A DNA stretch of 64,000 nucleotides from Pyrenophora tritici-repentis (Eukaryota > Ascomycota > Dothideomycetes > Pleosporales > Pleosporaceae), in the NCBI RefSeq assembly GCF_003171515.1, contig NC_089393.1, positions 930,001 through 994,000 on the forward strand, given 5' to 3'. Made by a program: the position numbers and the translations under genes. Of the stretch, positions 1 through 64,000 are shown one piece after another. Under the pieces are notes generated by a model that saw nothing but the letters and a program-made list of their open reading frames with translations, was not told the DNA's origin and ran no database searches. Every line of letters starts with the position of its first letter. The first letter of the stretch is position 1.

Positions 1-3000
1 CTGAGTGCTTTCACTAAAACACCTGTCCAGCATTACAATGCTTTTTCTGTCCATTCAGTAAGCATATTTGGCATACACCCTCCGCTTGTAAAAAAGAAAT
101 GGTAGAAGACTGCATCTGGGGAGCTGAGTCTAGGTGCTTTTCACTAAAAATCGCAAGCCAGGAAAGCATGCCTCGCCTTTCTGTTCGCGGAGCCTAAAAA
201 CTTACCCGAGACATGCTGATGTCCTGTGGGCATGACCACTTTTGAGATGCCGGGTATAAAACAACAATAATAGATATTCATGGTTCTTCTGGGTTTGAAA
301 GTTGGGACCTCGTTGAAAAATTTATAAATGCGTAGGCATAAAATACCTCTATTGACTATCTTCCTTCTTGCCGCAGAAACTTCTTGAGGGTTTCTATTTT
401 ACCAAAAATGCCGGGTAGCCTTGGATGCTTCCAAAATCATCATAAAAACATTCTCATGACTTTTCTCGTCTTTCAAGTCTGTAAGCCGCTTGCTGGCTTC
501 CTCCTATGCATATGTAAAGTACCTCATTCCCTCGCCTTCTTTCGTGAATCCTTTCAAACACTATAGCTCATTCCTCTGTTACAAACTCTCTCGATAACCA
601 TATAATGGAGGCTTTCGAACTACTTCGCAGACATAAAAGTGAGTTTGCTAGTTCTTATACTTTTTAACTGTGTATATTAAGCTCCCCCTTCGCTTCTCTT
701 CTTTCTTCTTAGAAAATCCTTGGTGTCTTCTTTTTTAGCAAAAAATGGCTGGATACAAGCCATGTCCCCGAAAACTTCAGACATCAGGGCTTATAATCCT
801 CTGGTCTGGAGAAGCTCCTGGGCCGTTGTTTACAACCTAAATACGATGTCTAGAGATCTTTATAGGGGACTCTAAAAGGGAGGACTCCTTCTGACATCTA
901 TTGCTTTACTGAAAATTTTGTGATATTCTAGAACTGTTGGTTGGCTTTGCACTAAGTGCGTAAAGGGAAATAACGATAACTAGGAATGCATTCTGTTCGG
1001 TGGTTCTAATTGATATCTACGAACATAGGTGCTACGAAGGTATACCTAAGCTCTTGCGCAAGGTGGGCCGAAGTCGGGCCGAAGTGTCCAGCAGCCGACG
1101 TCTCTACCGATACTCACGATCCGACACTATACGTATATAAATCTTGCTTTACCCGCGAAATCATCCTCTAACATTCTATCAATTAAACTTTCTCTCTTGA
1201 AAACGACGATATATACTTTTTAGACCTCTCTGCCTCTTTTGTTTTGCAAAATATATCTTGAAGCGCACCATGCTTTAGCTTTGCCCCTGGAATAATCTGC
1301 TCTCCTACGTCTGAGTTGGCTACCCCAGCGATTCTAATGTTCCGCTGTCCGAAAAAGTAGTGTATATCACCTAAATATCTCTTTCTATTCTTTTCTAATA
1401 TTTTTTCCAGCAGTCTGATGGAAACTCTCCTAGGTCTTCGACGAGACCACATATGTTGGTAAGCATCACATTTTGGTAGTTTTGTCGAAACCAGGACATA
1501 ATAACCTAAGTCATCCTCTTTAGATAAAACTAGAACCGCGCAGTAAGTCGCATATAGGGAGAGGCACAGCGTATGATTTTGCGTCTATTGAATGGTCGTT
1601 TCACTTAGTCTCATTGTGCCCCTTGAGTACTATAGTACTCTCCCACAGGCGACTCAAAATTTCCGCTCTTGAACGAACCCCCCCCCATTACAGTTACAAC
1701 TCGATCCTTATCCGAGATTGAACGCCTCCGCCACACTTAAATATCTGTTACCTGTATCTGTTACCTGCGGCGTTTGTCGAAAATAGTGAGTGAAGTGGCA
1801 AACGACATATCTATGAGGTCCGGGGGTCGAATGCGGACTGGATATTAGTCTTTCTTGATTGATTTTGGGACATCTTTTCCAGGACTGCTTAGTTGTTTCG
1901 TGAGCTTCCTGTGCGGCCTATAAAAAGCGCCCGGGCAGTTTGAATCAACAGCTGCAACGCCAACGCCGAATATTGGGGTCTCACAACTGTGTTATGGTTA
2001 GAACCTTTGGTTAAGATAGTTTTCACTACATATGTAGTCGTCATAATCCGACTTAGAAACAGTTATCACATACGGTTTAAAGCAAAGAATTTCGCCGGTT
2101 CGAGGTAAGAAGAGAGAGTAACATGCAATTCATGATTAAGCGTTTAGAAATAAAGAGTATCATTTCGGTGCTGATGGAGTATGTTTGGATTTGGAGATGG
2201 GAAACGAGAGTGACGTCCAAGGTACCGTGCTGCGTTTTAAACCAAAGCCTCAAATCAGTGTTTTTAGTGCAATGTTTTGTACGGAAACATGAATCTATTC
2301 TCTTTTCTCTTTTGTGATACGGAGTCAAGTTATTGGATTTTCGACAGACAGAAGACGCATCCGGTGTCGTCAATGAATCTTGTGAAACTATATTTTGATT
2401 CAGGCAAAATTGTAGAGAAGGAAAGAGTAGAAAGATAAAATTGTACAGCTCTATATATCTGAGAGATGGTGACTAGTGATAGGTTTGCGTAGTTATCTTC
2501 CAGCTGCTCCACACACGTTCCTTTGATGTTGCATGTTCCAATCGCATCTTTTGAGTAGGTGCGGAGAGTATTGGGAAACAGCAAACATATCTCCGTGGGG
2601 CTTTTTTTGATAAGCAGGAATTAGGTAGAAAGCTATTTAAAAAATTTTAAACAGCAGAGGCGAGGACACAAGACATGTATTTGGCATATAAGCTTCTTAG
2701 TAATCTTGAACAGCTTAGAGTGGACTCAACCATGACTTCATCTTGTCAAGATTTTGGAACACCATGATCATAGAAAGTATTAGGAAGGAGAGAAGGGAAG
2801 ATAGTATAGAGCAGTAAACTTTGGATTCGGCGATGCATTCTCGACCATGAGTCGTATTTGGGACCGTTTGCAAGCCATGGTTTTGGGAAACTTGCGCTGT
2901 CATATTTAGCTCGACAGCATCACGAGAAGAAATATCGCGCAGTACTAAATTCATGAAACGATAACGCGTGTACATTGGACTCTAGAGTTTCTTTTTGATT

Positions 3001-3403
3001 TGATAACTATAAATAAATCGTGCAAAGCATGTGGCACATGAGGTCGGTAGTTTGGAGGGCTACTGTAGACATTTCGATAGGACGGAACAGACAACGCCGT
3101 TCATATGTTGCCAAGCATGAAGTTTTTAAAGTTTCTTTTTACACTTGGAAGGATCAGTGATGAAGTTTGTAGGTCGCGCGTCCGTCTACTCCACCCGTCC
3201 CTGCCAAGCGTGGCGTTCTGCCGCGTCAGGCCGCCTTGTGACAGCATAGCTTCCCCAACATCCACCTCCAGCCTCCCGCGACAATCCCCGCGCTATACCC
3301 AGCGAAGCGCTCCACGCTTGAAGAGTGCTTACCACTGTACATACAGACCTCGGCCTTTTTGTAGCCTAGTTTGAGCGGCCAAAGCTACCCCAACGCCGCA
3401 ACA
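1..3403. other. gene-free AT-richer stretch
   Basis: No open frame here reads like a conserved protein on either strand; the longest (about 100 codons) are low-information. The sequence looks more AT-rich than the rest of the window. A motif built on CTGAGT and GCTTTTCACTAAAA occurs near 1-20 and again near 124-150, so an old diverged repeat is possible. A run of nine C lies at 1678-1686. The last 100 bases or so before 3404 should be the VPS29 promoter and leader. Confidence 0.5.
1742..1767. repeat. 13-bp tandem direct repeat
   Basis: The unit TATCTGTTACCTG occurs twice head to tail, at 1742-1754 and 1755-1767. It has no evident gene context. Confidence 0.8.
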
Positions 3404-4266
3404 ATGGCTTCGCGACTGGTGCTGGTCCTAGGCGACCTCTTCATACCAGATAGAGCCTCAGTATGTTGACTAGACACATATCTGTGCGATGCTAGACCTC
3501 ACAAACTTACAGGCGACATAGGATATACCGGCCAAGGTACGCCTTACCCCACCTCCAATACTCCCGATATACCATCCATATACCTCAAACCACAATATCC
3601 CTACCTTTGTACATGCGCCTACGCTCACCATGACATTTATAGTTCAAGAAACTTCTCGCGCCTGGAAAGATTGGACAGATTCTCTGTCTAGGCAACATAA
3701 CGGACCGTGAAACGTACGAGTTCCTCCGCGCCATTGCGCCCGACCTACAAATCGTAAAAGGCGACTTTGACGTCGAAGCGCCAAACCTCGCATTGTCAAA
3801 AGTTGTCACACACGGAAGTCTACGTATAGGATTCACGCACGGGCATACGATCATACCACCGGGCGATGGCGATAGTTTGCTCATAGCAGCGCGGCAAATG
3901 GATGTGGATGTGTTGCTGTGGGGCGGCACCCACAAGTTTGAGGCGTATGAGATGGAGGGCAAATTCTTTGTAAACCCAGGGAGTGCGACGGGAGCAATGT
4001 GTACGGGGTGGTGGACTGAGGACGAGGACCCTACGCCAAGTTTTGTGCTGATGGATGTGAGTTTACCCTGATCGCGTCTGCTACACGGGCGATGAGAAGA
4101 TGCAGATTGGCGGTGAGGCATGTTACAGCCGACTAACAACACACAACAGGTGCAAGGCGATGTCCTGGTACTGTACGTGTATCAACTACGCAAAGATGCC
4201 GAGGGCAACGAGAATGTCGCGGTGGAGAAGGTGTCGTTTCGGAAAAACGGCGGCGGTGCTTCATAG
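3404..4266 (+). CDS. VPS29: Vacuolar protein sorting protein 29 (retromer subunit)
   Basis: Vps29 is the calcineurin-like phosphoesterase-fold subunit of the retromer cargo-recognition trimer (with Vps35 and Vps26), which returns receptors from endosomes to the Golgi. The gene reads as four exons: 3404-3460, 3522-3536, 3643-4056 and 4150-4266, giving 200 residues (human about 182). Family hallmarks are GDLFIPDR at the start, FKKLLAPGKIGQILCLGN, KGDFD, THGH, THKFEAYE and NPGSATGA. Two positions that bind metal in active relatives are altered: the His in the GDxH-type motif is Phe, and the first His of GHTH is Gly (WGGTHKF). This agrees with Vps29 being a scaffold rather than an enzyme. Exon 2 is only 15 nt (DIPAK). 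It was needed because reading through from exon 1 or using the nearer AG gives a stop, and the joined protein then matches the family without a gap. Confidence 0.93.
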
Positions 4267-5399
4267 AACGGGGTGACACGATGTTGAACGGCCGGTTGAA
4301 GTCGGCTTACATGCCGGTTGAACGCATGAACGACGTGGTTGCACAACCTTGCTGCCATGTACGCGCATGTATACTACGAGGAATAGAAAGGCCCATGTCA
4401 TACAGCATGAACCTTCGGAAGCTGATCATGATCGCTAAATGGATCGAACTTTGGCTCCATCATCCCTCCCCCTCTTGCAGATCCTAAGCTATCAATGCTG
4501 TGCAATGGAATCACTGCACTTTGTAGCCCACACACACTCTACGGCTAAAGGCATGATCTAGTCTACTACCCACAGTACGGTGGCATGTCGTCCTCTCGCG
4601 GACAAGCATTACCCTCGTTTGTACGCCGATGCTGTATCCCCTGACCCTGATTTCGATCATGATACCAACAAACGCACACGCGCACAGAATATGTAGAAGA
4701 CCCCCAAGAAAAAATACCCTCACGTGAGCCTCATGTCACGATCGTCTCATCTACAACACCCGTCTCCGCTTTTTCTTGATCGTCCTCTTTTTTTTCTGTT
4801 GTCTTACCCCACATTTTGTAACCATCCATGTTACCGACCGGTGAGGCAGCCCGGGCCCTGTAACACAATGTTTCACCAACGCTGAACAAAGGTGTTCGCC
4901 CAAACAGGTTAAGGTACAGGAATAGAGAGGTACCGAGTAAGAGAGAGACGGAGATGAGGATCTCAAGGCTGAGTCAACCTTTCCGCGCCTTGCCGCTGAC
5001 CGGTCCGAGAAAGCAAATGTAAAATGCATATCGTGCCGGTTTGATATTGATCAACCCGGAGATGGGCCCCGGCTGGTTCCCCCCTTTCCCCGCTGGTTTC
5101 GCGACGACTGGCCGAAGCCGATCATGTCCGGGGCTTACTCCTACGTGATATGTACCCGACAAACGTACGTACGTACGTACATATGTAAATGTAGTGTACA
5201 CGAGATAATTATGCTCTAAATGACCACGCTTTATGCAATGCAAAACAAAAAAAACATAATGGGCAACGTCACATTTTTCTTATGTTCCCATACTAGACAT
5301 AGACGCACACACGCACGGCCAACACCACCACCACCCCACACACACACACACACACACCGCATCAGATCATCAGATCATCAGATCACCACCAGCCCCCCC
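4267..5399. other. intergenic region between convergent VPS29 and HAL2-like genes
   Basis: No supported gene is present. It holds the 3' ends of both neighbours and three simple repeats: a CGTA tract at 5164-5180, a CA tract at 5337-5357, and three perfect copies of the 8-mer ATCAGATC at 5361-5384. The last lies 15 nt beyond the stop codon of the minus-strand gene. Confidence 0.7.
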
Positions 5400-6651
5400 T
5401 CAACTATCCCTCTTCTTCAGTACCTCCTTGACGCTCTTACCCACCTCTTCAAAGTAGCCCGGCAAACAAGCCACCATGCCCCAGTTGCGCTCGCCGGTGA
5501 TTTTCCTGCCCTGTGAAAAGTCGATTTGCTCGCCGTTGAAGTCGCTAATCACACCGCCAGCCTCCTGGTACAGCAGGTGGCCGCCGGCGTGATCCCAGAC
5601 GTAGGTGAAGCGGTCGAGCGTCTTTGGGATGCGCACCATGACGTCTGTTGCGCCGAGGGTGAGAGCTACGTACTTCATCTGCTGGGACCAGATGACGGTT
5701 CCTGGCCAGCTGGCGCCGAGCGAGGTTGCAACAGCTTCGTGTTCGGGTTGCGAGAGCGATGTTTTGCCTAGTGTTGCTTCGACAAAGTTGAGCTCAGAAG
5801 GTTTTTTCGGGGGCAGAGTGGTTAGGTCTACGTGGCGGATATCGGTTCCCAGACCGTGGGCGGTCATGCTGCGGATGAAGGTTCCTTGGCCTTTGACGGC
5901 GGAGAGAACGACGCCGTAGCCGTCTTTGTCGACAGTGTCTTCGTGGATGCGGGTTTGGCCGAGGGGGCCCTGGATGGGGAAGGCGAGGTTCGGACAGGCG
6001 ACTACGCCTACTTGCTGCACGCCGTCGACGAGCAAACAGAGACAAACGGCATATTGCTGGCCTTGCCTTTACGAAGAAAAAAATAACTCGTTAGTGAATA
6101 ATCAAAAAAAGGGGTTTCTCCAAAATTGCCGTCTCGTGGTTGAACAACAAAATTGAACATTTTTTTACTTGCATGAAAGTCGCCGTTCCATCAACTGGAT
6201 CCATAACCCATACCCGTCCTCTCCCCGTGTCCTCGCCTTTGCCTCCGCGGTCAATAAGATCAAACATGTCCTTTTTGGATGCGGCAAAGACTAGTTGTGC
6301 CTCATCACGCACGTGCTTCTGCGCCTCCTCTTCGTTACCGATTCCGTTGGAAGCTGCATGAGCCTCCTCCTTTGCCTGTTGCACAAGTTGCCAGACACGG
6401 TCGGCGAGCTGCTCATTCTGGCGCAATGCATCTGCGCTCTCCTCACCTAAGAAGCGGTCATTTGGATACACAGCTAGCAGGGCGGAAATGAGGAGAGCCT
6501 GGGCGGCGAAATCCGCAATCGTCACGGGACTGTCGTCTGCCTTTGTCTCTGCGGACACGTTGTTGGAGAGGCTGCGGAGCACGGATTTGGTAAGGAGGGC
6601 GGCCCGGTGGACGGCGCGCAGGGCCAGGCGGAGCTCAGCCGTATAGGCCAT
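5400..6651 (-). CDS. MET22: 3'(2'),5'-bisphosphate nucleotidase (HAL2/MET22 type)
   Basis: This Li+/Na+-sensitive enzyme removes the 3' phosphate from PAP and PAPS, clearing a toxic by-product of sulfate assimilation. Exon 1 is 6651-6173 and exon 2 is 6066-5400, giving 381 residues (yeast enzyme 357). Inositol-phosphatase-superfamily metal motifs are present: GEES near residue 69, DPVDGT at 151-156, and WDHAGG in the C-terminal half. The start is the ATG at 6651 (MAYTAELRL), which fits the family; the upstream in-frame extension is basic and unlike the family. The intron (6067-6172) can only join in frame if it starts with GC (GCAAGT) and ends in AG. The result ...TATFMQGQQYAVCL... fits the family exactly. 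A CTAAC branch-like motif lies inside the intron. The closest alternative is another bisphosphate nucleotidase or inositol monophosphatase paralogue. Confidence 0.9.
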
Positions 6652-6925
6652 TGTGACTTGATTTACTGGGGATCTTCTTCTTTGTTCCTTGATTGTTGTT
6701 GGAGTGCGTGACGGGGGCAATGTGTCTGCCCGCTGGGTTCTATGGTTTCAGTTTATAAGGTCAGATGAGAAAGATTAAGAGTTTTGGCAAGCTAATACTA
6801 GCAAGCGCATAGTAAGCGAGGTTGGCGTGAGACATGGTCAGAACGCTTTTTACTACTTTCTTCTCACGACATTGGGAGGCCGAGTTTCACCAGCAGCTTC
6901 AGAACCATGACAGAGGAGGCTCACC

Positions 6926-7305
6926 ATGTTCACGAGAAGACAAGCGAAGCTGGAGTCAGATGTGGCTGTTTACGAGCGATTGTACGACAAGGCACGAGTC
7001 ATGCTCGCTAGCTCAACCAAAGTAAATGGCGGATCGTGATTTGAGAGGGGCAAAAACCGCGCCGGTCCGACCTGATACTTTTCAGGTGGAGGCTGCGGCG
7101 TCGACTATCACCAGATACATGGAAAATCCTGCGGCGCCATTCCGTGTCTACCCGCAAAGGGTCACCCTTTTTCATCGACGACGGCTCGCAACCGGGAACA
7201 GTGGTTGGAAAAGAGCCCACTACGGTACTAGACGGGCCGATTCGTCGGGAGAGTGCCAAACTCGGGAGATATACGTCAAGGATCAAGCGAGCAGAGGTGA
7301 ATTGA
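6926..7305 (+). CDS. possible small two-exon gene, unknown function
   Basis: I do not recognise this product. Two neighbouring frames look protein-like. The first starts at the ATG at 6926 and runs through KLESDVAVYERLYDKARVML. The second runs from about 7086 to the stop at 7305 and contains GSPFFIDDGSQPGTVVGKE. A plausible intron acceptor (CTGATAC, pyrimidines, then CAG) ends at 7085. The donor is uncertain: the strong GTAAAT site at about 7021 leaves the wrong phase, and a weak GTGATT site about 18 nt further on gives the right one. Total length would be about 108 residues. It could instead be a decayed gene or chance coding. Confidence 0.25.
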
Positions 7306-10090
7306 TTCAAGCGCCGGTAGGGACCGAGCAGCGTTCACGATAAATTAACTGCGCCTGTTATAAAGTTACACGGCGTTTATTCGCCCACTGCTTGGCGGGT
7401 GTTTGCCTGGTGAAAAATGGCTGCCGCCGCATAGTCCTCCAAGTGGCCTGCGGCTCTGCCTTCCGAGTGTCCCCATAGTGTTGCAGGTGCTAGTAATATA
7501 GAAAGCGAGGTACCTAGATGGGTTGCACAAATATTGAGCAACCCACAGCCTGCATCATCTTGCAGCCAGAGCACGCAAGCGGTATATGCATCCTTTGCAA
7601 GAGGATCGATATGGCGCGATATTTTAATGTAGATTGCATCTGGAAGCGTCGAGCGCGTTATGTCGTGCTTCATCGATGATTATCAAGGGTACTGGATACG
7701 CACAGAATGCATCATCGATGCATGGTGAGGAGTTTGCATATGACTACATTGTTTATCGAGACTAACAGAATGTTTCAAGAACTTGGGTGCAGTGCATGGC
7801 TCGCTTGGTGGCGATGTCGCCATGACGGTCGCAAAGGAGGAAAGCGTCCGTTGTATCTGTGGGGAAGGCAATGATGGGCCGCATCTGTATTTGGGTCCCG
7901 CACTGGACTGTGCGCTGATTGCTTTGATACTGACTGAATCGCGCGGCACGGGAGCGATACGTGCAGAGATACGTCAAATTTTAGGGGACCTCGTTAACCG
8001 CGAGGGTGTCGAGGGGTCTTGAGATAAGGTCGACATGTTCCTGCAGAAGGCCTGTAAGCGTCAGAGTTTCTTGCCCGGTGGCTTGTCTAGGGCCATGTCG
8101 CACAGAAAGCTGGGAAGAGGGGGGAGGGAGCGTGGGGGCTGTCTCTCAGCAAGGTGGTCATGCAGGTCGCTCGTGTTGGAGCAGGCGGACCAAGTGACTT
8201 GCAGCTGAGGGCGGCATGATAATTCGTCCGTCCCAAGGCTGGCTGGGACAGGCCCTGAGGTGGTTGCAGGACGTTTGCCTCGTCTAGTGGGTAGGCGGCT
8301 TCTTGAGGCGAAGATGCTTATCTCGGTTGGCATGTCGAGGAGGTGGAACTAGAGGAGAGGGTTCCTGCACAGATTGTGCACGCCATGAACAGCTAGAAGG
8401 ATGACCGAACAGGCGTTCAATACTTGCTTCGCCCTCGCCGACCCCCGATGAGGGGAACAGGCCGTGACCAAGAGTCCAGGTCGGTCTTGTCCTGACGGAT
8501 TAGGACAAGGAGGCTTCAGGCGCTCAGCCAGAAGCGAGGCATCGAGGACGTCCAGGCGCTTGTGCGGACATTTGGTAGGACGATTGATCCGCGCGCAAAA
8601 TGTCATCAAATTGTGTTGAGGCATTGCGTGAGCCGGCATCTGGTGGAAGGCGGTAGTTCGGAGGGAGTTTGGGTGATGATCATTGCTGGACTTGCAAGTT
8701 GCAAGCTTTGGGTGGGCAGCGAATGGCATGGGGCCAGGCTTGGAATGGCGCAAGATAACGTCCTTGGGTGGACTGAATTGGTGACGACACATGCATGGCT
8801 AGACCGGTTTGCATTGTCAAAGTTGATTGCATGATCAGGACGAGGGGTGCCTGCATTCCAGCTTGTTGACACACGAGGCTCCGTGTTGTTTGCATTTGCG
8901 CAGCGCTGGGCATGCGCTTACGGCAGGCGGCAGGCGTGAGAAGGGGACTGTACATATTGATGTCCAGCAGGGCTAGCAGCTGCAGGGCGAGAGAGTGAGA
9001 CCTGGCGTACTAGCGGCTGCTGGCCCCAAGGTTTAGACTGTTATCACCGACGCTGGCAAAAACCGGGCCTAACAATGGGGCAGAGTGGTCGGGTATTCTT
9101 GAATACTTGATTTCAAAAGTCTTGCGTGTGCGCGACCAGGGTGGCATGGTAGCCTCATGACTGCTGAAACCGATGGCTGCCAATCCCAATGTTTGCCATG
9201 GAGCCTCGTAACCGGTACCTAGATTTTGCATATCAGTCATCTGCCCGTCCCGCAGCAGGCGACGCAGATGACTACTAGTAGCGAGAACCATGGTCATGGA
9301 GGAGGTCCTATCACGCACTGGGTGATGGTGGTGGTGGTGGTGGTGGTGGTGGGATGAGTAGTGGTGGTGGTGTCACCAGATGTCGGCGGCCATTGCCCGC
9401 CGCGGCCGAAAAATCTACGGTGCAGGAGCGACAGCAGTACATAACCATAACAGTCTAGCAATAGCACTCTAGCAGCAGCCCAACTGCAACGACGTGCTTA
9501 GGCAGCTTCGTCAGAGAAGGATTAAATGTCGCGTACAGCGAATAAAGGCCGTAGAGCATCTAGGAAGCTCGCGGCGCCGTCACCGTCGTGGGTTGCAGCG
9601 GCTGGGACGAATAGCAACGGACCGCTGTGCACCTGTTCGGCGGGATGGCACACTGCCTGGACTAGGGCGGATTGGGGCGGGTCAGTGAGGGGTGCATGCG
9701 GCACGAGCAAAGCAGAGGCTACAGGCTACAGCGCTTGTGAGATAATTCAAAAGTTCAAAGTTCTTGGCTGCAGGTGCAGGTCAGCCCGTGCGGAGACGAC
9801 ATGGATGGCCGTGGACCCTGCCCGCAGCATGGCTGAGGGTGACTAGGGTCAGCCGTAGTGGGTGCCTGAGCCCGACTTAAGTATAATCCCCATCCTCCCG
9901 TTTCTCCACACGGCCCTTCCGCTCACGAACACACACACACACTCTTGAAGCACTGCTGCCTACGAGATTTATTAAAACCCGGCCTCCCCATATCTCCCCA
10001 TCATATCAACACAACATTACCGGCCTCCTCAACATCATCACCTGACCATCACCTCCATCACCACCATCACCACCTACAACAACCACTCCA
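7306..10090. other. long gene-free region upstream of the Ecl1-like gene
   Basis: No frame is convincing on either strand. It contains a TGG/GGT microsatellite at about 9326-9352 with a second short tract near 9361-9372. From 9880 onward it is C/T- and CA-rich, as expected for the promoter and long leader of the gene at 10091. A CAC/CAT-rich stretch runs to the start codon. Confidence 0.6.
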
Positions 10091-10573
10091 ATGGCTTCCC
10101 AAATGGAGTGCTTCAACGACTTTTGTCTATCCTGCGACCGTCAGATTGCTGAGAACGGCGTCTACTGCTCGCAATCGTGCCGGTTAGCCGACCTGGAAAA
10201 GGCTGGCAGCGCGGCACAAGCACCCTCGCAACTCTCATCATCTGCTTCGTCGTCAACGTCGTCCAACGGCGGCTTCTACCTCGCGCCAGCAATCAACTTC
10301 TCGGCCTACAAGGGAGCCTCCAGCTCACAGGTCGCACCATCTAGCCCGTACCACTACTACCCAACCACAAACGGCAGCTACTTCGCACCACCCACGGCAC
10401 AAAGGCAATCACCACAACGCAGCCTGACGCCCTCGTCATCGCGCTCATCACTAGCCTCATCGTCGTCCCAGACCCAGTCGGGCATCTCACAACAAGCCGC
10501 CACCCAGCTCAACAGCTACATGCGATCATTCGACCAAACACGGGACGTCAAGAGGCGGTACACACAGTACTAG
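10091..10573 (+). CDS. Ecl1/2/3-type zinc-binding lifespan regulator
   Basis: The 160-residue product begins with a compact Cys cluster (MECFNDFCLSCDRQI, then GVYCSQSCR) typical of the fission-yeast Ecl1/Ecl2/Ecl3 family. Members are small nuclear zinc-binding proteins that extend chronological lifespan when overexpressed and respond to sulfur or metal starvation. The rest is Ser-rich low-complexity sequence. It includes a segment with SPYHYYPTTNGSYFAPP and a basic end (DVKRRYTQY). It is a single exon and the start ATG is followed directly by the cysteine cluster. Function is inferred from the N-terminal pattern only. Gene-poor DNA lies on both sides, which suggests extended regulatory sequence. 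Confidence 0.75.
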   Translation: MASQMECFNDFCLSCDRQIAENGVYCSQSCRLADLEKAGSAAQAPSQLSSSASSSTSSNGGFYLAPAINFSAYKGASSSQVAPSSPYHYYPTTNGSYFAPPTAQRQSPQRSLTPSSSRSSLASSSSQTQSGISQQAATQLNSYMRSFDQTRDVKRRYTQY

Positions 10574-13500
10574 GCTTGCCTCCCAACAAGAGTGCTAATT
10601 TCGGAGTTTGGTTTCACGACATCTACGATGAGCGAAGGTGCCTACTACTGCGTACTGGCTTGTTCGCCTCAAATCTCATGCTCGCTCATGTTTCGTTTTT
10701 GCATTGGTCTCGGGGGGCCTCGGACGGCTCAGACGGGCATCGGTTCACGGAGTTTACCTGCATATCGGCCACCGCTGCTCTGCCTTTTCCTTGAGGTTCT
10801 GTACTATTTCCTATGTTGCCATACGTGGACGCGGTGTACGATCAAAAGTATTTATATATATATATATCCCCTTGCAGCTTCCAGGCGTGGAACAAAGGGA
10901 CACACGAGGGTGTGTGATTAGGTGCATTTGCAGCCCCGGCGATGGGTTTGACTAGTTTGTGCCTGGCGTTACCCAGCACTTGGCTTTGCTTCAAAGGCGA
11001 CATTGGATTTCCTCTCACTTGATTCCGCTCTAGCCATAGCTTAGTAGTAGCTGCCGCGAATGGAACAAAGGCCGTGGGCATAAGACTCACGGCCATGACA
11101 CACGACACAAATTGTCTTTGCAACTTCATCTTTGTCAATATTAGCACCATGATGCCACCTCTCCTCTCACTGACGCTCAAATGACAGCCTCGCACAACCG
11201 CCTGTCCGACATGCCCGTGTCTCAGTGTCATTGCACATGGCACTAGCCCCTCTCGGCACGTGACCTTTCCGACTTGCAGTCACTGTTTGGCCCAAGATAA
11301 GCACAAGCCGCCTGCGATGAGACGCGACCAGGCCCAGTACGCTGTCCCTCTCTATTCCCGTGGCGCTTTAGAGTTTCGATTCTGTGCAGTGCATGGTCAG
11401 CGTGGTGAGACGAGGGACGGCTGGCCTCTCGACCGGAAATTCCTTCTGCCGTTTTGCCCTCCAGCGTGGCCTGTTCAAAAAATTTTCACAGAGATGCACA
11501 TGTCAGCCACGGACTCCCAAGGTTTGCAGCACCAAGTATTGGGCCGGGTGGCAAAGAGCATACACACTTGGCCGTTGTTGAGGGGTTCCAACAGACAGGA
11601 CGCATCCACTTTTGATGCCGCATCCCCTGCTTTGGGTACCTAAGCAGTTGGCGACTGCACGACTGCGCGAGGCCCTTGAAAAACACAAACTCGTCGCCTG
11701 CATGCCGTGTGTCGATTGGCCGCCGCATGTGCACGCCCCTTGAGCCGGGATGCGATTGGCAAGCAGTGGTGCAGGTGGAGAAGTATCCAAGTGCAAGTCC
11801 AAAGTCTTGGCTTCTCCGCACTTTTCTCGACGGGCCGTGGATTGTCATGGGTTCCGACAGCAGGGCTCATCCCGCCAGTCGTCAGTCGTCAGTCGTCAGC
11901 CGCCAGTCGCTATCAAGGCAAGCAAGCAGCCAAAATATCCCACGCCTCGTCATGCCGCGTTTCGAACGAGGAGGGGAAGCTCCATGGCGCAACACGACCA
12001 GCAGCCTGATGGCGCATACCGCGCGCCCAGCGACGGCGTAGCCTCACTGCCTCACGTCACGGCCTCATCGTGGAGCTGGACCGTCACAGAATTTTCCCTC
12101 TCTCAACGCCTTGACTTGTTCACGGTCCTTTGCCGCGGTGCCAGCTCACCCGTCTCCACTTCCCAAGCGAGCCCCAGTGCTTCGGACCTCGCCAAAGTCA
12201 TTACGACACGACGTCTGGCTATGCAAGACCATCATTAGGTCATCCATGTACAGTAGATGCAAATGTGCGCCCACCTTCACCACCTGTGTGACGTGATGCT
12301 AGCCTGTTGGCAATGTGCATATTACTCATCAAGCCCGCTACATTCAGGTAGCCGACCTTGGAGCCTGACTTGTTCCGACTTCCGGCGACAGCACCCATAT
12401 CGATAACCGCTATACTGATACCTCCACCACTCCCTTCGCGCTTGCTGTAAACGACGGTTCGATACAGTGGAAAAGTTGCATTTAGATTTTTGACACGGCC
12501 TGGTAATCTGTCCCAACCAAACTTTGCTAGCTTGAGGGCGCAGCCCGCCACGGCACCATTAGTCTTATCGGCTGCCGCCTCTCAGCAGGGACCGACAATC
12601 GCGACGGCCCGGAGAGCACCAACGAGTCCCCGACGCTGCTTTCTGTTGAGTCACACCAGACGCGTTGAGCCTCATGAGGCTCTGGCGAGGCCCAGGACCG
12701 CTACTGGTGTGACACGAAAGCGACTTCTAGCCCGGCAATGCCAATGCCATGATCACTTTTTCTGTCTGCTTGGCCTTCCTGGATTTTACTCGCTGTCTGC
12801 TGGTCTGCTCTACTGGCAATCTCCGAGCACTATCACAAGACCGCCGCTACCCTCGATATGATACTCGCCCTCGTCGACCACAACGCTCGCAAACTCACTG
12901 ATCCCGGAATTGCCATCTATTTCGCTATTCGCCCACAATTCCGATAATTGCGGACACCCCCGAATCAGACCATTCCTCTGGTACGCGCTGATCACGAACT
13001 AACAACATGTGGGTAGCCATTGTCTTGCTAAACGACGGTTCGTGAGCCGTCAAACTGCAAATATAGATCCGCCGAGCCAGACTTTGAACATGGTCAGATC
13101 CGAGCAACGCATGCGCCGCATCGAAGAACAGACAAAGTCGCTTAGAGTTCGATTGCCCTGATCGCAAGTACCAGACCGTCTCCCTTTTTTCCTCGGGTAG
13201 CGCACGCAAAAAGCCTATTCGTCTCGGAGGAGCCGACCGTTGCTACAGCGCAACGCAAAAAGCAGTCGACCATCACCTTGACCATGCAAGGAACCCGTCC
13301 TTGCACCATTCCCTGAAACGGCAGACAAGCAAACGCGTGACATCTGTCAGGCGTCATGGAACGATATTGACATGATCTCTGCAGCATAGTTTGGGGAGAT
13401 CCACCCTATCGAATCCTTTCGCTTATCGCATTGGTGTCACCCCCTTTGATCTTGTGGCGTTGGTCGCCAGGCCAAACAGAGAGAAAACGGTACACCCATT

Positions 13501-16500
13501 CGGAAATATACTTTCACTTTATGCCAACTTCATGCTGTCCGTTGGATTTCGAGCGCGCGTGCCATTTCTTTACCGGCACTAGGACAGAATATCGAGAACC
13601 GATATACCAAGGCTTTCTCTTTCATAAAACTTGAGTGATAATACCGTTGCTTGACTCGCTATGCAAGCCATGCAAATCTCCAAGCAGCGCATGATGGCAT
13701 CACGAAGAAATTACAAATATGGCGCCATGTAAAGCTTGCTTGGGGAGGGGGGGGATTATTGGTACCTGACTCGTATCGAACAAACTTCTCCATTAGCCTC
13801 TCTGCGGGGTAAAGACCGTAAAGTACCGTAACCGCTACGATCCGATCGCATGTGCAAAGAGGAAGAACCTCCGTGTCAGCATCATCCCCCTATCCTATAC
13901 TGTACCTTTTCCTCGCCGCCGTCGTCGTCGTCGTCCAAAGCTAACTAAGCGGCCTGTTCCGACTAGCTGGGGCCTTGCTTGCATTGCTCCATCGCAATGA
14001 CGCGGATCGTTGCCTCTGCCATGGTCAAACGGCTTACGCGTACGGCCAAACGGTGGTCACGATCCCCTTCTTCTTCTCTCTCCCTAGCTAGCGTATAGCC
14101 TGAAATGCTAAACCTGACGTGACCGTACCTATACCCCACGCACGCCGAAGAAAAACCTCGAATCGAATAATCAGCGCACCGCGGCTGAAAGAGCCGCTTT
14201 TCTATGGGCATGGGGAACACCCACGTGGACCACGACCACGACAGTTTTTTTTACCCACCCACCACGTTTGTTTGGCATGTTCTACCTAGGTATATCCACA
14301 ATAATACAAGGAACGGCGGATTCTTGCAAACCACCAAACTTGCATATTTTCCAACTTCTGTCGCTTATCCCGCCAAAACACCTGAAATCTAAAACTTTCA
14401 TGGGGCTGGTTGTTGAGAATTTTTTCTCTCGTCGCTCATCTAATCTCTCATCTAATGCCCCCTTGCACGCCCACGCTCAAGACCACCTATCCATCCATAC
14501 ACAAGGCCCCGATCCCAGAAGCAGGTTTTTTGTGGGCTACAGGCAAGCCACAATCGCGATCTGACTGCTAGTGTATCTTACCTAGCGTACTGTGTTACCG
14601 CAAGTATGTACCGTAACTGTGTGTGTCTAATCTCCGCAGCCAAGCGCAGCGCATTACTGTATCGTTTGCGTACCGTACATCTTCCCCAATGGGGGAAGGA
14701 GGTTGCGATGTGCGCGTGTGGTCACGCTTTGCTCGGTGGCTGGATGGTTTGCCTCGTCATGGTTGGAGAAAAAGTTGGGGAATTCGGTCCATGAAGGGAC
14801 GGATGTCGCAATTATACCGACTGCGCCGCCGACCGCGGTTGTCAGTTTTTTGCTTGGCTCGGTTGGTGCCGTGCTGGGCAATGTTCAGTAGTGGTAGTGT
14901 AGGTAGCAGTTTGCCGGCCTCACCGCGGTAGTCGTGGATAGTAGGAAGGGTATGTTACAATACACATGCCAAATGATGCTACAAGCATGCGCGATAGTCG
15001 GTCGCAATCACAATCGCCATCATCATCGCCATCACCCGTCGCTGTCGCCGTCGCCTTCCAACCGTAGCTCTACTATCCTACCCAGCTCCATCCAACTACA
15101 GTAGTCTCGGATACAGCACTCAACCCACGATAGTGCATCTATGCAATGTCACCCACGCACATATTCCAAGGGATAAGCCCTGTTCATAAAAACTTACTCT
15201 TGCGTCATACTTTTTTGTCCAGCTTCCTTTACTTCTAGCTTGGAATGATCTCGGGCGCTTTCTTGTTCTGTGATGGGGTTAGTGGCCGGAGGGCCCGACG
15301 GGTGGACGGACAGACGGGTGATGCGCGTAGCTGAATGAATGAGCAACAGGTAGTAAGCGCGTTGGGCTGTTGGGGGCTGTGTGTATGTGTGGCGTTGAAC
15401 GCCCGAAGTATGGCCTCTTGGGGGGTTTGCTGCGTGGTTAGTGTGATTACTTAGTACTACTGGGTGTGCTGATACGGGGGCTGTCATGCAGCGCTGAAAT
15501 GATTGGGTTGTGGTTGTGTGCTTGCCATAGGGCTGGGATTGGAGTGGAGGGGGAGGCTATGAAATTTAGTGAGTCTGTTAGTCTAATTTCACCCTCGGGT
15601 GTGTTTCTTTGTTTGTGCATGTTGTGGAGATATGAGTGATTTTGAGGATCTTGTGTGTGTGAAGGGGTGTCTGGTTGAGTTTTGTGTGACTGGATGTTTG
15701 TTGTGGATGCTTGCGCGCATCTGATCAGCAGGGATCGACACGGTAATTCAGGTCGGGAGAAAAGATTGCGTGGGGGGATGATCAGCTGGGTAAGCGCCGG
15801 AGGCGTGCGTAGCGTACTGTGAGGGTTTGTATGTGTGTTTACTGAACTATACACTGCCTCAAAAGAGTGAAAAAAGAGAACAAGGAACCTTGTGGTCAGC
15901 CTGAGCTGGAAGGTAGAAACATGGAACCCATGGAAGCGTGTATCCTCCTGATCCCGTGTCACGTGCACAAGGCGTGTCTTCGTGAGCGAACGGGCTAAGG
16001 CATCCATCGTTTCCACTTCAGAAAGAGACATAGTGAATACAGTATGAGAGACTCTGATTCTTCTACCTAAGGAGAGAAGTTGGTGGATTACCAGACCAGA
16101 CTGGAAAAACAAATGCGCCACGAAAGGGCGAGCTAGAAGTCCCAGAGTGGGTGGGTATAATAAAACACCCAAACTTGCCAATTGGGAACGAAGATGGTAA
16201 AGGAGAAATAGCTGACATGGAATATCTAAAACATGACTCCTGGAAAGCGCCCAGAACCTGTCCAGTCGACCATTGGAAGACTTTGGCAGAAGAAAAGGTA
16301 GGAAGGACGTCAGGAAATAAGATGACTAGAGACCAGAGAGAGTACGTAGGAAAGAGACAAAGGAGCACCCATCGAGCGGGTGGTAGGTGTGTCAGCAAAC
16401 CACCAAGTATATCCAAAAAGACACCACCTCAAACGTCTTCTCATCACGGACATCCGCGCAAAAACGCCTTTCTTTGGCTTTTTCACAAACCCCAATCAAG

Positions 16501-16515
16501 CAATGCGCTGATGCA
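10574..16515. other. 5.9-kb gene-poor region
   Basis: Scattered frames of 60-244 codons exist on both strands, but none shows a domain, a consistent codon pattern or splice-joined continuation that I trust. Small repeats include a TA tract at 10853-10866, CAGTCGT-like units at 11876-11905, GTCGTC units near 13919-13935, and a G run near 13745. Part of it must be the 3' UTR of the Ecl1-like gene. The rest could hold non-coding transcripts, which cannot be judged from sequence alone. Confidence 0.5.
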
Positions 16516-18786
16516 TCATGTGCTTAGACCCATCATCTTCCTCCTCTGTTTCTCCGCCCACTCTCGACTCGCGATCCTGCCTCTTTCGGCAGCTTCAGCT
16601 CGCGCCCGCTTAGCAGCCTCTTCCTTCTCCCTCCTCTCACGCTCTCGCGCCTCCTTCTCAATGCGATCGCGGTTGAAGACCTCTCTGCCCTTGACCTTTT
16701 GGTGTACCACGTCAATGGGCGTAACGACAGCCTTGGGGACAATGATACTGTTGCGATTCGACGAGGAGTTGGAAACAGAGCGTGACTGTGAGGTAGACTG
16801 CGAGAGCGACATGCTACTGCGCTTGCTAGCCAACGAGGTTGCGCGCTGAGCCTGTGGTTGTGGGGGAGGGATTGTGACGCCTGGCTGTTCATGTTGGCGG
16901 ACGGGCATCGTGACCGGTTTGCGGATAGCTGGCGCTTGTCGCGTCTTGAGCGCAGCTTCCTTCTTTGCAGCTTCAGCCTCTTCCATGCGCTTCAGCCGCT
17001 CCTCTCGCTTGATACGTAGCTTTTCGGCCACGGCGGATCCCGGCAGCTCAAAGTGTGCCTTTGTGGGCGCTTTGGTCGATTTTGCGTGGGGCGCCATGCT
17101 GATGCTGACGGGGCGCGGGTTGGGCGCTGAGTGTTGGGGCGCCTGAGCTTCTCTCTTTTCTCGCTCCTCTTTCTGGGCTCTGAGTTTCTCAGCTATCTTC
17201 TCGCCAGGCAATTGGAATGCAGGTTTCGTAAGTGGTTTGTTTGACTTTGGTGGCGGAGGCATGCTCAGTGGGCGTGCCTTTGGGGCCACACCCTCCGCCT
17301 CTCGCTTTTGGCGCTCCTCCTTTTGCGTCTTTAGCTTTGCGACTACGTCGTTGCTTGAAAGCTGGAATGTTGCCCTCGTAGGCGCACGACCTTTTGGCGG
17401 TGGTGGTGGAGTAGGAAAGCACATGCTGACCGGTCGACGTTTCGAAGCCAGGTAGTCCACCGTCTCTGTCGGAGCTATTTTGACCTCTTTGTTAGATGCC
17501 ACACGTACACTCGTCGTTCGAGCGATTGAAGATTTGATTGGCTTCATGCTTTTGGGCGCAGACACACTTGGTGCCCTCGAAATCCTTGTAACCGTGGTTG
17601 TCGCTTCCTTTGCTGTCCCTGGACGCACATCTGATGTAATGATACTTTTGGCGAACTCCTCCATGATAGGAGTCTTCTCCTCCTCAACCCGGTCAAAGCT
17701 GCCAAGTGACGTGACATTCTCCAGAGCCTCCTCGAGCGCATCGATAGCCTCGAATGACTCCTCAAGACGCATCGGCGATTTCGACGGGCTACGCGACAGT
17801 CGTCGGATTGAACTGGCTCTCGTATGTGGTGTCATGGGCGCTTCGATGGGCATGTCGATTTCAAGTGCCTTTGGCTCTGGTTCCGAATTGTTTTCGACTG
17901 AGGACACTGGGGGTTCAGGGTCTACTTGAGGTGCTTGAATTGGAGCCTCAACTTCAGTCACTGCTGCTTCTGGTTTGGGAATTTCGCGAGACTCCTCGGT
18001 ATTTGGTTCCTCGATCTGCGGCACCTCTGGTGCGGTTTCCTTAGACGCTTCCGTTTCGACGATTTCTTGAGACAGTTCAGGTTCCGCGATGGCTTCGGCC
18101 TCAACCTTTGTTACCGGTTCCACGGCAGACTCTAAGACGGGCTCTTCCTTTGCATCAGCAACTAGGGGCTCTTGGGCTATCATGTCCACGTCTTTGGCAG
18201 GTGCGTCTGTACTAACATTTACTTCAACCATATCTTCTGTCGTGTGCGGGACCTCGGTTCCTGGCTCTTGGGGTGTCGGAGCACATTGCTCTTGCTTCGA
18301 TTGCTCTTCTTGTATTGCTAGTTGTCGACGTGTCATATGCACTGGCTTGGGAGGTGGGGTTACAGGCCGCTCAGTGTTTGCGACCACTTCTGCATTTTCT
18401 CCTATCAAGTCGTCGTCAGCCGATGTTCTATGGCGCGGAGCCGCAGTAGACTGACCGTGTGGGAGGGCTTTGGTGTCATCTTGGTCGGCTTCCTCGTTTG
18501 CAGGCGCTTCAATTGAGGCCTCCTCATCTTCCGGTCCGACTTCAACCTTCTCCTTGTCTTCCTCGGTTGCTTTTCCTTTCTTTCCCTTCTTCACGCGGCC
18601 CTTTCCCTTGGTCTTCTTTCCTGGAGTCTTTCCTGGAGTCTTCGCAGGCAATTCCTCGTCGTAACGGTTTTGCTTTGGCGATTCATTTGTCGAGATGTCG
18701 TTGAGAGGCGCACGCTCGGTCGCGTCGATCGCCTCCTCAGCGCCCTGCTGGGCTCGAGCGCGTGTCAGACGCATTTTGGTATCCAA
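16516..18786 (-). CDS. large repeat-containing charged protein, uncharacterised
   Basis: This is a single-exon product of 756 residues. The N terminus is basic (KTPGKTPGKKTKGKGRVKKGKKGK), followed by a long acidic, Pro/Glu/Val-rich middle. A block then contains three imperfect repeats (about 16960-17440 on the plus strand). Each has an RP(V/L)S(M/I) element, a Pro-rich linker, then F(Q/E)L-x5-7-AEKL-x5-EER-x-KR. The C terminus is a strongly charged helix rich in Arg, Lys, Glu and Ala ending in KMMGLST. The repeat core (Phe, KL, EER, KR) recalls microtubule-binding TPX2-type C-terminal motifs, but this is only a resemblance. Most of the chain should be disordered. The start at 18786 is the first ATG; a second (MRLTRARAQQ) lies four codons downstream and may be the true one. 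It is divergent from the aminotransferase gene across 527 bp. Confidence 0.75.
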   Translation of the reverse strand: MDTKMRLTRARAQQGAEEAIDATERAPLNDISTNESPKQNRYDEELPAKTPGKTPGKKTKGKGRVKKGKKGKATEEDKEKVEVGPEDEEASIEAPANEEADQDDTKALPHGQSTAAPRHRTSADDDLIGENAEVVANTERPVTPPPKPVHMTRRQLAIQEEQSKQEQCAPTPQEPGTEVPHTTEDMVEVNVSTDAPAKDVDMIAQEPLVADAKEEPVLESAVEPVTKVEAEAIAEPELSQEIVETEASKETAPEVPQIEEPNTEESREIPKPEAAVTEVEAPIQAPQVDPEPPVSSVENNSEPEPKALEIDMPIEAPMTPHTRASSIRRLSRSPSKSPMRLEESFEAIDALEEALENVTSLGSFDRVEEEKTPIMEEFAKSIITSDVRPGTAKEATTTVTRISRAPSVSAPKSMKPIKSSIARTTSVRVASNKEVKIAPTETVDYLASKRRPVSMCFPTPPPPPKGRAPTRATFQLSSNDVVAKLKTQKEERQKREAEGVAPKARPLSMPPPPKSNKPLTKPAFQLPGEKIAEKLRAQKEEREKREAQAPQHSAPNPRPVSISMAPHAKSTKAPTKAHFELPGSAVAEKLRIKREERLKRMEEAEAAKKEAALKTRQAPAIRKPVTMPVRQHEQPGVTIPPPQPQAQRATSLASKRSSMSLSQSTSQSRSVSNSSSNRNSIIVPKAVVTPIDVVHQKVKGREVFNRDRIEKEARERERREKEEAAKRARAEAAERGRIASREWAEKQRRKMMGLST

Positions 18787-19313
18787 AGGTCCAATTAATA
18801 CGGATGTCGAGTTGAATATGCAGCAACTGAATGCATAAAGCGCTGTAACAAATTGGTATGCTGATGACGCTCAAACGTTGATGCTGCATGTAAGTGGAGC
18901 AAGATCATAACAAATATCCCTGTCGAGTATAGCGGCCCACGCGCGAACGGTTTGGCGATCGACACGTGACTTGGGGGGTTTCACTCGCGAGCACGAATGA
19001 ATCGCGGAACCGCACGACTCATTGTTCATTATGTCCGGGTCCGGTCTGACAACCGTGCTGGGGGGCGGCTCCCTTTTTTTCCTGAGGTTTTAAGACGGCA
19101 AATGAACAGATCCTCATTAGCAGATTGCATCATCCATCAATGAGCTTCATCAAATTTTAGCTTACGAAGATTCAATTTCTTTTTCGAGACGCGCCGAGAT
19201 ATCCAGAGGATCGAATCCGAACGCGTGACATTGCGATTGAGCCAGGACAGCGCGTTCACGTGTTCATCACATCCCACACTCCATCTCTTACTTCGCCGGT
19301 CTCCGAATACCGG
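18787..19313. promoter_or_regulatory. divergent promoter region
   Basis: This 527-bp spacer separates the start codons of the minus-strand repeat protein and the plus-strand aminotransferase. It must contain both promoters. No sharp TATA element stands out. Confidence 0.5.
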
Positions 19314-20855
19314 ATGTTTGCAGCCCCGCGATTGCACCTGATTGCCGTGAACAGCCGCTTTCTACCCCGCCTCGCCATGTCGTCACCCCGTTCGCGAGCT
19401 GGTACCCGACTTACACAGATATCTAAACATTTGGATTCTAAACCGTTTCTTGAATTGAACACTCCCTTTCACAGCGAACGTCATACACGCGTTGAAGACG
19501 GACAAGGTATACCCAAAGCGCCAAAGAAAGTAGAAGAGGCCAAGAAGGCAATCAAGGAAGTAACGCAACTTGCGCCGGAACCACCTGCACCCAAGAAGAT
19601 GTCGAGCCAAGCGCCACACCCTGCCCTACTCATTCCTGGGCCAATTGAGTTTGACGATGCGGTGCTCAATTCCATGAGCCATTTCAGGTACGGCACAATT
19701 GCAACCTTATGTAAATGTGATACTTATATTGTGCAGTGAATCGCACGTCGGACTGCCCTTCGTAAACACCTTCAGCGAAGTCCTCGGAAACCTGCGCAAG
19801 CTCTTCCTGACTACCGACCCTGCCTCGCAACCCTTTGTCATCTCCGGCTCAGGTACACTTGGATGGGACCAGATCGCGGCGAACCTGGTAGAGCCTGGCG
19901 ATGAGGTTCTCGTCCTACATACTGGTTACTTTGCCGACTCGTTCGCCGACTGCTTTGAGACGTATGGCGTAAAGGCGACACAGCTCAAGGCGCCCATTGG
20001 CGACCGACCGCAACTCGATGAGGTGGAGAAGGCGCTGAAGCAGAAGGAATACAAGATGCTCACTGTCACACACGTGGATACCTCTACTGGTGTGCTCAGC
20101 GAGATCAAGGCATTGAGCGAACTTGTCCACCGCGTCAGCCCCGAGACTTTGGTTGTGGTCGATGGTGTCTGCAGTGTCGGCTCAGAAGAGATCCGCTTTG
20201 ACGAATGGAAGCTTGATGCAGTTCTCACTGCCTCGCAAAAGGGAATTGGTTGCCCGGCTGGTTTGAGCATCATGATGGTGTCTGGACGCGCGATTGAGAG
20301 GTTCAAGGCGAGAAAGACCCGACCCACATCCTACTTTGGCTCATGGAAGAACTGGCTACCAAGTATGTGGTCATTGAATAACGATCCATTGTGTATAAAG
20401 CTAACACAACCGCAGTCATGCAAAACTACGAAGCAAAGAAGCCATCTTACTTCGCCACCCCTTCTCCACAACTCATCCACGCTCTCGACACCGCGCTCAA
20501 GCAAATTCTCTCGCGACCCATTGAGGACTACTGGGCGGCACATAAGACCGCATCGCAAAAGGTCAAGAAGGCTGTCGCAGACCTCGGTCTCAAGCAGCTC
20601 GCTTCCAAGCCTGAAAACCAGGCTACTGGTATGACTGCAATCTACCTTCCAGAAGGTATGACTCCTCCGGACGTCCTACCCAACCTCGCCAAGAAGGGTG
20701 TTGTATTCGCTGGCGGTCTGCACAAGGAGATTGCCACCAAGTACATTCGATTTGGACACATGGGTGTTAGTGTAACCGACCCGAACCGACCGGATATTTC
20801 CAAGGCAATTGAAAGCCTGAAGGAGGGTTTGATGGAGGCTGGGTACAAGGCATAG
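19314..20855 (+). CDS. AGX1: Alanine:glyoxylate aminotransferase (AGX1/AGXT type)
   Basis: This PLP-dependent class V aminotransferase converts glyoxylate and alanine to glycine and pyruvate. Exons are 19314-19687, 19737-20362 and 20416-20855 (introns of 49 and 53 nt). Conserved features are LLIPGPIEFDDAVL, SESHVGLPFV, SGSGTLGWDQ, VVDGVCSVGSEE and the PLP lysine in TASQKGIGCPAGL. From the ATG at 19314 the protein has 479 residues. An internal in-frame ATG at 19599 (residue 96, MSSQAPHPALL) gives 384, about the length of yeast Agx1. The extension is Arg/Ser-rich with few acids at first, like a mitochondrial presequence, then Lys/Glu-rich. It may give a mitochondrial form next to a cytosolic one, or part may be an unrecognised intron (a pyrimidine-rich stretch ending in CAG occurs near 19475). 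No C-terminal SKL-type peroxisomal signal is seen (ends GYKA). Confidence 0.9.
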
Positions 20856-21558
20856 GTAATGTCTCGCATCTGGAAGATCCAACCAATTTGATTCGGAGAT
20901 AAGACTTTTAGAATGCAATTGAATATATCAGACGAGACACAAATAGAACAAAGATTCACTCGGCCGTCGTTCCGCTTGTGTACCATGACGATGTTTTGTG
21001 TGGCTATGTAAATCCTCCGCACTCCAACTATCCACCAACGGCAGCTAAACTGCCACCACCACGGCAGACACAACACCCACACTGTACATGTCAAACAACT
21101 AGTCATTGGAATCGGCATGTGCTAGGTTGCGCAAGGCTAGCCTGCCAAGTTATGCCCAGGAACAACGGCCTATGAGACGAACTGCTGGGCCCGTCGCCAC
21201 CACCAGGTGAAATCATCGACTTCTAACATGTCCAGTGTCCTAAGATGCGGTAAGTGGGTCCCATGGAAGGATGTGCCTGGTTTGAAGAAATACCTGGATC
21301 ATGTACATGTGCTTGTGGGGTTTGAAGGATTGCCATTACCCTCCAACTTCCATCTATCGGGGCTGTTTTGCCTGGTACTCGAGAATAAGTTATTGTTGTA
21401 TATCGTTGAGGTTTTCTGTCGTTTTCCAATCCTTGTCGTCAATCGCTCCACTCTTTCGTTCATAGATCCCAGAGAAAATACAGGCCTACATTGTCCATCA
21501 GCACACACCATACCACAGCCGCGATTTCCTCGATTACGAAACCTCGCCCACAACGATC
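20856..21558. other. intergenic region
   Basis: About 700 bp with no supported gene. It holds the 3' UTR of the aminotransferase and the promoter of the membrane-protein gene at 21559. Confidence 0.6.
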
Positions 21559-22701
21559 ATGACATCTACATCCCGCCATCTCCAGCACGCCTGGAACACC
21601 GCATGGGCTACCGCACCTCCACCCTCCTGTAGTACCCTCCGCAACCTCAACGGCGCCGTAGCATGGGGCGAATCTTGTGTCTTTGCTCAAGAAGACGGCG
21701 ATCCCGTCCCCTTTAGCATAAACACCGCATGTATGCCATGGGTCACATCGAACGTGTACCCATCACCCTCTGCTTTTTACTCTCCTGCTACCGCGTGCCC
21801 GGATGCCTGGACTGTTGTTGCGACACAGACGGCTGCGAGTGGGGAGGGCAGTGATAATAGATGGGTAGATGGGGAGGTGGGGTTGCAGTGTTGTCCCGAG
21901 GGGTTCCAAGGTGACGGGGGAGCGGGATGTAGACCTGGTGGTAGTGGGAGCTGGCCGGTTGTGGAGTGTGGGGAGGCTGATGCTGAGGAGAATAATATGA
22001 AGACATATAATGGCGGTAGGTGGCCGGCTTCTGCGACCCCGAGTATCGGGGCGTTGAGGCTTAGGTATCAGACGAGTGACGCGGGAGGTGCAGGACCTAC
22101 GGCTTCTGCATCGGGGCCTGGGAAAACGGGTACGAGTAGTGGGAAGGGAGGCAGTGGACTGTCTACCGGTGCTATAGCAGCCATCGCGACCGTCCTCCCT
22201 CTTGTCCTCATTCTCGCCGCCCTAGCAGCTTTCACATTCTGGCGCAGGAACAAAAGGCGTAAAGTAGCACTCCTCGCATCTCAACATCTTGGCCAAGAGA
22301 AAGCGGATCGACCCTCTAGTTCTACCCACGGTAACACGAGGCATACATATTACTCCGTTCCCAAGGGTAGCGCTTATGCCGTTGGTTCATCGCAGGTCCA
22401 GCACGAAACTCCCGAGTGGAATGTTGAGATGGATGCCATGGATACTGAACGCCAGAATCTTGTTGGAGCTTACGGGTCGGCGGAGAGAGATGTTAGGGGT
22501 CAGGGTCAGGCTGAAGTGCCGGAGTTGGGGGGGTTGGCAAGGATGCCGAGGAAAGCTATTGCGCCTGTGGAGATTGATGGGAGGGCGATTTTGGCGGAGG
22601 TAGGCGATGCATATATCGCGTATAGGCCTGATGAGAGAGCTAGTTCGGCAGAGGGTATGGATGCTTATGTTGCGTATAGGCCTGGTGTTGAGGGGAGGTA
22701 G
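21559..22701 (+). CDS. single-pass membrane protein with Cys-rich outer domain
   Basis: The product has 380 residues in one exon. Residues 1-170 contain eight cysteines (about positions 24, 40, 58, 80, 111, 112, 124 and 137), including the pairs SCSTL, ACPDAW and QCCPEGFQ. A Gly/Ser/Thr-rich stalk follows. A clear transmembrane helix lies at about 204-228 (AIAAIATVLPLVLILAALAA), then a WRRNKRRK stop-transfer signal and a hydrophilic tail. The tail ends in two copies of a DAY(I/V)AYRP motif. There is no obvious N-terminal signal peptide, so the helix probably acts as a signal anchor with the Cys domain outside (reverse signal anchor). This architecture is common among uncharacterised filamentous-ascomycete surface proteins, and some serve as wall sensors; no function is claimed here. 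Confidence 0.75.
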   Translation: MTSTSRHLQHAWNTAWATAPPPSCSTLRNLNGAVAWGESCVFAQEDGDPVPFSINTACMPWVTSNVYPSPSAFYSPATACPDAWTVVATQTAASGEGSDNRWVDGEVGLQCCPEGFQGDGGAGCRPGGSGSWPVVECGEADAEENNMKTYNGGRWPASATPSIGALRLRYQTSDAGGAGPTASASGPGKTGTSSGKGGSGLSTGAIAAIATVLPLVLILAALAAFTFWRRNKRRKVALLASQHLGQEKADRPSSSTHGNTRHTYYSVPKGSAYAVGSSQVQHETPEWNVEMDAMDTERQNLVGAYGSAERDVRGQGQAEVPELGGLARMPRKAIAPVEIDGRAILAEVGDAYIAYRPDERASSAEGMDAYVAYRPGVEGR

Positions 22702-23833
22702 TGTGGTAAGGTAATATTATTGTAGTATAACGACGAAGTGACTGTGCTGCCAAGGGCTGTTGCAGCAACGAAATTTCTTTGTCGAGAAGGAATGCTATCA
22801 AGACAAGTTATTGGAGATTGGAATGTTTGCCATGGCCACTGGGATAGCTCTTAGCTTTGGCTAATTTTTGGTCGTTTGTGACAGCCGGATCCATCTCTTT
22901 AATTTCCATCCACAAGGCAATTGATGAATGTGGAGGCGGCCCGTACTCAGACGTTCGACCAGGTACTTAGGATTTGATAATCCGACAAAGCACAGTTAGA
23001 GCTTAGCCCTTGCTTATCTGCAGGGCCCACACCTGTTGAAGAAGGGAGGACCTAATAACCATCATGTGCACTGTACCTAGGTATGTAAGCTGTGTTAGTC
23101 TCTTTTTTTTTCGCCCAGTGATCTCTTGGAGCGGTAGTCGCCCGACAGTTGCGTGCTTGAGGCTGAAAATATGAGCGCCTTGAATTGGCGGACCGCCGTT
23201 CTCGTGCGTCATTCCATTTCTTAAATCCGGCGTCCCGTAAGTTGAGGTGAGGGGCTGTGTGATGTTTCCCCACACCGGTGAGAACTTCACTTGCATCACT
23301 AACGCAGTAAAACGTTGGGAAGACACGTAGGTTGACTGTACTGCTGCAGCACGATTGCGTTCTAATGGATACACGTTGCAACATGACCCATCAGGTTTAG
23401 GTATCTGCACATGCAATCACCCCTGGTACTTCTTCCACCGTTCCACGCTCAGCCGCTGCGCTCTGAAGAGTACAAATCCCCCAGAATTCAACATTTCAGT
23501 TTCAATCCGCCGCCTCGAAAAACATAGAAACATTGAAGATTTCATTGTGTCCCAGAACACTATAAGTATTAGGTACAGACTATGAGTGACTATGCCTTTA
23601 TCCACAGTCGCGCCTCCTTGTCTGAGCAAGCCTGTCCATAATCCACCAAGCCTTGCACTACCTTGTTGCCTACCTTGTCTTTGTTATTTCCTGGTGCCTT
23701 GAAGCGCTTTGGATCCCCGACATCAGTTTGAATCTTGCCCACACAGGGCATGCTCCATACCCGTCGTGTTGAGTCTTGATCAAACCCTCTTACCGTGGTC
23801 GCACCTGTCACATCGGCTCCCCCTCGCGCCACC
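22702..23833. other. intergenic region
   Basis: No convincing frame in 1.1 kb. The last 200 bp are the likely promoter and leader of the small membrane-protein gene at 23834. Confidence 0.6.
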
Positions 23834-24254
23834 ATGTCGAATGCGGAGAAATCAACCGAGCTTGCCCTGCAGGTATTCTTCGGTATCTTTGGAGTCATAG
23901 GTACCATCGCGACTCTGGCTGGTCTTCATCGACATGATTCGCTTGGTTGCGTTTTGGTTCGGCGCATGAGGGGTCGTCAAATCATCCGTATGTTCCTACA
24001 CGTGAGACACATGTGGTGTTCATAAGCTTAACTATTTCGTAGACGAACACGGTCATGATGTTGAGGCATTTACCAGTAGCCTTGCCAGCTTGGCTGATGT
24101 GACCGACGCCCCTGACGACACTGTCCCGTGTGAGCGAAAGTCCACTTTGCCCCCCACCTACGAACAGTCCAGTGACGGATCACACTCGGAGGCTATCTTT
24201 GGATCGGACTTGAACGCCAGCCTCTTTACCAGCAAGGCTACTGGTTCGCAATAA
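23834..24254 (+). CDS. small single-pass membrane protein, two exons
   Basis: Unknown function. Exons 23834-23987 and 24043-24254 join across a 55-nt GT-AG intron (phase 1) to give 121 residues. The start MSNAEKSTE has a good context (CACCATG). A hydrophobic helix, VFFGIFGVIGTIATLAGL, follows at about residues 14-31, then a basic juxtamembrane stretch (VRRMRGRQ) and a Ser/Asp-rich tail containing PPTYEQ, a PPxY-like motif of the kind bound by WW-domain ubiquitin ligases. Its plan (short polar start, one IFGV(I/T)G helix, basic patch, phase-1 intron, Ser/Thr-rich tail) matches the gene at 26391. This suggests a local duplicated family. Confidence 0.65.
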
Positions 24255-25099
24255 CAACTGCATTGTGTCAGAAAAAGGTTCGATGATAAGAGGAGGGGTA
24301 ACGCTTAGAATATTGAGAAATAGAATAATGTATGTACATAAAAAGGCCTCTTTTACAGTGTACATGTTACGAGGCAATGCTGTGATGAAATCTGGACTGG
24401 TAGGTATGGATTTCAATTGACTCAAGGCGCAAGTGCGTGACTCCGAATATGTTCTGGTCGAATGATGGTAAAATGATGCTTGGAGGCATAGGTTTCCTCT
24501 TGATTGATACTCGGTTGGCGGCGTGGGCGCATTTTAGGTGCTTCGGGGTGTTCTGAAGTAAACGTAGAGCAGAGTGGGGGATGGAAAAGACATTGAAATC
24601 CGACCCAGGGCTGAGATGCGGCAAATTTCCCGTGTGCTTACGGTTCTGGGGAGGCTATGCTAATTGTATTTGATCGTCGTCAGCTGAATAGTGGCTTGTC
24701 TGCGCTGAAGGGTAAGCGTAACCAGGTAGTCCTGGAGGTACGTACCATCGTTGACCGCTCTTTGCTTTCAATCGTTGGTTTTCTTGACGTGACTATCGAA
24801 GAGACCAAAAGGTAGGCTGTGTGAACCTTCTCAGGACAGGTGAGAGTACCGGTCGCTTCCGCACCGAGTAAGTAGCTGTGTGTATCGGGTGTATCGAAAG
24901 TTCACTACATAAGCGCGAGGACTGAGAACTTGAAAATTAGCGGAGCGGACAACTTAGAGAGCCAAATGTGGTCAAACCCACTGGTATCACCAAGGTTTCC
25001 ATCTGACGCTGTTTGCTGAGAAAGCCTATTTAAACTTCACCAGACTTTTCACTCCCTCAGTATCCAGTTTCTCTCTGATTTCAAGCCTTTACATATGCT

Positions 25100-25560
25100 T
25101 TGAAGAATTTGAATTGCCACCTTTGTTTCAGCTCTTGCTCAAGTGGTGTAACTGTGTTGGCTGTCGTGACCACTCTTGTGGCTTCGGCTCCCCGTCTTCC
25201 ACTGCGACAGCTAATGTGTACGACGCTGCCGCTTGGCCTCTTCAATGTCTCATATAATACCTCTGCGCAGGCTGACCTCCAGCAGCAAAAAACCGCCTTG
25301 TTGAGTTTTGCTTGGACGTCACCGTCTCCTCAACAAAAGACAGCCGGGATTTCCTTGAGCCTGCACAGAAACTTCGCACTAAGAAGGATGCGACCTTCAA
25401 ACATGAAAGAACAGCTTTTTGAATGTCCGTGATCGCACTGACGACGTTATCGAATACGAGTCACAGCCCCTCACGAACAACAGTTCAGTGGCGTATTACA
25501 TTTCGGAATCATCCGCGAATCTGATCCAAATACCATTGGGCTTCCCAGGTAGATATACTT
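25100..25560 (+). pseudogene. possible decayed gene between two small membrane-protein genes
   Basis: A TATTTAAA element near 25027 and a pyrimidine-rich leader precede a hydrophobic run at about 25128-25185 (VTVLAVVTTLV). Protein-like segments then appear in different frames: LDVTVSSTKDSRDFLEPAQK at about 25313-25373 and YESQPLTNNSSVAYYISESS at about 25460-25520. Stops or frame changes separate them and no set of canonical introns joins them cleanly. It may be a broken third member of the local family or chance. The rest of 24255-26390 shows no supported gene. Confidence 0.25.
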
Positions 25561-26390
25561 AGGTGCCTAGTAAGTCGCAGTGATGACCGAAGCATTTCGA
25601 ACGCAGGCACAATATGATGAGACAATAGTTCAGCATGTTTAACACTGTGAGGTAAAATTTGCGGATATGACCATTTATTATGGTATATTTCCAACTTGGT
25701 AAAGTAGACATCCACATGAAAGCGGATTTAGTGTAGCTCCATGTATATCAGTGACGATATGTGTGTTACTGGGCTAGACATTTTGGAGAGAATAGACGCA
25801 TGTGCCTAAGGCAATATACAAACGACACTGCTTTGAGCATGAAACAAGGACCTATCCAGGGGTGTGTATCTCCAAAACATTTTTCAAGTTGATAGGCCAT
25901 TCTTTTGTGTTTTTCATCAGATCTAGCGATCATTGGAGGAATATCACAGAATCTGAAGCAGGGCTTGCGCGAAGGGTACGGAAGCTTGAGGCGACAAAGA
26001 AAACAGGAAGAAGAGCTCAGGGGGTAGCTTTTCGCGTTGAACTCAAGCGACCTATGCACGTGGTGTTACACAAAGCATTCGGTGGCGAGGGTGAATCGCT
26101 GACAGTGGCTAGTGCGCCGCAGTATGTCTTGACCGCTCGCCGGCTCATGGTGGATCTGACGACATCGATCTGAACTGTGCAAACTACAATTTCGTCTGCC
26201 ATAGGAAACTTACATGCTATCTTCATGTGGGCTTCTTAAGGATGAGGTATTGACTACCTCCTTTACAAAGAACTACTATCATTTACTATCTTCCAAGCTC
26301 TCGTACCCACCTTCCACAACTCCCACCACTGACCGACCAATTATATCTGTGTATACTTCCGAGACACGTTGTACCTTCGCACGAATAAAG

Positions 26391-27336
26391 ATGCCATCGG
26401 AAGACAGCCGCGTAGGTATCTTGCTCTCGGTAATATTTGGAGTAACCGGCATCGTCATTGGCATCGTCGGCTTGATTGTTTCAATGTCTGCCCTGCGTCC
26501 TGAGGGCTCTTTAGGGAAAAGGTTTTATGACTGTTCAAAACGATGGTACAAAACCGTAAGAAGGCGATTAGGAGAGATGCAGCCTGATCGTAAGTAGTTG
26601 CGATAAAGAGGCTACAACTCGTCATACACCGGAGCTGACCCTATCGCTAGCGGAGGAAGGCCATGTGAATGCAGACGACACCGCCAACGAGCAGACACCA
26701 TCGAGCCCACGTCCTCGTCTTCTTGTTTCTGATGTCGGGTCTTCTGATATCTCAAATTCCGGGACAATACTATCAGCTCAATCCCACGTACCCAAGGAAA
26801 TCGCTATCAGCAGTGAAACGTCACCTCTGCCATCGGTTTCTCAACCTTCTCCTACACAAACCATCGATGTCTCGCCTTTTGAGATAAATTCATCCCTCCA
26901 ATCTCACACCCGTGAAGAAAACACTGCTGGGAGCGAAGTTTCACTCCTACCGTCCGGTTCTGAGCCTCCTCTTCTTCAGCCTAACACCTTGTGTACCGTT
27001 GGTCAGCTTCTCAAGATGCAATCACTTGATCGATCACCCACGCTCAAAGAAGACAGTGCTATCAGTCAAACAGTACTATCAACACCAAGCGCTGAGGCTT
27101 CCATTCCTCAGTCTGACGTCCAGACCACTGCTATCTCGATTCTTGAGAAGTCGTCCCAGTCAAATACGCCAGACATACCTCGCATCACCCTAGATAACGG
27201 CTTCGAGACTAGGATTGGAACCAGGAACAAAATCGAGTTGTGCGCCCTACCTCAGCCTAGCGAAACCGAAACCGGACACCTGCAGAACCCGGCTGCAGAA
27301 CAGCTAGGTGGAAGAGTCGCCGGGAATAATATATAG
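26391..27336 (+). CDS. small single-pass membrane protein with long Ser/Thr/Pro tail
   Basis: Unknown function. Exons 26391-26589 and 26651-27336 join across a 61-nt intron (GTAAGT donor, phase 1) to give 294 residues. Near the N terminus there is one helix, ILLSVIFGVTGIVIGIVGLI, followed by a basic segment (KRWYKTVRRR). After the splice comes a long acidic, Ser/Thr/Pro-rich tail with repeated elements of the form AIS-x-ET-x3-PS and SLLPSGSEPP. The intron position relative to the helix matches the gene at 23834. Such proteins evolve fast, so homology beyond the helix is hard to see. The next gene, COQ2, is convergent with 236 bp between stop codons. Confidence 0.65.
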
Positions 27337-27572
27337 TGGGTGCTGTAAATGAGTAGAATTTATGCGTGTACGAATATATGGCCTGCGATACGGACCGGTA
27401 TAGAGGGGTTATCATAAGAATTTGGATGTTCCATTGCTCCCAGGAACGGGCGGGTGTTACAGGCGCACAAGGAGTGTCCTAGACTCAAAAGATCCCCACG
27501 CATTTCGCATACTACTTAGAGCGCGCGACTCGAATTTTGGAATTACAAAACGAATCCTTCGCAGATATCCGC

Positions 27573-28820
27573 TCAAGCAGTGATGAGCTTATGCTTTTCT
27601 GACTCCTCTCTATCACCGTACCACCCAAGGAGGTGCATCACGTATTCGCCAGCTAGGCCCAGACTGATTGCACCTCCAGTAAACCATGCCCCGTTCACGA
27701 ACCACCACCAGCAGTTCTTGACATTCTTCAACTTGACTCTTCGAATCATGGCACCCAGAGTAAGTCCTGCCCCTCCAACGGATACAGCATAGTAGACTGG
27801 TCCCAGTCCCGCTGCGATTCCTGTAGCAGATAGTAGACCGAGCTGGACAACGGCAAGACCGGACAAGACCATCTTGGTTTCATTCTCATGCTTGAGTGCG
27901 ATACTCTTGATGCCAGCCTTGACATCGTCTTTGATATCCATGTGGGCATATATCATGTCGTAAAGAACGGTCCACGCGACGTTGCTAGCATACAGACATG
28001 CCGCTGCCGTGAGGGCCGCTTGGTTGGAAAGCAAATCGATACCGAGTGCGGGAAATCCCAACATTGCACCCCAGGAGAAGGTGAGCCCGAGAACGAATTG
28101 CGGATAGTAGGTTACTCTCTTAGCCAAAGGATACAGCGTAACAAACAACAACGATGGCGTCGCGTACCAGAAACATTCGAATGGGAGAGATAGAAGAACC
28201 GCAAGGCCGGTCGTAAGCTGACCGCCGAGGAAGACGAGGGCTTGCTGAGGTGTAATTGCTCGTCTGGCAATTGGCCGTAAACGGGTCCGCTCAACGTGTG
28301 GATCCAGATTGCGGTCCCACAGATCATTGATGGTGCATCCTGCTCCTCTCATCACAAGGGCTCCTGTGAAAAAGAGAGCGGTTGTACCGAGTACGGCGGA
28401 TGGTGCAGCGATAGGGGTGGCCATGGTAGCAGCGAGCAGCGTACTGAACATGCAAGGGAAGAAAAGGTAGTAAGTGCCTGTTGGTTTATCAAGCCTCATC
28501 AACTCGCCATATGGTACGGCCTTTTGTGGAAGATGGGACAAGAAACCCGTGGTCGGTGGTGTGTAGGCCTGAAGTGATTTGGAAGGTAAATTTTGAGGGG
28601 TTGCTCCTGTTGTTATGCGCGCACGAGAAAATGGCGATATCGAACTTTTCAATCTTATTAGATGTGCAGGTGGCAACTTGTAGACTGCAGGCAAAGTTGA
28701 TGAGTGTTCTTGTCCTCCGTGTGAATGCCTGGTCCGATTGAAATATAATCTTGACAGACTACTGATGTGTTGCCATTTTGCGGTTGTAGACCGTATCAAA
28801 CAAGGTCGTAGAAAAGCCAT
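27573..28820 (-). CDS. COQ2: 4-hydroxybenzoate polyprenyltransferase, mitochondrial
   Basis: COQ2 is the inner-membrane UbiA-family enzyme that attaches the polyprenyl chain to 4-hydroxybenzoate in ubiquinone synthesis. The single-exon product has 415 residues. The first 90 or so are basic, Ser/Thr-rich and almost free of acids, as in a mitochondrial presequence. RLDKPTGTYYLFFPC opens the enzyme domain. The two Asp-rich Mg-diphosphate motifs are NDLWDRNLD (165-173) and YDMIYAHMDIKDD (287-299). Several hydrophobic helices separate and follow them, and the family element IKSIALKH follows the second motif. The start codon lies 240 bp from the terminal repeat of the transposon that begins at 29060, so its upstream region now abuts the mobile-element island. 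Confidence 0.95.
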   Translation of the reverse strand: MAFLRPCLIRSTTAKWQHISSLSRLYFNRTRHSHGGQEHSSTLPAVYKLPPAHLIRLKSSISPFSRARITTGATPQNLPSKSLQAYTPPTTGFLSHLPQKAVPYGELMRLDKPTGTYYLFFPCMFSTLLAATMATPIAAPSAVLGTTALFFTGALVMRGAGCTINDLWDRNLDPHVERTRLRPIARRAITPQQALVFLGGQLTTGLAVLLSLPFECFWYATPSLLFVTLYPLAKRVTYYPQFVLGLTFSWGAMLGFPALGIDLLSNQAALTAAACLYASNVAWTVLYDMIYAHMDIKDDVKAGIKSIALKHENETKMVLSGLAVVQLGLLSATGIAAGLGPVYYAVSVGGAGLTLGAMIRRVKLKNVKNCWWWFVNGAWFTGGAISLGLAGEYVMHLLGWYGDREESEKHKLITA

Positions 28821-29059
28821 GCTTGGGAATCAGGCGGTCAACACTGCATTTGATGTTAGATTTTTTGTAGCACCCGTAGTGCTGGAACGCCATACTAAGA
28901 ATTAGAAGGACCCTTTGGGAAGAAAACAAGAATTAAACTAACAGAGCTTTGTTATCACAGATACATACTCGATCGGTCCGATGAAGGTGAGTGTGCACTG
29001 TGGAGGGTGAAGGTCCAAGCCGTGCGCCGCGCTAGTTCTCGGTAGCACGTGATACCTTA

Positions 29060-29082
29060 CCGTGTCCGTGCGCGCAATGCGC
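29060..29082 (+). repeat. left terminal inverted repeat of the pogo-type element
   Basis: Identical over 23 bp to the reverse complement of 37839-37861. A TA dinucleotide precedes it. Confidence 0.95.
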
Positions 29083-29823
29083 GGGGTCAACCACAAATTA
29101 CTTTCACCTCAACCACCCACAGCGCCACCAATATGGATCCGATTGAAGCTTCGATTGCAGCAATCGACGCGCACGGACCTGGTGAAGGATTCTCGTATAC
29201 AAAAATTGCAAAAGAGTTTAGAGTTGTGAGATCTACGTTGATCAGAAGGCATAAGGAGCTTACGCAACCCCGCTCCGACGCACATCGAAAACTCCATCCA
29301 GATCAAGAAAAGGAGATAGTACAGTATATTTAGGGGCTTACTGCGAAGCGTTTGCCACCTACAAGAGCTATTATACGCTCCCTAGCATCCTCCGTTGCCG
29401 GCACTAACGTTAGCGAGAGCTAGGTAAATAGATTTCTCAAAAGAAACTCTAATTATCTCATCTCAAAATAGACCAGGGGCATAGATCGGGCACGCCACAG
29501 AGCTAATTCAGGAGTTAAATACAAGCTGTACTTTGACCTGTTACACAAGAAAATCGAGGAGTATAAGATTAGGCTAGGGGACATCTACAATATGGACGAA
29601 AAGGGGTTTCTCATAGGCGTCACCGGCAGATAAAAACGAGTATTCAGTAGGCGTATGTAGGAGAAAAAGGAGGTTACTACAGGGGTTCAGGACGGATCTC
29701 GCGAGTGGATTTCAATCCTAGCTTGTATTTGCGCTGATAGATTAGTTTTGCCGCCTAGCATTATCTATTAAGGTGGCTTAGGAGGCCTCTAATTAGACTG
29801 GGTAGACAACGTTGCCTAATCAG

Positions 29824-29828
29824 CTTAT
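29824..29828. repeat. target-site duplication, left copy (CTTAT)
   Basis: CTTAT directly before the left LTR; the same five bases follow the right LTR at 36551-36555. Five bp is the usual duplication made by Ty3/gypsy integrases. Confidence 0.95.
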
Positions 29829-29970
29829 TGTGAAGGTCGTCCGAAGATGATCTTGGGTTGGTTCTCGGGGATGGAGTGATGCGATGGACACGAGGTTGTA
29901 TAGCACGATTGGTAGATCGATGTAATATACGGGGAGTTGAGAATCAAGTACTAATCCTTAGATTTCGAAG

Positions 29971-30014
29971 TTGAACACAATGAACCGTAAGGGCTCATTG
30001 CCTACTGTTATATA
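29971..30014 (-). promoter_or_regulatory. LTR core promoter: TATA box and likely RNA start
   Basis: In element sense a TATATAA box begins at 30014 and GTGTTCAA lies at 29978-29971. That spacing puts the expected RNA start at or just before this motif. The equivalent in the active 5' LTR is 36358-36315. The motif is complementary to the likely priming site next to the 5' LTR. Confidence 0.6.
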
Positions 30015-30023
30015 ATAAGCGTG

Positions 30024-30095
30024 CCCTCCATTGTGGCCTTTCCCTCCATGGAGGTCGCACCCTCCGTGGAGGTCATGCCCTCCATGGCGGTCATG
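30024..30095. repeat. four tandem 18-bp units in the LTR (U3)
   Basis: Units begin at 30024, 30042, 30060 and 30078, each starting CCCTCC. The second contains the perfect palindrome CCTCCATGGAGG; the third and fourth differ by one base each (CCTCCGTGGAGG, CCTCCATGGCGG); the first is more diverged. They lie immediately upstream of the LTR TATA box in element sense, where activator sites usually sit. The right LTR has the same array at 36368-36439. Confidence 0.9.
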
Positions 30096-30207
30096 CCAAG
30101 GTTGGAGGGCAGGTCACGTGACTGCGCGGCACAAGCTTACCCGCTGTGCCCCGCCTTCAACGTTGTCCTGCCGTTGTTGCTTGTCCTTCTCCTTGCAATC
30201 GTAACAC

Positions 30208-30222
30208 TACCTCCCCCTTCCA
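30208..30222 (-). other. polypurine tract
   Basis: In element sense, a GGAAGGGGGAGG-type purine run lies directly upstream of the 3' LTR, the expected primer for plus-strand DNA synthesis. Confidence 0.85.
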
Positions 30223-30280
30223 GCGTATCGTCCCTGATACGTAGATTATCCGTGCCGTGGGGTCGCATAAGAGGTCCTGT

Positions 30281-30289
30281 GTATAAATA
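30281..30289 (+). promoter_or_regulatory. TATA box of the antisense gene
   Basis: GTATAAATA lies about 56 nt upstream of the ATG at 30338, in the internal region just outside the LTR. It is oriented for plus-strand transcription, opposite to the element's genomic RNA. Confidence 0.6.
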
Positions 30290-30337
30290 CTCGTGGTGGG
30301 TCGTCTTGTTTTCTGAATCCTTACAGCCTCCCTGACC

Positions 30338-30928
30338 ATGCCTAAAGAACCGAGGACCCGTGCGTCTCGCAAGAAGACAACCACCGAAGAGCGTTACGAA
30401 CGCCTCCGTCGTGTCGAGCTTTCTGGACGAGAAATGCCGTTTCGCTGTGAGCGTTGCGAAAAGAATAACCTGCGGTGTTTTGTGGATACGGTGTCTGGTC
30501 GTTGTGCGGGTTGCATCTCAGCGCGATGCGACTGTGAGTTGTTTGTTCCTGAAGAGGAGTGGGAAAAGGTGGAACAAGAAAAGCGCGATAAGGAGCTCGC
30601 GTTGCTACGTTTGGAAGAAGAGGTTGCCCGGGCTCGTCGTGAGCTGGCTGAGATAAGAAATCGTGAGCTGGCGTTTGCTCGTCGCGATCGAAAATTGTTG
30701 GATGCCTCGGAGCGGGCTCAGTCGTCGGAAAGTGGCAGTACTGTCGCCGCGTCTTCTTCTATCGGTTCTACCGCTGATCCGGGCTGGTCACAGGCCAACA
30801 ACCTTCTTGATCCTTCGCTTGATCAAATTCTTAATGACTTCTTCCTTGAGGCCTCTGCCTCTGATCTCGATCCGTTTTCCTCGGCTGGTTCTTCTGGTAT
30901 TGCGCCAGGAGTTGCCGACAGTTTGTGA
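30338..30928 (+). CDS. antisense Zn(II)2Cys6-type protein inside the gypsy element
   Basis: The intact 196-residue product has six cysteines spaced C37-x2-C40-x6-C47-x8-C56-x2-C59-x6-C66, an exact match to the fungal Zn2Cys6 binuclear cluster (C64 is extra). The N terminus is basic (RTRASRKK). Residues about 71-120 form a charged helix, rich in Glu, Arg and Leu, suited to a coiled-coil dimer. The tail is Ser-rich, then acidic and hydrophobic (LDQILNDFFLEASASDLDPF), like an activation domain. The gene fills the gap between the pol-region stop (30831) and the polypurine tract and overlaps the chromodomain frame by 98 bp on the other strand. The usual Lys/Arg-rich loop between the second and third Cys is weak (EKNNLR), so DNA binding is likely but not certain. 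Inferred role: regulator of the element or of host genes. Confidence 0.75.
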   Translation: MPKEPRTRASRKKTTTEERYERLRRVELSGREMPFRCERCEKNNLRCFVDTVSGRCAGCISARCDCELFVPEEEWEKVEQEKRDKELALLRLEEEVARARRELAEIRNRELAFARRDRKLLDASERAQSSESGSTVAASSSIGSTADPGWSQANNLLDPSLDQILNDFFLEASASDLDPFSSAGSSGIAPGVADSL

Positions 30929-31276
30929 GATTGGTATCTGGTTCCCATGTATTTTCGCTGTCTGGGTATCCTAACCATTTGACTAGGTATTCCATGCCGT
31001 TGTCCACAACTCGATGTGTGACAATGTTCTCGACTTCAAATTCGTTTTCTTCTTCCGTTTCGTAGTGGAAGGTTTTCTGTAATGGCGTGTCTGGGTGTGC
31101 TGGTTCCAAGAGGCTTACGTGGAACCTAGGATGTATTCTAGCGTCTGGTGGAAGGTCAAGTGTGTATGTAACTGGCCCTTTCCGGTTAAGAATCAAAAAT
31201 GGTCCGACTTTGACGTTGTCGAGTCCTTTGCTTGGTCGCTTCGTGCGAAGATTCTTTGTGCGTAGATAAACTTTAT
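30831..31276 (-). pseudogene. chromodomain end of pol, out of frame with the main pol frame
   Basis: This frame contains a classic chromodomain (EVENIVTHRVVDNGMEYLVKW, with GYPDSENTWEP) preceded by the ILNRKGPVTYTLDLP and RIHPRFHVSLLEP elements found after the integrase in chromoviruses. It should be the C terminus of the integrase. It is displaced by one base relative to the upstream pol frame at the C run 31277-31281 (five G on the sense strand). Chromodomains of this kind steer integration to modified histones. Confidence 0.85.
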
Positions 31277-34200
31277 CCCCCTCTTTAGCTGAGGTGCCAT
31301 TTTTCGTTTCTTGTTGACATATGAAATGCTTTGACGTTGTGCTGTCTCGAGTTTGTTCTGTAGCAACTCATGTACTGCCTTCAGCTCCTCGGCTGTGGCG
31401 ATAGCTGCTTCCGTTTTCTGACTTGGAAGTGTGCGTGTAAAGAGATTTGGGTGTCTCCCGTGGTTTGCATAGAACGGAGTCTGTCCCGTAGACTCTGAAA
31501 GCTTGTTATTGTATGCCATTTGTGCCATTGGCAGAAGCGAAACCCAGTTGGTTTGCTGATGGTTGACGTATATCCTGAGATATGCTTTCATGGTTCTGTT
31601 CGTTCTTTCTGTCTGTCCGTCCGTCTGCGGATGAAACGCTGTTGATAGCTTGCGTTTTGTACCAATTGCGGCCAAAAGTGTCGTCCAAAAGTTTGAAGTG
31701 AAGAGCTTGTCTCTGTCGCTTATGATTGACTTTGGTATGCCGTGATGTCTGATGATTCGATCGTTGATGATGTGAGCCAGATGTACTGCCGTGAAATCGT
31801 TTCTGAACGGGATGTACTCTGCTTGCTTGGTGAATCGATCGATTACAACGAGTATTGCGTTGTATCCTGTGTTTGTCGCTGGGTCTCTTGAGACTGGTAG
31901 ACCTGTGACAAAGTCCATAGAGATGTCTGCCCAAGGTTCCGTGGGTAGTTCTAGTGCTTGCATCTCACCGTAAGGTGCATGCGTGTCGTGTTTGTTCTTC
32001 TGACAGTCTGCACATTTCGTGATGAATGAGGTAACCTTTTCCTTCATTCCTGGGAACTCGTAGTTGCGTCTGATGAGTTCCATTGTTCTGGTAATGCCCG
32101 GGTGACCGTGTACAGGGTCGTCGTGGTGTTGTTGAATAATTGCCTCTTGCAATTCTTCCGGTACATTGTTTCCGATGTGGAGGATGGCGTTCAGCGTTTT
32201 TGTTGGTTCTAGCGATCCGTCCTTGTTAACCTTGAGTATCGCGGTGTCGATGACTTCCTTGGTGCCTGCGATATCTGGTCTTCGGCTGAGAGCGTCTGCT
32301 CTGCCGTTCTCTTTTCCTGGTGTATACACAATCTTGAACTTGTATTGTCCGAGTAGTTCTGACCATCTTACTTGTCTGCGGTTGAGTACTTTGGTGGTCG
32401 TAAAGTTCACTAGATTTTTGTGATCTGTGTATATCGTAAGTTCCGAGCAGCTTTCTGCGTATACTCTCCAGTGTTGTAAGCATGCGACAATAGCTAGTAG
32501 CTCCTTGTCGTGAACGTCGTATCGTTCTTCTGGTCCTGAGAATTTGCGAGAGTAGTAGGCGATGGGGTGCCATTTGCCTTCGTGCAATTGACTTGCGCAT
32601 CCGCCTAGCGCGAGATCCGATGCGTCGGTCTCAAAGCGTAATGGGTGTCCTGCTTGGAATATTCGAAAGCATGGTGGTTCTATGCTTGCTTTCTTAAGCG
32701 TTTGGAATGCGTTCTCTGCTTCCTTGCTCCATTTAAAGGGTACGTCCTTTCTTGTGAGTTTTGTCAAAGGGATGGCGATGTCTGAGAAGTCCTTGATGAA
32801 CTGTCGGTTGAAGTTCAAGAATCCTAAGAAGGACTGTATCTGTACAACTGTTGTCGGTGTTGGCCAATCCTTGATAACCTGAATCTTTTCTTCGCTCATT
32901 TGTACTCCGTCCGCTCCTACTACATAGCCTAAGAAGTTGACCTTAGTCTTGTGAAATTCACACTTCTCTGGTTTGAGTCGGAGGTTGAACTGCTCAAGGG
33001 CCCTTAGTACCGTCTTGACATGTTCCACATGGTCCTCTAAAGTCTCGGAGTAGACGAGAATGTCGTCTAGGTAAGCTATGACAAAGATGTCTAGATGTGC
33101 TCTCAACACGTTGTTGATGAGTTCCTGAAATGTGGCTGGGGCATTCGTGAGCCCAAACGGCATAACTGTGTATTCGTAGTGTCCGTATCTTGATCGGAAC
33201 GCCGTTTTCCACTCCTCACCTTTCGCTATGCGAATCAGGTGGTATCCATCTCGAAGATCTAATGCTGTAAAGATCTTTGCGCGAGATAATCGATCCCGTA
33301 GTTCTGTAATGTTCGGTAAGGGGTATCGATTCTTGATTGTGATGTCGTTGAGCTTGCGATAGTCTACACATAGTCGTAGTTTTCCGTCTTTCTTTGGGAC
33401 AAACATGATTGGATATCCTGCTGGTGACTGCGATGGTCGGATATATTTTTTTGCTAGACTTGTCTTGATGTAGTCGCGTAACGTGCTCAATTCTTTTTCC
33501 GATAGTCCGTATATTGGGCCGAAAGTCGGTTTCTTTCCTTCCTGTAGGACAATCTTGTGGTCCCAGGGTTGGTGCTTTGGCAATGCTTGTTCATCTGCCA
33601 CTTCCCGGAATAGATGTTCGAATTCTTTGTATTCTTCGGGAATCTCAGGAGTTGCGCGTTTCTCCAAAACTCTAGTCTGTCGACCCGGTGGCTCCGTTCC
33701 GGCGTCTGCTGAGTCGGACCCTTGTTTCTTAAGGCCGTCCTTTGTCGAGGCTCGCTTTTTCTTTGCGATGTTATTCAGTTTCCTCTCATCTACCATCGTA
33801 CTCTGACAATGCGTAGGCTGGCTTGTGGTTGCGTCCGTTCCACAGCACTCAAATGAGAACGTCTTCGACTTCCAGTCGATCCGTGGGTTGTGTTCTCGTA
33901 ACCAGGGAAGTCCTAATATGATGTCGTGGGTAGCTAGTCCGAAGACATCTAGGTCTATCTTCTCTTGGTGTCCTTGGATGTTGAGCGTCACTTGTCTGAC
34001 CTCATGGGTGATCTCTTGTTCACCTGGCATTGGCTCTCCGTTGGCCACATGTAGTGGGTAAGCTTCTTGTTTCCGTAGTGGCTTCAGTCCGGCTGAAGAC
34101 GCTGCGTGCGCTGAAACGTAGTTGGCTTGTGATCCCGAATCTACTAATGCCTTCATCCACCTCCCTTCAAGCTTCACCTGGAGCTTGATGAGGTCTAAGG

Positions 34201-34309
34201 AGTTTACTGAGTTAATCTCCTTGCCGGGCCGTTCTAGGCCGGGCGCTGGTCTAAAAAAGCCTGATTTCCAAATCCATGGAATCCTTTGGCTATCGCATGA
34301 AGGTCGCAT
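31193..34309 (-). CDS. pol: gypsy pol polyprotein (protease, RT, RNase H, integrase)
   Basis: The frame has 1038 codons from its first ATG. Landmarks in order: retropepsin-like DSG at 57-59 with ILGLPWL at about 131-137; reverse transcriptase with KDGKLRLCVDYRKLN and the active-site YLDD at about 413-416; RNase H from FETDAS (about 559) through ELLAIV and TDHKNL; integrase zinc motif (HH...CADC, about 728-769) and catalytic D799, D865 and E901 (SMDF, SDRD, TERT). It follows gag after 67 nt in another frame and has a stop just before its ATG, so it needs re-initiation, a frameshift or a separate transcript. The last 27 or so residues are an out-of-frame tail caused by the one-base shift at 31277-31281. 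Confidence 0.93.
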   Translation of the reverse strand: MRPSCDSQRIPWIWKSGFFRPAPGLERPGKEINSVNSLDLIKLQVKLEGRWMKALVDSGSQANYVSAHAASSAGLKPLRKQEAYPLHVANGEPMPGEQEITHEVRQVTLNIQGHQEKIDLDVFGLATHDIILGLPWLREHNPRIDWKSKTFSFECCGTDATTSQPTHCQSTMVDERKLNNIAKKKRASTKDGLKKQGSDSADAGTEPPGRQTRVLEKRATPEIPEEYKEFEHLFREVADEQALPKHQPWDHKIVLQEGKKPTFGPIYGLSEKELSTLRDYIKTSLAKKYIRPSQSPAGYPIMFVPKKDGKLRLCVDYRKLNDITIKNRYPLPNITELRDRLSRAKIFTALDLRDGYHLIRIAKGEEWKTAFRSRYGHYEYTVMPFGLTNAPATFQELINNVLRAHLDIFVIAYLDDILVYSETLEDHVEHVKTVLRALEQFNLRLKPEKCEFHKTKVNFLGYVVGADGVQMSEEKIQVIKDWPTPTTVVQIQSFLGFLNFNRQFIKDFSDIAIPLTKLTRKDVPFKWSKEAENAFQTLKKASIEPPCFRIFQAGHPLRFETDASDLALGGCASQLHEGKWHPIAYYSRKFSGPEERYDVHDKELLAIVACLQHWRVYAESCSELTIYTDHKNLVNFTTTKVLNRRQVRWSELLGQYKFKIVYTPGKENGRADALSRRPDIAGTKEVIDTAILKVNKDGSLEPTKTLNAILHIGNNVPEELQEAIIQQHHDDPVHGHPGITRTMELIRRNYEFPGMKEKVTSFITKCADCQKNKHDTHAPYGEMQALELPTEPWADISMDFVTGLPVSRDPATNTGYNAILVVIDRFTKQAEYIPFRNDFTAVHLAHIINDRIIRHHGIPKSIISDRDKLFTSNFWTTLLAAIGTKRKLSTAFHPQTDGQTERTNRTMKAYLRIYVNHQQTNWVSLLPMAQMAYNNKLSESTGQTPFYANHGRHPNLFTRTLPSQKTEAAIATAEELKAVHELLQNKLETAQRQSISYVNKKRKMAPQLKRGIKFIYAQRIFARSDQAKDSTTSKSDHF

Positions 34310-34376
34310 TCTTTGCTAAGGCACGTTTGCCAGTTGGGTTGTTGACATTCCCAAGCGTCTCCTTCATCGTATTCTT

Positions 34377-36155
34377 TTAGCCATACTGTTTGCATCTGAT
34401 CAATTTCTTCGGGTTGTCGTGACCTGGGAAGTATGTTTTTTCCCTTTTGTCCCATAGGTGTATTGGGCATAGGTCGTTTTTGCAGTCGAAGAATTGCCAC
34501 TTGCAGCGGTACGATCGTTTGGTTTCTTCTGGGAACCATCCTGATCCGGACTTATCCGAGTAGTGTACTCTGCAATGGTCGTGAATGCATGTGACCCATG
34601 ATAACTTCTCATGTTCTGGGTTCCTAGGGTCCATCCAGTAGTCGTATTCCTTTGATCTACTGATGTCCTTGGCCTTTCTCTTGTGGCCGTGTTGGAAGGT
34701 CTTCCAATCGTTCCTGGTCTGGCAGAGTTCGTCGTAGATCTCTTGCTTCTCTTCTTCCGAGATTGGCAACGTTGGTTCTTCCCATGATCGGATTGCGTCT
34801 TCGATCCAGCTTAGTTCCCATGTTGTTGGTAGGAACTCCAATATTTCGGTTGAAACGTTTTCCTTGTTTCGTTGTACTTCTAGTGACAATCGGTAGAAGT
34901 CCTGTCGCATAGCAGCCATGATGCTAGGTTCCTCGTAGGCGTACTCGATATCAGCCTTGTTGAGGTGTCGTAGTAGCTGGTTGATCTGTCCTGCGAGCTT
35001 GTAGAACTCTTCTTCCTGTACATAAGGTGTGGATGGCCTGTTGACTTCTTCGAATGTGGCCATCTTGCCGAATTTGGTCTGGTCGATTTCCGTAGCCTCT
35101 AAGTTCTTGGACTCATCTTCGAGCATATCGTACTCCGAAGTGGGCTCTTCTTCTGAGTCTGATTCCACGAGTGTGAGGTTATCCAATCCCAAAACGCTTT
35201 CCTGCGTGTTGATTTCGATGGTTGGTTTGGATATGACATTCCATGTCTCGTGTCGCTCAGTGGGTACTGCTTTGTGGATAACGTTGAGTTGTCTAACCAC
35301 TTTGTTCTTGCTGTGGCAGTCCCTAGCCATGTGACCTTTCTTGTCACAATTATAACAAGTGATCTCCTTCTTGTTATATGGCTTCTTCTTGTCATTCCTT
35401 CCGAAACTCTTGCCTTTGTTGATGTTGTCCAGTTGCATTGCATCAGGGTCATGCCAGTTGTTACCGGCGGAGGGTACAACACCTCCGGGTGTCATCCGAT
35501 ATCCTGGTTTCTTCTTGAAGAATCGTCCCTTTGTGCGTTGCACTGACTGGTTGGCTCTAACCGGTCGGATTTCCTGCTGCAATTCGTAGAGTGCGTTGTC
35601 GATACGAATTGATTCTCGGATGAGATCCTGTAGGTTGTTGATTGCGACGCCGCTTCGCATAAGCTCTTCTTTGACTCTTTCCTTGAGTCCTTGTCTGTAC
35701 ATAACCCTTAATGCCTTGTCGTCCCAGTCGGTCTTCAGGGCGTGTCCCTGGAAGACACTGGCGTAGTCGGCGACTGATTGGGTTTGTTTGAGCTGTTGGA
35801 TTGCACGATCTGCCTTGGATTCTTCGTTGATGACTCCGAATTGCTGTCTAAGCTTGTCTTTGAAGGTTGGGTGGTCTTCAAACATTCGTTCAATATCGTC
35901 GTCGTCATCGTTGTCGTCCATGTATTTGTTGAGGTAAGGCTTGATCCAGGTGGCGGCAGTTCCTCGCATGTAACTTGCCATGAGCAGTCCACGATCAGTA
36001 GGGTCGACCTTCTCATCTTCAAACCTGAAGAAGAGATCGAACTGGAGAATCCAGTCTTCGAGCTTGTGTCGATCGCCGTGAAATAGATCGGGTCTGGCCA
36101 CCTTGGTGCGGCTTGACGAAGTTTCGTTAGGTGTGTTCATCGGGGTGTCACTCAT
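34377..36155 (-). CDS. gag: gypsy gag protein
   Basis: From the ATG at 36155 the product has 592 residues. A retrotransposon-gag region (FHGDRHKLEDWILQFDLFFR through RQQFGVINEESKAD and VADYASVFQGHA) is followed by a basic linker and one CCHC zinc knuckle, CYNCDKKGHMARDC (C-x2-C-x4-H-x4-C). The C-terminal part carries two further similar modules with a C-x4-C-x2-H pattern (CIHDHCRVH and CKNDLCPIH), each followed by an aromatic-Phe-Pro element (GWFPEE and TYFPGH). Two longer starts upstream (TTG/ATG near 36170) are less likely because the PBS region occupies 36163-36172. Confidence 0.9.
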   Translation of the reverse strand: MSDTPMNTPNETSSSRTKVARPDLFHGDRHKLEDWILQFDLFFRFEDEKVDPTDRGLLMASYMRGTAATWIKPYLNKYMDDNDDDDDIERMFEDHPTFKDKLRQQFGVINEESKADRAIQQLKQTQSVADYASVFQGHALKTDWDDKALRVMYRQGLKERVKEELMRSGVAINNLQDLIRESIRIDNALYELQQEIRPVRANQSVQRTKGRFFKKKPGYRMTPGGVVPSAGNNWHDPDAMQLDNINKGKSFGRNDKKKPYNKKEITCYNCDKKGHMARDCHSKNKVVRQLNVIHKAVPTERHETWNVISKPTIEINTQESVLGLDNLTLVESDSEEEPTSEYDMLEDESKNLEATEIDQTKFGKMATFEEVNRPSTPYVQEEEFYKLAGQINQLLRHLNKADIEYAYEEPSIMAAMRQDFYRLSLEVQRNKENVSTEILEFLPTTWELSWIEDAIRSWEEPTLPISEEEKQEIYDELCQTRNDWKTFQHGHKRKAKDISRSKEYDYWMDPRNPEHEKLSWVTCIHDHCRVHYSDKSGSGWFPEETKRSYRCKWQFFDCKNDLCPIHLWDKREKTYFPGHDNPKKLIRCKQYG

Positions 36156-36162
36156 CTTGAGG

Positions 36163-36170
36163 GTGTTCAA
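36163..36170 (-). other. likely primer-binding site (self-priming)
   Basis: In element sense TTGAACAC lies two bases after the 5' LTR. It lacks the TGG expected for a tRNA primer. It is the exact complement of GTGTTCAA at the predicted start of the element RNA (36322-36315). The Tf1/sushi group of chromoviruses primes in this way, from its own RNA 5' end. Confidence 0.55.
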
Positions 36171-36172
36171 AG

Positions 36173-36550
36173 TGTGAAGGTCGTCCGAAGATGATCTTGG
36201 GTTGGTTCTCGGGGATGGAGTGATGCGATGGACACGAGGTTGTATAGCACGATTGGTAGATCGATGTAATATACGGGGAGTTGAGAATCAAGTACTAATC
36301 CTTAGATTTCGAAGTTGAACACAATGAACCGTAAGGGCTCATTGCCTACTGTTATATAATAAGCGTGCCCTCCATTGTGGCCTTTCCCTCCATGGAGGTC
36401 GCACCCTCCGTGGAGGTCATGCCCTCCATGGCGGTCATGCCAAGGTTGGAGGGCAGGTCACGTGACTGCGCGGCACAAGCTTACCCGCTGTGCCCCGCCT
36501 TCAACGTTGTCCTGCCGTTGTTGCTTGTCCTTCTCCTTGCAATCGTAACA
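36173..36550 (-). repeat. LTR, right (5' LTR in element sense)
   Basis: It has the same length (378 bp) and, as read, the same sequence as 29829-30206. It is followed by the second CTTAT copy at 36551-36555. Confidence 0.96.
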
Positions 36551-36555
36551 CTTAT
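36551..36555. repeat. target-site duplication, right copy (CTTAT)
   Basis: Matches 29824-29828 exactly. Confidence 0.95.
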
Positions 36556-37838
36556 CTAGTATTTATTAGCTCATCCAAATCTAGATGGTCGAACAATAAG
36601 ATAGGGCTTGCCTAGCTTAGGGAGGTGTTTAAGCTAGCTACAAGGTCTAAAACGCTCTATTCACATCGATTACTTATTATAGATGGGCACAGATCTCATA
36701 TAAGTTAGGAGTTTTTAGACTATTGCAATAAGAACAGGATTCTCCTAACTATCTTTCCTTCTTATTCAACCTATACCCTCCAGCCCCTAGATATTGCGAT
36801 GTTTAGGCCTCTATCAGCTGCCTATACAAATAAGCTAATTACCTTTACCTACACTACCTAGGGCTTCTCCAAAATAAGAAAAGGAGACTTCTTCTACCTT
36901 TTTTAGCCCGCCTGGATATCTACTTTTAGGCCTGAGCTCATCAAAAAGGCCTTTACCGCCACCGGCATCTAGCCACCCAATCCAGCTCGTGTACTCAAAA
37001 GATTCACCTGTACTACCCCTAAGGTAGTAGATAAGGACGAGGAGTCAACGGAGCCTATCTACGGGTTAGATTAGCGCAGGATCTATTCACTAATCGTCAA
37101 AGTAGCCAAGGGTGAAAGGAGGAGTAGGGAGGTGAAAAGACTCCGGAGAACCATCCATCATCTCGCCACCCAAAATACGCTCCTTCACAAGGAGGTAAGG
37201 GGTCTCCTAGATAGGTTGAGTAGAAGGGCTCACCAGCAAAAAAGCTACCCCTTGAAACTCCAAAAAAACAAGGATAACTATCATGGGGGAGCTATTTTCT
37301 GGTCGCCAAGGAAGATCCGGGAGGCCAAGGAGCGTAGGATCCAAATAGAACAACAGAGAGATCAGGAGGCACTCCAAAAAGCTGAGATGAAAGAGTTGAG
37401 AGACCAGACAAGGTTATACAAGCTTCGATTAGCTCAGAAGAAGCGTGCCGAACGAGAGGCAGCCAGGGAGAGGAGGATGAAGGAGAAGGCCGAGAAGGAG
37501 GCTGAACGCGCCCGCAAAAAGGCCGATCACGACTCCAAAAAAACTATCCAACAGTCCAAAAACGGTAAGCGTAAGGCTTCAACAAGCTCCAGTAATCGCA
37601 ATAAGCGTCAAAAACGTGTTGCGGATGCTGCAGCTGTTGAAGAGGCCTCAGGAGCTGCACCAGCCCCACCACCAAAAGTGAGCCGCTGCGGCCGGAACAT
37701 CAGATTGCCGAGCAAATATAAGTAGCGCAAAGTAATCAGGGGCATCAAAATACTACTACTCTATGAAATCTCACGATAATAGCTTTTGTGTGGTGATCTA
37801 TAGCCTCATTTTTGGATTTGAGATGGTGTTGTTGGGCG

Positions 37839-37861
37839 GCGCATTGCGCGCACGGACACGG
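37839..37861 (-). repeat. right terminal inverted repeat of the pogo-type element
   Basis: Reverse complement of 29060-29082 without mismatch. TA follows at 37862-37863. Confidence 0.95.
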
Positions 37862-38123
37862 TAGCGTGGGCCCAGGGTTCAGCGCATCATTTCTTGAGTC
37901 GCGTCCACGTCCTGAAAGCTCACCGTCCGCCGCTGCGAAAATGATCACAAGTCGTTTCTTTGCACCAACCGCCTGTGCAGCTGTTGCGACTACAGTCTGA
38001 AGCTCATATTCAGCAATCTGGCGTATTTGCGATTGCGCCAGCGCCGCGGAGGTGGCTTCTACCAACTTGCGACTCCACTCCGAGTAGACCTCGAGACCTG
38101 AATGACTGTGGCTGGTGACAACA

Positions 38124-41100
38124 ATGCCGGCTGCGCGCCCTCGGGCTTCCTTCGAGCCTATACCACCTGACTTTGATGTGCGCACATTTGTCGAAACGGC
38201 AGACAACTTCCAATATGTCGACCGTATATCCTATGAGATGATCGCGAACAATGGCGTAGAAGCCTTCGAGAAACTTGTCCTTTTGCACGTTGTTATAGGT
38301 GGAAAGCCTCTGGTGATTGACGGTTTTGAGGAAGTGCTGGATCCTTGGACCTTCACGCCCTCCTGGCTGCGCGACAACCATGGCGACAAAAGTAAGTATG
38401 CCAGTCAGCAACTGGGCGCGTCGCTGACAGAAATGTAGTTGAGAACGCGCACAACCTCACCACGAAAGAGAATATACCTCTGACTATCAAACACTACCTC
38501 AAGCACATGACCAAATTGACCGAGCAGTTCTTCGACGGAACCGACAAATGGCGAGACAAGGCCCGTCAGCGCATATATCTGAAGGATATAGATTGTCCAC
38601 AAGTGTGGCAAGACAAGCTGAAAGAAAATATTCCCTCAGGATTGTTCTATCTGAACGAGAGCACTGGCGAACCCGGCGGCCCCGGAGCCTTGGACGAGTT
38701 CGGTGGTCGCAAAGGACGAGGCATTGGGCGGGCGGGAGATCTCATGAGCAGCCTACCACCAGAGATGCGCGCCGAGAACCTCATGTGCTACATTGGACAT
38801 GAAGGCACCTATACCCCCTCTCATCGAGAGATGTGCGCCTCTCTCGGTCAGAATATCATGGTGAACGCTTCAGGGACTATCAGTGAAGACGGCAAATCCG
38901 AACGCCCAGGTTCATCCATCTGGTTCATGACGGAGAGCAAGGACCGCCATGTTGTCTCCGAGTACTGGCTTTCTATATTAGGACACGACATCGAGGTCGA
39001 GAACCACTTTGCACAGCTCATCGCATGGAAGAAGGCCCCATTCCAAACCTACGTTGTTGAGCAGCGGCTGGGCGATTTTATTCTCATACCACCATTGGCT
39101 CCCCATCAAGTGTGGAACCGCGGCACTAGAACTATGAAGATTGCATGGAACCGAACAACCGTCGAGACTCTGGAACTCGCACTAAACGAAGCCTTGCCTA
39201 ACTCACGTGTCGTTTGCCGAGATGAGCAGTACAAGAACAAAGCCATCATCTACTATACCCTCCTCAAGTATTCTAATCTCATCAAATCCGCTCGTGCGCA
39301 GGTAGAAGCAGGCGGAGAACAAGCAGAGGCGATTCAACGATCTGTCAAGATAAAACAAGTCCAGAAAGACTTCAAGAAGCTCTTTGACTTGTACAAAGTC
39401 ATTCTTCTATCAGAGATGTTTGCGCCGGACTCGCGAGAGCATCCCGAATTCCTTCCGTACGACAGTAACGTGACGTGTGCGTACTGCAGGTGTAACATCT
39501 TCAATCGATTCTTGAGTTGCAAGACTTGCAAGAACCTATTCAGCTCAGAGATTGAAGAGCCTTACGACGTCTGCATGGACTGCTATTGCATGGGTCGAAG
39601 CTGTGCATGTCAATCAGGCTACACGTGGGTAGAGCAGTGGAAGTGGAAAGACTTGATTCACAAGTATGAGGAATGGCGGGCCAAGATCATCGACATCGAT
39701 GGTTATGTCAATGAGAAGACACCATTGCCCCTACAAGAAGAGCGACGATATCTAGGCAAGAAGACATTGGCTCAAGTCTGCCAAGAGCAGCTGCGAGTTC
39801 GACCCTTTGTCGACATCAAGAACCCACAACCCGAAGGCGCATCCGAGGATGACGAGCCGATCGTGGACGAGTACGGAAACGTCAAGAAGGTCTCCAAAAA
39901 GAAGTCAAGACAGTGGCAAGCTAAGCATAAGTCTTGTCACTTTTGTCTTCACCGGCATCCTAAATGGAAAATGGCTTTCTGCTCGAGCTGCGATTTGGCA
40001 TATTGTTACGGCACCTTGTTCCGAGCACATGACATGATGCCGCTAAATGTAATGGAGGCCCACAACTGGAAATGTCCACATTGCCACAGAGTCTGTAACA
40101 CTGGCGCATGTCGGCGCGATCCTAGGCAACACCCATACGAGCCCAAGGGAACTCTACTTGGCCACGACACCAAGAAGGTTGCTGACATACGTTCCGTGGA
40201 ATGCCTGGTGGACTTTGGCATATCGAACCTCAATTGGTTGCGGGAAGAAGAGGGTATGGCCCAGACTGTAATGCAGCGACGGATGCAGCAGGCAGAAATG
40301 GACAAGATGGCGGATCCCTCTCTCGATGCGAGATTTATGGAGGATGACGATCACGCGTATACCAGATATGGAATCACCTATTCCCCTGCTGAGGACACTC
40401 ACGGAAATATGAACGAAAATGGAGGGCCCTCTCAGCTCCTGGGGACCAATGGTGACTCTTACTTTCCTGATCCTGACATGGACAACGAGATCCCACGTCT
40501 GGGTCAGAAGCGCGGCCATGAAGAAGACGAGGAAGCAGACGGAAACCGTCGGAAGAAAACCAAGGGCAAGAAAAAGAAGGACGAAGATGCACAACCGCTC
40601 CAACCAAAGAATGCATCTGGCAAGCAATACCAGAAGGAAGTACAGAGGAAGCTTCTTGAAGAGGCCAAACGCGAAGACAGATTCATTCTGGTTGCCGCTA
40701 GGATGAAGGGCAAATCTAAGGTCGTAAGGCTGTCTTTGCGTACGGGTCTTCTCGAGCAGATCCGCCAACGACCCGAACCGGAACGCCCAAAGGTCTTGAG
40801 ACAGATGACTTCAGAAGAGGTTGAGATGTCTGGTGACATGCGGTCCATCCTGCAGTCGGATGTCGTGCCCAAGCCGAATGCGCTCAAGAGCGTAGCCGAA
40901 AAGGAGAAGGATGCGAAGACATATCGCGTTCGTGTAGAGGAAGATGGAGCATACTCGACAAGGAAACGCAATCCTGAAGGCAGTGGCACCGCAAAGCCTG
41001 GAAGACCTCGTGGTTCTAGACGATTCGAAGAGATCACACTCGATTCAGACGAGGAGTTTGCCGCTGAAGACGGCGAGCCAGAACAAATGGGCCGACCACG

Positions 41101-41893
41101 TGGAAGAGCATCGAACTGGCTAGCTCGCCGGAATGAAGATGAAGAAGACCTACCAACAGAGCTGCCGACGAACTTCAGGGAGGGTGATCTGAGACCCAGT
41201 CGAGAAAAGGAACGTCGAAAGACTATGCCCACAATATCAAAGGCAGGGATCAGACCGGTTGGAAGGCCACCAAAGAACCCACAACAAGACATCACGGGCG
41301 GTATATCCGGACACCCATCTGATGAAGATGGTATCCACGAGGACGATGAGTCCAATGAGACATTTCTCCTCGCACAGCAGGCTGCTGCTGCTGCCCTCGA
41401 AGCGCAACGCCTTGAGGAGGAGGCGAAAGCACGTGCCGAGGCTGAAGCTCGAGAGGCTCAGGAGAATCTTCGTGCGAAGATGGCCTTGTTCCCAGGATCA
41501 GATGACGACGACCAACTTCTTGACAACTTTCTTGGAGATTTACCAGTCGAGGAAGACTCAGTTGAAGATGAGGTCCAACCTGAGCATGTTCAGTCTACAT
41601 ACGCGCAACCTAGTAACACAATCCCAAGTGGCTTGAACGGTAAACAGACAAACTTTGTTGCGGTATCTGCCAATCGAAACGGCAATACTACACCATCATC
41701 AAGGTCTGCATCGATTGCCAAAAAGGCATCAGCGATCAACCTCTCGGATACTGAGAGTGACGACGAGATTCCCGCGACTGCGCCCATAATCAAGAGACCT
41801 TTAGGCAGGCCACCTGGTCGATCTTCCATGGTCCCCACGAGAGGTTCAAGCACTGGAAAGCGCGGTCGTGGGCGTCCCAGAAAAGCGGCATAA
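38124..41893 (+). CDS. JmjC-domain chromatin protein with zf-4CXXC_R1 and AT hooks
   Basis: This is a likely Fe(II)/2-oxoglutarate histone demethylase or chromatin factor. Exons 38124-38391 and 38439-41893 (47-nt intron) encode 1240 residues. The JmjC core holds the iron ligands H218 and E220 (TPSHREMCASLGQN) and H312 (PPLAPHQVWNRGT). Acid at 220 is Glu, which is allowed in JmjC enzymes. A Cys-rich zf-4CXXC_R1-type region runs from about 436 (CAYCRCNIF, CKTC, CMDCYC) to about 650 (CHFCLHRH, CSSCDLAYC, CPHCHRVCN). The C-terminal third is charged and has at least five AT-hook-like motifs (KPGRPRGSR, MGRPRGRAS, PVGRPPKN, LGRPPGRS, GRGRPRK) plus a coiled-coil run (about 41385-41480) beginning with an Ala repeat. 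It is nuclear by inference. The ATG lies 263 bp from the transposon end, so its promoter has been separated from older upstream DNA. Confidence 0.85.
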
Positions 41894-41993
41894 TATCATG
41901 ATATCAGGCGTTCGGTATTTACATTACGGTGTTTGTGTTTTGACTACTTCTATACCAAATGGTTGTTCAGCATGGCGTGCTTGGGTTCTTACA

Positions 41994-42235
41994 TACCAAT
42001 GGGGCTTCTTTCAGGATTTAATGCATGCATGGCTGTTATATTCACAACCTTTCATGTGCTATATGAACATTAGGGTTACGGGCGAGCTCCAGTAGAGCTT
42101 GCAGTTAGTTAGGTAGTACCAATGGGGCTTCTATCAGGATTCAATGCGGGGATGGTTGTTACATTTCAGACCTTGCATGTTCCATATGAACATTAGGGTT
42201 ACGGACGAGCTCCAGTAGAGCTTGCGATTAGGTAG
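41994..42235. repeat. 123-bp imperfect tandem duplication downstream of the JmjC gene
   Basis: Copy 1 starts at 41994 and copy 2 at 42117, both with TACCAATGGGGCTTCT. They share ATATGAACATTAGGGTTACG and GAGCTCCAGTAGAGCTTGC with scattered substitutions and a short indel. Each copy has an AGCTC-CAGTA-GAGCT hairpin. It starts 100 bp after the stop codon, so it probably lies in the 3' UTR or just past it. Confidence 0.85.
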
Positions 42236-42606
42236 CTGTCGATAGGAATGAATGAGGATGATACAGACTAAACCTAATATTGCACTATCTGCATGACAAG
42301 GAATGCTAATAGTGGACTATGACCTTGGAAGTTATTAAGCATCCGCAGTACTCACGTGGGATTGAACCGTACATCCATGTGGCACAGAAGCCAACAGCAA
42401 TTCAATGTCATCGAAAACCTCCAGGCCACCCGCGATCACTAGCTAGCGCGAAACGAAGCAGGTTAATAGTGGACTTGTGAGGAATCTATGTCACGATGTA
42501 GACATGTCAGCATCACGTGACTTCGCGTCGGCGTTCTAAACGCGTTCTCCTTTCTCTGTTCCCACAAACTCAACCCGCGCATTGCAAAATCATCAAACAT
42601 TTAACA

Positions 42607-43531
42607 ATGCCGCAATTACAAATCAGCACCATTACCCTCACGACCTTCAAAGACGTGTTATCCCGCTATAGCGCGACTGTACCAGAGAAACTACGCGACC
42701 TAGACACGCAGCGCTACGACGCCATACCCACAGCCGTAGCGACAAGAGCAGACAGCGAGAAACACCTCACAAAGGACGAAGTCGAAAAGCTGGTAGGATG
42801 GAAACTGTAAGTGTCCGACTAACGTCAAAAATATCTGTATTTTCGCTCACAGACGAAACAGCAAGCACGGCACCTTCCGTCCAGCACTCTTAGGTCTAGT
42901 CCAAAGCAACACCTCGCAAACGGTGGAAGACACTACAAGAAAAGCATATAAAGCGCTCTTTGACGACAAAACAGCTCACGCGAATGCCCTTCCTGCGCTG
43001 AAGACCCTGGTAGAGTTGAGGGGTATTGGACCGGCAACTGCGTCCCTATTGCTATCTGTTCTGGAACCTACTGAGGTGCCTTTCTTTTCTGACGAGCTGT
43101 TTCGCTGGTGTGCGTGGGATGATGAGGGCAAGGCAGGGAAGGGGTGGCAGAGGAAGGTCAAGTATAACATGAAGGAGTATGAGACAGTGGTGCAGAGGGT
43201 GGAGAAGTTGAGGGTGAGGCTGGGTGAGAAGGGGAATGAGAGTGTGAGGGCGGTGGATATTGAGAGGGTTGCTTGGGTACTGGGGAAAGAGGGGAGGGAT
43301 GTTGGGGTGGTGGATGGAGAGGAGGAGGATGTGAAGACGCAGGGGGCAGAAGTGAGTGAACAAGCCGAGGGAGAAGAGAAAGAGAGGGAAACTGCAGTGG
43401 ACGAAGATGTGCGAGTTGAGAAAGAAAAGGAGAGAAAGCCGGCAGTGAAGAAGGGTGCCAAGCGCAAAGCTACAGACGGCAAACCAACTGCTGAGGGTAC
43501 ACGGAAGAGAAGTCGTGTAAAGAAGACGTAG
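42607..43531 (+). CDS. helix-hairpin-helix protein with charged tail, uncharacterised
   Basis: Exons 42607-42806 and 42853-43531 (46-nt intron, GTAAGT donor) encode 292 residues. The joined N-terminal half has WKLRNSKHGTFRPALLGLVQSN and then LKTLVELRGIGPATASLLLS, a helix-hairpin-helix of the type used by DNA glycosylases and other non-specific DNA binders. It is followed by PFFSDELFRWCAWDD. No glycosylase catalytic Lys/Asp pair is evident, so an enzyme activity cannot be assigned. The last 100 residues are Glu/Lys-rich and end with basic clusters (KKGAKRKA, RKRSRVKKT) that look like a nuclear localisation signal. It is probably a nuclear DNA- or RNA-associated protein present across filamentous ascomycetes. 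Confidence 0.75.
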
Positions 43532-46516
43532 TCGTGTCTCGACTACACTGAATAACCGGATGCTTTAAAACTATTCATACATGAAATCAACAGCCTAGCT
43601 TGTTCCTTCTCCACTCTTCTCCCATACTCACCGGTGCACAAATCCTGCACATTCCCACTAAGCCCTATCCTCTCACCATGTCATTCTCCTCTTCCTCCCA
43701 AATCACACGCTTACCCTCGTTTCCCACCTCCCCTGCCACCCCGTCCATCACCATCACCTTCACCCCAACCCTCTGCCCAAACCCCGACTCCGACCCCGAC
43801 CTCCATCCTAGCCTCGCTAAATCCCCAGACATGCAAAACCACAACCCGCTACGATCGGTGTGCTTGACGCATCTATGTCATGCATACCGCATGATCACCC
43901 ACTAGCGCGCGTCCCACTGTAACGCAAGGAAGCCAGGCCCTCAGTCCCAGTTAGCTTAGTCCTTAGCGCCACTACTCCATCGTGCTAAAAGCCCGTAGCC
44001 CATGAACAATGTACCCCATGGATGGGGCGAGGGAGATTGTCAAAGCGTTAACAAGCAAGGCAAGCGTTTCGCGGATAAATAAATTGTGGATGGATGGGAC
44101 GGCGGGGGTTTGCAAGCGAGATGGGGTAAGGAAGAGGGGCTTAGCGAAGTTGGGGATAGATTGGGCATTCTGGGGGGGTTTTTTTACGGCGGGTAGGGCG
44201 GTTGAGGAGAATTATCTCGTGAGACAGAGAAGAGGTAGGGATTACGGAGGATGCGAGGTGAGATGCGAGATTGCTTGCGTCTTTGCGTTCTGCGTTTATC
44301 GGTCCCTCTGTATGTCGTGTATGGTGAAAGCTGACACGGGCACGCGAAAGCGGGTAAGTAGGTAATTCAGAAGCCTTGGTAAAAGTGGGGTATAATTTAC
44401 TTTGGTGATGGAAAAGAGAAGGGGTTACCGATTGCGAGGGATGTGGTGAAATGTGCGATGGTTGTGTAACGTGGAGACGTGTATCGCGCCTACCACGACT
44501 TGGAAGTGGTAGGTGGATGAAAAACGTCCGTATCCAGCGTATAGGATAATACTCCACCACTTAAGCTTACCTGTTTCTGTCTACCAGATCCTGGAGCTTT
44601 TTCACATGTCCAACACGGAATTCATCATCTAACATGCAGCTCGCTCCCGATCTAGCAACTCTCCGCCGCCACCACATCTCACATCCATCCTCGCTTACAC
44701 ATTCCGCCCAAATCACGCCTCGATACTGTAAACACCTCAATCAATCCATATTACCCGAATGAGGAAGTGGCCGCACTCTGGTTCCAGCTGAGAAACTTCT
44801 TGATCGGGAAACAGGATCTGACAGCTATCATGCAGCATCGAGCCACGTGTTTAATTTGGCTATCTGTTCAGTCAGCTCTTGTATAACCCAGTTTAATGGC
44901 GATGCGATTCGGCGTGATGGGCCAGCTCAAGCGTGAGGCATCGGAGTGCACAACCGACCAACCAGCCAGCCACTTGCTCCTCCAAACCCTATTTCCTTCT
45001 TTTTTTGCCCTCCCACAAGAAAGCGCCGTTAACTACCCGTCCGCCGCCACCGCGTCCGTGACATGTCCGTTTCCATCGTCTCCGTTTCCGTTTCCGTAAA
45101 CTTACCAATCTTTTCCCCCTTACCTTAGGTACGTGTACACTTCCCCGCTACCTCTTTCCTTTTTCCTCGTATCCACCCTTACCCGCCATGTAACGATCGC
45201 CAGCTAGACAAGGTACCAAGGTAAGACAAGCCGAACAACAAAAACGGTTGAATAGCGTAACCGTGGTTTCATCTGCATCTGCGCTGGTAACTGCTACGAT
45301 ACATGTAGCCACCAGCTACTGCGCCCAGTACATACGACTACGGCTATGCTCGCTAACCAACGGATGAAGCGGATATGAGCGATGCAATAGACATGGATGC
45401 GTGTACTCGGTTATGGTATAGAGTTTCCACAGCCGAGAGATGTACAGGAAAAAAAGAACCTTGGAATAGCAGAGTTTCATTTCGTAGATAAGAAGCTCGT
45501 TTTTTGCATAAGTTTGTACAGTTTAGTCTCTATACGACCAAACAGAACATGAAAGTGGATGCATATGGTGTGTTGAGAGGATAATTGTGGAAATGTATGC
45601 GTCATTTTTGGCGTGATCTACCAAGTCGTCGATCTTTGGTACAACACACCGACCTCAACATACCATCTACGCAATACGCACAAGCACACGTGGTGATTAA
45701 ACCGGGGAACAAAGAAGAATGTGGATACTACTACTACATTAGACCAGCTTTGAATGCAATTATACTACATACGTACATACATACAAACTCCGATGCTTCC
45801 GATGCTAACAAAGAGCAACGTGTAATAGCCGTGATCACATAAACACGCACACGCATACGCAGCCGCAATTAGTGAGACACGCAAAAAAGAACCATCCAAT
45901 CAACCGTTGTGTCTATGATGCAAATGCTTCCGATAGTTCCGATTTCCAATTGCGCCCCCGCCAGCCACTTTACTCGCAAGAGGGAAAGAGAAGGAAAAGA
46001 TGACGAAGAAAAGAAAAAAGCGCCAAAGCCTCCCAAAGCCACACACTAGTGCGCATCATGTCATCCCGATCGTCTCGACATAGTCGTCTTTCATCCTTCA
46101 TTCATAGCGGCAGTAAGAGGGCTTACTTGTGTGCTCCTCACTCTGCTACTACTAACACAGCCACGCATGCATGCACACAGAAACCCAAGGGAAGAGGAAA
46201 CACAGATAAGTAAATGTATGGGATAAGAGGATAAAAGGAACAAACAAGATGGAAGTAAAACGCCGTCTTTTGGGTAAGAAAGAACGCTCGCCCATGCATG
46301 CAACCCAGATCCAAGTTTCTTGTTCAAAACGCCCTGCGCCTGCCCCCTTGGTCCGTGATTGGTGGTTAATGCCCATGTTTGTTTGTTTTGTGACTTTGTA
46401 TATGTACACAGTTGTTATAATGGGAATCCAAAAGTATGCGTACTCGTACAACGGCTAGATCTTGGGTATTGTGTAATTCATGACAGTAGAGATGTCGGTG
46501 TGCGTGTTTGGTGTCG
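43532..46516. other. 3-kb gene-free region
   Basis: No supported gene. A Thr/Pro/Ser-rich frame of about 75 codons from 43678 is low-complexity and unconvincing. There is an 8-bp perfect hairpin (CCTACCAC / GTGGTAGG, 9-nt loop) at 44489-44513 and CATA/CGTA-type microsatellites near 45768-45785. The right end should be the long 3' UTR of the kinase gene. Confidence 0.55.
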
Positions 46517-49500
46517 TTATTCTGATTCAGCTGTCCGGTCGCAGACTGACTGCGGCTCGGGTGGAGGAACTTTCTTGACTGTTCCGTTACTTCCACTTCG
46601 GTTTGAGCGCCGCCTAGTGTTTAGTCCTGCATGAATGCTCTGGCGAGCCAGTTCGGCATTGGAGACTGAATTGCTTCGGTGCGAAGTGTGCGTAGGTACT
46701 TTCTTTTTAGCAAAGCCCATGATTAGTCCATCTTCATCACTATCATCATCTTCATCACTCTCGACAGCATGATCACCATCATAGCCGGCAGAATCATCGA
46801 CAGGGGGTTCTAGTTGATGGACTGGAAAGGATTCGGCATTTGCAGAATTCCATGGTCGGTCGTCAAACGCGTCGCAACCACCTTGGGGTGGGGAACCGGC
46901 GGAAGCGACAGAAGGGATCGAGGGATTCGATTCAGATTGTGACATGGCAGAAAACTGGTCTTCGGACGATGAAAGAGCCAGGCCTCGACTTGATCCACCG
47001 ACAGGACTATTCTCGGAGGACTGATCGTTGCGATGCCAGTAGTCTTGGTTGTTTTGTTGGGGGAATGTGATTTCGTCATCTGGGCTTGGGGGACAAGCAG
47101 ATTGGGCAAGGCCCGATGGGGATCTTCGGTGTGTACCAGAGTAGGATCTATCACGAGCTGCTGACTGCTCTACGCCGAGCCGCCGACGATACTCGTCCTT
47201 TGCGCGGTCAAAACGATCCTCTGACCTCTCTCGTGCGATTACTGACGGGCTAGAAGGTCTCCGGTCAGTGGGGCGAAGCCGTTGCGGCACTAAGCGAGGG
47301 TCTGCGAAGCCCAAAGTCGGGCCAATTTCAAGCTCGTTAGCGGCTGCCCAGTTCCTGTGCAGTCGAGAAGACAACGAGGACAATGATGATTGGCGGGATG
47401 AGGGATCGAGACGACCACCGGACTGAGCCTCTGAATTGCAGGGTGAGGAAGTCCGCGCGGTAGGAGAAAGATCTCTCAGGGCGTCGGGCTGGTTGACTTG
47501 ACCAGAAGCACATGTGGTGCTGATGGCGAGGCTTGGAACACCATGTGCATCATCGTCTCCTCCGACTAGTCTATCGATCGACCTGGCCCGACTATGTTCT
47601 TTTGGGGGCTTTAGTTTGTCTTTGCTTCTCATGCTGTTAACAACACGTCGAGGAAGACCACCAAACAGGCCACCTAGCTGCGATCCACCCGGGGTGTCCA
47701 GGGCCATCGGAGTACCAGGCAAAGCCGGAGGGAAGTTGGGTGAGGCTGATCGACCGGGGAGCAGATCTGCTTGGCGTATTGTGCTTATTGACGAAAGAGC
47801 CCGGTCCTGCATGTGCGGTCGCTGAAACTCGTGTTGTGCAGGCGATGCAGTCCGAGAATTCGGACTGTCAAAGTACCTGGAAAGCTCCTTTGCCTCTGGG
47901 CTGGCGGTGACACTGTGCGACAAAGGGTGATCTGACTCACGTGAGCGCGTCAGAATCTCCAAGATGGCGCCAGGTGCCAGGCTACCACGTCTGCCCTCAT
48001 ATGGGCGAGCATCCTGGCTGATGGTGCTGCTTGAAGAGTTTGCGGTGATGCTGGGAGGTGCGTCCTGATTCGCTGCGGAGCTCTGAGCGCGGCGTCTTGA
48101 ACCCGAACTGCGAGTTGTGAAGCCTTTGACAAACTCTGATGTTTTCTTGGCAGCTGAGCGAAGACGATCGACGAAGCCGATGGGAACAACGGCCTCCTCG
48201 ACGTCCTCTTTGGAAATCTGAATCTTCCGGCCGTCGAACGATCTGCTCGGGTCGGTCTCTTCAGCCCAGGAGATGTGGTTGGGTATACCAGACAGTAGCC
48301 ATGGGTGGCGTTTGATCTCTGGTATAGTAATGCGGTGTCGTGCATCCTTGATCAACAAACGTCGAAGAAGATCGCGTAGGTTCTCATCAACCTCCTCGTA
48401 TTCTAGATCGTGTGGAGCTCTCTTACTGCTCATCATTGGTTGATTGTTGCGGGAGTGTGAGTTGGGTCGCGAGTTGGAGTGTTCGGCAACAGGCTTCAAT
48501 CGGAACCTTGGTATGTAGGGCTCGTCTTCACTAATGACTTTCATCAAAGTGAAGGTGTTGGTGTCATGAAAGGGCACGCGACCGTAGATGAGGCAGTAGA
48601 GTGTGACACCCAGGGCCCATACGTCGATACCGCCGTCAATGAGGGGAGTCTCAGAGTCGATCTCTGTGCGACAGAGCTCAGGAGCGTAGAAGGCGGGGGT
48701 GCCAACAGTTTTTGCTAGTTCGATGGCTTCGTCGACCTCTTGGTAGTCGGATTCTGATTGCTCGCCGTTGCTTTCATCCGTCTTTTGCCGTCCCAGATAC
48801 GACACACCAAAGTCGGAGATCTTGATGCGGTGCTCCCGAGTAACGAGAAGGTTGGCTGGCTTGATGTCGCGGTGGATGACATTTTGATAGTGCAAGTACT
48901 CGATGCCGAGCACGGTATCCTTGAAGGCTTCCCAAGCTGCATGGGTGGTCATGAGGGGAACATAGTTGAAGTGTTCGGGTATCTCCTCGTCAGGGTCAGT
49001 GAGACGGGATGACGAGCTGCCAGCAATGCTCGGCACGCGCCCCCGCAATAGGTCGTTGTCGTAGGCACCATACATTGTTCCCTCAAGTCCGTCAACATAG
49101 GAGTTGTTCATTGGCTCAGGAGAGCGGAAAGCCGTCTCCATGTGGTCATCATGGTGGCCCGCGCCGTCTTGTCGTTCACGAAAGTGAACACGGTTGGGCG
49201 TGCGGTCGTCATCACGGCTAGACGCCTGAGAAGCACGGCCAGTCTCGGAGTATTCGTCTTCGGAGTCGATTCCAAACTCAAGACTCCAGGCAGGGTTGGA
49301 CAAGCCGTCTTTACGACGAAGGTACGCCTCCTTGGCCAGCCGACGTTGCTGACGAGCAAGCTTCTGGTGGGCGACACGTATGATCCTCTCGTCTTCCAGT
49401 ATTGCACTGTCATTGTCGAAGATGCCCTGAGACTCCCGCTTGAAACGACGCCACTCGACGAGACAGATTTCGCGAGCGCCTTCGGTCCTCCACTTGACTT

Positions 49501-50782
49501 CACCCAGCTCGACGTGCTCAAGTACAATGTAGACCTTCTTCTTAGCCGGGTCGTCTATGACCTCGAGCAAGCTGACGATGTTGGGGTGACGGGCCTTTTT
49601 GAGAATGGCAATTTCACGCTTGATCTTGTCCTCGTGACTGTTGTTCTTGCCCAGACGTCGACGTTTAGAGTAGCGGTCGACGATCTTGATGGCGACATAG
49701 CGGCCGTGGACCAGGTCCTTGCCGAGCTTGACTTTGCCATGCACGCCTCTTCCCAGCTCATCGATGATCTCATACTGGTTCACTATCTTACGACCGGAAA
49801 CGGGGTCAGCCTGCACGTCTGCAATGTGTGTCTCCTTGGGCGCCTGTCTATGCGTGTGGTGCAGCCAGGGGGTCGAGTAGGTTCCGTCGTCTGTCTGCTG
49901 GTCAGGGTCCTGAGAAGAGCGGCGCTTGGACGGGTTGAACAAGCCGGGACTGCTGACAGGAGAGTTGCCGACAGTGCGCGGGGCAGACTCCATAATGTCC
50001 TTGTAGTGGTCGTGGGAGAGACCAAAGGCACCCAAGCTGGATAGCGAGTTGGCGGCCGAGTGCGAGGGGTGGGAGCTGCGGGAGCGCACAATGGGAGGCA
50101 CGTGTGGCTGCGGGTACTGCTGGAGATGCAGGGCAGCATACGACTGGTTGGGGTAGACGGGACCATCGCGCTGGCGTGTGGGGAGGGGGAGGGGGTACGG
50201 GCTCTGAGGGTCGACTGAGCTGGCCCGTAACGTCAGGTTGCTAGCCGTGGATGCGGTCGACAGATCTCGCATGAAGGTAGGGCGGTCGTGGAGCGGGACG
50301 AGGGGTGCTTGGGAGTGCTGGGCGTCGTGGTGAAGTTTGGTGAGGGAGCTGTGTGAGGCATGCGCGCTGCTGCTGGGCGAGGGGTTGGAGGAAGCGGGCG
50401 GCGTGTCGTGGGGGATGGGCGACGAGTAGATGCGGAGGGGCTGCGGCGAAAAGTACGACGGTTCCGGGTCGAGGGTGTGAATGTGCGAGAGCAGCGAAGC
50501 GTTGAGGGCGTCTGGTACCGAAGGCAGTTCGGAGCGGGGCGTGCAGTCGTTCTCATCAACGGGGTCCTGACTGGCATTCTGGCGCTGGCGCTGGCGCTGG
50601 CCCGGCGTCTGCTGGCCGTCCTGCTCCTGGTCCTGATGCCGATGCTGGTCTTGCGGGTGGGCTGCGGTCCCGTCTTGCGCCGTGTACTGGGACAGGTAGC
50701 ACATGGATGAGGCTGGCTCCCATGGCGTTGCTGCGTGGCGTGGATCCCCTTCGGCTGTCAGGACGGCATTTGGGTCTACCAT
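46517..50782 (-). CDS. CaMKK/SNF1-activating-type serine/threonine kinase
   Basis: The 1421-residue single-exon product resembles upstream kinases of the AMPK/SNF1 pathway (yeast Sak1/Tos3/Elm1, fission yeast Ssp1, Aspergillus CmkC). The kinase domain runs from about 336 (YEIIDELGRGVHGKVKLG, glycine loop) through VAIKIV, HRDIKPANLL (HRD at 637-639), DFG (657-659), GTPAFYAPEL and DVWALGVTLYCLIYGRVPF. About 180 residues, acidic and Arg-rich, are inserted between the hinge (VLEHVELGEV) and the C lobe (YVPLMTTHAAWEAF), a feature of fungal CaMKK-like kinases. The N-terminal 330 and C-terminal 550 residues are Ser/Pro/Gln-rich and probably disordered, with many SP/TP sites. A short RQRQRQ run is encoded by a GGCGCT microsatellite near 50580-50610. 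The next gene upstream is divergent at 1.7 kb. Confidence 0.88.
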   Translation of the reverse strand: MVDPNAVLTAEGDPRHAATPWEPASSMCYLSQYTAQDGTAAHPQDQHRHQDQEQDGQQTPGQRQRQRQNASQDPVDENDCTPRSELPSVPDALNASLLSHIHTLDPEPSYFSPQPLRIYSSPIPHDTPPASSNPSPSSSAHASHSSLTKLHHDAQHSQAPLVPLHDRPTFMRDLSTASTASNLTLRASSVDPQSPYPLPLPTRQRDGPVYPNQSYAALHLQQYPQPHVPPIVRSRSSHPSHSAANSLSSLGAFGLSHDHYKDIMESAPRTVGNSPVSSPGLFNPSKRRSSQDPDQQTDDGTYSTPWLHHTHRQAPKETHIADVQADPVSGRKIVNQYEIIDELGRGVHGKVKLGKDLVHGRYVAIKIVDRYSKRRRLGKNNSHEDKIKREIAILKKARHPNIVSLLEVIDDPAKKKVYIVLEHVELGEVKWRTEGAREICLVEWRRFKRESQGIFDNDSAILEDERIIRVAHQKLARQQRRLAKEAYLRRKDGLSNPAWSLEFGIDSEDEYSETGRASQASSRDDDRTPNRVHFRERQDGAGHHDDHMETAFRSPEPMNNSYVDGLEGTMYGAYDNDLLRGRVPSIAGSSSSRLTDPDEEIPEHFNYVPLMTTHAAWEAFKDTVLGIEYLHYQNVIHRDIKPANLLVTREHRIKISDFGVSYLGRQKTDESNGEQSESDYQEVDEAIELAKTVGTPAFYAPELCRTEIDSETPLIDGGIDVWALGVTLYCLIYGRVPFHDTNTFTLMKVISEDEPYIPRFRLKPVAEHSNSRPNSHSRNNQPMMSSKRAPHDLEYEEVDENLRDLLRRLLIKDARHRITIPEIKRHPWLLSGIPNHISWAEETDPSRSFDGRKIQISKEDVEEAVVPIGFVDRLRSAAKKTSEFVKGFTTRSSGSRRRAQSSAANQDAPPSITANSSSSTISQDARPYEGRRGSLAPGAILEILTRSRESDHPLSHSVTASPEAKELSRYFDSPNSRTASPAQHEFQRPHMQDRALSSISTIRQADLLPGRSASPNFPPALPGTPMALDTPGGSQLGGLFGGLPRRVVNSMRSKDKLKPPKEHSRARSIDRLVGGDDDAHGVPSLAISTTCASGQVNQPDALRDLSPTARTSSPCNSEAQSGGRLDPSSRQSSLSSLSSRLHRNWAAANELEIGPTLGFADPRLVPQRLRPTDRRPSSPSVIARERSEDRFDRAKDEYRRRLGVEQSAARDRSYSGTHRRSPSGLAQSACPPSPDDEITFPQQNNQDYWHRNDQSSENSPVGGSSRGLALSSSEDQFSAMSQSESNPSIPSVASAGSPPQGGCDAFDDRPWNSANAESFPVHQLEPPVDDSAGYDGDHAVESDEDDDSDEDGLIMGFAKKKVPTHTSHRSNSVSNAELARQSIHAGLNTRRRSNRSGSNGTVKKVPPPEPQSVCDRTAESE

Positions 50783-52518
50783 GGCAACTGCAGCTCGAAC
50801 GTCTCAGGTCAGCGTAACCGTGTCACCATGCCAGGCCTTCTAAGCGTAGTCGGGGCCTGTGTCGTTGGCGGAGCGTCTCATTGCGCGGCGGGCGGGAGAG
50901 CGAGGTGGCACGGCGGGGACAATGGGGGCATGCACAGGCAGGTGTGGACGTGGAGATGTTTTAGTGTTTCTGTGCAAAAGCTGAAGGCTGAAGTGGTACG
51001 TGAGGAGGCAGAAGGGTGGAGCGGGTCGTGGGCTCAACGGCTCGATATGGATTTGGTTGAGAGAGACACGATCGGCCGACCTGCGCTGTCCCGATGGAGT
51101 AGGGATGAGCACTGGTATTTTGGGGCCTGTGAATGACGCTCTTTGCTCGCCGGCGGGAGAAGGCCGCCAAGCGCGGTGGGGACACTAGGGCGGTAGCCAA
51201 GGCTGGACAAGGGAAGGAAGGGAATGGGTAGTAGTGATGGTGATAATAACTTAATGGACGGCGCTGTACTGTATGTATGCCATGTGGTCTGCTGCCCAGC
51301 TCTCCCGCGCGTCGAGTCGACTGGGGACTCTTGTTGAGTGTCGCGCGTCGCAGTCGCAGGCCAGGCCGTGATATGGGCTCGCCGGCAACGACGCCAGTGG
51401 TGTGGCAGTAATGCCAGTATGCCAGTATCACGTACATGACACTAGACGTGCACCGCGCCCCAACCGGCAACGCGCCCTGGCCGCGACTGGCTCAACCACA
51501 CCAGGCCGGGGGGTTGCCCGTCGTGAGGGGCGGCGTTCGCCCGTCCAGGTTGGCTCAAGATGATGACGACCGAACAGCAGAGACGCTGGACGCGTTCCCA
51601 GCACTTGCAGCCGCATGTGCCTCAACCCTCAACCCTCAACTGCCTCAAAGGCCCTGTCGTGCGCTGCGGTTGCGTCGGCAGCACGCAGCGCGCTCCACCA
51701 TTGTGCTGCATTAGACGACGAAGCGCGATAAGAGCGACCAGTCGTAATGCTGCAAACCCTGCCAACACTGGCCAAACTGGCCAAACTCTAAAACCTCGCA
51801 AGCCAGTCATGCCTACCCTGGCCCGGCTGCACTTGTTTTTTTTGCTGTTGCTGTCCTGGCACTGGCACTGGCACTGGACCCTCTGTAGCTAAACTAAATC
51901 CGTTCCCCAGATCTACCAGTACCCTCCATGGCCATGTACCTGTACCCATCTGCTCAGGTACCTGTTTTGCTTCTTCGCTCCCGCCGTGCCTGCATCTACT
52001 CTGCCTCTGCTCTACCACTACCACCTACCTCTCTGCTCTGCCTCGCAGCTGCGTCACGGGCGGCCTGACAAGCCATTGGCCGCATGCGCTCGTCATTGTT
52101 GGGCCGGCACACACACCCTCCCTCACACATGCCATAGCTCGACCACACTATCGCTACTGACACCATTGCCGGGCCTATCGTGAGAAAATACGGCCTGGCT
52201 CGGCGCACAGTCACACCGCGGTGCATGCTGTCTGCCCGGTGCTGAGAACCAGCACACGCACGCCTCGGTCTAGGCGCGTCCGACTCCTCAGCAATCATCG
52301 TGAAGTCCTAATGCGGTAAGGTGCCAGCATCAATTTTTCTGCTTTCGACACGCAAACACCACCCATGCGTGACCACCCCCGGCGTGCTCGTGCATGGTGC
52401 CAAGGAGCTAGACCGACGGCCGTCGCATCGTCACCTTCGCTGCCAATCTCATCTCCCTCAGCTCGTCTCCCATCCGCCCCGGCTTCCCGCTTGTGCTCCA
52501 CGCCAACCTGATTATCCA
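50783..52518. promoter_or_regulatory. divergent intergenic region (kinase / GPI10)
   Basis: This 1.7-kb spacer lies between the start codons of the kinase and the GPI10 gene. Several frames of 60-170 codons are present but look like chance in GC-rich DNA. A TGGCAC repeat occurs at about 51858-51877. Both promoters and a probably long kinase leader lie here. Confidence 0.6.
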
Positions 52519-54698
52519 ATGCCTGCCACCAGCGACTCGACGAGGAACACGAATCCGACCGCCACTGGTGCTCCACCACGACCGACGCCTAACAGCTATC
52601 GTGACTCGACGCTAGCCGTCTTTGCCCTGCTGCTTGCCTTCCGCATCGTCAATGCTTTGACGCTGCGCACCTTTTTCCAGCCCGATGAGTTCTTCCAGTC
52701 CCTCGAGCCTGCATGGCAGCTGGCTTTTGGCGCCAACAGTCATGCCTGCATCACTTGGGTAAATCCGCTATAGACCTCTCCGTAGTCGGCTGTCGTCTCA
52801 CCATCATCAGGAGTGGAGGTCGCAGTTGCGGTCGTCCGTGCATCCAGCGCTATTTGCTGCCGTCTACAGAGTTGCGGCACATCTTGCTGCTTTCTGGCGC
52901 TTGTCGCTACCTGCAAAAGCCGAACTCCTCATCGCAACGCCGAAAGTTTTCCAGGCCGTCTTTGCGGCTTTGCTTGATTGCTACACTTGGAAACTTGCGG
53001 AAAAAGTTTACGGTCGTGGCACCCGCACTGCCCTTCTTACTGTACGCGACCATCCCGCAATCTCTGTTAATCAATCATCCTCTGATCCTTCATCTTACCC
53101 GCTTCTAGCTTGCCTTGTCCGTATGCAGCCCGTGGCAATGGTTCTGCTCAACGCGGACTTTGTCTAATTGCCTGGAGACTACCATAACCTCCATTGCCAT
53201 GTATTATTGGCCTTGGCAGGGTATGTCAAAACATGGGGCCGCTAGGACACAGGATAAATCGCATATTGCATCCCAGGACCTCGGCTTGCTCACAGAGTAA
53301 GTTGTGGAATTCAAGATATGCTTCTGTCTATTCCGCCGCCATTTTAGCTCATGCTTGTGCAGGTTGCGTCTGTCACTACTGTTGGCAGCGCTTGCATGTA
53401 TTCTCCGACCAACCAATGCCCTCATCTGGCTTGCCGTATCCATACCAACCCTCTGGCAGGCTTCCCAGAAACTGCGGTATGTGCTGGTCCGGGAAGTCCT
53501 GCTCTGCGGGTAAGTGTTTGCTCTCGCATCCGACGCACGGTCTTGGTCCCCATAGTGCACGTTCCATGCCATCTTCGGCATACCACTACTGTGCCATGGA
53601 GGTCACCAGATCATGATTCAAACTGACGATACTAGCGTCGTGGTTTTCGCAGTCTCACTTGTGTCTGACCGACTGTACTACCGAGTCTGGACCCTTCCGC
53701 CGCTCCGCTTCCTCTACTTCAACATCGCCCAGTCTCTAGCCGTCTTCTACGGGAAGAACCGAGGTGACTACTATTTTACCGAAGGTCTGCCGTTGCTTCT
53801 CACCACAGCTTTACCGTTCGCCGCTGTCGGCCTATGGAAATCTTTGCAGGGCCCAGAACCACAAGGATCATCCCCAGTCGAGTCAAGTGAAGACGCAACG
53901 GGCAAACGGATACTAGCACGTTTGGCATGGACATCAGTTTTCATGACCGTTGTGTTGAGTCTGATATCACACAAGGAAGTTCGCTTCCTATATCCTATAC
54001 TGCCTTTTCTTCACATCATTGCAGCCGCACCGCTCTGCAATTTCCTGCCTCGCCAAGCTGCATTATCGCGCCGAGCCGTCATATTGTCCCTTCTTATTGC
54101 AAACATCCTACTTGCGAGCTATGTCTCGCAGCTCCATCAACGAGGCGTCATCGATGTTCTCGCCTATCTTCGCCATAAACATGAAACGCGCAATAACCTA
54201 TCACACACATCTTCCAGTACCGACACGCACGCTGCTATCGTAACAAACACGACAGTTGGCTTCCTCATGCCTTGCCACTCTACCCCCTGGCGCTCCCACC
54301 TCGTCTACCCCGAGCTTTCCGCCTGGGCACTGACCTGTGAACCCCCAATCGACATTCCAACCTCCGAACGCTCTGCCTACTTTGACGAAGCCGATGAGTT
54401 TTATATTAAACCTGGCCCAGTGGCATGGCTCCGCGGTAACATGGAAGATGTGCAAACCATTACCGCGAGTGGCAGTCGCTCGGGCCAGCACTGGATGCGC
54501 CAGGACCCAAAGTTCAAACGCAAGTATCGGCGTGAGTGGCCACAGAACTTGGTCTTCTTTGAGCAGTTGGAGGATACGCTGAAGACGCATCTTGAGGGCA
54601 CGAGGTATCAGGAGTGTTGGAGGGGTTTTAATTCGCATTTTCATGACGATCATCGGAGGGTTGGGGATGTGATTGTTTGGTGCTTGGATGGAGTATGA
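52519..54698 (+). CDS. GPI10: GPI mannosyltransferase 3 (GPI10/PIG-B)
   Basis: This ER multipass alpha-1,2-mannosyltransferase (GT22) adds the third mannose to the GPI precursor. Five exons are deduced from frame and conservation: 52519-52758, 52811-53041, 53109-53296, 53363-53509 and 53636-54698, giving 622 residues. Hallmarks are [17 protein letters not shown] (lumenal catalytic Asp/Glu region), ITW joined to [95 protein letters not shown] and [15 protein letters not shown]. The HKEXRF(L/I)YP motif is diagnostic of this family. Intron phases are mixed and all four introns are GT-AG. The gene is convergent with the DUF3984-like gene (323 bp between stops). Confidence 0.93.
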
Positions 54699-55021
54699 AG
54701 AGTGTTTGAGGTCTCATCACCGACCAATATGTGATTTGTACTAGTAAATTGTAGCAATAATACCGTAAGTGATCATTGGAAAATATCTTGTTAGCTGCAG
54801 AATGGTATTCGGACTTGGATTCCCAACCACTTAACATGAAATTATTTTGTGGTCATCGTTGTGAGTGATCAAACTGCTCCCAGTGTACCCGATGTGATTG
54901 ACTCTGTGTTTTGCCTTTTCGTGACTCATTCCAGGGCTCTGCCCAACCTATTTTCAGTAGTCATGCTTTACAACCCTTGTGTAGTATAGACAAAAGCCCA
55001 AGTATGTACACCATACTATGT

Positions 55022-56293
55022 TCAAAACAGGGCCTTTGATGCTACACTCAACAGCCATGCAGCATCCTGCCATCCGCCACCTTCCTCATTCGCAGGCGGC
55101 GGCTTATCTGCAGTGCTAGGTCTACTACTCTCACTTGCATCGCCCTCGCGGCGATTCAACGCCGAAGCGGCAATGATAGTTTCGCGCTCAAGTTTGCGCC
55201 TCTTAGCTTCCACCTCGCGGCGGAGTTTGAGTTCCTCTGCTGAGATATTGTCGAGGCGCAAACCAGTACTACCCTCCATATCATCGTCGTCATCAGAAGA
55301 CCCCTCTCTATCCTCATCGACGGAGAACAGCGACCATCCAAGTAAACTGTCCATCCAGCCCCCAAGACCGAACCCGCGTTCACGCGCCAGGCGTGCGACT
55401 TCTTCCTCATCGCCGTCAGACTCCTCGTCCGCTTCGATAAAGTCGGGCTCGATGAAGCGTTCTTCCAGCTCTGAAATGTCAAAGTTGGGGCGTCCGGATT
55501 GGTTCTTGAAACCTGTCATGAGATCCACCCGGCTGCCAACTCTACTTCCCCTTCGGCTCTGGCGGGCGCTGGGTACGCGGGAGCCCACGCGGCTTGGCAG
55601 ACGGCTTCCGGCTCTAGAATTGCGCTGAGAGAAGAAGGAGGGAAATTCGGCGTCGCCGAGATGTTCGCCTGAGAGAAGAGCCATGCGTCGGTCGTCGTGG
55701 ACATGGTGCTGGTCGAAGGGATCGCTCTCCCCGACTAGACTTGTTGAACTCTCCCGCCTCACAAGCCACCCTTGGCCCTTGCTATCTCTCATCTCTCCGG
55801 CGATTGCCAATCCCGCACGGTGGAACCATTCGTCATTGGACTCTTTAGTGTGGTGCTTGATGCTTGGTGAGCGTAGAGGTAGAGGTGCCGTGCCCTTCCG
55901 CGTATGATGTCTCTTCTTCTCGGTTTCTCCTTCTTCTATTTCGTCTGCAAAACTGACACCTGGATGTAACATGCTCGTGCTCTTTGCCTTTGGTATGTCG
56001 CCAATTTCTCGCACTTCGGAACTGGGTGTCATGAAATAGCTGTCGTATGCGTATGCCTTCTTCTGCCGCTGCCGAGAGGTACTACGGCTCTGGCTAAGAC
56101 TCAATACGCCTGGTGTTGCGGGTGCAGACTTTTGCACAATGTAGGATGTTCGCGGTGTGGTGGTAACTTGCTCATCGGGTGAGGGAGGAACCGATGCATC
56201 GAGGGGGTATTTGGCACTCAATGGTGCGATGGAGAGATTTTGGAGGTTCGGGTAGGAGCGGCGCGAGCGCGAGGTTGACCGGGGAGGCTCCAT
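55022..56293 (-). CDS. fungal DUF3984-like disordered protein
   Basis: The 423-residue single-exon product begins MEPPRSTSRSRRSYPNLQNL, a start typical of an uncharacterised pezizomycotinan family that I recall as DUF3984. It is rich in Ser/Arg. A GSR/PSR repeat region (SRAGSRLPSRVGSRVPS, about residues 225-255) recalls SRS-type phosphorylation sites. A conserved block LEERFIEPDFIEADEE follows, with a Gly/Trp element FGLGGWMDSLLGWSLFSV. Near the end is a Glu/Arg helix (ELKLRREVEAKRRKLER), then GGGWQDAAWLLSVASKALF. No catalytic domain is visible and the function is unknown. Confidence 0.7.
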   Translation of the reverse strand: MEPPRSTSRSRRSYPNLQNLSIAPLSAKYPLDASVPPSPDEQVTTTPRTSYIVQKSAPATPGVLSLSQSRSTSRQRQKKAYAYDSYFMTPSSEVREIGDIPKAKSTSMLHPGVSFADEIEEGETEKKRHHTRKGTAPLPLRSPSIKHHTKESNDEWFHRAGLAIAGEMRDSKGQGWLVRRESSTSLVGESDPFDQHHVHDDRRMALLSGEHLGDAEFPSFFSQRNSRAGSRLPSRVGSRVPSARQSRRGSRVGSRVDLMTGFKNQSGRPNFDISELEERFIEPDFIEADEESDGDEEEVARLARERGFGLGGWMDSLLGWSLFSVDEDREGSSDDDDDMEGSTGLRLDNISAEELKLRREVEAKRRKLERETIIAASALNRREGDASESSRPSTADKPPPANEEGGGWQDAAWLLSVASKALF

Positions 56294-58216
56294 GATGCTA
56301 GATTGAAAGAGGCGGAGGGATAGAAGGAGAGTAGTTGACGTCCCGAGATGTTACGATGCCTCTCGTGTTGGTGGAGTGACCGAGGTTCAACAGATCTCGC
56401 GCACAGACTCTGGGGAAAGGGAGCTAGCTCCATTGCGGTTAGTGGAAGATCTAGGGCCCTTCACGTGAAAAGACTGGAGACGGAAACTTCAACTTGGAAG
56501 TTACTGAGAGACCACAAGATATAGAGTTTAGATGAATGCTATTGATACTTGGACATCTTCTACATCTGGCGACTAGCGTAACAGTCTGGACTCGTTTCGT
56601 AACCTTTTGTGCGTGCCCTCTAGCCTAGGCCTTGGAGCTATGGATTAAGCCTGGATTACTCAAGTGCTGACGATTAGGAATGATTGCAAACCTTGAGTAA
56701 GTTGAAATCCGGTTCCGAATGCTGTGGAGACACAGTCAGGTAGAAACGAGACGATGACAAGGTGGCTGGCCGAATACAAATCATGATGTCGTGGTCGTTC
56801 TGTCCATGGGTGAGGCATGGAGCGCCACCCATGTGACGACGACTACTTTGTAGACTCGACGCCATCTTATTCATTCATGGTAATACAGGCCATCCCGTTT
56901 GCAAAACTCATGTGAAGGAGCGCTGGCTGGCAATTCACCGCTGTACCGAACTCGCTGTCCTGCTTGGTGTCTTGCCCGTGCCACTTTTTCGCCCATGTTA
57001 CCCTCGGTAGCTTGAGCACGCTTCTTTGCCCGACCAGCTCAAAGGCCCCGCCCAGCGCTCCATGAAGCATCAGTGGAGCGATGACGAGCCATGGGCATTG
57101 AGAGAGTATCAAAGTTGTCGATGGCGCCCAGGGCCGAGACGGTGTTGAGACGCGCCGTCTAGTCCGCACTATGCGCAGTGGGGGCGGTTGAGTAGGCCTG
57201 GAAGGCGAGGACCCAGCCACTTGGCACTTGCTTGGTGTGGTGTTTGCGACAAGTTGTTCACACATCTGTTGGCATCACGTGAGGTTTCGCAGAGTCGTGA
57301 AATGGAAATAGCATATAATCATACGTTTTCCTGGATGATTCATCGGTGCAGCGTTCCTGCATTGCTAATCACCACTCGGAAAAGACGGTAGGTGACGTAC
57401 AGCGTGCTTGGCGGACCCTGGAAATATTCGCAAGACCAAGTAAGCGGATCATTTCCGACCGAATCCTGGTCAAAGTTCAAAGTCGCGCTAGAAGCATCCC
57501 GATCTCTCTCACACAACACCAGCTACTAATATAATCACACTACTCCCTCACTCCCCCGCGAACTACGGTTGACATCTACCTCGCTACCCCCATACTTTCA
57601 CCACTCCCAATCCTTGTGCGCTGTGCACGCCCCGCCCTACAGCCCACCTCTACCTCCCTCTCCACACAATGAATCTCGCCGCCTCCACGCATTACCCTAA
57701 CATGCTCTCACAATGTGTCCTGTAACCAACCGGTGACCGCGAAGTAAGTCGCAACTCTGGTTATCAAAGTGGGCTGTCACTGCCCACACAGCGACCTATC
57801 GGCTCCTTCAAAGCTCGCTCTTCCATTCGCCGCGCGAACCACTACCGAACCACGGAAATCTTTGGTCGCAACGCTCCCACCCATGGATCAGGAGCTTCTA
57901 AGAGCTTTTTGGTTTTCGAGTCAAGTTTGACCATGTACTGACATTCTTCATCAAGGCTGCCCGCGTCGGCTTCTGCCTACTGTCTCTCTTCCCACAAACA
58001 CATACGCGATACTCGAACAGCTGCCTCGCGCGACCTAGTAGACGTAGTCCAACTACGCCACCTCCAGAGCATTTCACGGAAATACTACACGATATTGTGC
58101 GACTACGCGACTGCAACTCCACCTTACAGGCACCGCGCAAGCAGAGCTTGGGTCTACAAATTCCCGACATACCCCCTTTATCCAACTCAACAAGAAGCAC
58201 CTTTCTGCAACTCATA
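56294..58216. other. divergent intergenic region
   Basis: No supported gene in 1.9 kb. A 132-codon frame on the minus strand near 56867-57265 lacks recognisable features. From about 57530 the sequence is C/T-rich with ACAACAC motifs, as expected for the promoter and leader of the phosphatase gene at 58217. Confidence 0.6.
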
Positions 58217-59056
58217 ATGTCTGGCAGAGACGTGAATACTGATACGCCCTCTGGCCAGGGCCAAAATATTCAAGAGAACCTCTACGATAGAATTAGGGAG
58301 TTTGTCGCCTCTCTTGGACTCTCTGCAAGCGATGGTCTTATCCAACACGCCGGCGATACAACACATGAAGACTTGAAAGTTGTCATCAACCCTCAAGATC
58401 AAGAATGCTCTGTCGCCTTCACAACAGCGTCCTATGGTACGCTCACACCGGCAAGCTCCATCCGCTCAGCACCAGACCGCCTACAATCTTTGATCCCTCC
58501 TTTCAACTACGGTGCTGTTATTCCTGGCTGCGTCTACCGTAGCGGCTATCCAAAGGAGGAGAACTTTGGTTTCCTGAAAGAGCTTGGGATCAAGACAATC
58601 CTGACGCTTGTCCCTGAGCCTATTTCGCCCGCATACCAGAACTTCATGAAGGAGGCTGGGATCCAGCACTTTCATGCTCACATCCGGGCCAACAAGGGCG
58701 AGGTCCGCGTCGAGTCGTGCGAGATGTCACGAGCTCTGCGTCTTATCATGGATCGCGCCAATCACCCCATTCTTGTCCACTGCAACAAGGGAAAGCACCG
58801 GACCGGTTGCACTATCGCCTGCTTCCGCCGAGTCCTGGGAGTCGACCCCGAGACCGTGCGCGAAGAATACCACACCTACGCTGGTCCGAAGGCCCGCTTC
58901 CTAGATGAAGTTTTCTTCGAGAACTTCGATCTCAACCTCGTCATGTGGATTGCGCGGCAAGAGGGATGGGTGGCGCCCCAGATCGACATTGCACCGCCCA
59001 CGCCACCTGCGTCGATCACTTCGAGTGTTGGTGCTAAGACCGTGGCATTGGCCTAG
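58217..59056 (+). CDS. SIW14/OCA-type dual-specificity phosphatase
   Basis: The 279-residue product belongs to the atypical dual-specificity phosphatase group of yeast Siw14/Oca1. Siw14 removes the 5-beta phosphate from inositol pyrophosphates. The domain begins IPPFNYGAVIPGCVYRSGYP, continues through FLKELGIKTILTLVPEP and ends with the signature HCNKGKHRTG (C189-x5-R195), followed by the family segment YHTYAGPKARFLDE. The start ATG at 58217 gives a Ser/Gln-rich N-terminal tail of about 95 residues; an in-frame extension upstream has no ATG. It is a single exon. Among the fungal paralogues the HCNKGKHRTG form is closest to Siw14, but assignment among Siw14, Oca1 and Oca2 is not certain. Confidence 0.9.
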   Translation: MSGRDVNTDTPSGQGQNIQENLYDRIREFVASLGLSASDGLIQHAGDTTHEDLKVVINPQDQECSVAFTTASYGTLTPASSIRSAPDRLQSLIPPFNYGAVIPGCVYRSGYPKEENFGFLKELGIKTILTLVPEPISPAYQNFMKEAGIQHFHAHIRANKGEVRVESCEMSRALRLIMDRANHPILVHCNKGKHRTGCTIACFRRVLGVDPETVREEYHTYAGPKARFLDEVFFENFDLNLVMWIARQEGWVAPQIDIAPPTPPASITSSVGAKTVALA

Positions 59057-59851
59057 GCCTTCATTCCAAGACAACAGGAAGGGATCTAGGAATAGATCGG
59101 AAGTCCTGTCGACTATCTTTGTTTTTTCTTCCTTCTTTCTTCACAGGCGCAACGGATTCAAAATGGATACCAAGAACAGCAAGCATTGGGCAGGGTTCAG
59201 GCGTTCAAGCGAAATGCTTCTTCAGAGTTACCGTAGGTGCTCTACAGGCTACTGGCATATCCCACACGGGGATTTCTTTTCTTAACTTTGTTGATTCTAT
59301 TCTTGCATCTTCACACGGGCCCACGTTACACCACACGGCGGATGCCATTTGGTAGAGGCTAAGATCAGATTCCCTTTGTATCATTAAAAGCAAAATGCCA
59401 TGCTTGTAAAATGGGCATTTGCCAAGATCCCCATGCTTTCAAACATGCCCGTCCAGTCCCTGCAGTGATGATCTCGGATCCCCATACCCGACAGCTACCA
59501 ACAACCAACACGACAAAACGCGGGTACCTGCTTATCTCTACTCATGGTTTTACCCCTGGATCTGATAACTAGGCGCTGCGAGACACGTCTTTAGCACTAT
59601 GCGCTGTGATTAATGCAGGGTCGCAACTATGCCTAGATGGGCCACTGCTCATGCACTCGTGCACACACCAGAAGTACAACTCAAACTTCAGACTCCACTT
59701 GTCCGGTGAAAAAAAGGTTCCACATGTATTGTCCACAAGTATGCACACTGATGGATTCATAATCATGGCTACTTGGCTAGTATAATTGTTGCCCAGCTAC
59801 CCTAGAGTATAATACCGACACGCTGGATAACAATGACAACTTAGCATACTC
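59057..59851. other. intergenic region between convergent genes
   Basis: No supported gene. It should hold the 3' UTRs of the phosphatase and the GH92 gene. Confidence 0.65.
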
Positions 59852-62383
59852 TCACACCATCCTCAAACCCAAATCCGCCGTCGCCGTGTCTTGCTTACTC
59901 GACATACTAGGCGGACGATCTTCAACCTTGGTTCCCCACTCACTCTCCTTGTCTCCCAGCTCCAGCTCCAGTATGCCCCCCTTTGTGAAGAACTCGTGGC
60001 CAATCCAGTTGCGTGTGTATGTCTCGCCGTTTAGTTTGGCGCTCTGAATGTAGATGTTCTTGTAGGCCTTGTCAAAGTTGATGTTGTGGATTGTAGCCGT
60101 AGCGTTGGTAATTGGGTTAGTGATGGAGAGTGAAGGGAAGAAGGGGGGTGTGATGAAGTAGACGTTCTGGCCTGGGTTGGGGAAGAGGCCAAACATGCTG
60201 AAGATGGCGAAGCTGGCCATGGCGCCAGAGTCGTCGTTACCGGGGAGTCCAGGGAGGGTGTCGTTAAAGCTTGATGGTATGTCTGAGAATTGTTGTGTTA
60301 GAATGGTGTTACCCACCTAGTGTGTGGCTTGTTATGAGACAGAGAGACTTACAGGAACGCGCCCGTTTGGCAGAAAGAGCTGGTCTGCCAGCAAAATGCG
60401 GCATGTAGACTGTTAAAAAGACTGGTTCATTACCAATATCTGCCAAACCTGAGGTATGGAAGAAGTCAAGTCGCTTGATGAATGTTTCGTCGCCGCCTGT
60501 TAGTTCGATGAGTTTGCCGACGTCGTGGGGAACAAAGAACATGTATTCCCATGCACTCGACTCAAAAGTCTCGGATGGGTTTGATGTCAGGGAGCAGAAA
60601 CTCGTCAATGGGCTACACGCGATGGGATCTTGGAAGCCCCAAGTTCCGTTTAGAAATTTAGGTTGGAAGAAACCGGTGAAGTTTGTATTGACGCCGTTGA
60701 TAGAAGAGGTCTGGTCTGCTTTGAAGAGGTTTTGCCAGTTCGTTGCGCGGGACATGTATTTTGTGGTAGTGTCTTTACCCAGGCCGCGAGCGAGAGTTGC
60801 GAGATTAAAGTCGTTGTACGCATACTCCAGTGTCCGGGATATGCTTCGAGAGTTTGTACCAAAACCGACTGGGTCAAAATCGCGGTACGGAATGTAGTTC
60901 AATTTCTTCCAGCTGTTCAGGCCACCTCGTCCTTGGTAACTCCATTCTAGAGGTTCGTTCTCAGCATCGTTGACGATGGCTTGGTATGCAAGTTCCCAGT
61001 CGATACCAGTGACGTTCTTCACATAAGCATCAACGAGGACGTTGTCAGCGTCGGAACCGCCTTGTGTCCAACCCCTGCAGGTACTCATCATGCAGTCTGG
61101 GAGCCACCCGCGATGTTTGTACGTATCGAGTAGACTTCGAACCATGTTCGACAGCATCGCCGGGTCCAAGACCGTGAGAAACGGAAGTTGAACACGCCAC
61201 ATATCCCAGATGCAATAGAACGAATCGAAATATGGCTCACTGCTCTGCCAATGTGGGTTCTCTCCCGTGTAGTTCTGTGGTGATATCATCGTGCGATAGA
61301 CAGCGCTCCAGAAACTGACGAGCATGCTGTCATCCACGTCTCCTTTTTCGACTGTTATCGGCTTGAGCTTTTCGCGCCAGGCTGCTTCAGCTGTTTTCAC
61401 CAGCCCATCAAAGTTGTAATTGGGACCAGGTATCTCGCGCTCAGCGTTTCGGCATGCCTGATCAGTGCTAATGAAGCCGAGACCCATACGCGCAAGTACA
61501 GGCCCAGAGAGCGGACCTTTAAAGCGTATGAAGCCGCCAGCCTGGAGGTAGAACAGGTTGAATCCCCGAGTAACGTAAAGATTCTTTGGTTCTGTTCCTG
61601 CTCCGTTGTTGACCCAAACTCCGGAGTCTTTCACGGACCCCCCGGAAACATCCAGGCAGAAGTAAGCCTGGTATGTGCCTGCCCCAAAACTTGGGAGGAA
61701 GGTGCCGTTGCCTTTCATTCTTCCACTCTCAGAGCCATCAATCGCGTCAATACTGATTGAAGCATTCTGCCGACTTGCCCAGAGATCAGTCAGGTCAAGC
61801 ATGATGAGTGGGTCGGCACTCGCATTGCCAGTCGACACCTTTGAGAAGTCGAACCGGAACAGTGCAGCGTGTTCCGAGACTGCCATATCGGCGTGAATTC
61901 CATTTTTCAGAGTGACTCCAAAGTACCCCGGCCGTGCTTCAACTGAGTCATTTATGTATGGGGTCGCTCGTGCTGCAATCAGGAAATGGCATGAGTTGAC
62001 GTCGTCTTGGGCGCATATCTGCGGAAAGATGGGAAAGTTTCCCAAACTGGGATTCCCCCCTGTTCCAGAATCGTGAAGCGCTGAAAAACCGGTGATGTTT
62101 GATCCGTCAGTAGAGAAGCCTCCGGTATTCGCGCCATCAACGTCGCCAACGGCTGTACAGTTATAAGCTTATAGGATAGTTCTACGATCAACATCTACTT
62201 GCCTTTTGCCATGCCATACGGCAAAGTCGCACCTGAAAAGACGTTCCCACCATTTTGACTGCCTATCAACGGGTTGACCCATTTCAATACATCGACATCT
62301 TCGGTTAGCCTCATTTGTAGTTTGGCTGATGATAGCGTAGTAAGGTGGGTGAAAGTCCACAGATAAATGATGAGGCTATACAT
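59852..62383 (-). CDS. GH92 alpha-1,2-mannosidase, secreted
   Basis: Exons 62383-62203, 62152-60353 and 60282-59852 encode 803 residues, a normal GH92 length. Members are Ca2+-dependent exo-alpha-mannosidases acting on N-glycan or wall mannan; many filamentous fungi secrete several. The N terminus (MYSLIIYLWTFTHLTTLSSA) looks like a signal peptide. Family blocks are WVNPLIGSQNGGNVFSGATL, PYGMAKAVGDVDGANTGGF, WDMWRVQLPFL, GWLPDCMMS, GGSDADNVLVDAY, ADIGNEPVFLTVY and LPGNDDSGAMASF (the last holds the catalytic-region acids). Intron 1 (62153-62202) must begin with GC (GCAAGT) to stay in frame. Intron 2 (60283-60352) uses GTAAGT and the AG before ACATACC, giving the family-typical RSYIPSSFN. Confidence 0.92.
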
Positions 62384-63240
62384 GCTGAACTGTACTCTCC
62401 GTGCTGCAACAACGTGCGCACGCCGATCTTGTTTGGCAAAGCAATAGTATAACTTGTTTATGGAAACAATCGCAAGAATGGGTGGTTGCCTCTGAGGTAC
62501 TCTGGGTTTGATTGAACAGCTAGGAACTATCTAGATAGCGACATATGTACCAAGAGCGAAGCATGTGAAAGGTAAGACCCATGTCTGCAACGGCCTTTCC
62601 TGTCACCCTGGCGACGTCACTCGGGTTGGGAAGGTGATGGCTCCGTCCACTCCGAGTGGTGCGGGGTAATGCAACGGGCTTTCTGCTGCTATGTAACCTC
62701 ATGGTTAATTGCAGTTATAAGAATTCTTTCCATTGCTGTCAGCATACCCCTACCATGGCATAGAGTTGAAGCTACAAGCTAAACAAGCCTCGCGCAGCTG
62801 TCTTGTTGTGGCGTCCCATGGCGTTGTCGGCCAAGACAGCGCCCAGTGCTACCTACCCCACAACAGGTTTGTTTGTGCTAGCACAAGCTTCTGCACATAT
62901 CACATGCAGTAGAATTTCCTTCGAAAATAGCGGCTAACGCAGAGCCGTGCACCGTAACGGCAGTTTTCAAGGTTTAATTTCACCGTGCCTGATTACCCCG
63001 GCAGATCAGAGGCTAAGCACTAACCATAAATATATCACCAAGCTTCAGACACGCAATCTTCTCGCGAAATATTACCTGGTGGGCCCCAGTGACCGAGCTG
63101 GAACAGAATATACTCTCGCTTCTTACGGAGATAGAAGCTGAACTTCTTTTTTGCAGACGATTTAGAGCCTAGATGATCCATCTTCTAACATTACAGTCGA
63201 TAATGCCAAACTCCGAAGATGGAAGTTTATATTCCAAATC
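62384..63240. other. intergenic region
   Basis: This 857-bp region has no supported gene. It holds the GH92 promoter and the 3' end of the ABM-type gene. Confidence 0.65.
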
Positions 63241-63849
63241 TCAGGATGCTGCTTTGCGTTCTAGGTTCTTGCCATGTAAAACGCCTAGCATCTTCAACCC
63301 TTCATCCTCAACTGCAACACTATCTTTGTCATTGCTTTCCTTTTTGACCAAAGTTACATGAGCCTGTGTAGTTTCCCATCCGCTGATGAGGAGAACCTCA
63401 TGGTCTCCCGGAGCCATGTCGCATCTCCAGCCATGTGCTACATTGAACGGATGAGTAGTTTTGAGCTGTTGCATATGCTTGATAACAGCGCGGTCGACCG
63501 ATTCAACCTGCTCTCCTTTGACATACATTCTCTCCATTGCCAGGATAGGCGCATCCGCTGGAATCAAATGCATGCCACCAAACTCCACGTGTATTGTCCA
63601 ACGAAATTCGAGCATGTCCTCCTGGGGTCCGAGAACCTCTTCCCGTGCCGGAGAAGCCAGAAACTTTAGATGAGCGTCCAGATCTGGCCATATACCCAGA
63701 ATGAAGATCAAATCGGGCTCCTCAACGGAGACGTAGAATTGCGAGTTGGTCTGTAGTTTGTCTCGGACAGCCGATAAAGTTTGGAGCAACGCTGGATCAT
63801 CCGCGGTAATACCTTTCAGACATAGCTGAGTGATCTCGAGAACCGGCAT
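63241..63849 (-). CDS. ABM-type (dimeric alpha-beta barrel) protein, uncharacterised
   Basis: From the ATG at 63849 (MPVLEITQLCLKG) the product has 202 residues. It reads as two similar halves: PVLEITQL...FYVSVEEPDLIFILGIWPDLDAH, and APILAMERMYVKG...HGWRCD...EVLLISGWET. Each has the beta-strand / GxW pattern of antibiotic-biosynthesis-monooxygenase-like ferredoxin folds. Fungal members are mostly of unknown function; some act on quinones or polyketides, but no neighbouring biosynthetic cluster is visible here. An upstream in-frame extension to 63918 exists but lacks family features. The gene's promoter lies in the last 150 bp of the window. Confidence 0.7.
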   Translation of the reverse strand: MPVLEITQLCLKGITADDPALLQTLSAVRDKLQTNSQFYVSVEEPDLIFILGIWPDLDAHLKFLASPAREEVLGPQEDMLEFRWTIHVEFGGMHLIPADAPILAMERMYVKGEQVESVDRAVIKHMQQLKTTHPFNVAHGWRCDMAPGDHEVLLISGWETTQAHVTLVKKESNDKDSVAVEDEGLKMLGVLHGKNLERKAAS

Positions 63850-64000
63850 GCTTGCGGGCGTGAAACTGATAGCGGCTGGTATCGTTGACCAATATGAATA
63901 GGTACAGGGCAGAAACACTCGTGTGAGAAAAAAAGTTTGTAATTTTAAGACTAGCAGCTGGCGGCGTTATGGTCAACGTAAAAGCGATATTCCCATCCTA

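Follow-up and report, generated by a model that had tools for sequence, protein, structure and literature searches.

Introduction

Among the closest described systems is brtn of Boty-like elements, reportedly the subject of Zhao et al. 2011 (Virology 417:248). It is an antisense gene of the Boty-like Ty3/gypsy retrotransposons of Botrytis cinerea, known here from papers that cite the original work (PMC7264820, PMC4227169, PMC8365987, PMC5987419). As at the locus presented below, the carrier is a fungal chromodomain gypsy element whose extra gene runs antisense, with pol on one side and the 3' LTR on the other. In contrast, the citing passages describe brtn without a zinc cluster, without co-exchange of gene and U3 and without pairing to U3 motifs. 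BRTN could be a relative of the antisense zinc-cluster proteins that we describe. Many LTR retrotransposons are known to carry an antisense gene beyond pol, the function of which is called undetermined in the sections consulted of two reports (PMC7264820, PMC11963269). The same sections list the antisense open reading frames of plants, namely gene23 of maize Grande and those of rice RIRE2 and of Retand with its TRP28 domain (PMC7264820, PMC11963269); this domain probably binds DNA, and regulatory roles have been proposed (PMC11963269). The plant genes share with our locus the antisense placement in the interval from pol to the 3' LTR, nuclear localisation or predicted DNA binding, and a proposed regulatory role. 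They differ in their domains (TRP28, SMC), Retand belongs to a non-chromovirus lineage, and those sections describe no pairing between protein type and U3 motif.

Outside fungi and plants, HBZ of HTLV-1 is likewise an antisense-encoded transcription factor that is expressed from the side of the 3' LTR and acts on transcription of its own element (PMC3736048, PMC5797633). It is a bZIP protein of an animal retrovirus and not a zinc-cluster protein. We know of no cassette exchange for HBZ. Phage immunity regions are composed of a repressor and its operators. There, too, a regulator and its sites are exchanged together on a shared backbone, a resemblance only, as the life form and the proteins are other. 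For an element-encoded, sequence-specific protein with family-specific tandem motifs, the two evolving jointly, the nearest parallel is VANC of the Arabidopsis VANDAL elements; yet VANDAL is a DNA transposon without an LTR, and VANC is a different protein that acts by loss of DNA methylation (PMC5735166). We found no report in the open-access literature searched of an antisense zinc-cluster gene in an LTR element, or of pairing or co-exchange of such a gene with U3. An antisense gene at this position is already known elsewhere; it is the zinc-cluster identity and the pairing with U3 that are without a report in the literature searched.

Results and Discussion

An antisense zinc-cluster gene in a chromodomain retrotransposon

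The window (the whole stretch of 64,000 nucleotides of Pyrenophora tritici-repentis DNA analysed here) holds an element that we assign to family A of the Ty3/gypsy chromoviruses, given its LTRs, target-site duplication (TSD), gag, the order PR-RT-RH-IN and a C-terminal chromodomain. Its features are the following.

29824-29828 and 36551-36555: TSD CTTAT, 5 bp, flanking the family A element
29829..36550, minus strand: Ty3/gypsy chromodomain LTR retrotransposon of family A (identical LTRs, TSD, Pfam domains)
29829..30206, minus strand: 3' LTR, 378 bp, same sequence as the 5' LTR
29829-30018: R/U5 half of the 3' LTR, 97.9% identical to family B and 95.2% to family C
about 30009-30015: LTR TATA of family A
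30019..30206, no strand given: U3 of the 3' LTR, the part of the LTR that differs between families
30019..30114: motif array of family A, 7 CCTCC/GGAGG half-sites, with the LTR TATA on one side and CACGTG on the other
30115-30120: CACGTG in the U3 of family A
30207..30221, minus strand: polypurine tract (PPT), read from the sequence; polypyrimidine on the plus strand
30282..30289, plus strand: TATAAATA, upstream of the antisense gene; a consensus match only, seen in family A
30338..30928, plus strand: antisense zinc-cluster gene, 196 aa (ATG to stop, 196 codons)
30831..31196, minus strand: 3' end of pol with the integrase C-terminal SH3 and the chromodomain (ORFs, Pfam)
31193..34309, minus strand: pol with protease, RT, RNase H and integrase (ORFs, Pfam)
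34377..36170, minus strand: gag with Retrotrans_gag, a CCHC knuckle and two WCCH stretches (ORFs, Pfam)
36173..36550, minus strand: 5' LTR, 378 bp; its U3 copy at 36363-36550 carries the same CCTCC array

The U3 copy in the 5' LTR (36363-36550) would be the control region of gag-pol. Tracts resembling the PPT of family A are also present in three elements discussed below (L060, L073 and L076). The 40.9-Mb genome has 5 copies of family A in five different 5-bp TSDs. The pol of the window copy is broken, as the first-pass annotation of this DNA had stated, its frame being interrupted in the C-terminal region of integrase; the frame runs to 1161 codons in 3 of the 5 copies. The two stretches with the WCCH motif (PF03716) lie in the C-terminal part of gag, and the motif is weakly present in the gag of L076 too. 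Elsewhere in the window, a large open frame of 756 aa occupies 16516-18786, in a stretch with a strong AT skew (-0.31).

The annotation had singled out an intact antisense frame at 30338-30928 on the plus strand with the spacing C-x2-C-x6-C-x8-C-x2-C-x6-C, and we recovered exactly this frame. Its cysteines are residues 37, 40, 47, 56, 59 and 66. The protein has a basic N terminus, the Zn(2)Cys(6) motif (37-66), a long helix (72-133) and a tail with a further helix (159-172). Two details of its setting needed correction. The gene, described as lying between the pol stop and the PPT, does sit antisense before the PPT but overlaps the last 98 bases of pol (30831-30928), tail to tail; the TATA box attributed to it has a sequence match upstream in family A, at 30282-30289 and not at 30281.

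The antisense frame is open and the protein identical in 5 of 5 family A copies of the genome. A search with the window protein gave 44 matching proteins at E<=0.01, the first being its own entry. All 37 aligned family A sequences (query included) retain the six cysteines, although identity goes down to 34%; the extra cysteine C64 of the window protein occurs in only 3 of the 37. In the searches with the window protein and with that of family C, Pyrenophora teres and P. tritici-repentis gave matches of 98% identity over part of the protein. When the 199 homologue rows for families A, B and C were counted by hand, 25 of the longest contigs fell at 6-7 kb, with 7 at 4-5 kb, 3 at 5-6 kb and 6 at 7-8 kb. 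Since 6-7 kb is about the length of one element, this suggests that the homologues elsewhere reside in elements as well. Some homologues in metagenome records bear the names TFIIIB Brf1, RnfC, CheZ or DUF169, probably through automatic misannotation. Judged by these comparisons, the ORF at 30338-30928 is a gene of the retrotransposon, more than a chance open frame, and its product is probably a small, dimeric zinc-cluster regulator with a presumptive capacity to bind DNA.

Zinc-cluster assignment and predicted fold

The Zn(2)Cys(6) domain (PF00172) has the pattern C-x2-C-x6-C-x5..12-C-x2-C-x6..8-C. The proteins of family A (x6/x8/x6) and of its two sister families described below, B (x6/x8/x7) and C (x6/x12/x6), all conform to it. 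The window protein has no Zn_clus match in Pfam at E<=1. One outside homologue (P0033) exceeds the Pfam cut-off for Zn_clus (27.5 vs 21 bits), and at E<=0.1 the domain is detected in 15 of 37 sequences of family A, 10 of 37 of B and 7 of 46 of C. Sequence searches of solved structures returned no zinc cluster at E<=0.1; a single-sequence search gave HAP1 at E 0.45.

The predicted model of the family A protein has short helices at 38-43 and 57-62 within the cluster, followed by a 62-residue helix (72-133). In a structural comparison of this model a kinetochore coiled coil ranked first, and the other 12 of the 13 listed entries were zinc-cluster proteins: HAP1, PUT3, GAL4, Pho7, Leu3, 1cld and PPR1 are represented, of which we take 1cld and Pho7 to be members of the family. 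The match to the zinc clusters of HAP1, PUT3, GAL4 and PPR1 has a low Z (2.0-3.4). At this low Z, the model is compatible with the binuclear zinc-cluster fold and the following coiled coil that the first-pass annotation had predicted. The antisense protein resembles the GAL4/HAP1/PUT3/PPR1 regulators in its six-cysteine spacing, its two short helices, the coiled coil that follows and, for family C, the dimer-type sites. It differs from them in being small, in being carried antisense in a retroelement, and in half-sites other than CGG, which is the textbook half-site of zinc-cluster proteins.

Membership in two of the known systems was considered and rejected. The window protein has no Pfam match to bZIP at E<=1 and carries the six-cysteine cluster instead, which sets it apart from HBZ-type factors. 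The window element is an LTR retrotransposon and not a VANDAL DNA transposon, which excludes it from the VANC system.

Three divergent versions of the gene on a shared backbone

A DNA search of the genome with the 3' end of pol found 25 places, comprising 5 of family A, 10 of family B and 10 of family C. The copies that we read are L060 and part of L061 for family B, and L073 (3' end only) for family C. The first-pass annotation had reasoned that a gene travelling with LTR elements should recur antisense at the same place in other elements and show few stops in sister copies, and both expectations were borne out. Exactly one antisense six-cysteine gene lies beside each of the 25 pol 3' ends, 5-62 bases off and in the same orientation, and the arrangement recurs in L076, an element of 46% pol identity. 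The frames are open in 5 of 5 copies of A, stop-free in 8 of 10 of B and whole in 8 of 10 of C; overall, 21 of 25 are whole and open.

The backbones of the three families are nearly the same. From 31029 through gag, 200-base bins of family A against the B copy L060 show 94-100% identity; at protein level, the 770 residues of pol that were searched are 98% identical in families C and A. In the stretch from about 30029 to 30928, which contains the antisense gene, the PPT and U3, identity in 100-base bins drops to 31-55% for both A-B (L060) and A-C (L073). On entering U3, the 100-base bins of A go from 86-98% down to 31-43% against both B and C.

The antisense ORF of family B encodes 189 aa and that of family C has 183 codons, each with six cysteines in zinc-cluster spacing. 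Homologue searches gave 59 proteins for B and 96 for C, the query for C being a 169-residue piece. In family B the first three cysteines are conserved in 22 of 22 sequences and the rest in 36/36, 35/36 and 36/37; in family C the counts are 44/44 and 46/46 (in both families the missing rows are gapped there). Profile comparison by hhalign gave probabilities of relatedness of 96.8% for A-B, 90.2% for A-C and 95.6% for B-C. Considering that the backbones are highly identical and the antisense genes only distantly homologous, A, B and C look like deeply diverged versions of a gene at one position on a young shared backbone.

This conservation bears on whether the function lies in the antisense RNA rather than in the protein. 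A dsRNA-based action has been proposed for antisense transcripts of LTR elements (PMC7264820), and under such control the frame would be incidental. In three divergent protein families, however, conservation extends to the cysteines and a large part of the protein, and the frame has stayed open in most copies (21/25). Protein-level conservation of this kind already disfavours an RNA-based role, which we regard as very improbable.

The segment between the second and third cysteines is the usual DNA-contacting part of zinc clusters. Of the segments measured in family C, this C2-C3 loop varies most, its mean entropy being 2.48 bits vs 0.42-0.85 for the 60 residues that follow the cluster; it is better conserved in families A and B (0.92 and 0.71 bits). 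Variability of the loop in family C is as expected if specificity itself were diversifying.

Independent elements and the origin of the gene

An independent element has the same arrangement. L076 spans 6,021 bp and has gag and a pol with chromodomain; its antisense ORF encodes a six-cysteine protein of 211 aa, shares 104 bases with the end of pol and is followed by a PPT and the start of an LTR. The first loop of this protein is x7 instead of x6, and it has no Zn_clus match at E<=1. Searched against the genome, it matches every B and A copy (10 and 5; E 1.4e-7 to 5e-4) and none of the C copies; compared with the profiles of A, B and C, it scores probabilities of 96.5, 97.5 and 95.2%. The architecture was not found in viral contigs (queries A1, A2, A3 and pol) or, with query A3, in bacterial and archaeal genome contigs. 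With the pol query, the latter set yielded two fungal-type contigs filed with bacteria. These are L076 (JAPYPR010000053.1) and L077 (QHXS01000208.1), chromodomain retrotransposon contigs inside Erythrobacter and Acidobacteria MAGs of the GTDB representative set, where their presence is a probable binning error.

The pol of L077 is 49% identical in its best segment, and the 471 bases left beyond it contain no antisense ORF of at least 80 aa. The genome also holds a more distant chromovirus group (32 of 59 rows at 40-49% identity, with 58 of 318 candidates scored). In the one copy examined, that of a 41%-identical element (L074), pol runs straight into the PPT and LTR with no antisense gene. Thus the gene is a feature of a lineage and is not universal. 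A truncated backbone copy (L075, C6:138109) has no A, B or C match in the 1.8 kb beyond it.

Homologues of the antisense proteins occur in fungi several of which we place in the Pleosporales and, for family C, also in an Elsinoe record and a Flavoplaca record. This spread and the independent antisense gene of L076 both speak against a passenger gene recently acquired from the zinc-cluster genes of the host. So does the finding that all 25 copies found in the genome stand beside this pol, the one other relative found (L006/L055) being degraded. Capture of genes by LTR elements is itself known (PMC7264820); for this gene, a recent capture is hardly credible. The degraded relative, at C2:4210943-4211436, has four TAG and one TAA in its best match, many such stops being what one expects from RIP. 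In 9 kb around it, tblastn gave no match to gag or pol, a weak control, as the same search missed the degraded gene too.

Family-specific motif arrays in U3

Upstream of the LTR TATA, a different half-site is repeated in each family. Counted on both strands of U3 in families A, B and C, CCTCC occurs 7, 0 and 2 times, GTCCYA 0, 8 and 0 times, and CCTCG 0, 0 and 8 times. CACGTG is common to the U3s of all three, and the sites lie between it and the LTR TATA in all cases for A and C and in 7 of 8 for B. In shuffled sequence the top 5-mer count was matched in 1/400 (A), 0/400 (B) and 0/400 (C) trials, and the top 6-mer count in 1/400, 16/400 and 0/400. When about 12,550 overlapping stretches of real window sequence were examined, the top 6-mer count was equalled in 54 (A), 266 (B) and 70 (C); the printed examples of such stretches are simple repeats.

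The arrays differ in geometry. Family C has four convergent CCTCG-N12-CGAGG pairs, each 17 bases apart, an arrangement equalled by 11 of 50,000 random placements. The sites of family A have an 18-base period (470 of 50,000), and the geometry of family B is not unusual (26,523 of 50,000). Three variant C-type LTRs (L078, L079 and L080), whose main difference from the C LTR is one missing unit, each have three pairs 17 bases apart with three different spacer sequences; for L078 the set was equalled in 95 of 50,000 placements. As the 17-base distance is kept with different spacers, it does not simply reflect tandem duplication. Two diverged A-type LTRs (L028 and L029) have five and six CCTCC sites before CACGTG, and the A spacing is not kept in them. 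Dimers of the GAL4 type recognise palindromic half-sites set apart by a spacer of fixed length, and the family C pairs are laid out similarly to the sites of GAL4. The earlier suggestion that the element might control itself gains circumstantial support from these family-specific motifs, the protein being presumed to bind them.

Because the antisense gene physically adjoins U3, their co-exchange alone is no proof of a functional pair. The arrays might instead bind different host regulators, so that exchange of U3 would be a change of niche, with the antisense gene swapped along by position and acting elsewhere in the life cycle. The CACGTG of all three U3s is a possible site for a host factor, and adaptation of cis-regulatory sequences to cell types is described for insect ERVs (PMC12992720). 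Against such hitchhiking, the protein that is swapped is predicted to belong to a type that binds DNA in a sequence-specific way, and the C sites are paired at a fixed spacing, the form expected of a zinc-cluster dimer. We consider it unlikely.

A proposed regulator-U3 cassette

We favour an exchangeable cassette of antisense regulator and U3, in which the protein controls the LTR of its own family, and consider this reading probable. The gene, its conservation and position, its co-exchange with U3 and the family-specific motifs can be read directly from the DNA; transcription, DNA binding with specificity for the cognate array, the sign of regulation and the route of exchange are the conjectural part of the proposal. 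The cassette would consist of the end of pol, the antisense gene, the PPT and U3, contiguous and exchanged between elements as a block. The genomic RNA has the order gag - pol - (antisense gene) - PPT - U3 - R. A single switch of template close to the pol end during copying could exchange gene and U3 in one step, after which both LTRs would receive the new U3 through reverse transcription. By this route gene and U3 would change as a block and R/U5 would stay shared. Antisense expression would start from, or adjoin, the U3 of the 3' LTR. The motif array upstream of the TATA is the likely binding site for the protein of the same cassette, and with an array of its own in each U3, each protein would control its own family only. 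Since U3 faces the antisense gene in the 3' LTR and gag-pol in the 5' LTR, a protein bound to the array could control both.

The sites of fungal activators usually lie just upstream of the TATA, as the arrays do here, and the tails of the antisense proteins are conserved within each family and acidic-hydrophobic by eye. The conserved tails and the promoter-proximal sites lead us to lean toward activation over repression. They also weigh against an immunity-like repressor or copy-number controller that shuts the LTR of its own family, where a cassette swap would be escape from the resident repressor, as in phages of a new immunity group. Such a repressor would have the same anatomy and family-specific motifs, and exchange of cassettes on one backbone is what escape from it might select. 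An antisense factor that antagonizes an activator has a precedent in HBZ, which acts so on the viral activator Tax of HTLV-1 (PMC5797633). Repression of this kind is a credible alternative, if on the unlikely side.

Zinc-cluster proteins are classically transcription regulators, and the arrays stand at promoter distance. Both points count against a VANC-like, sequence-specific anti-silencing protein that would bind tandem motif arrays in the noncoding DNA of its element and remove silencing. The targets of VANC are often tandem repeats that vary between related elements (PMC5735166), as do the U3 arrays here. An anti-silencing role is nevertheless decidedly improbable.

To return to the cassette, a recognisable type of protein occurs in three divergent versions on almost identical backbones in one genome, each with candidate sites of its own, and this makes the question of pairing testable. 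If the pairing is true, the families are a natural set of matched regulators and promoters; they would then show how elements that share a host can keep their regulation separate, and new regulator specificities could spread with such elements into fungal genomes. More broadly, fungal chromoviruses may swap regulator-operator cassettes onto a shared gag-pol backbone and so found new groups of regulatory specificity, a retrotransposon counterpart of phage immunity regions; we hold the chances of this generalisation to be evenly balanced.

Other LTR arrangements in the genome

In the two U3 searches, 40 were scored of 105 and 104 candidates; as these are only part of the candidates, further U3 types may exist. 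One A-type LTR start (L031, C3:1044421) runs into a long repeat of the GGGTTGG type. At C10:3519200-3519435 (L035), a C-type U3 lies in opposite orientation and a B-type LTR begins exactly at its end (3519436), a probable insertion of a B element into an LTR of type C. Within 4.5 kb at C10:2085644-2090163, four complete or partial C-type U3 matches stand in a row, an LTR tandem or nested insertions.
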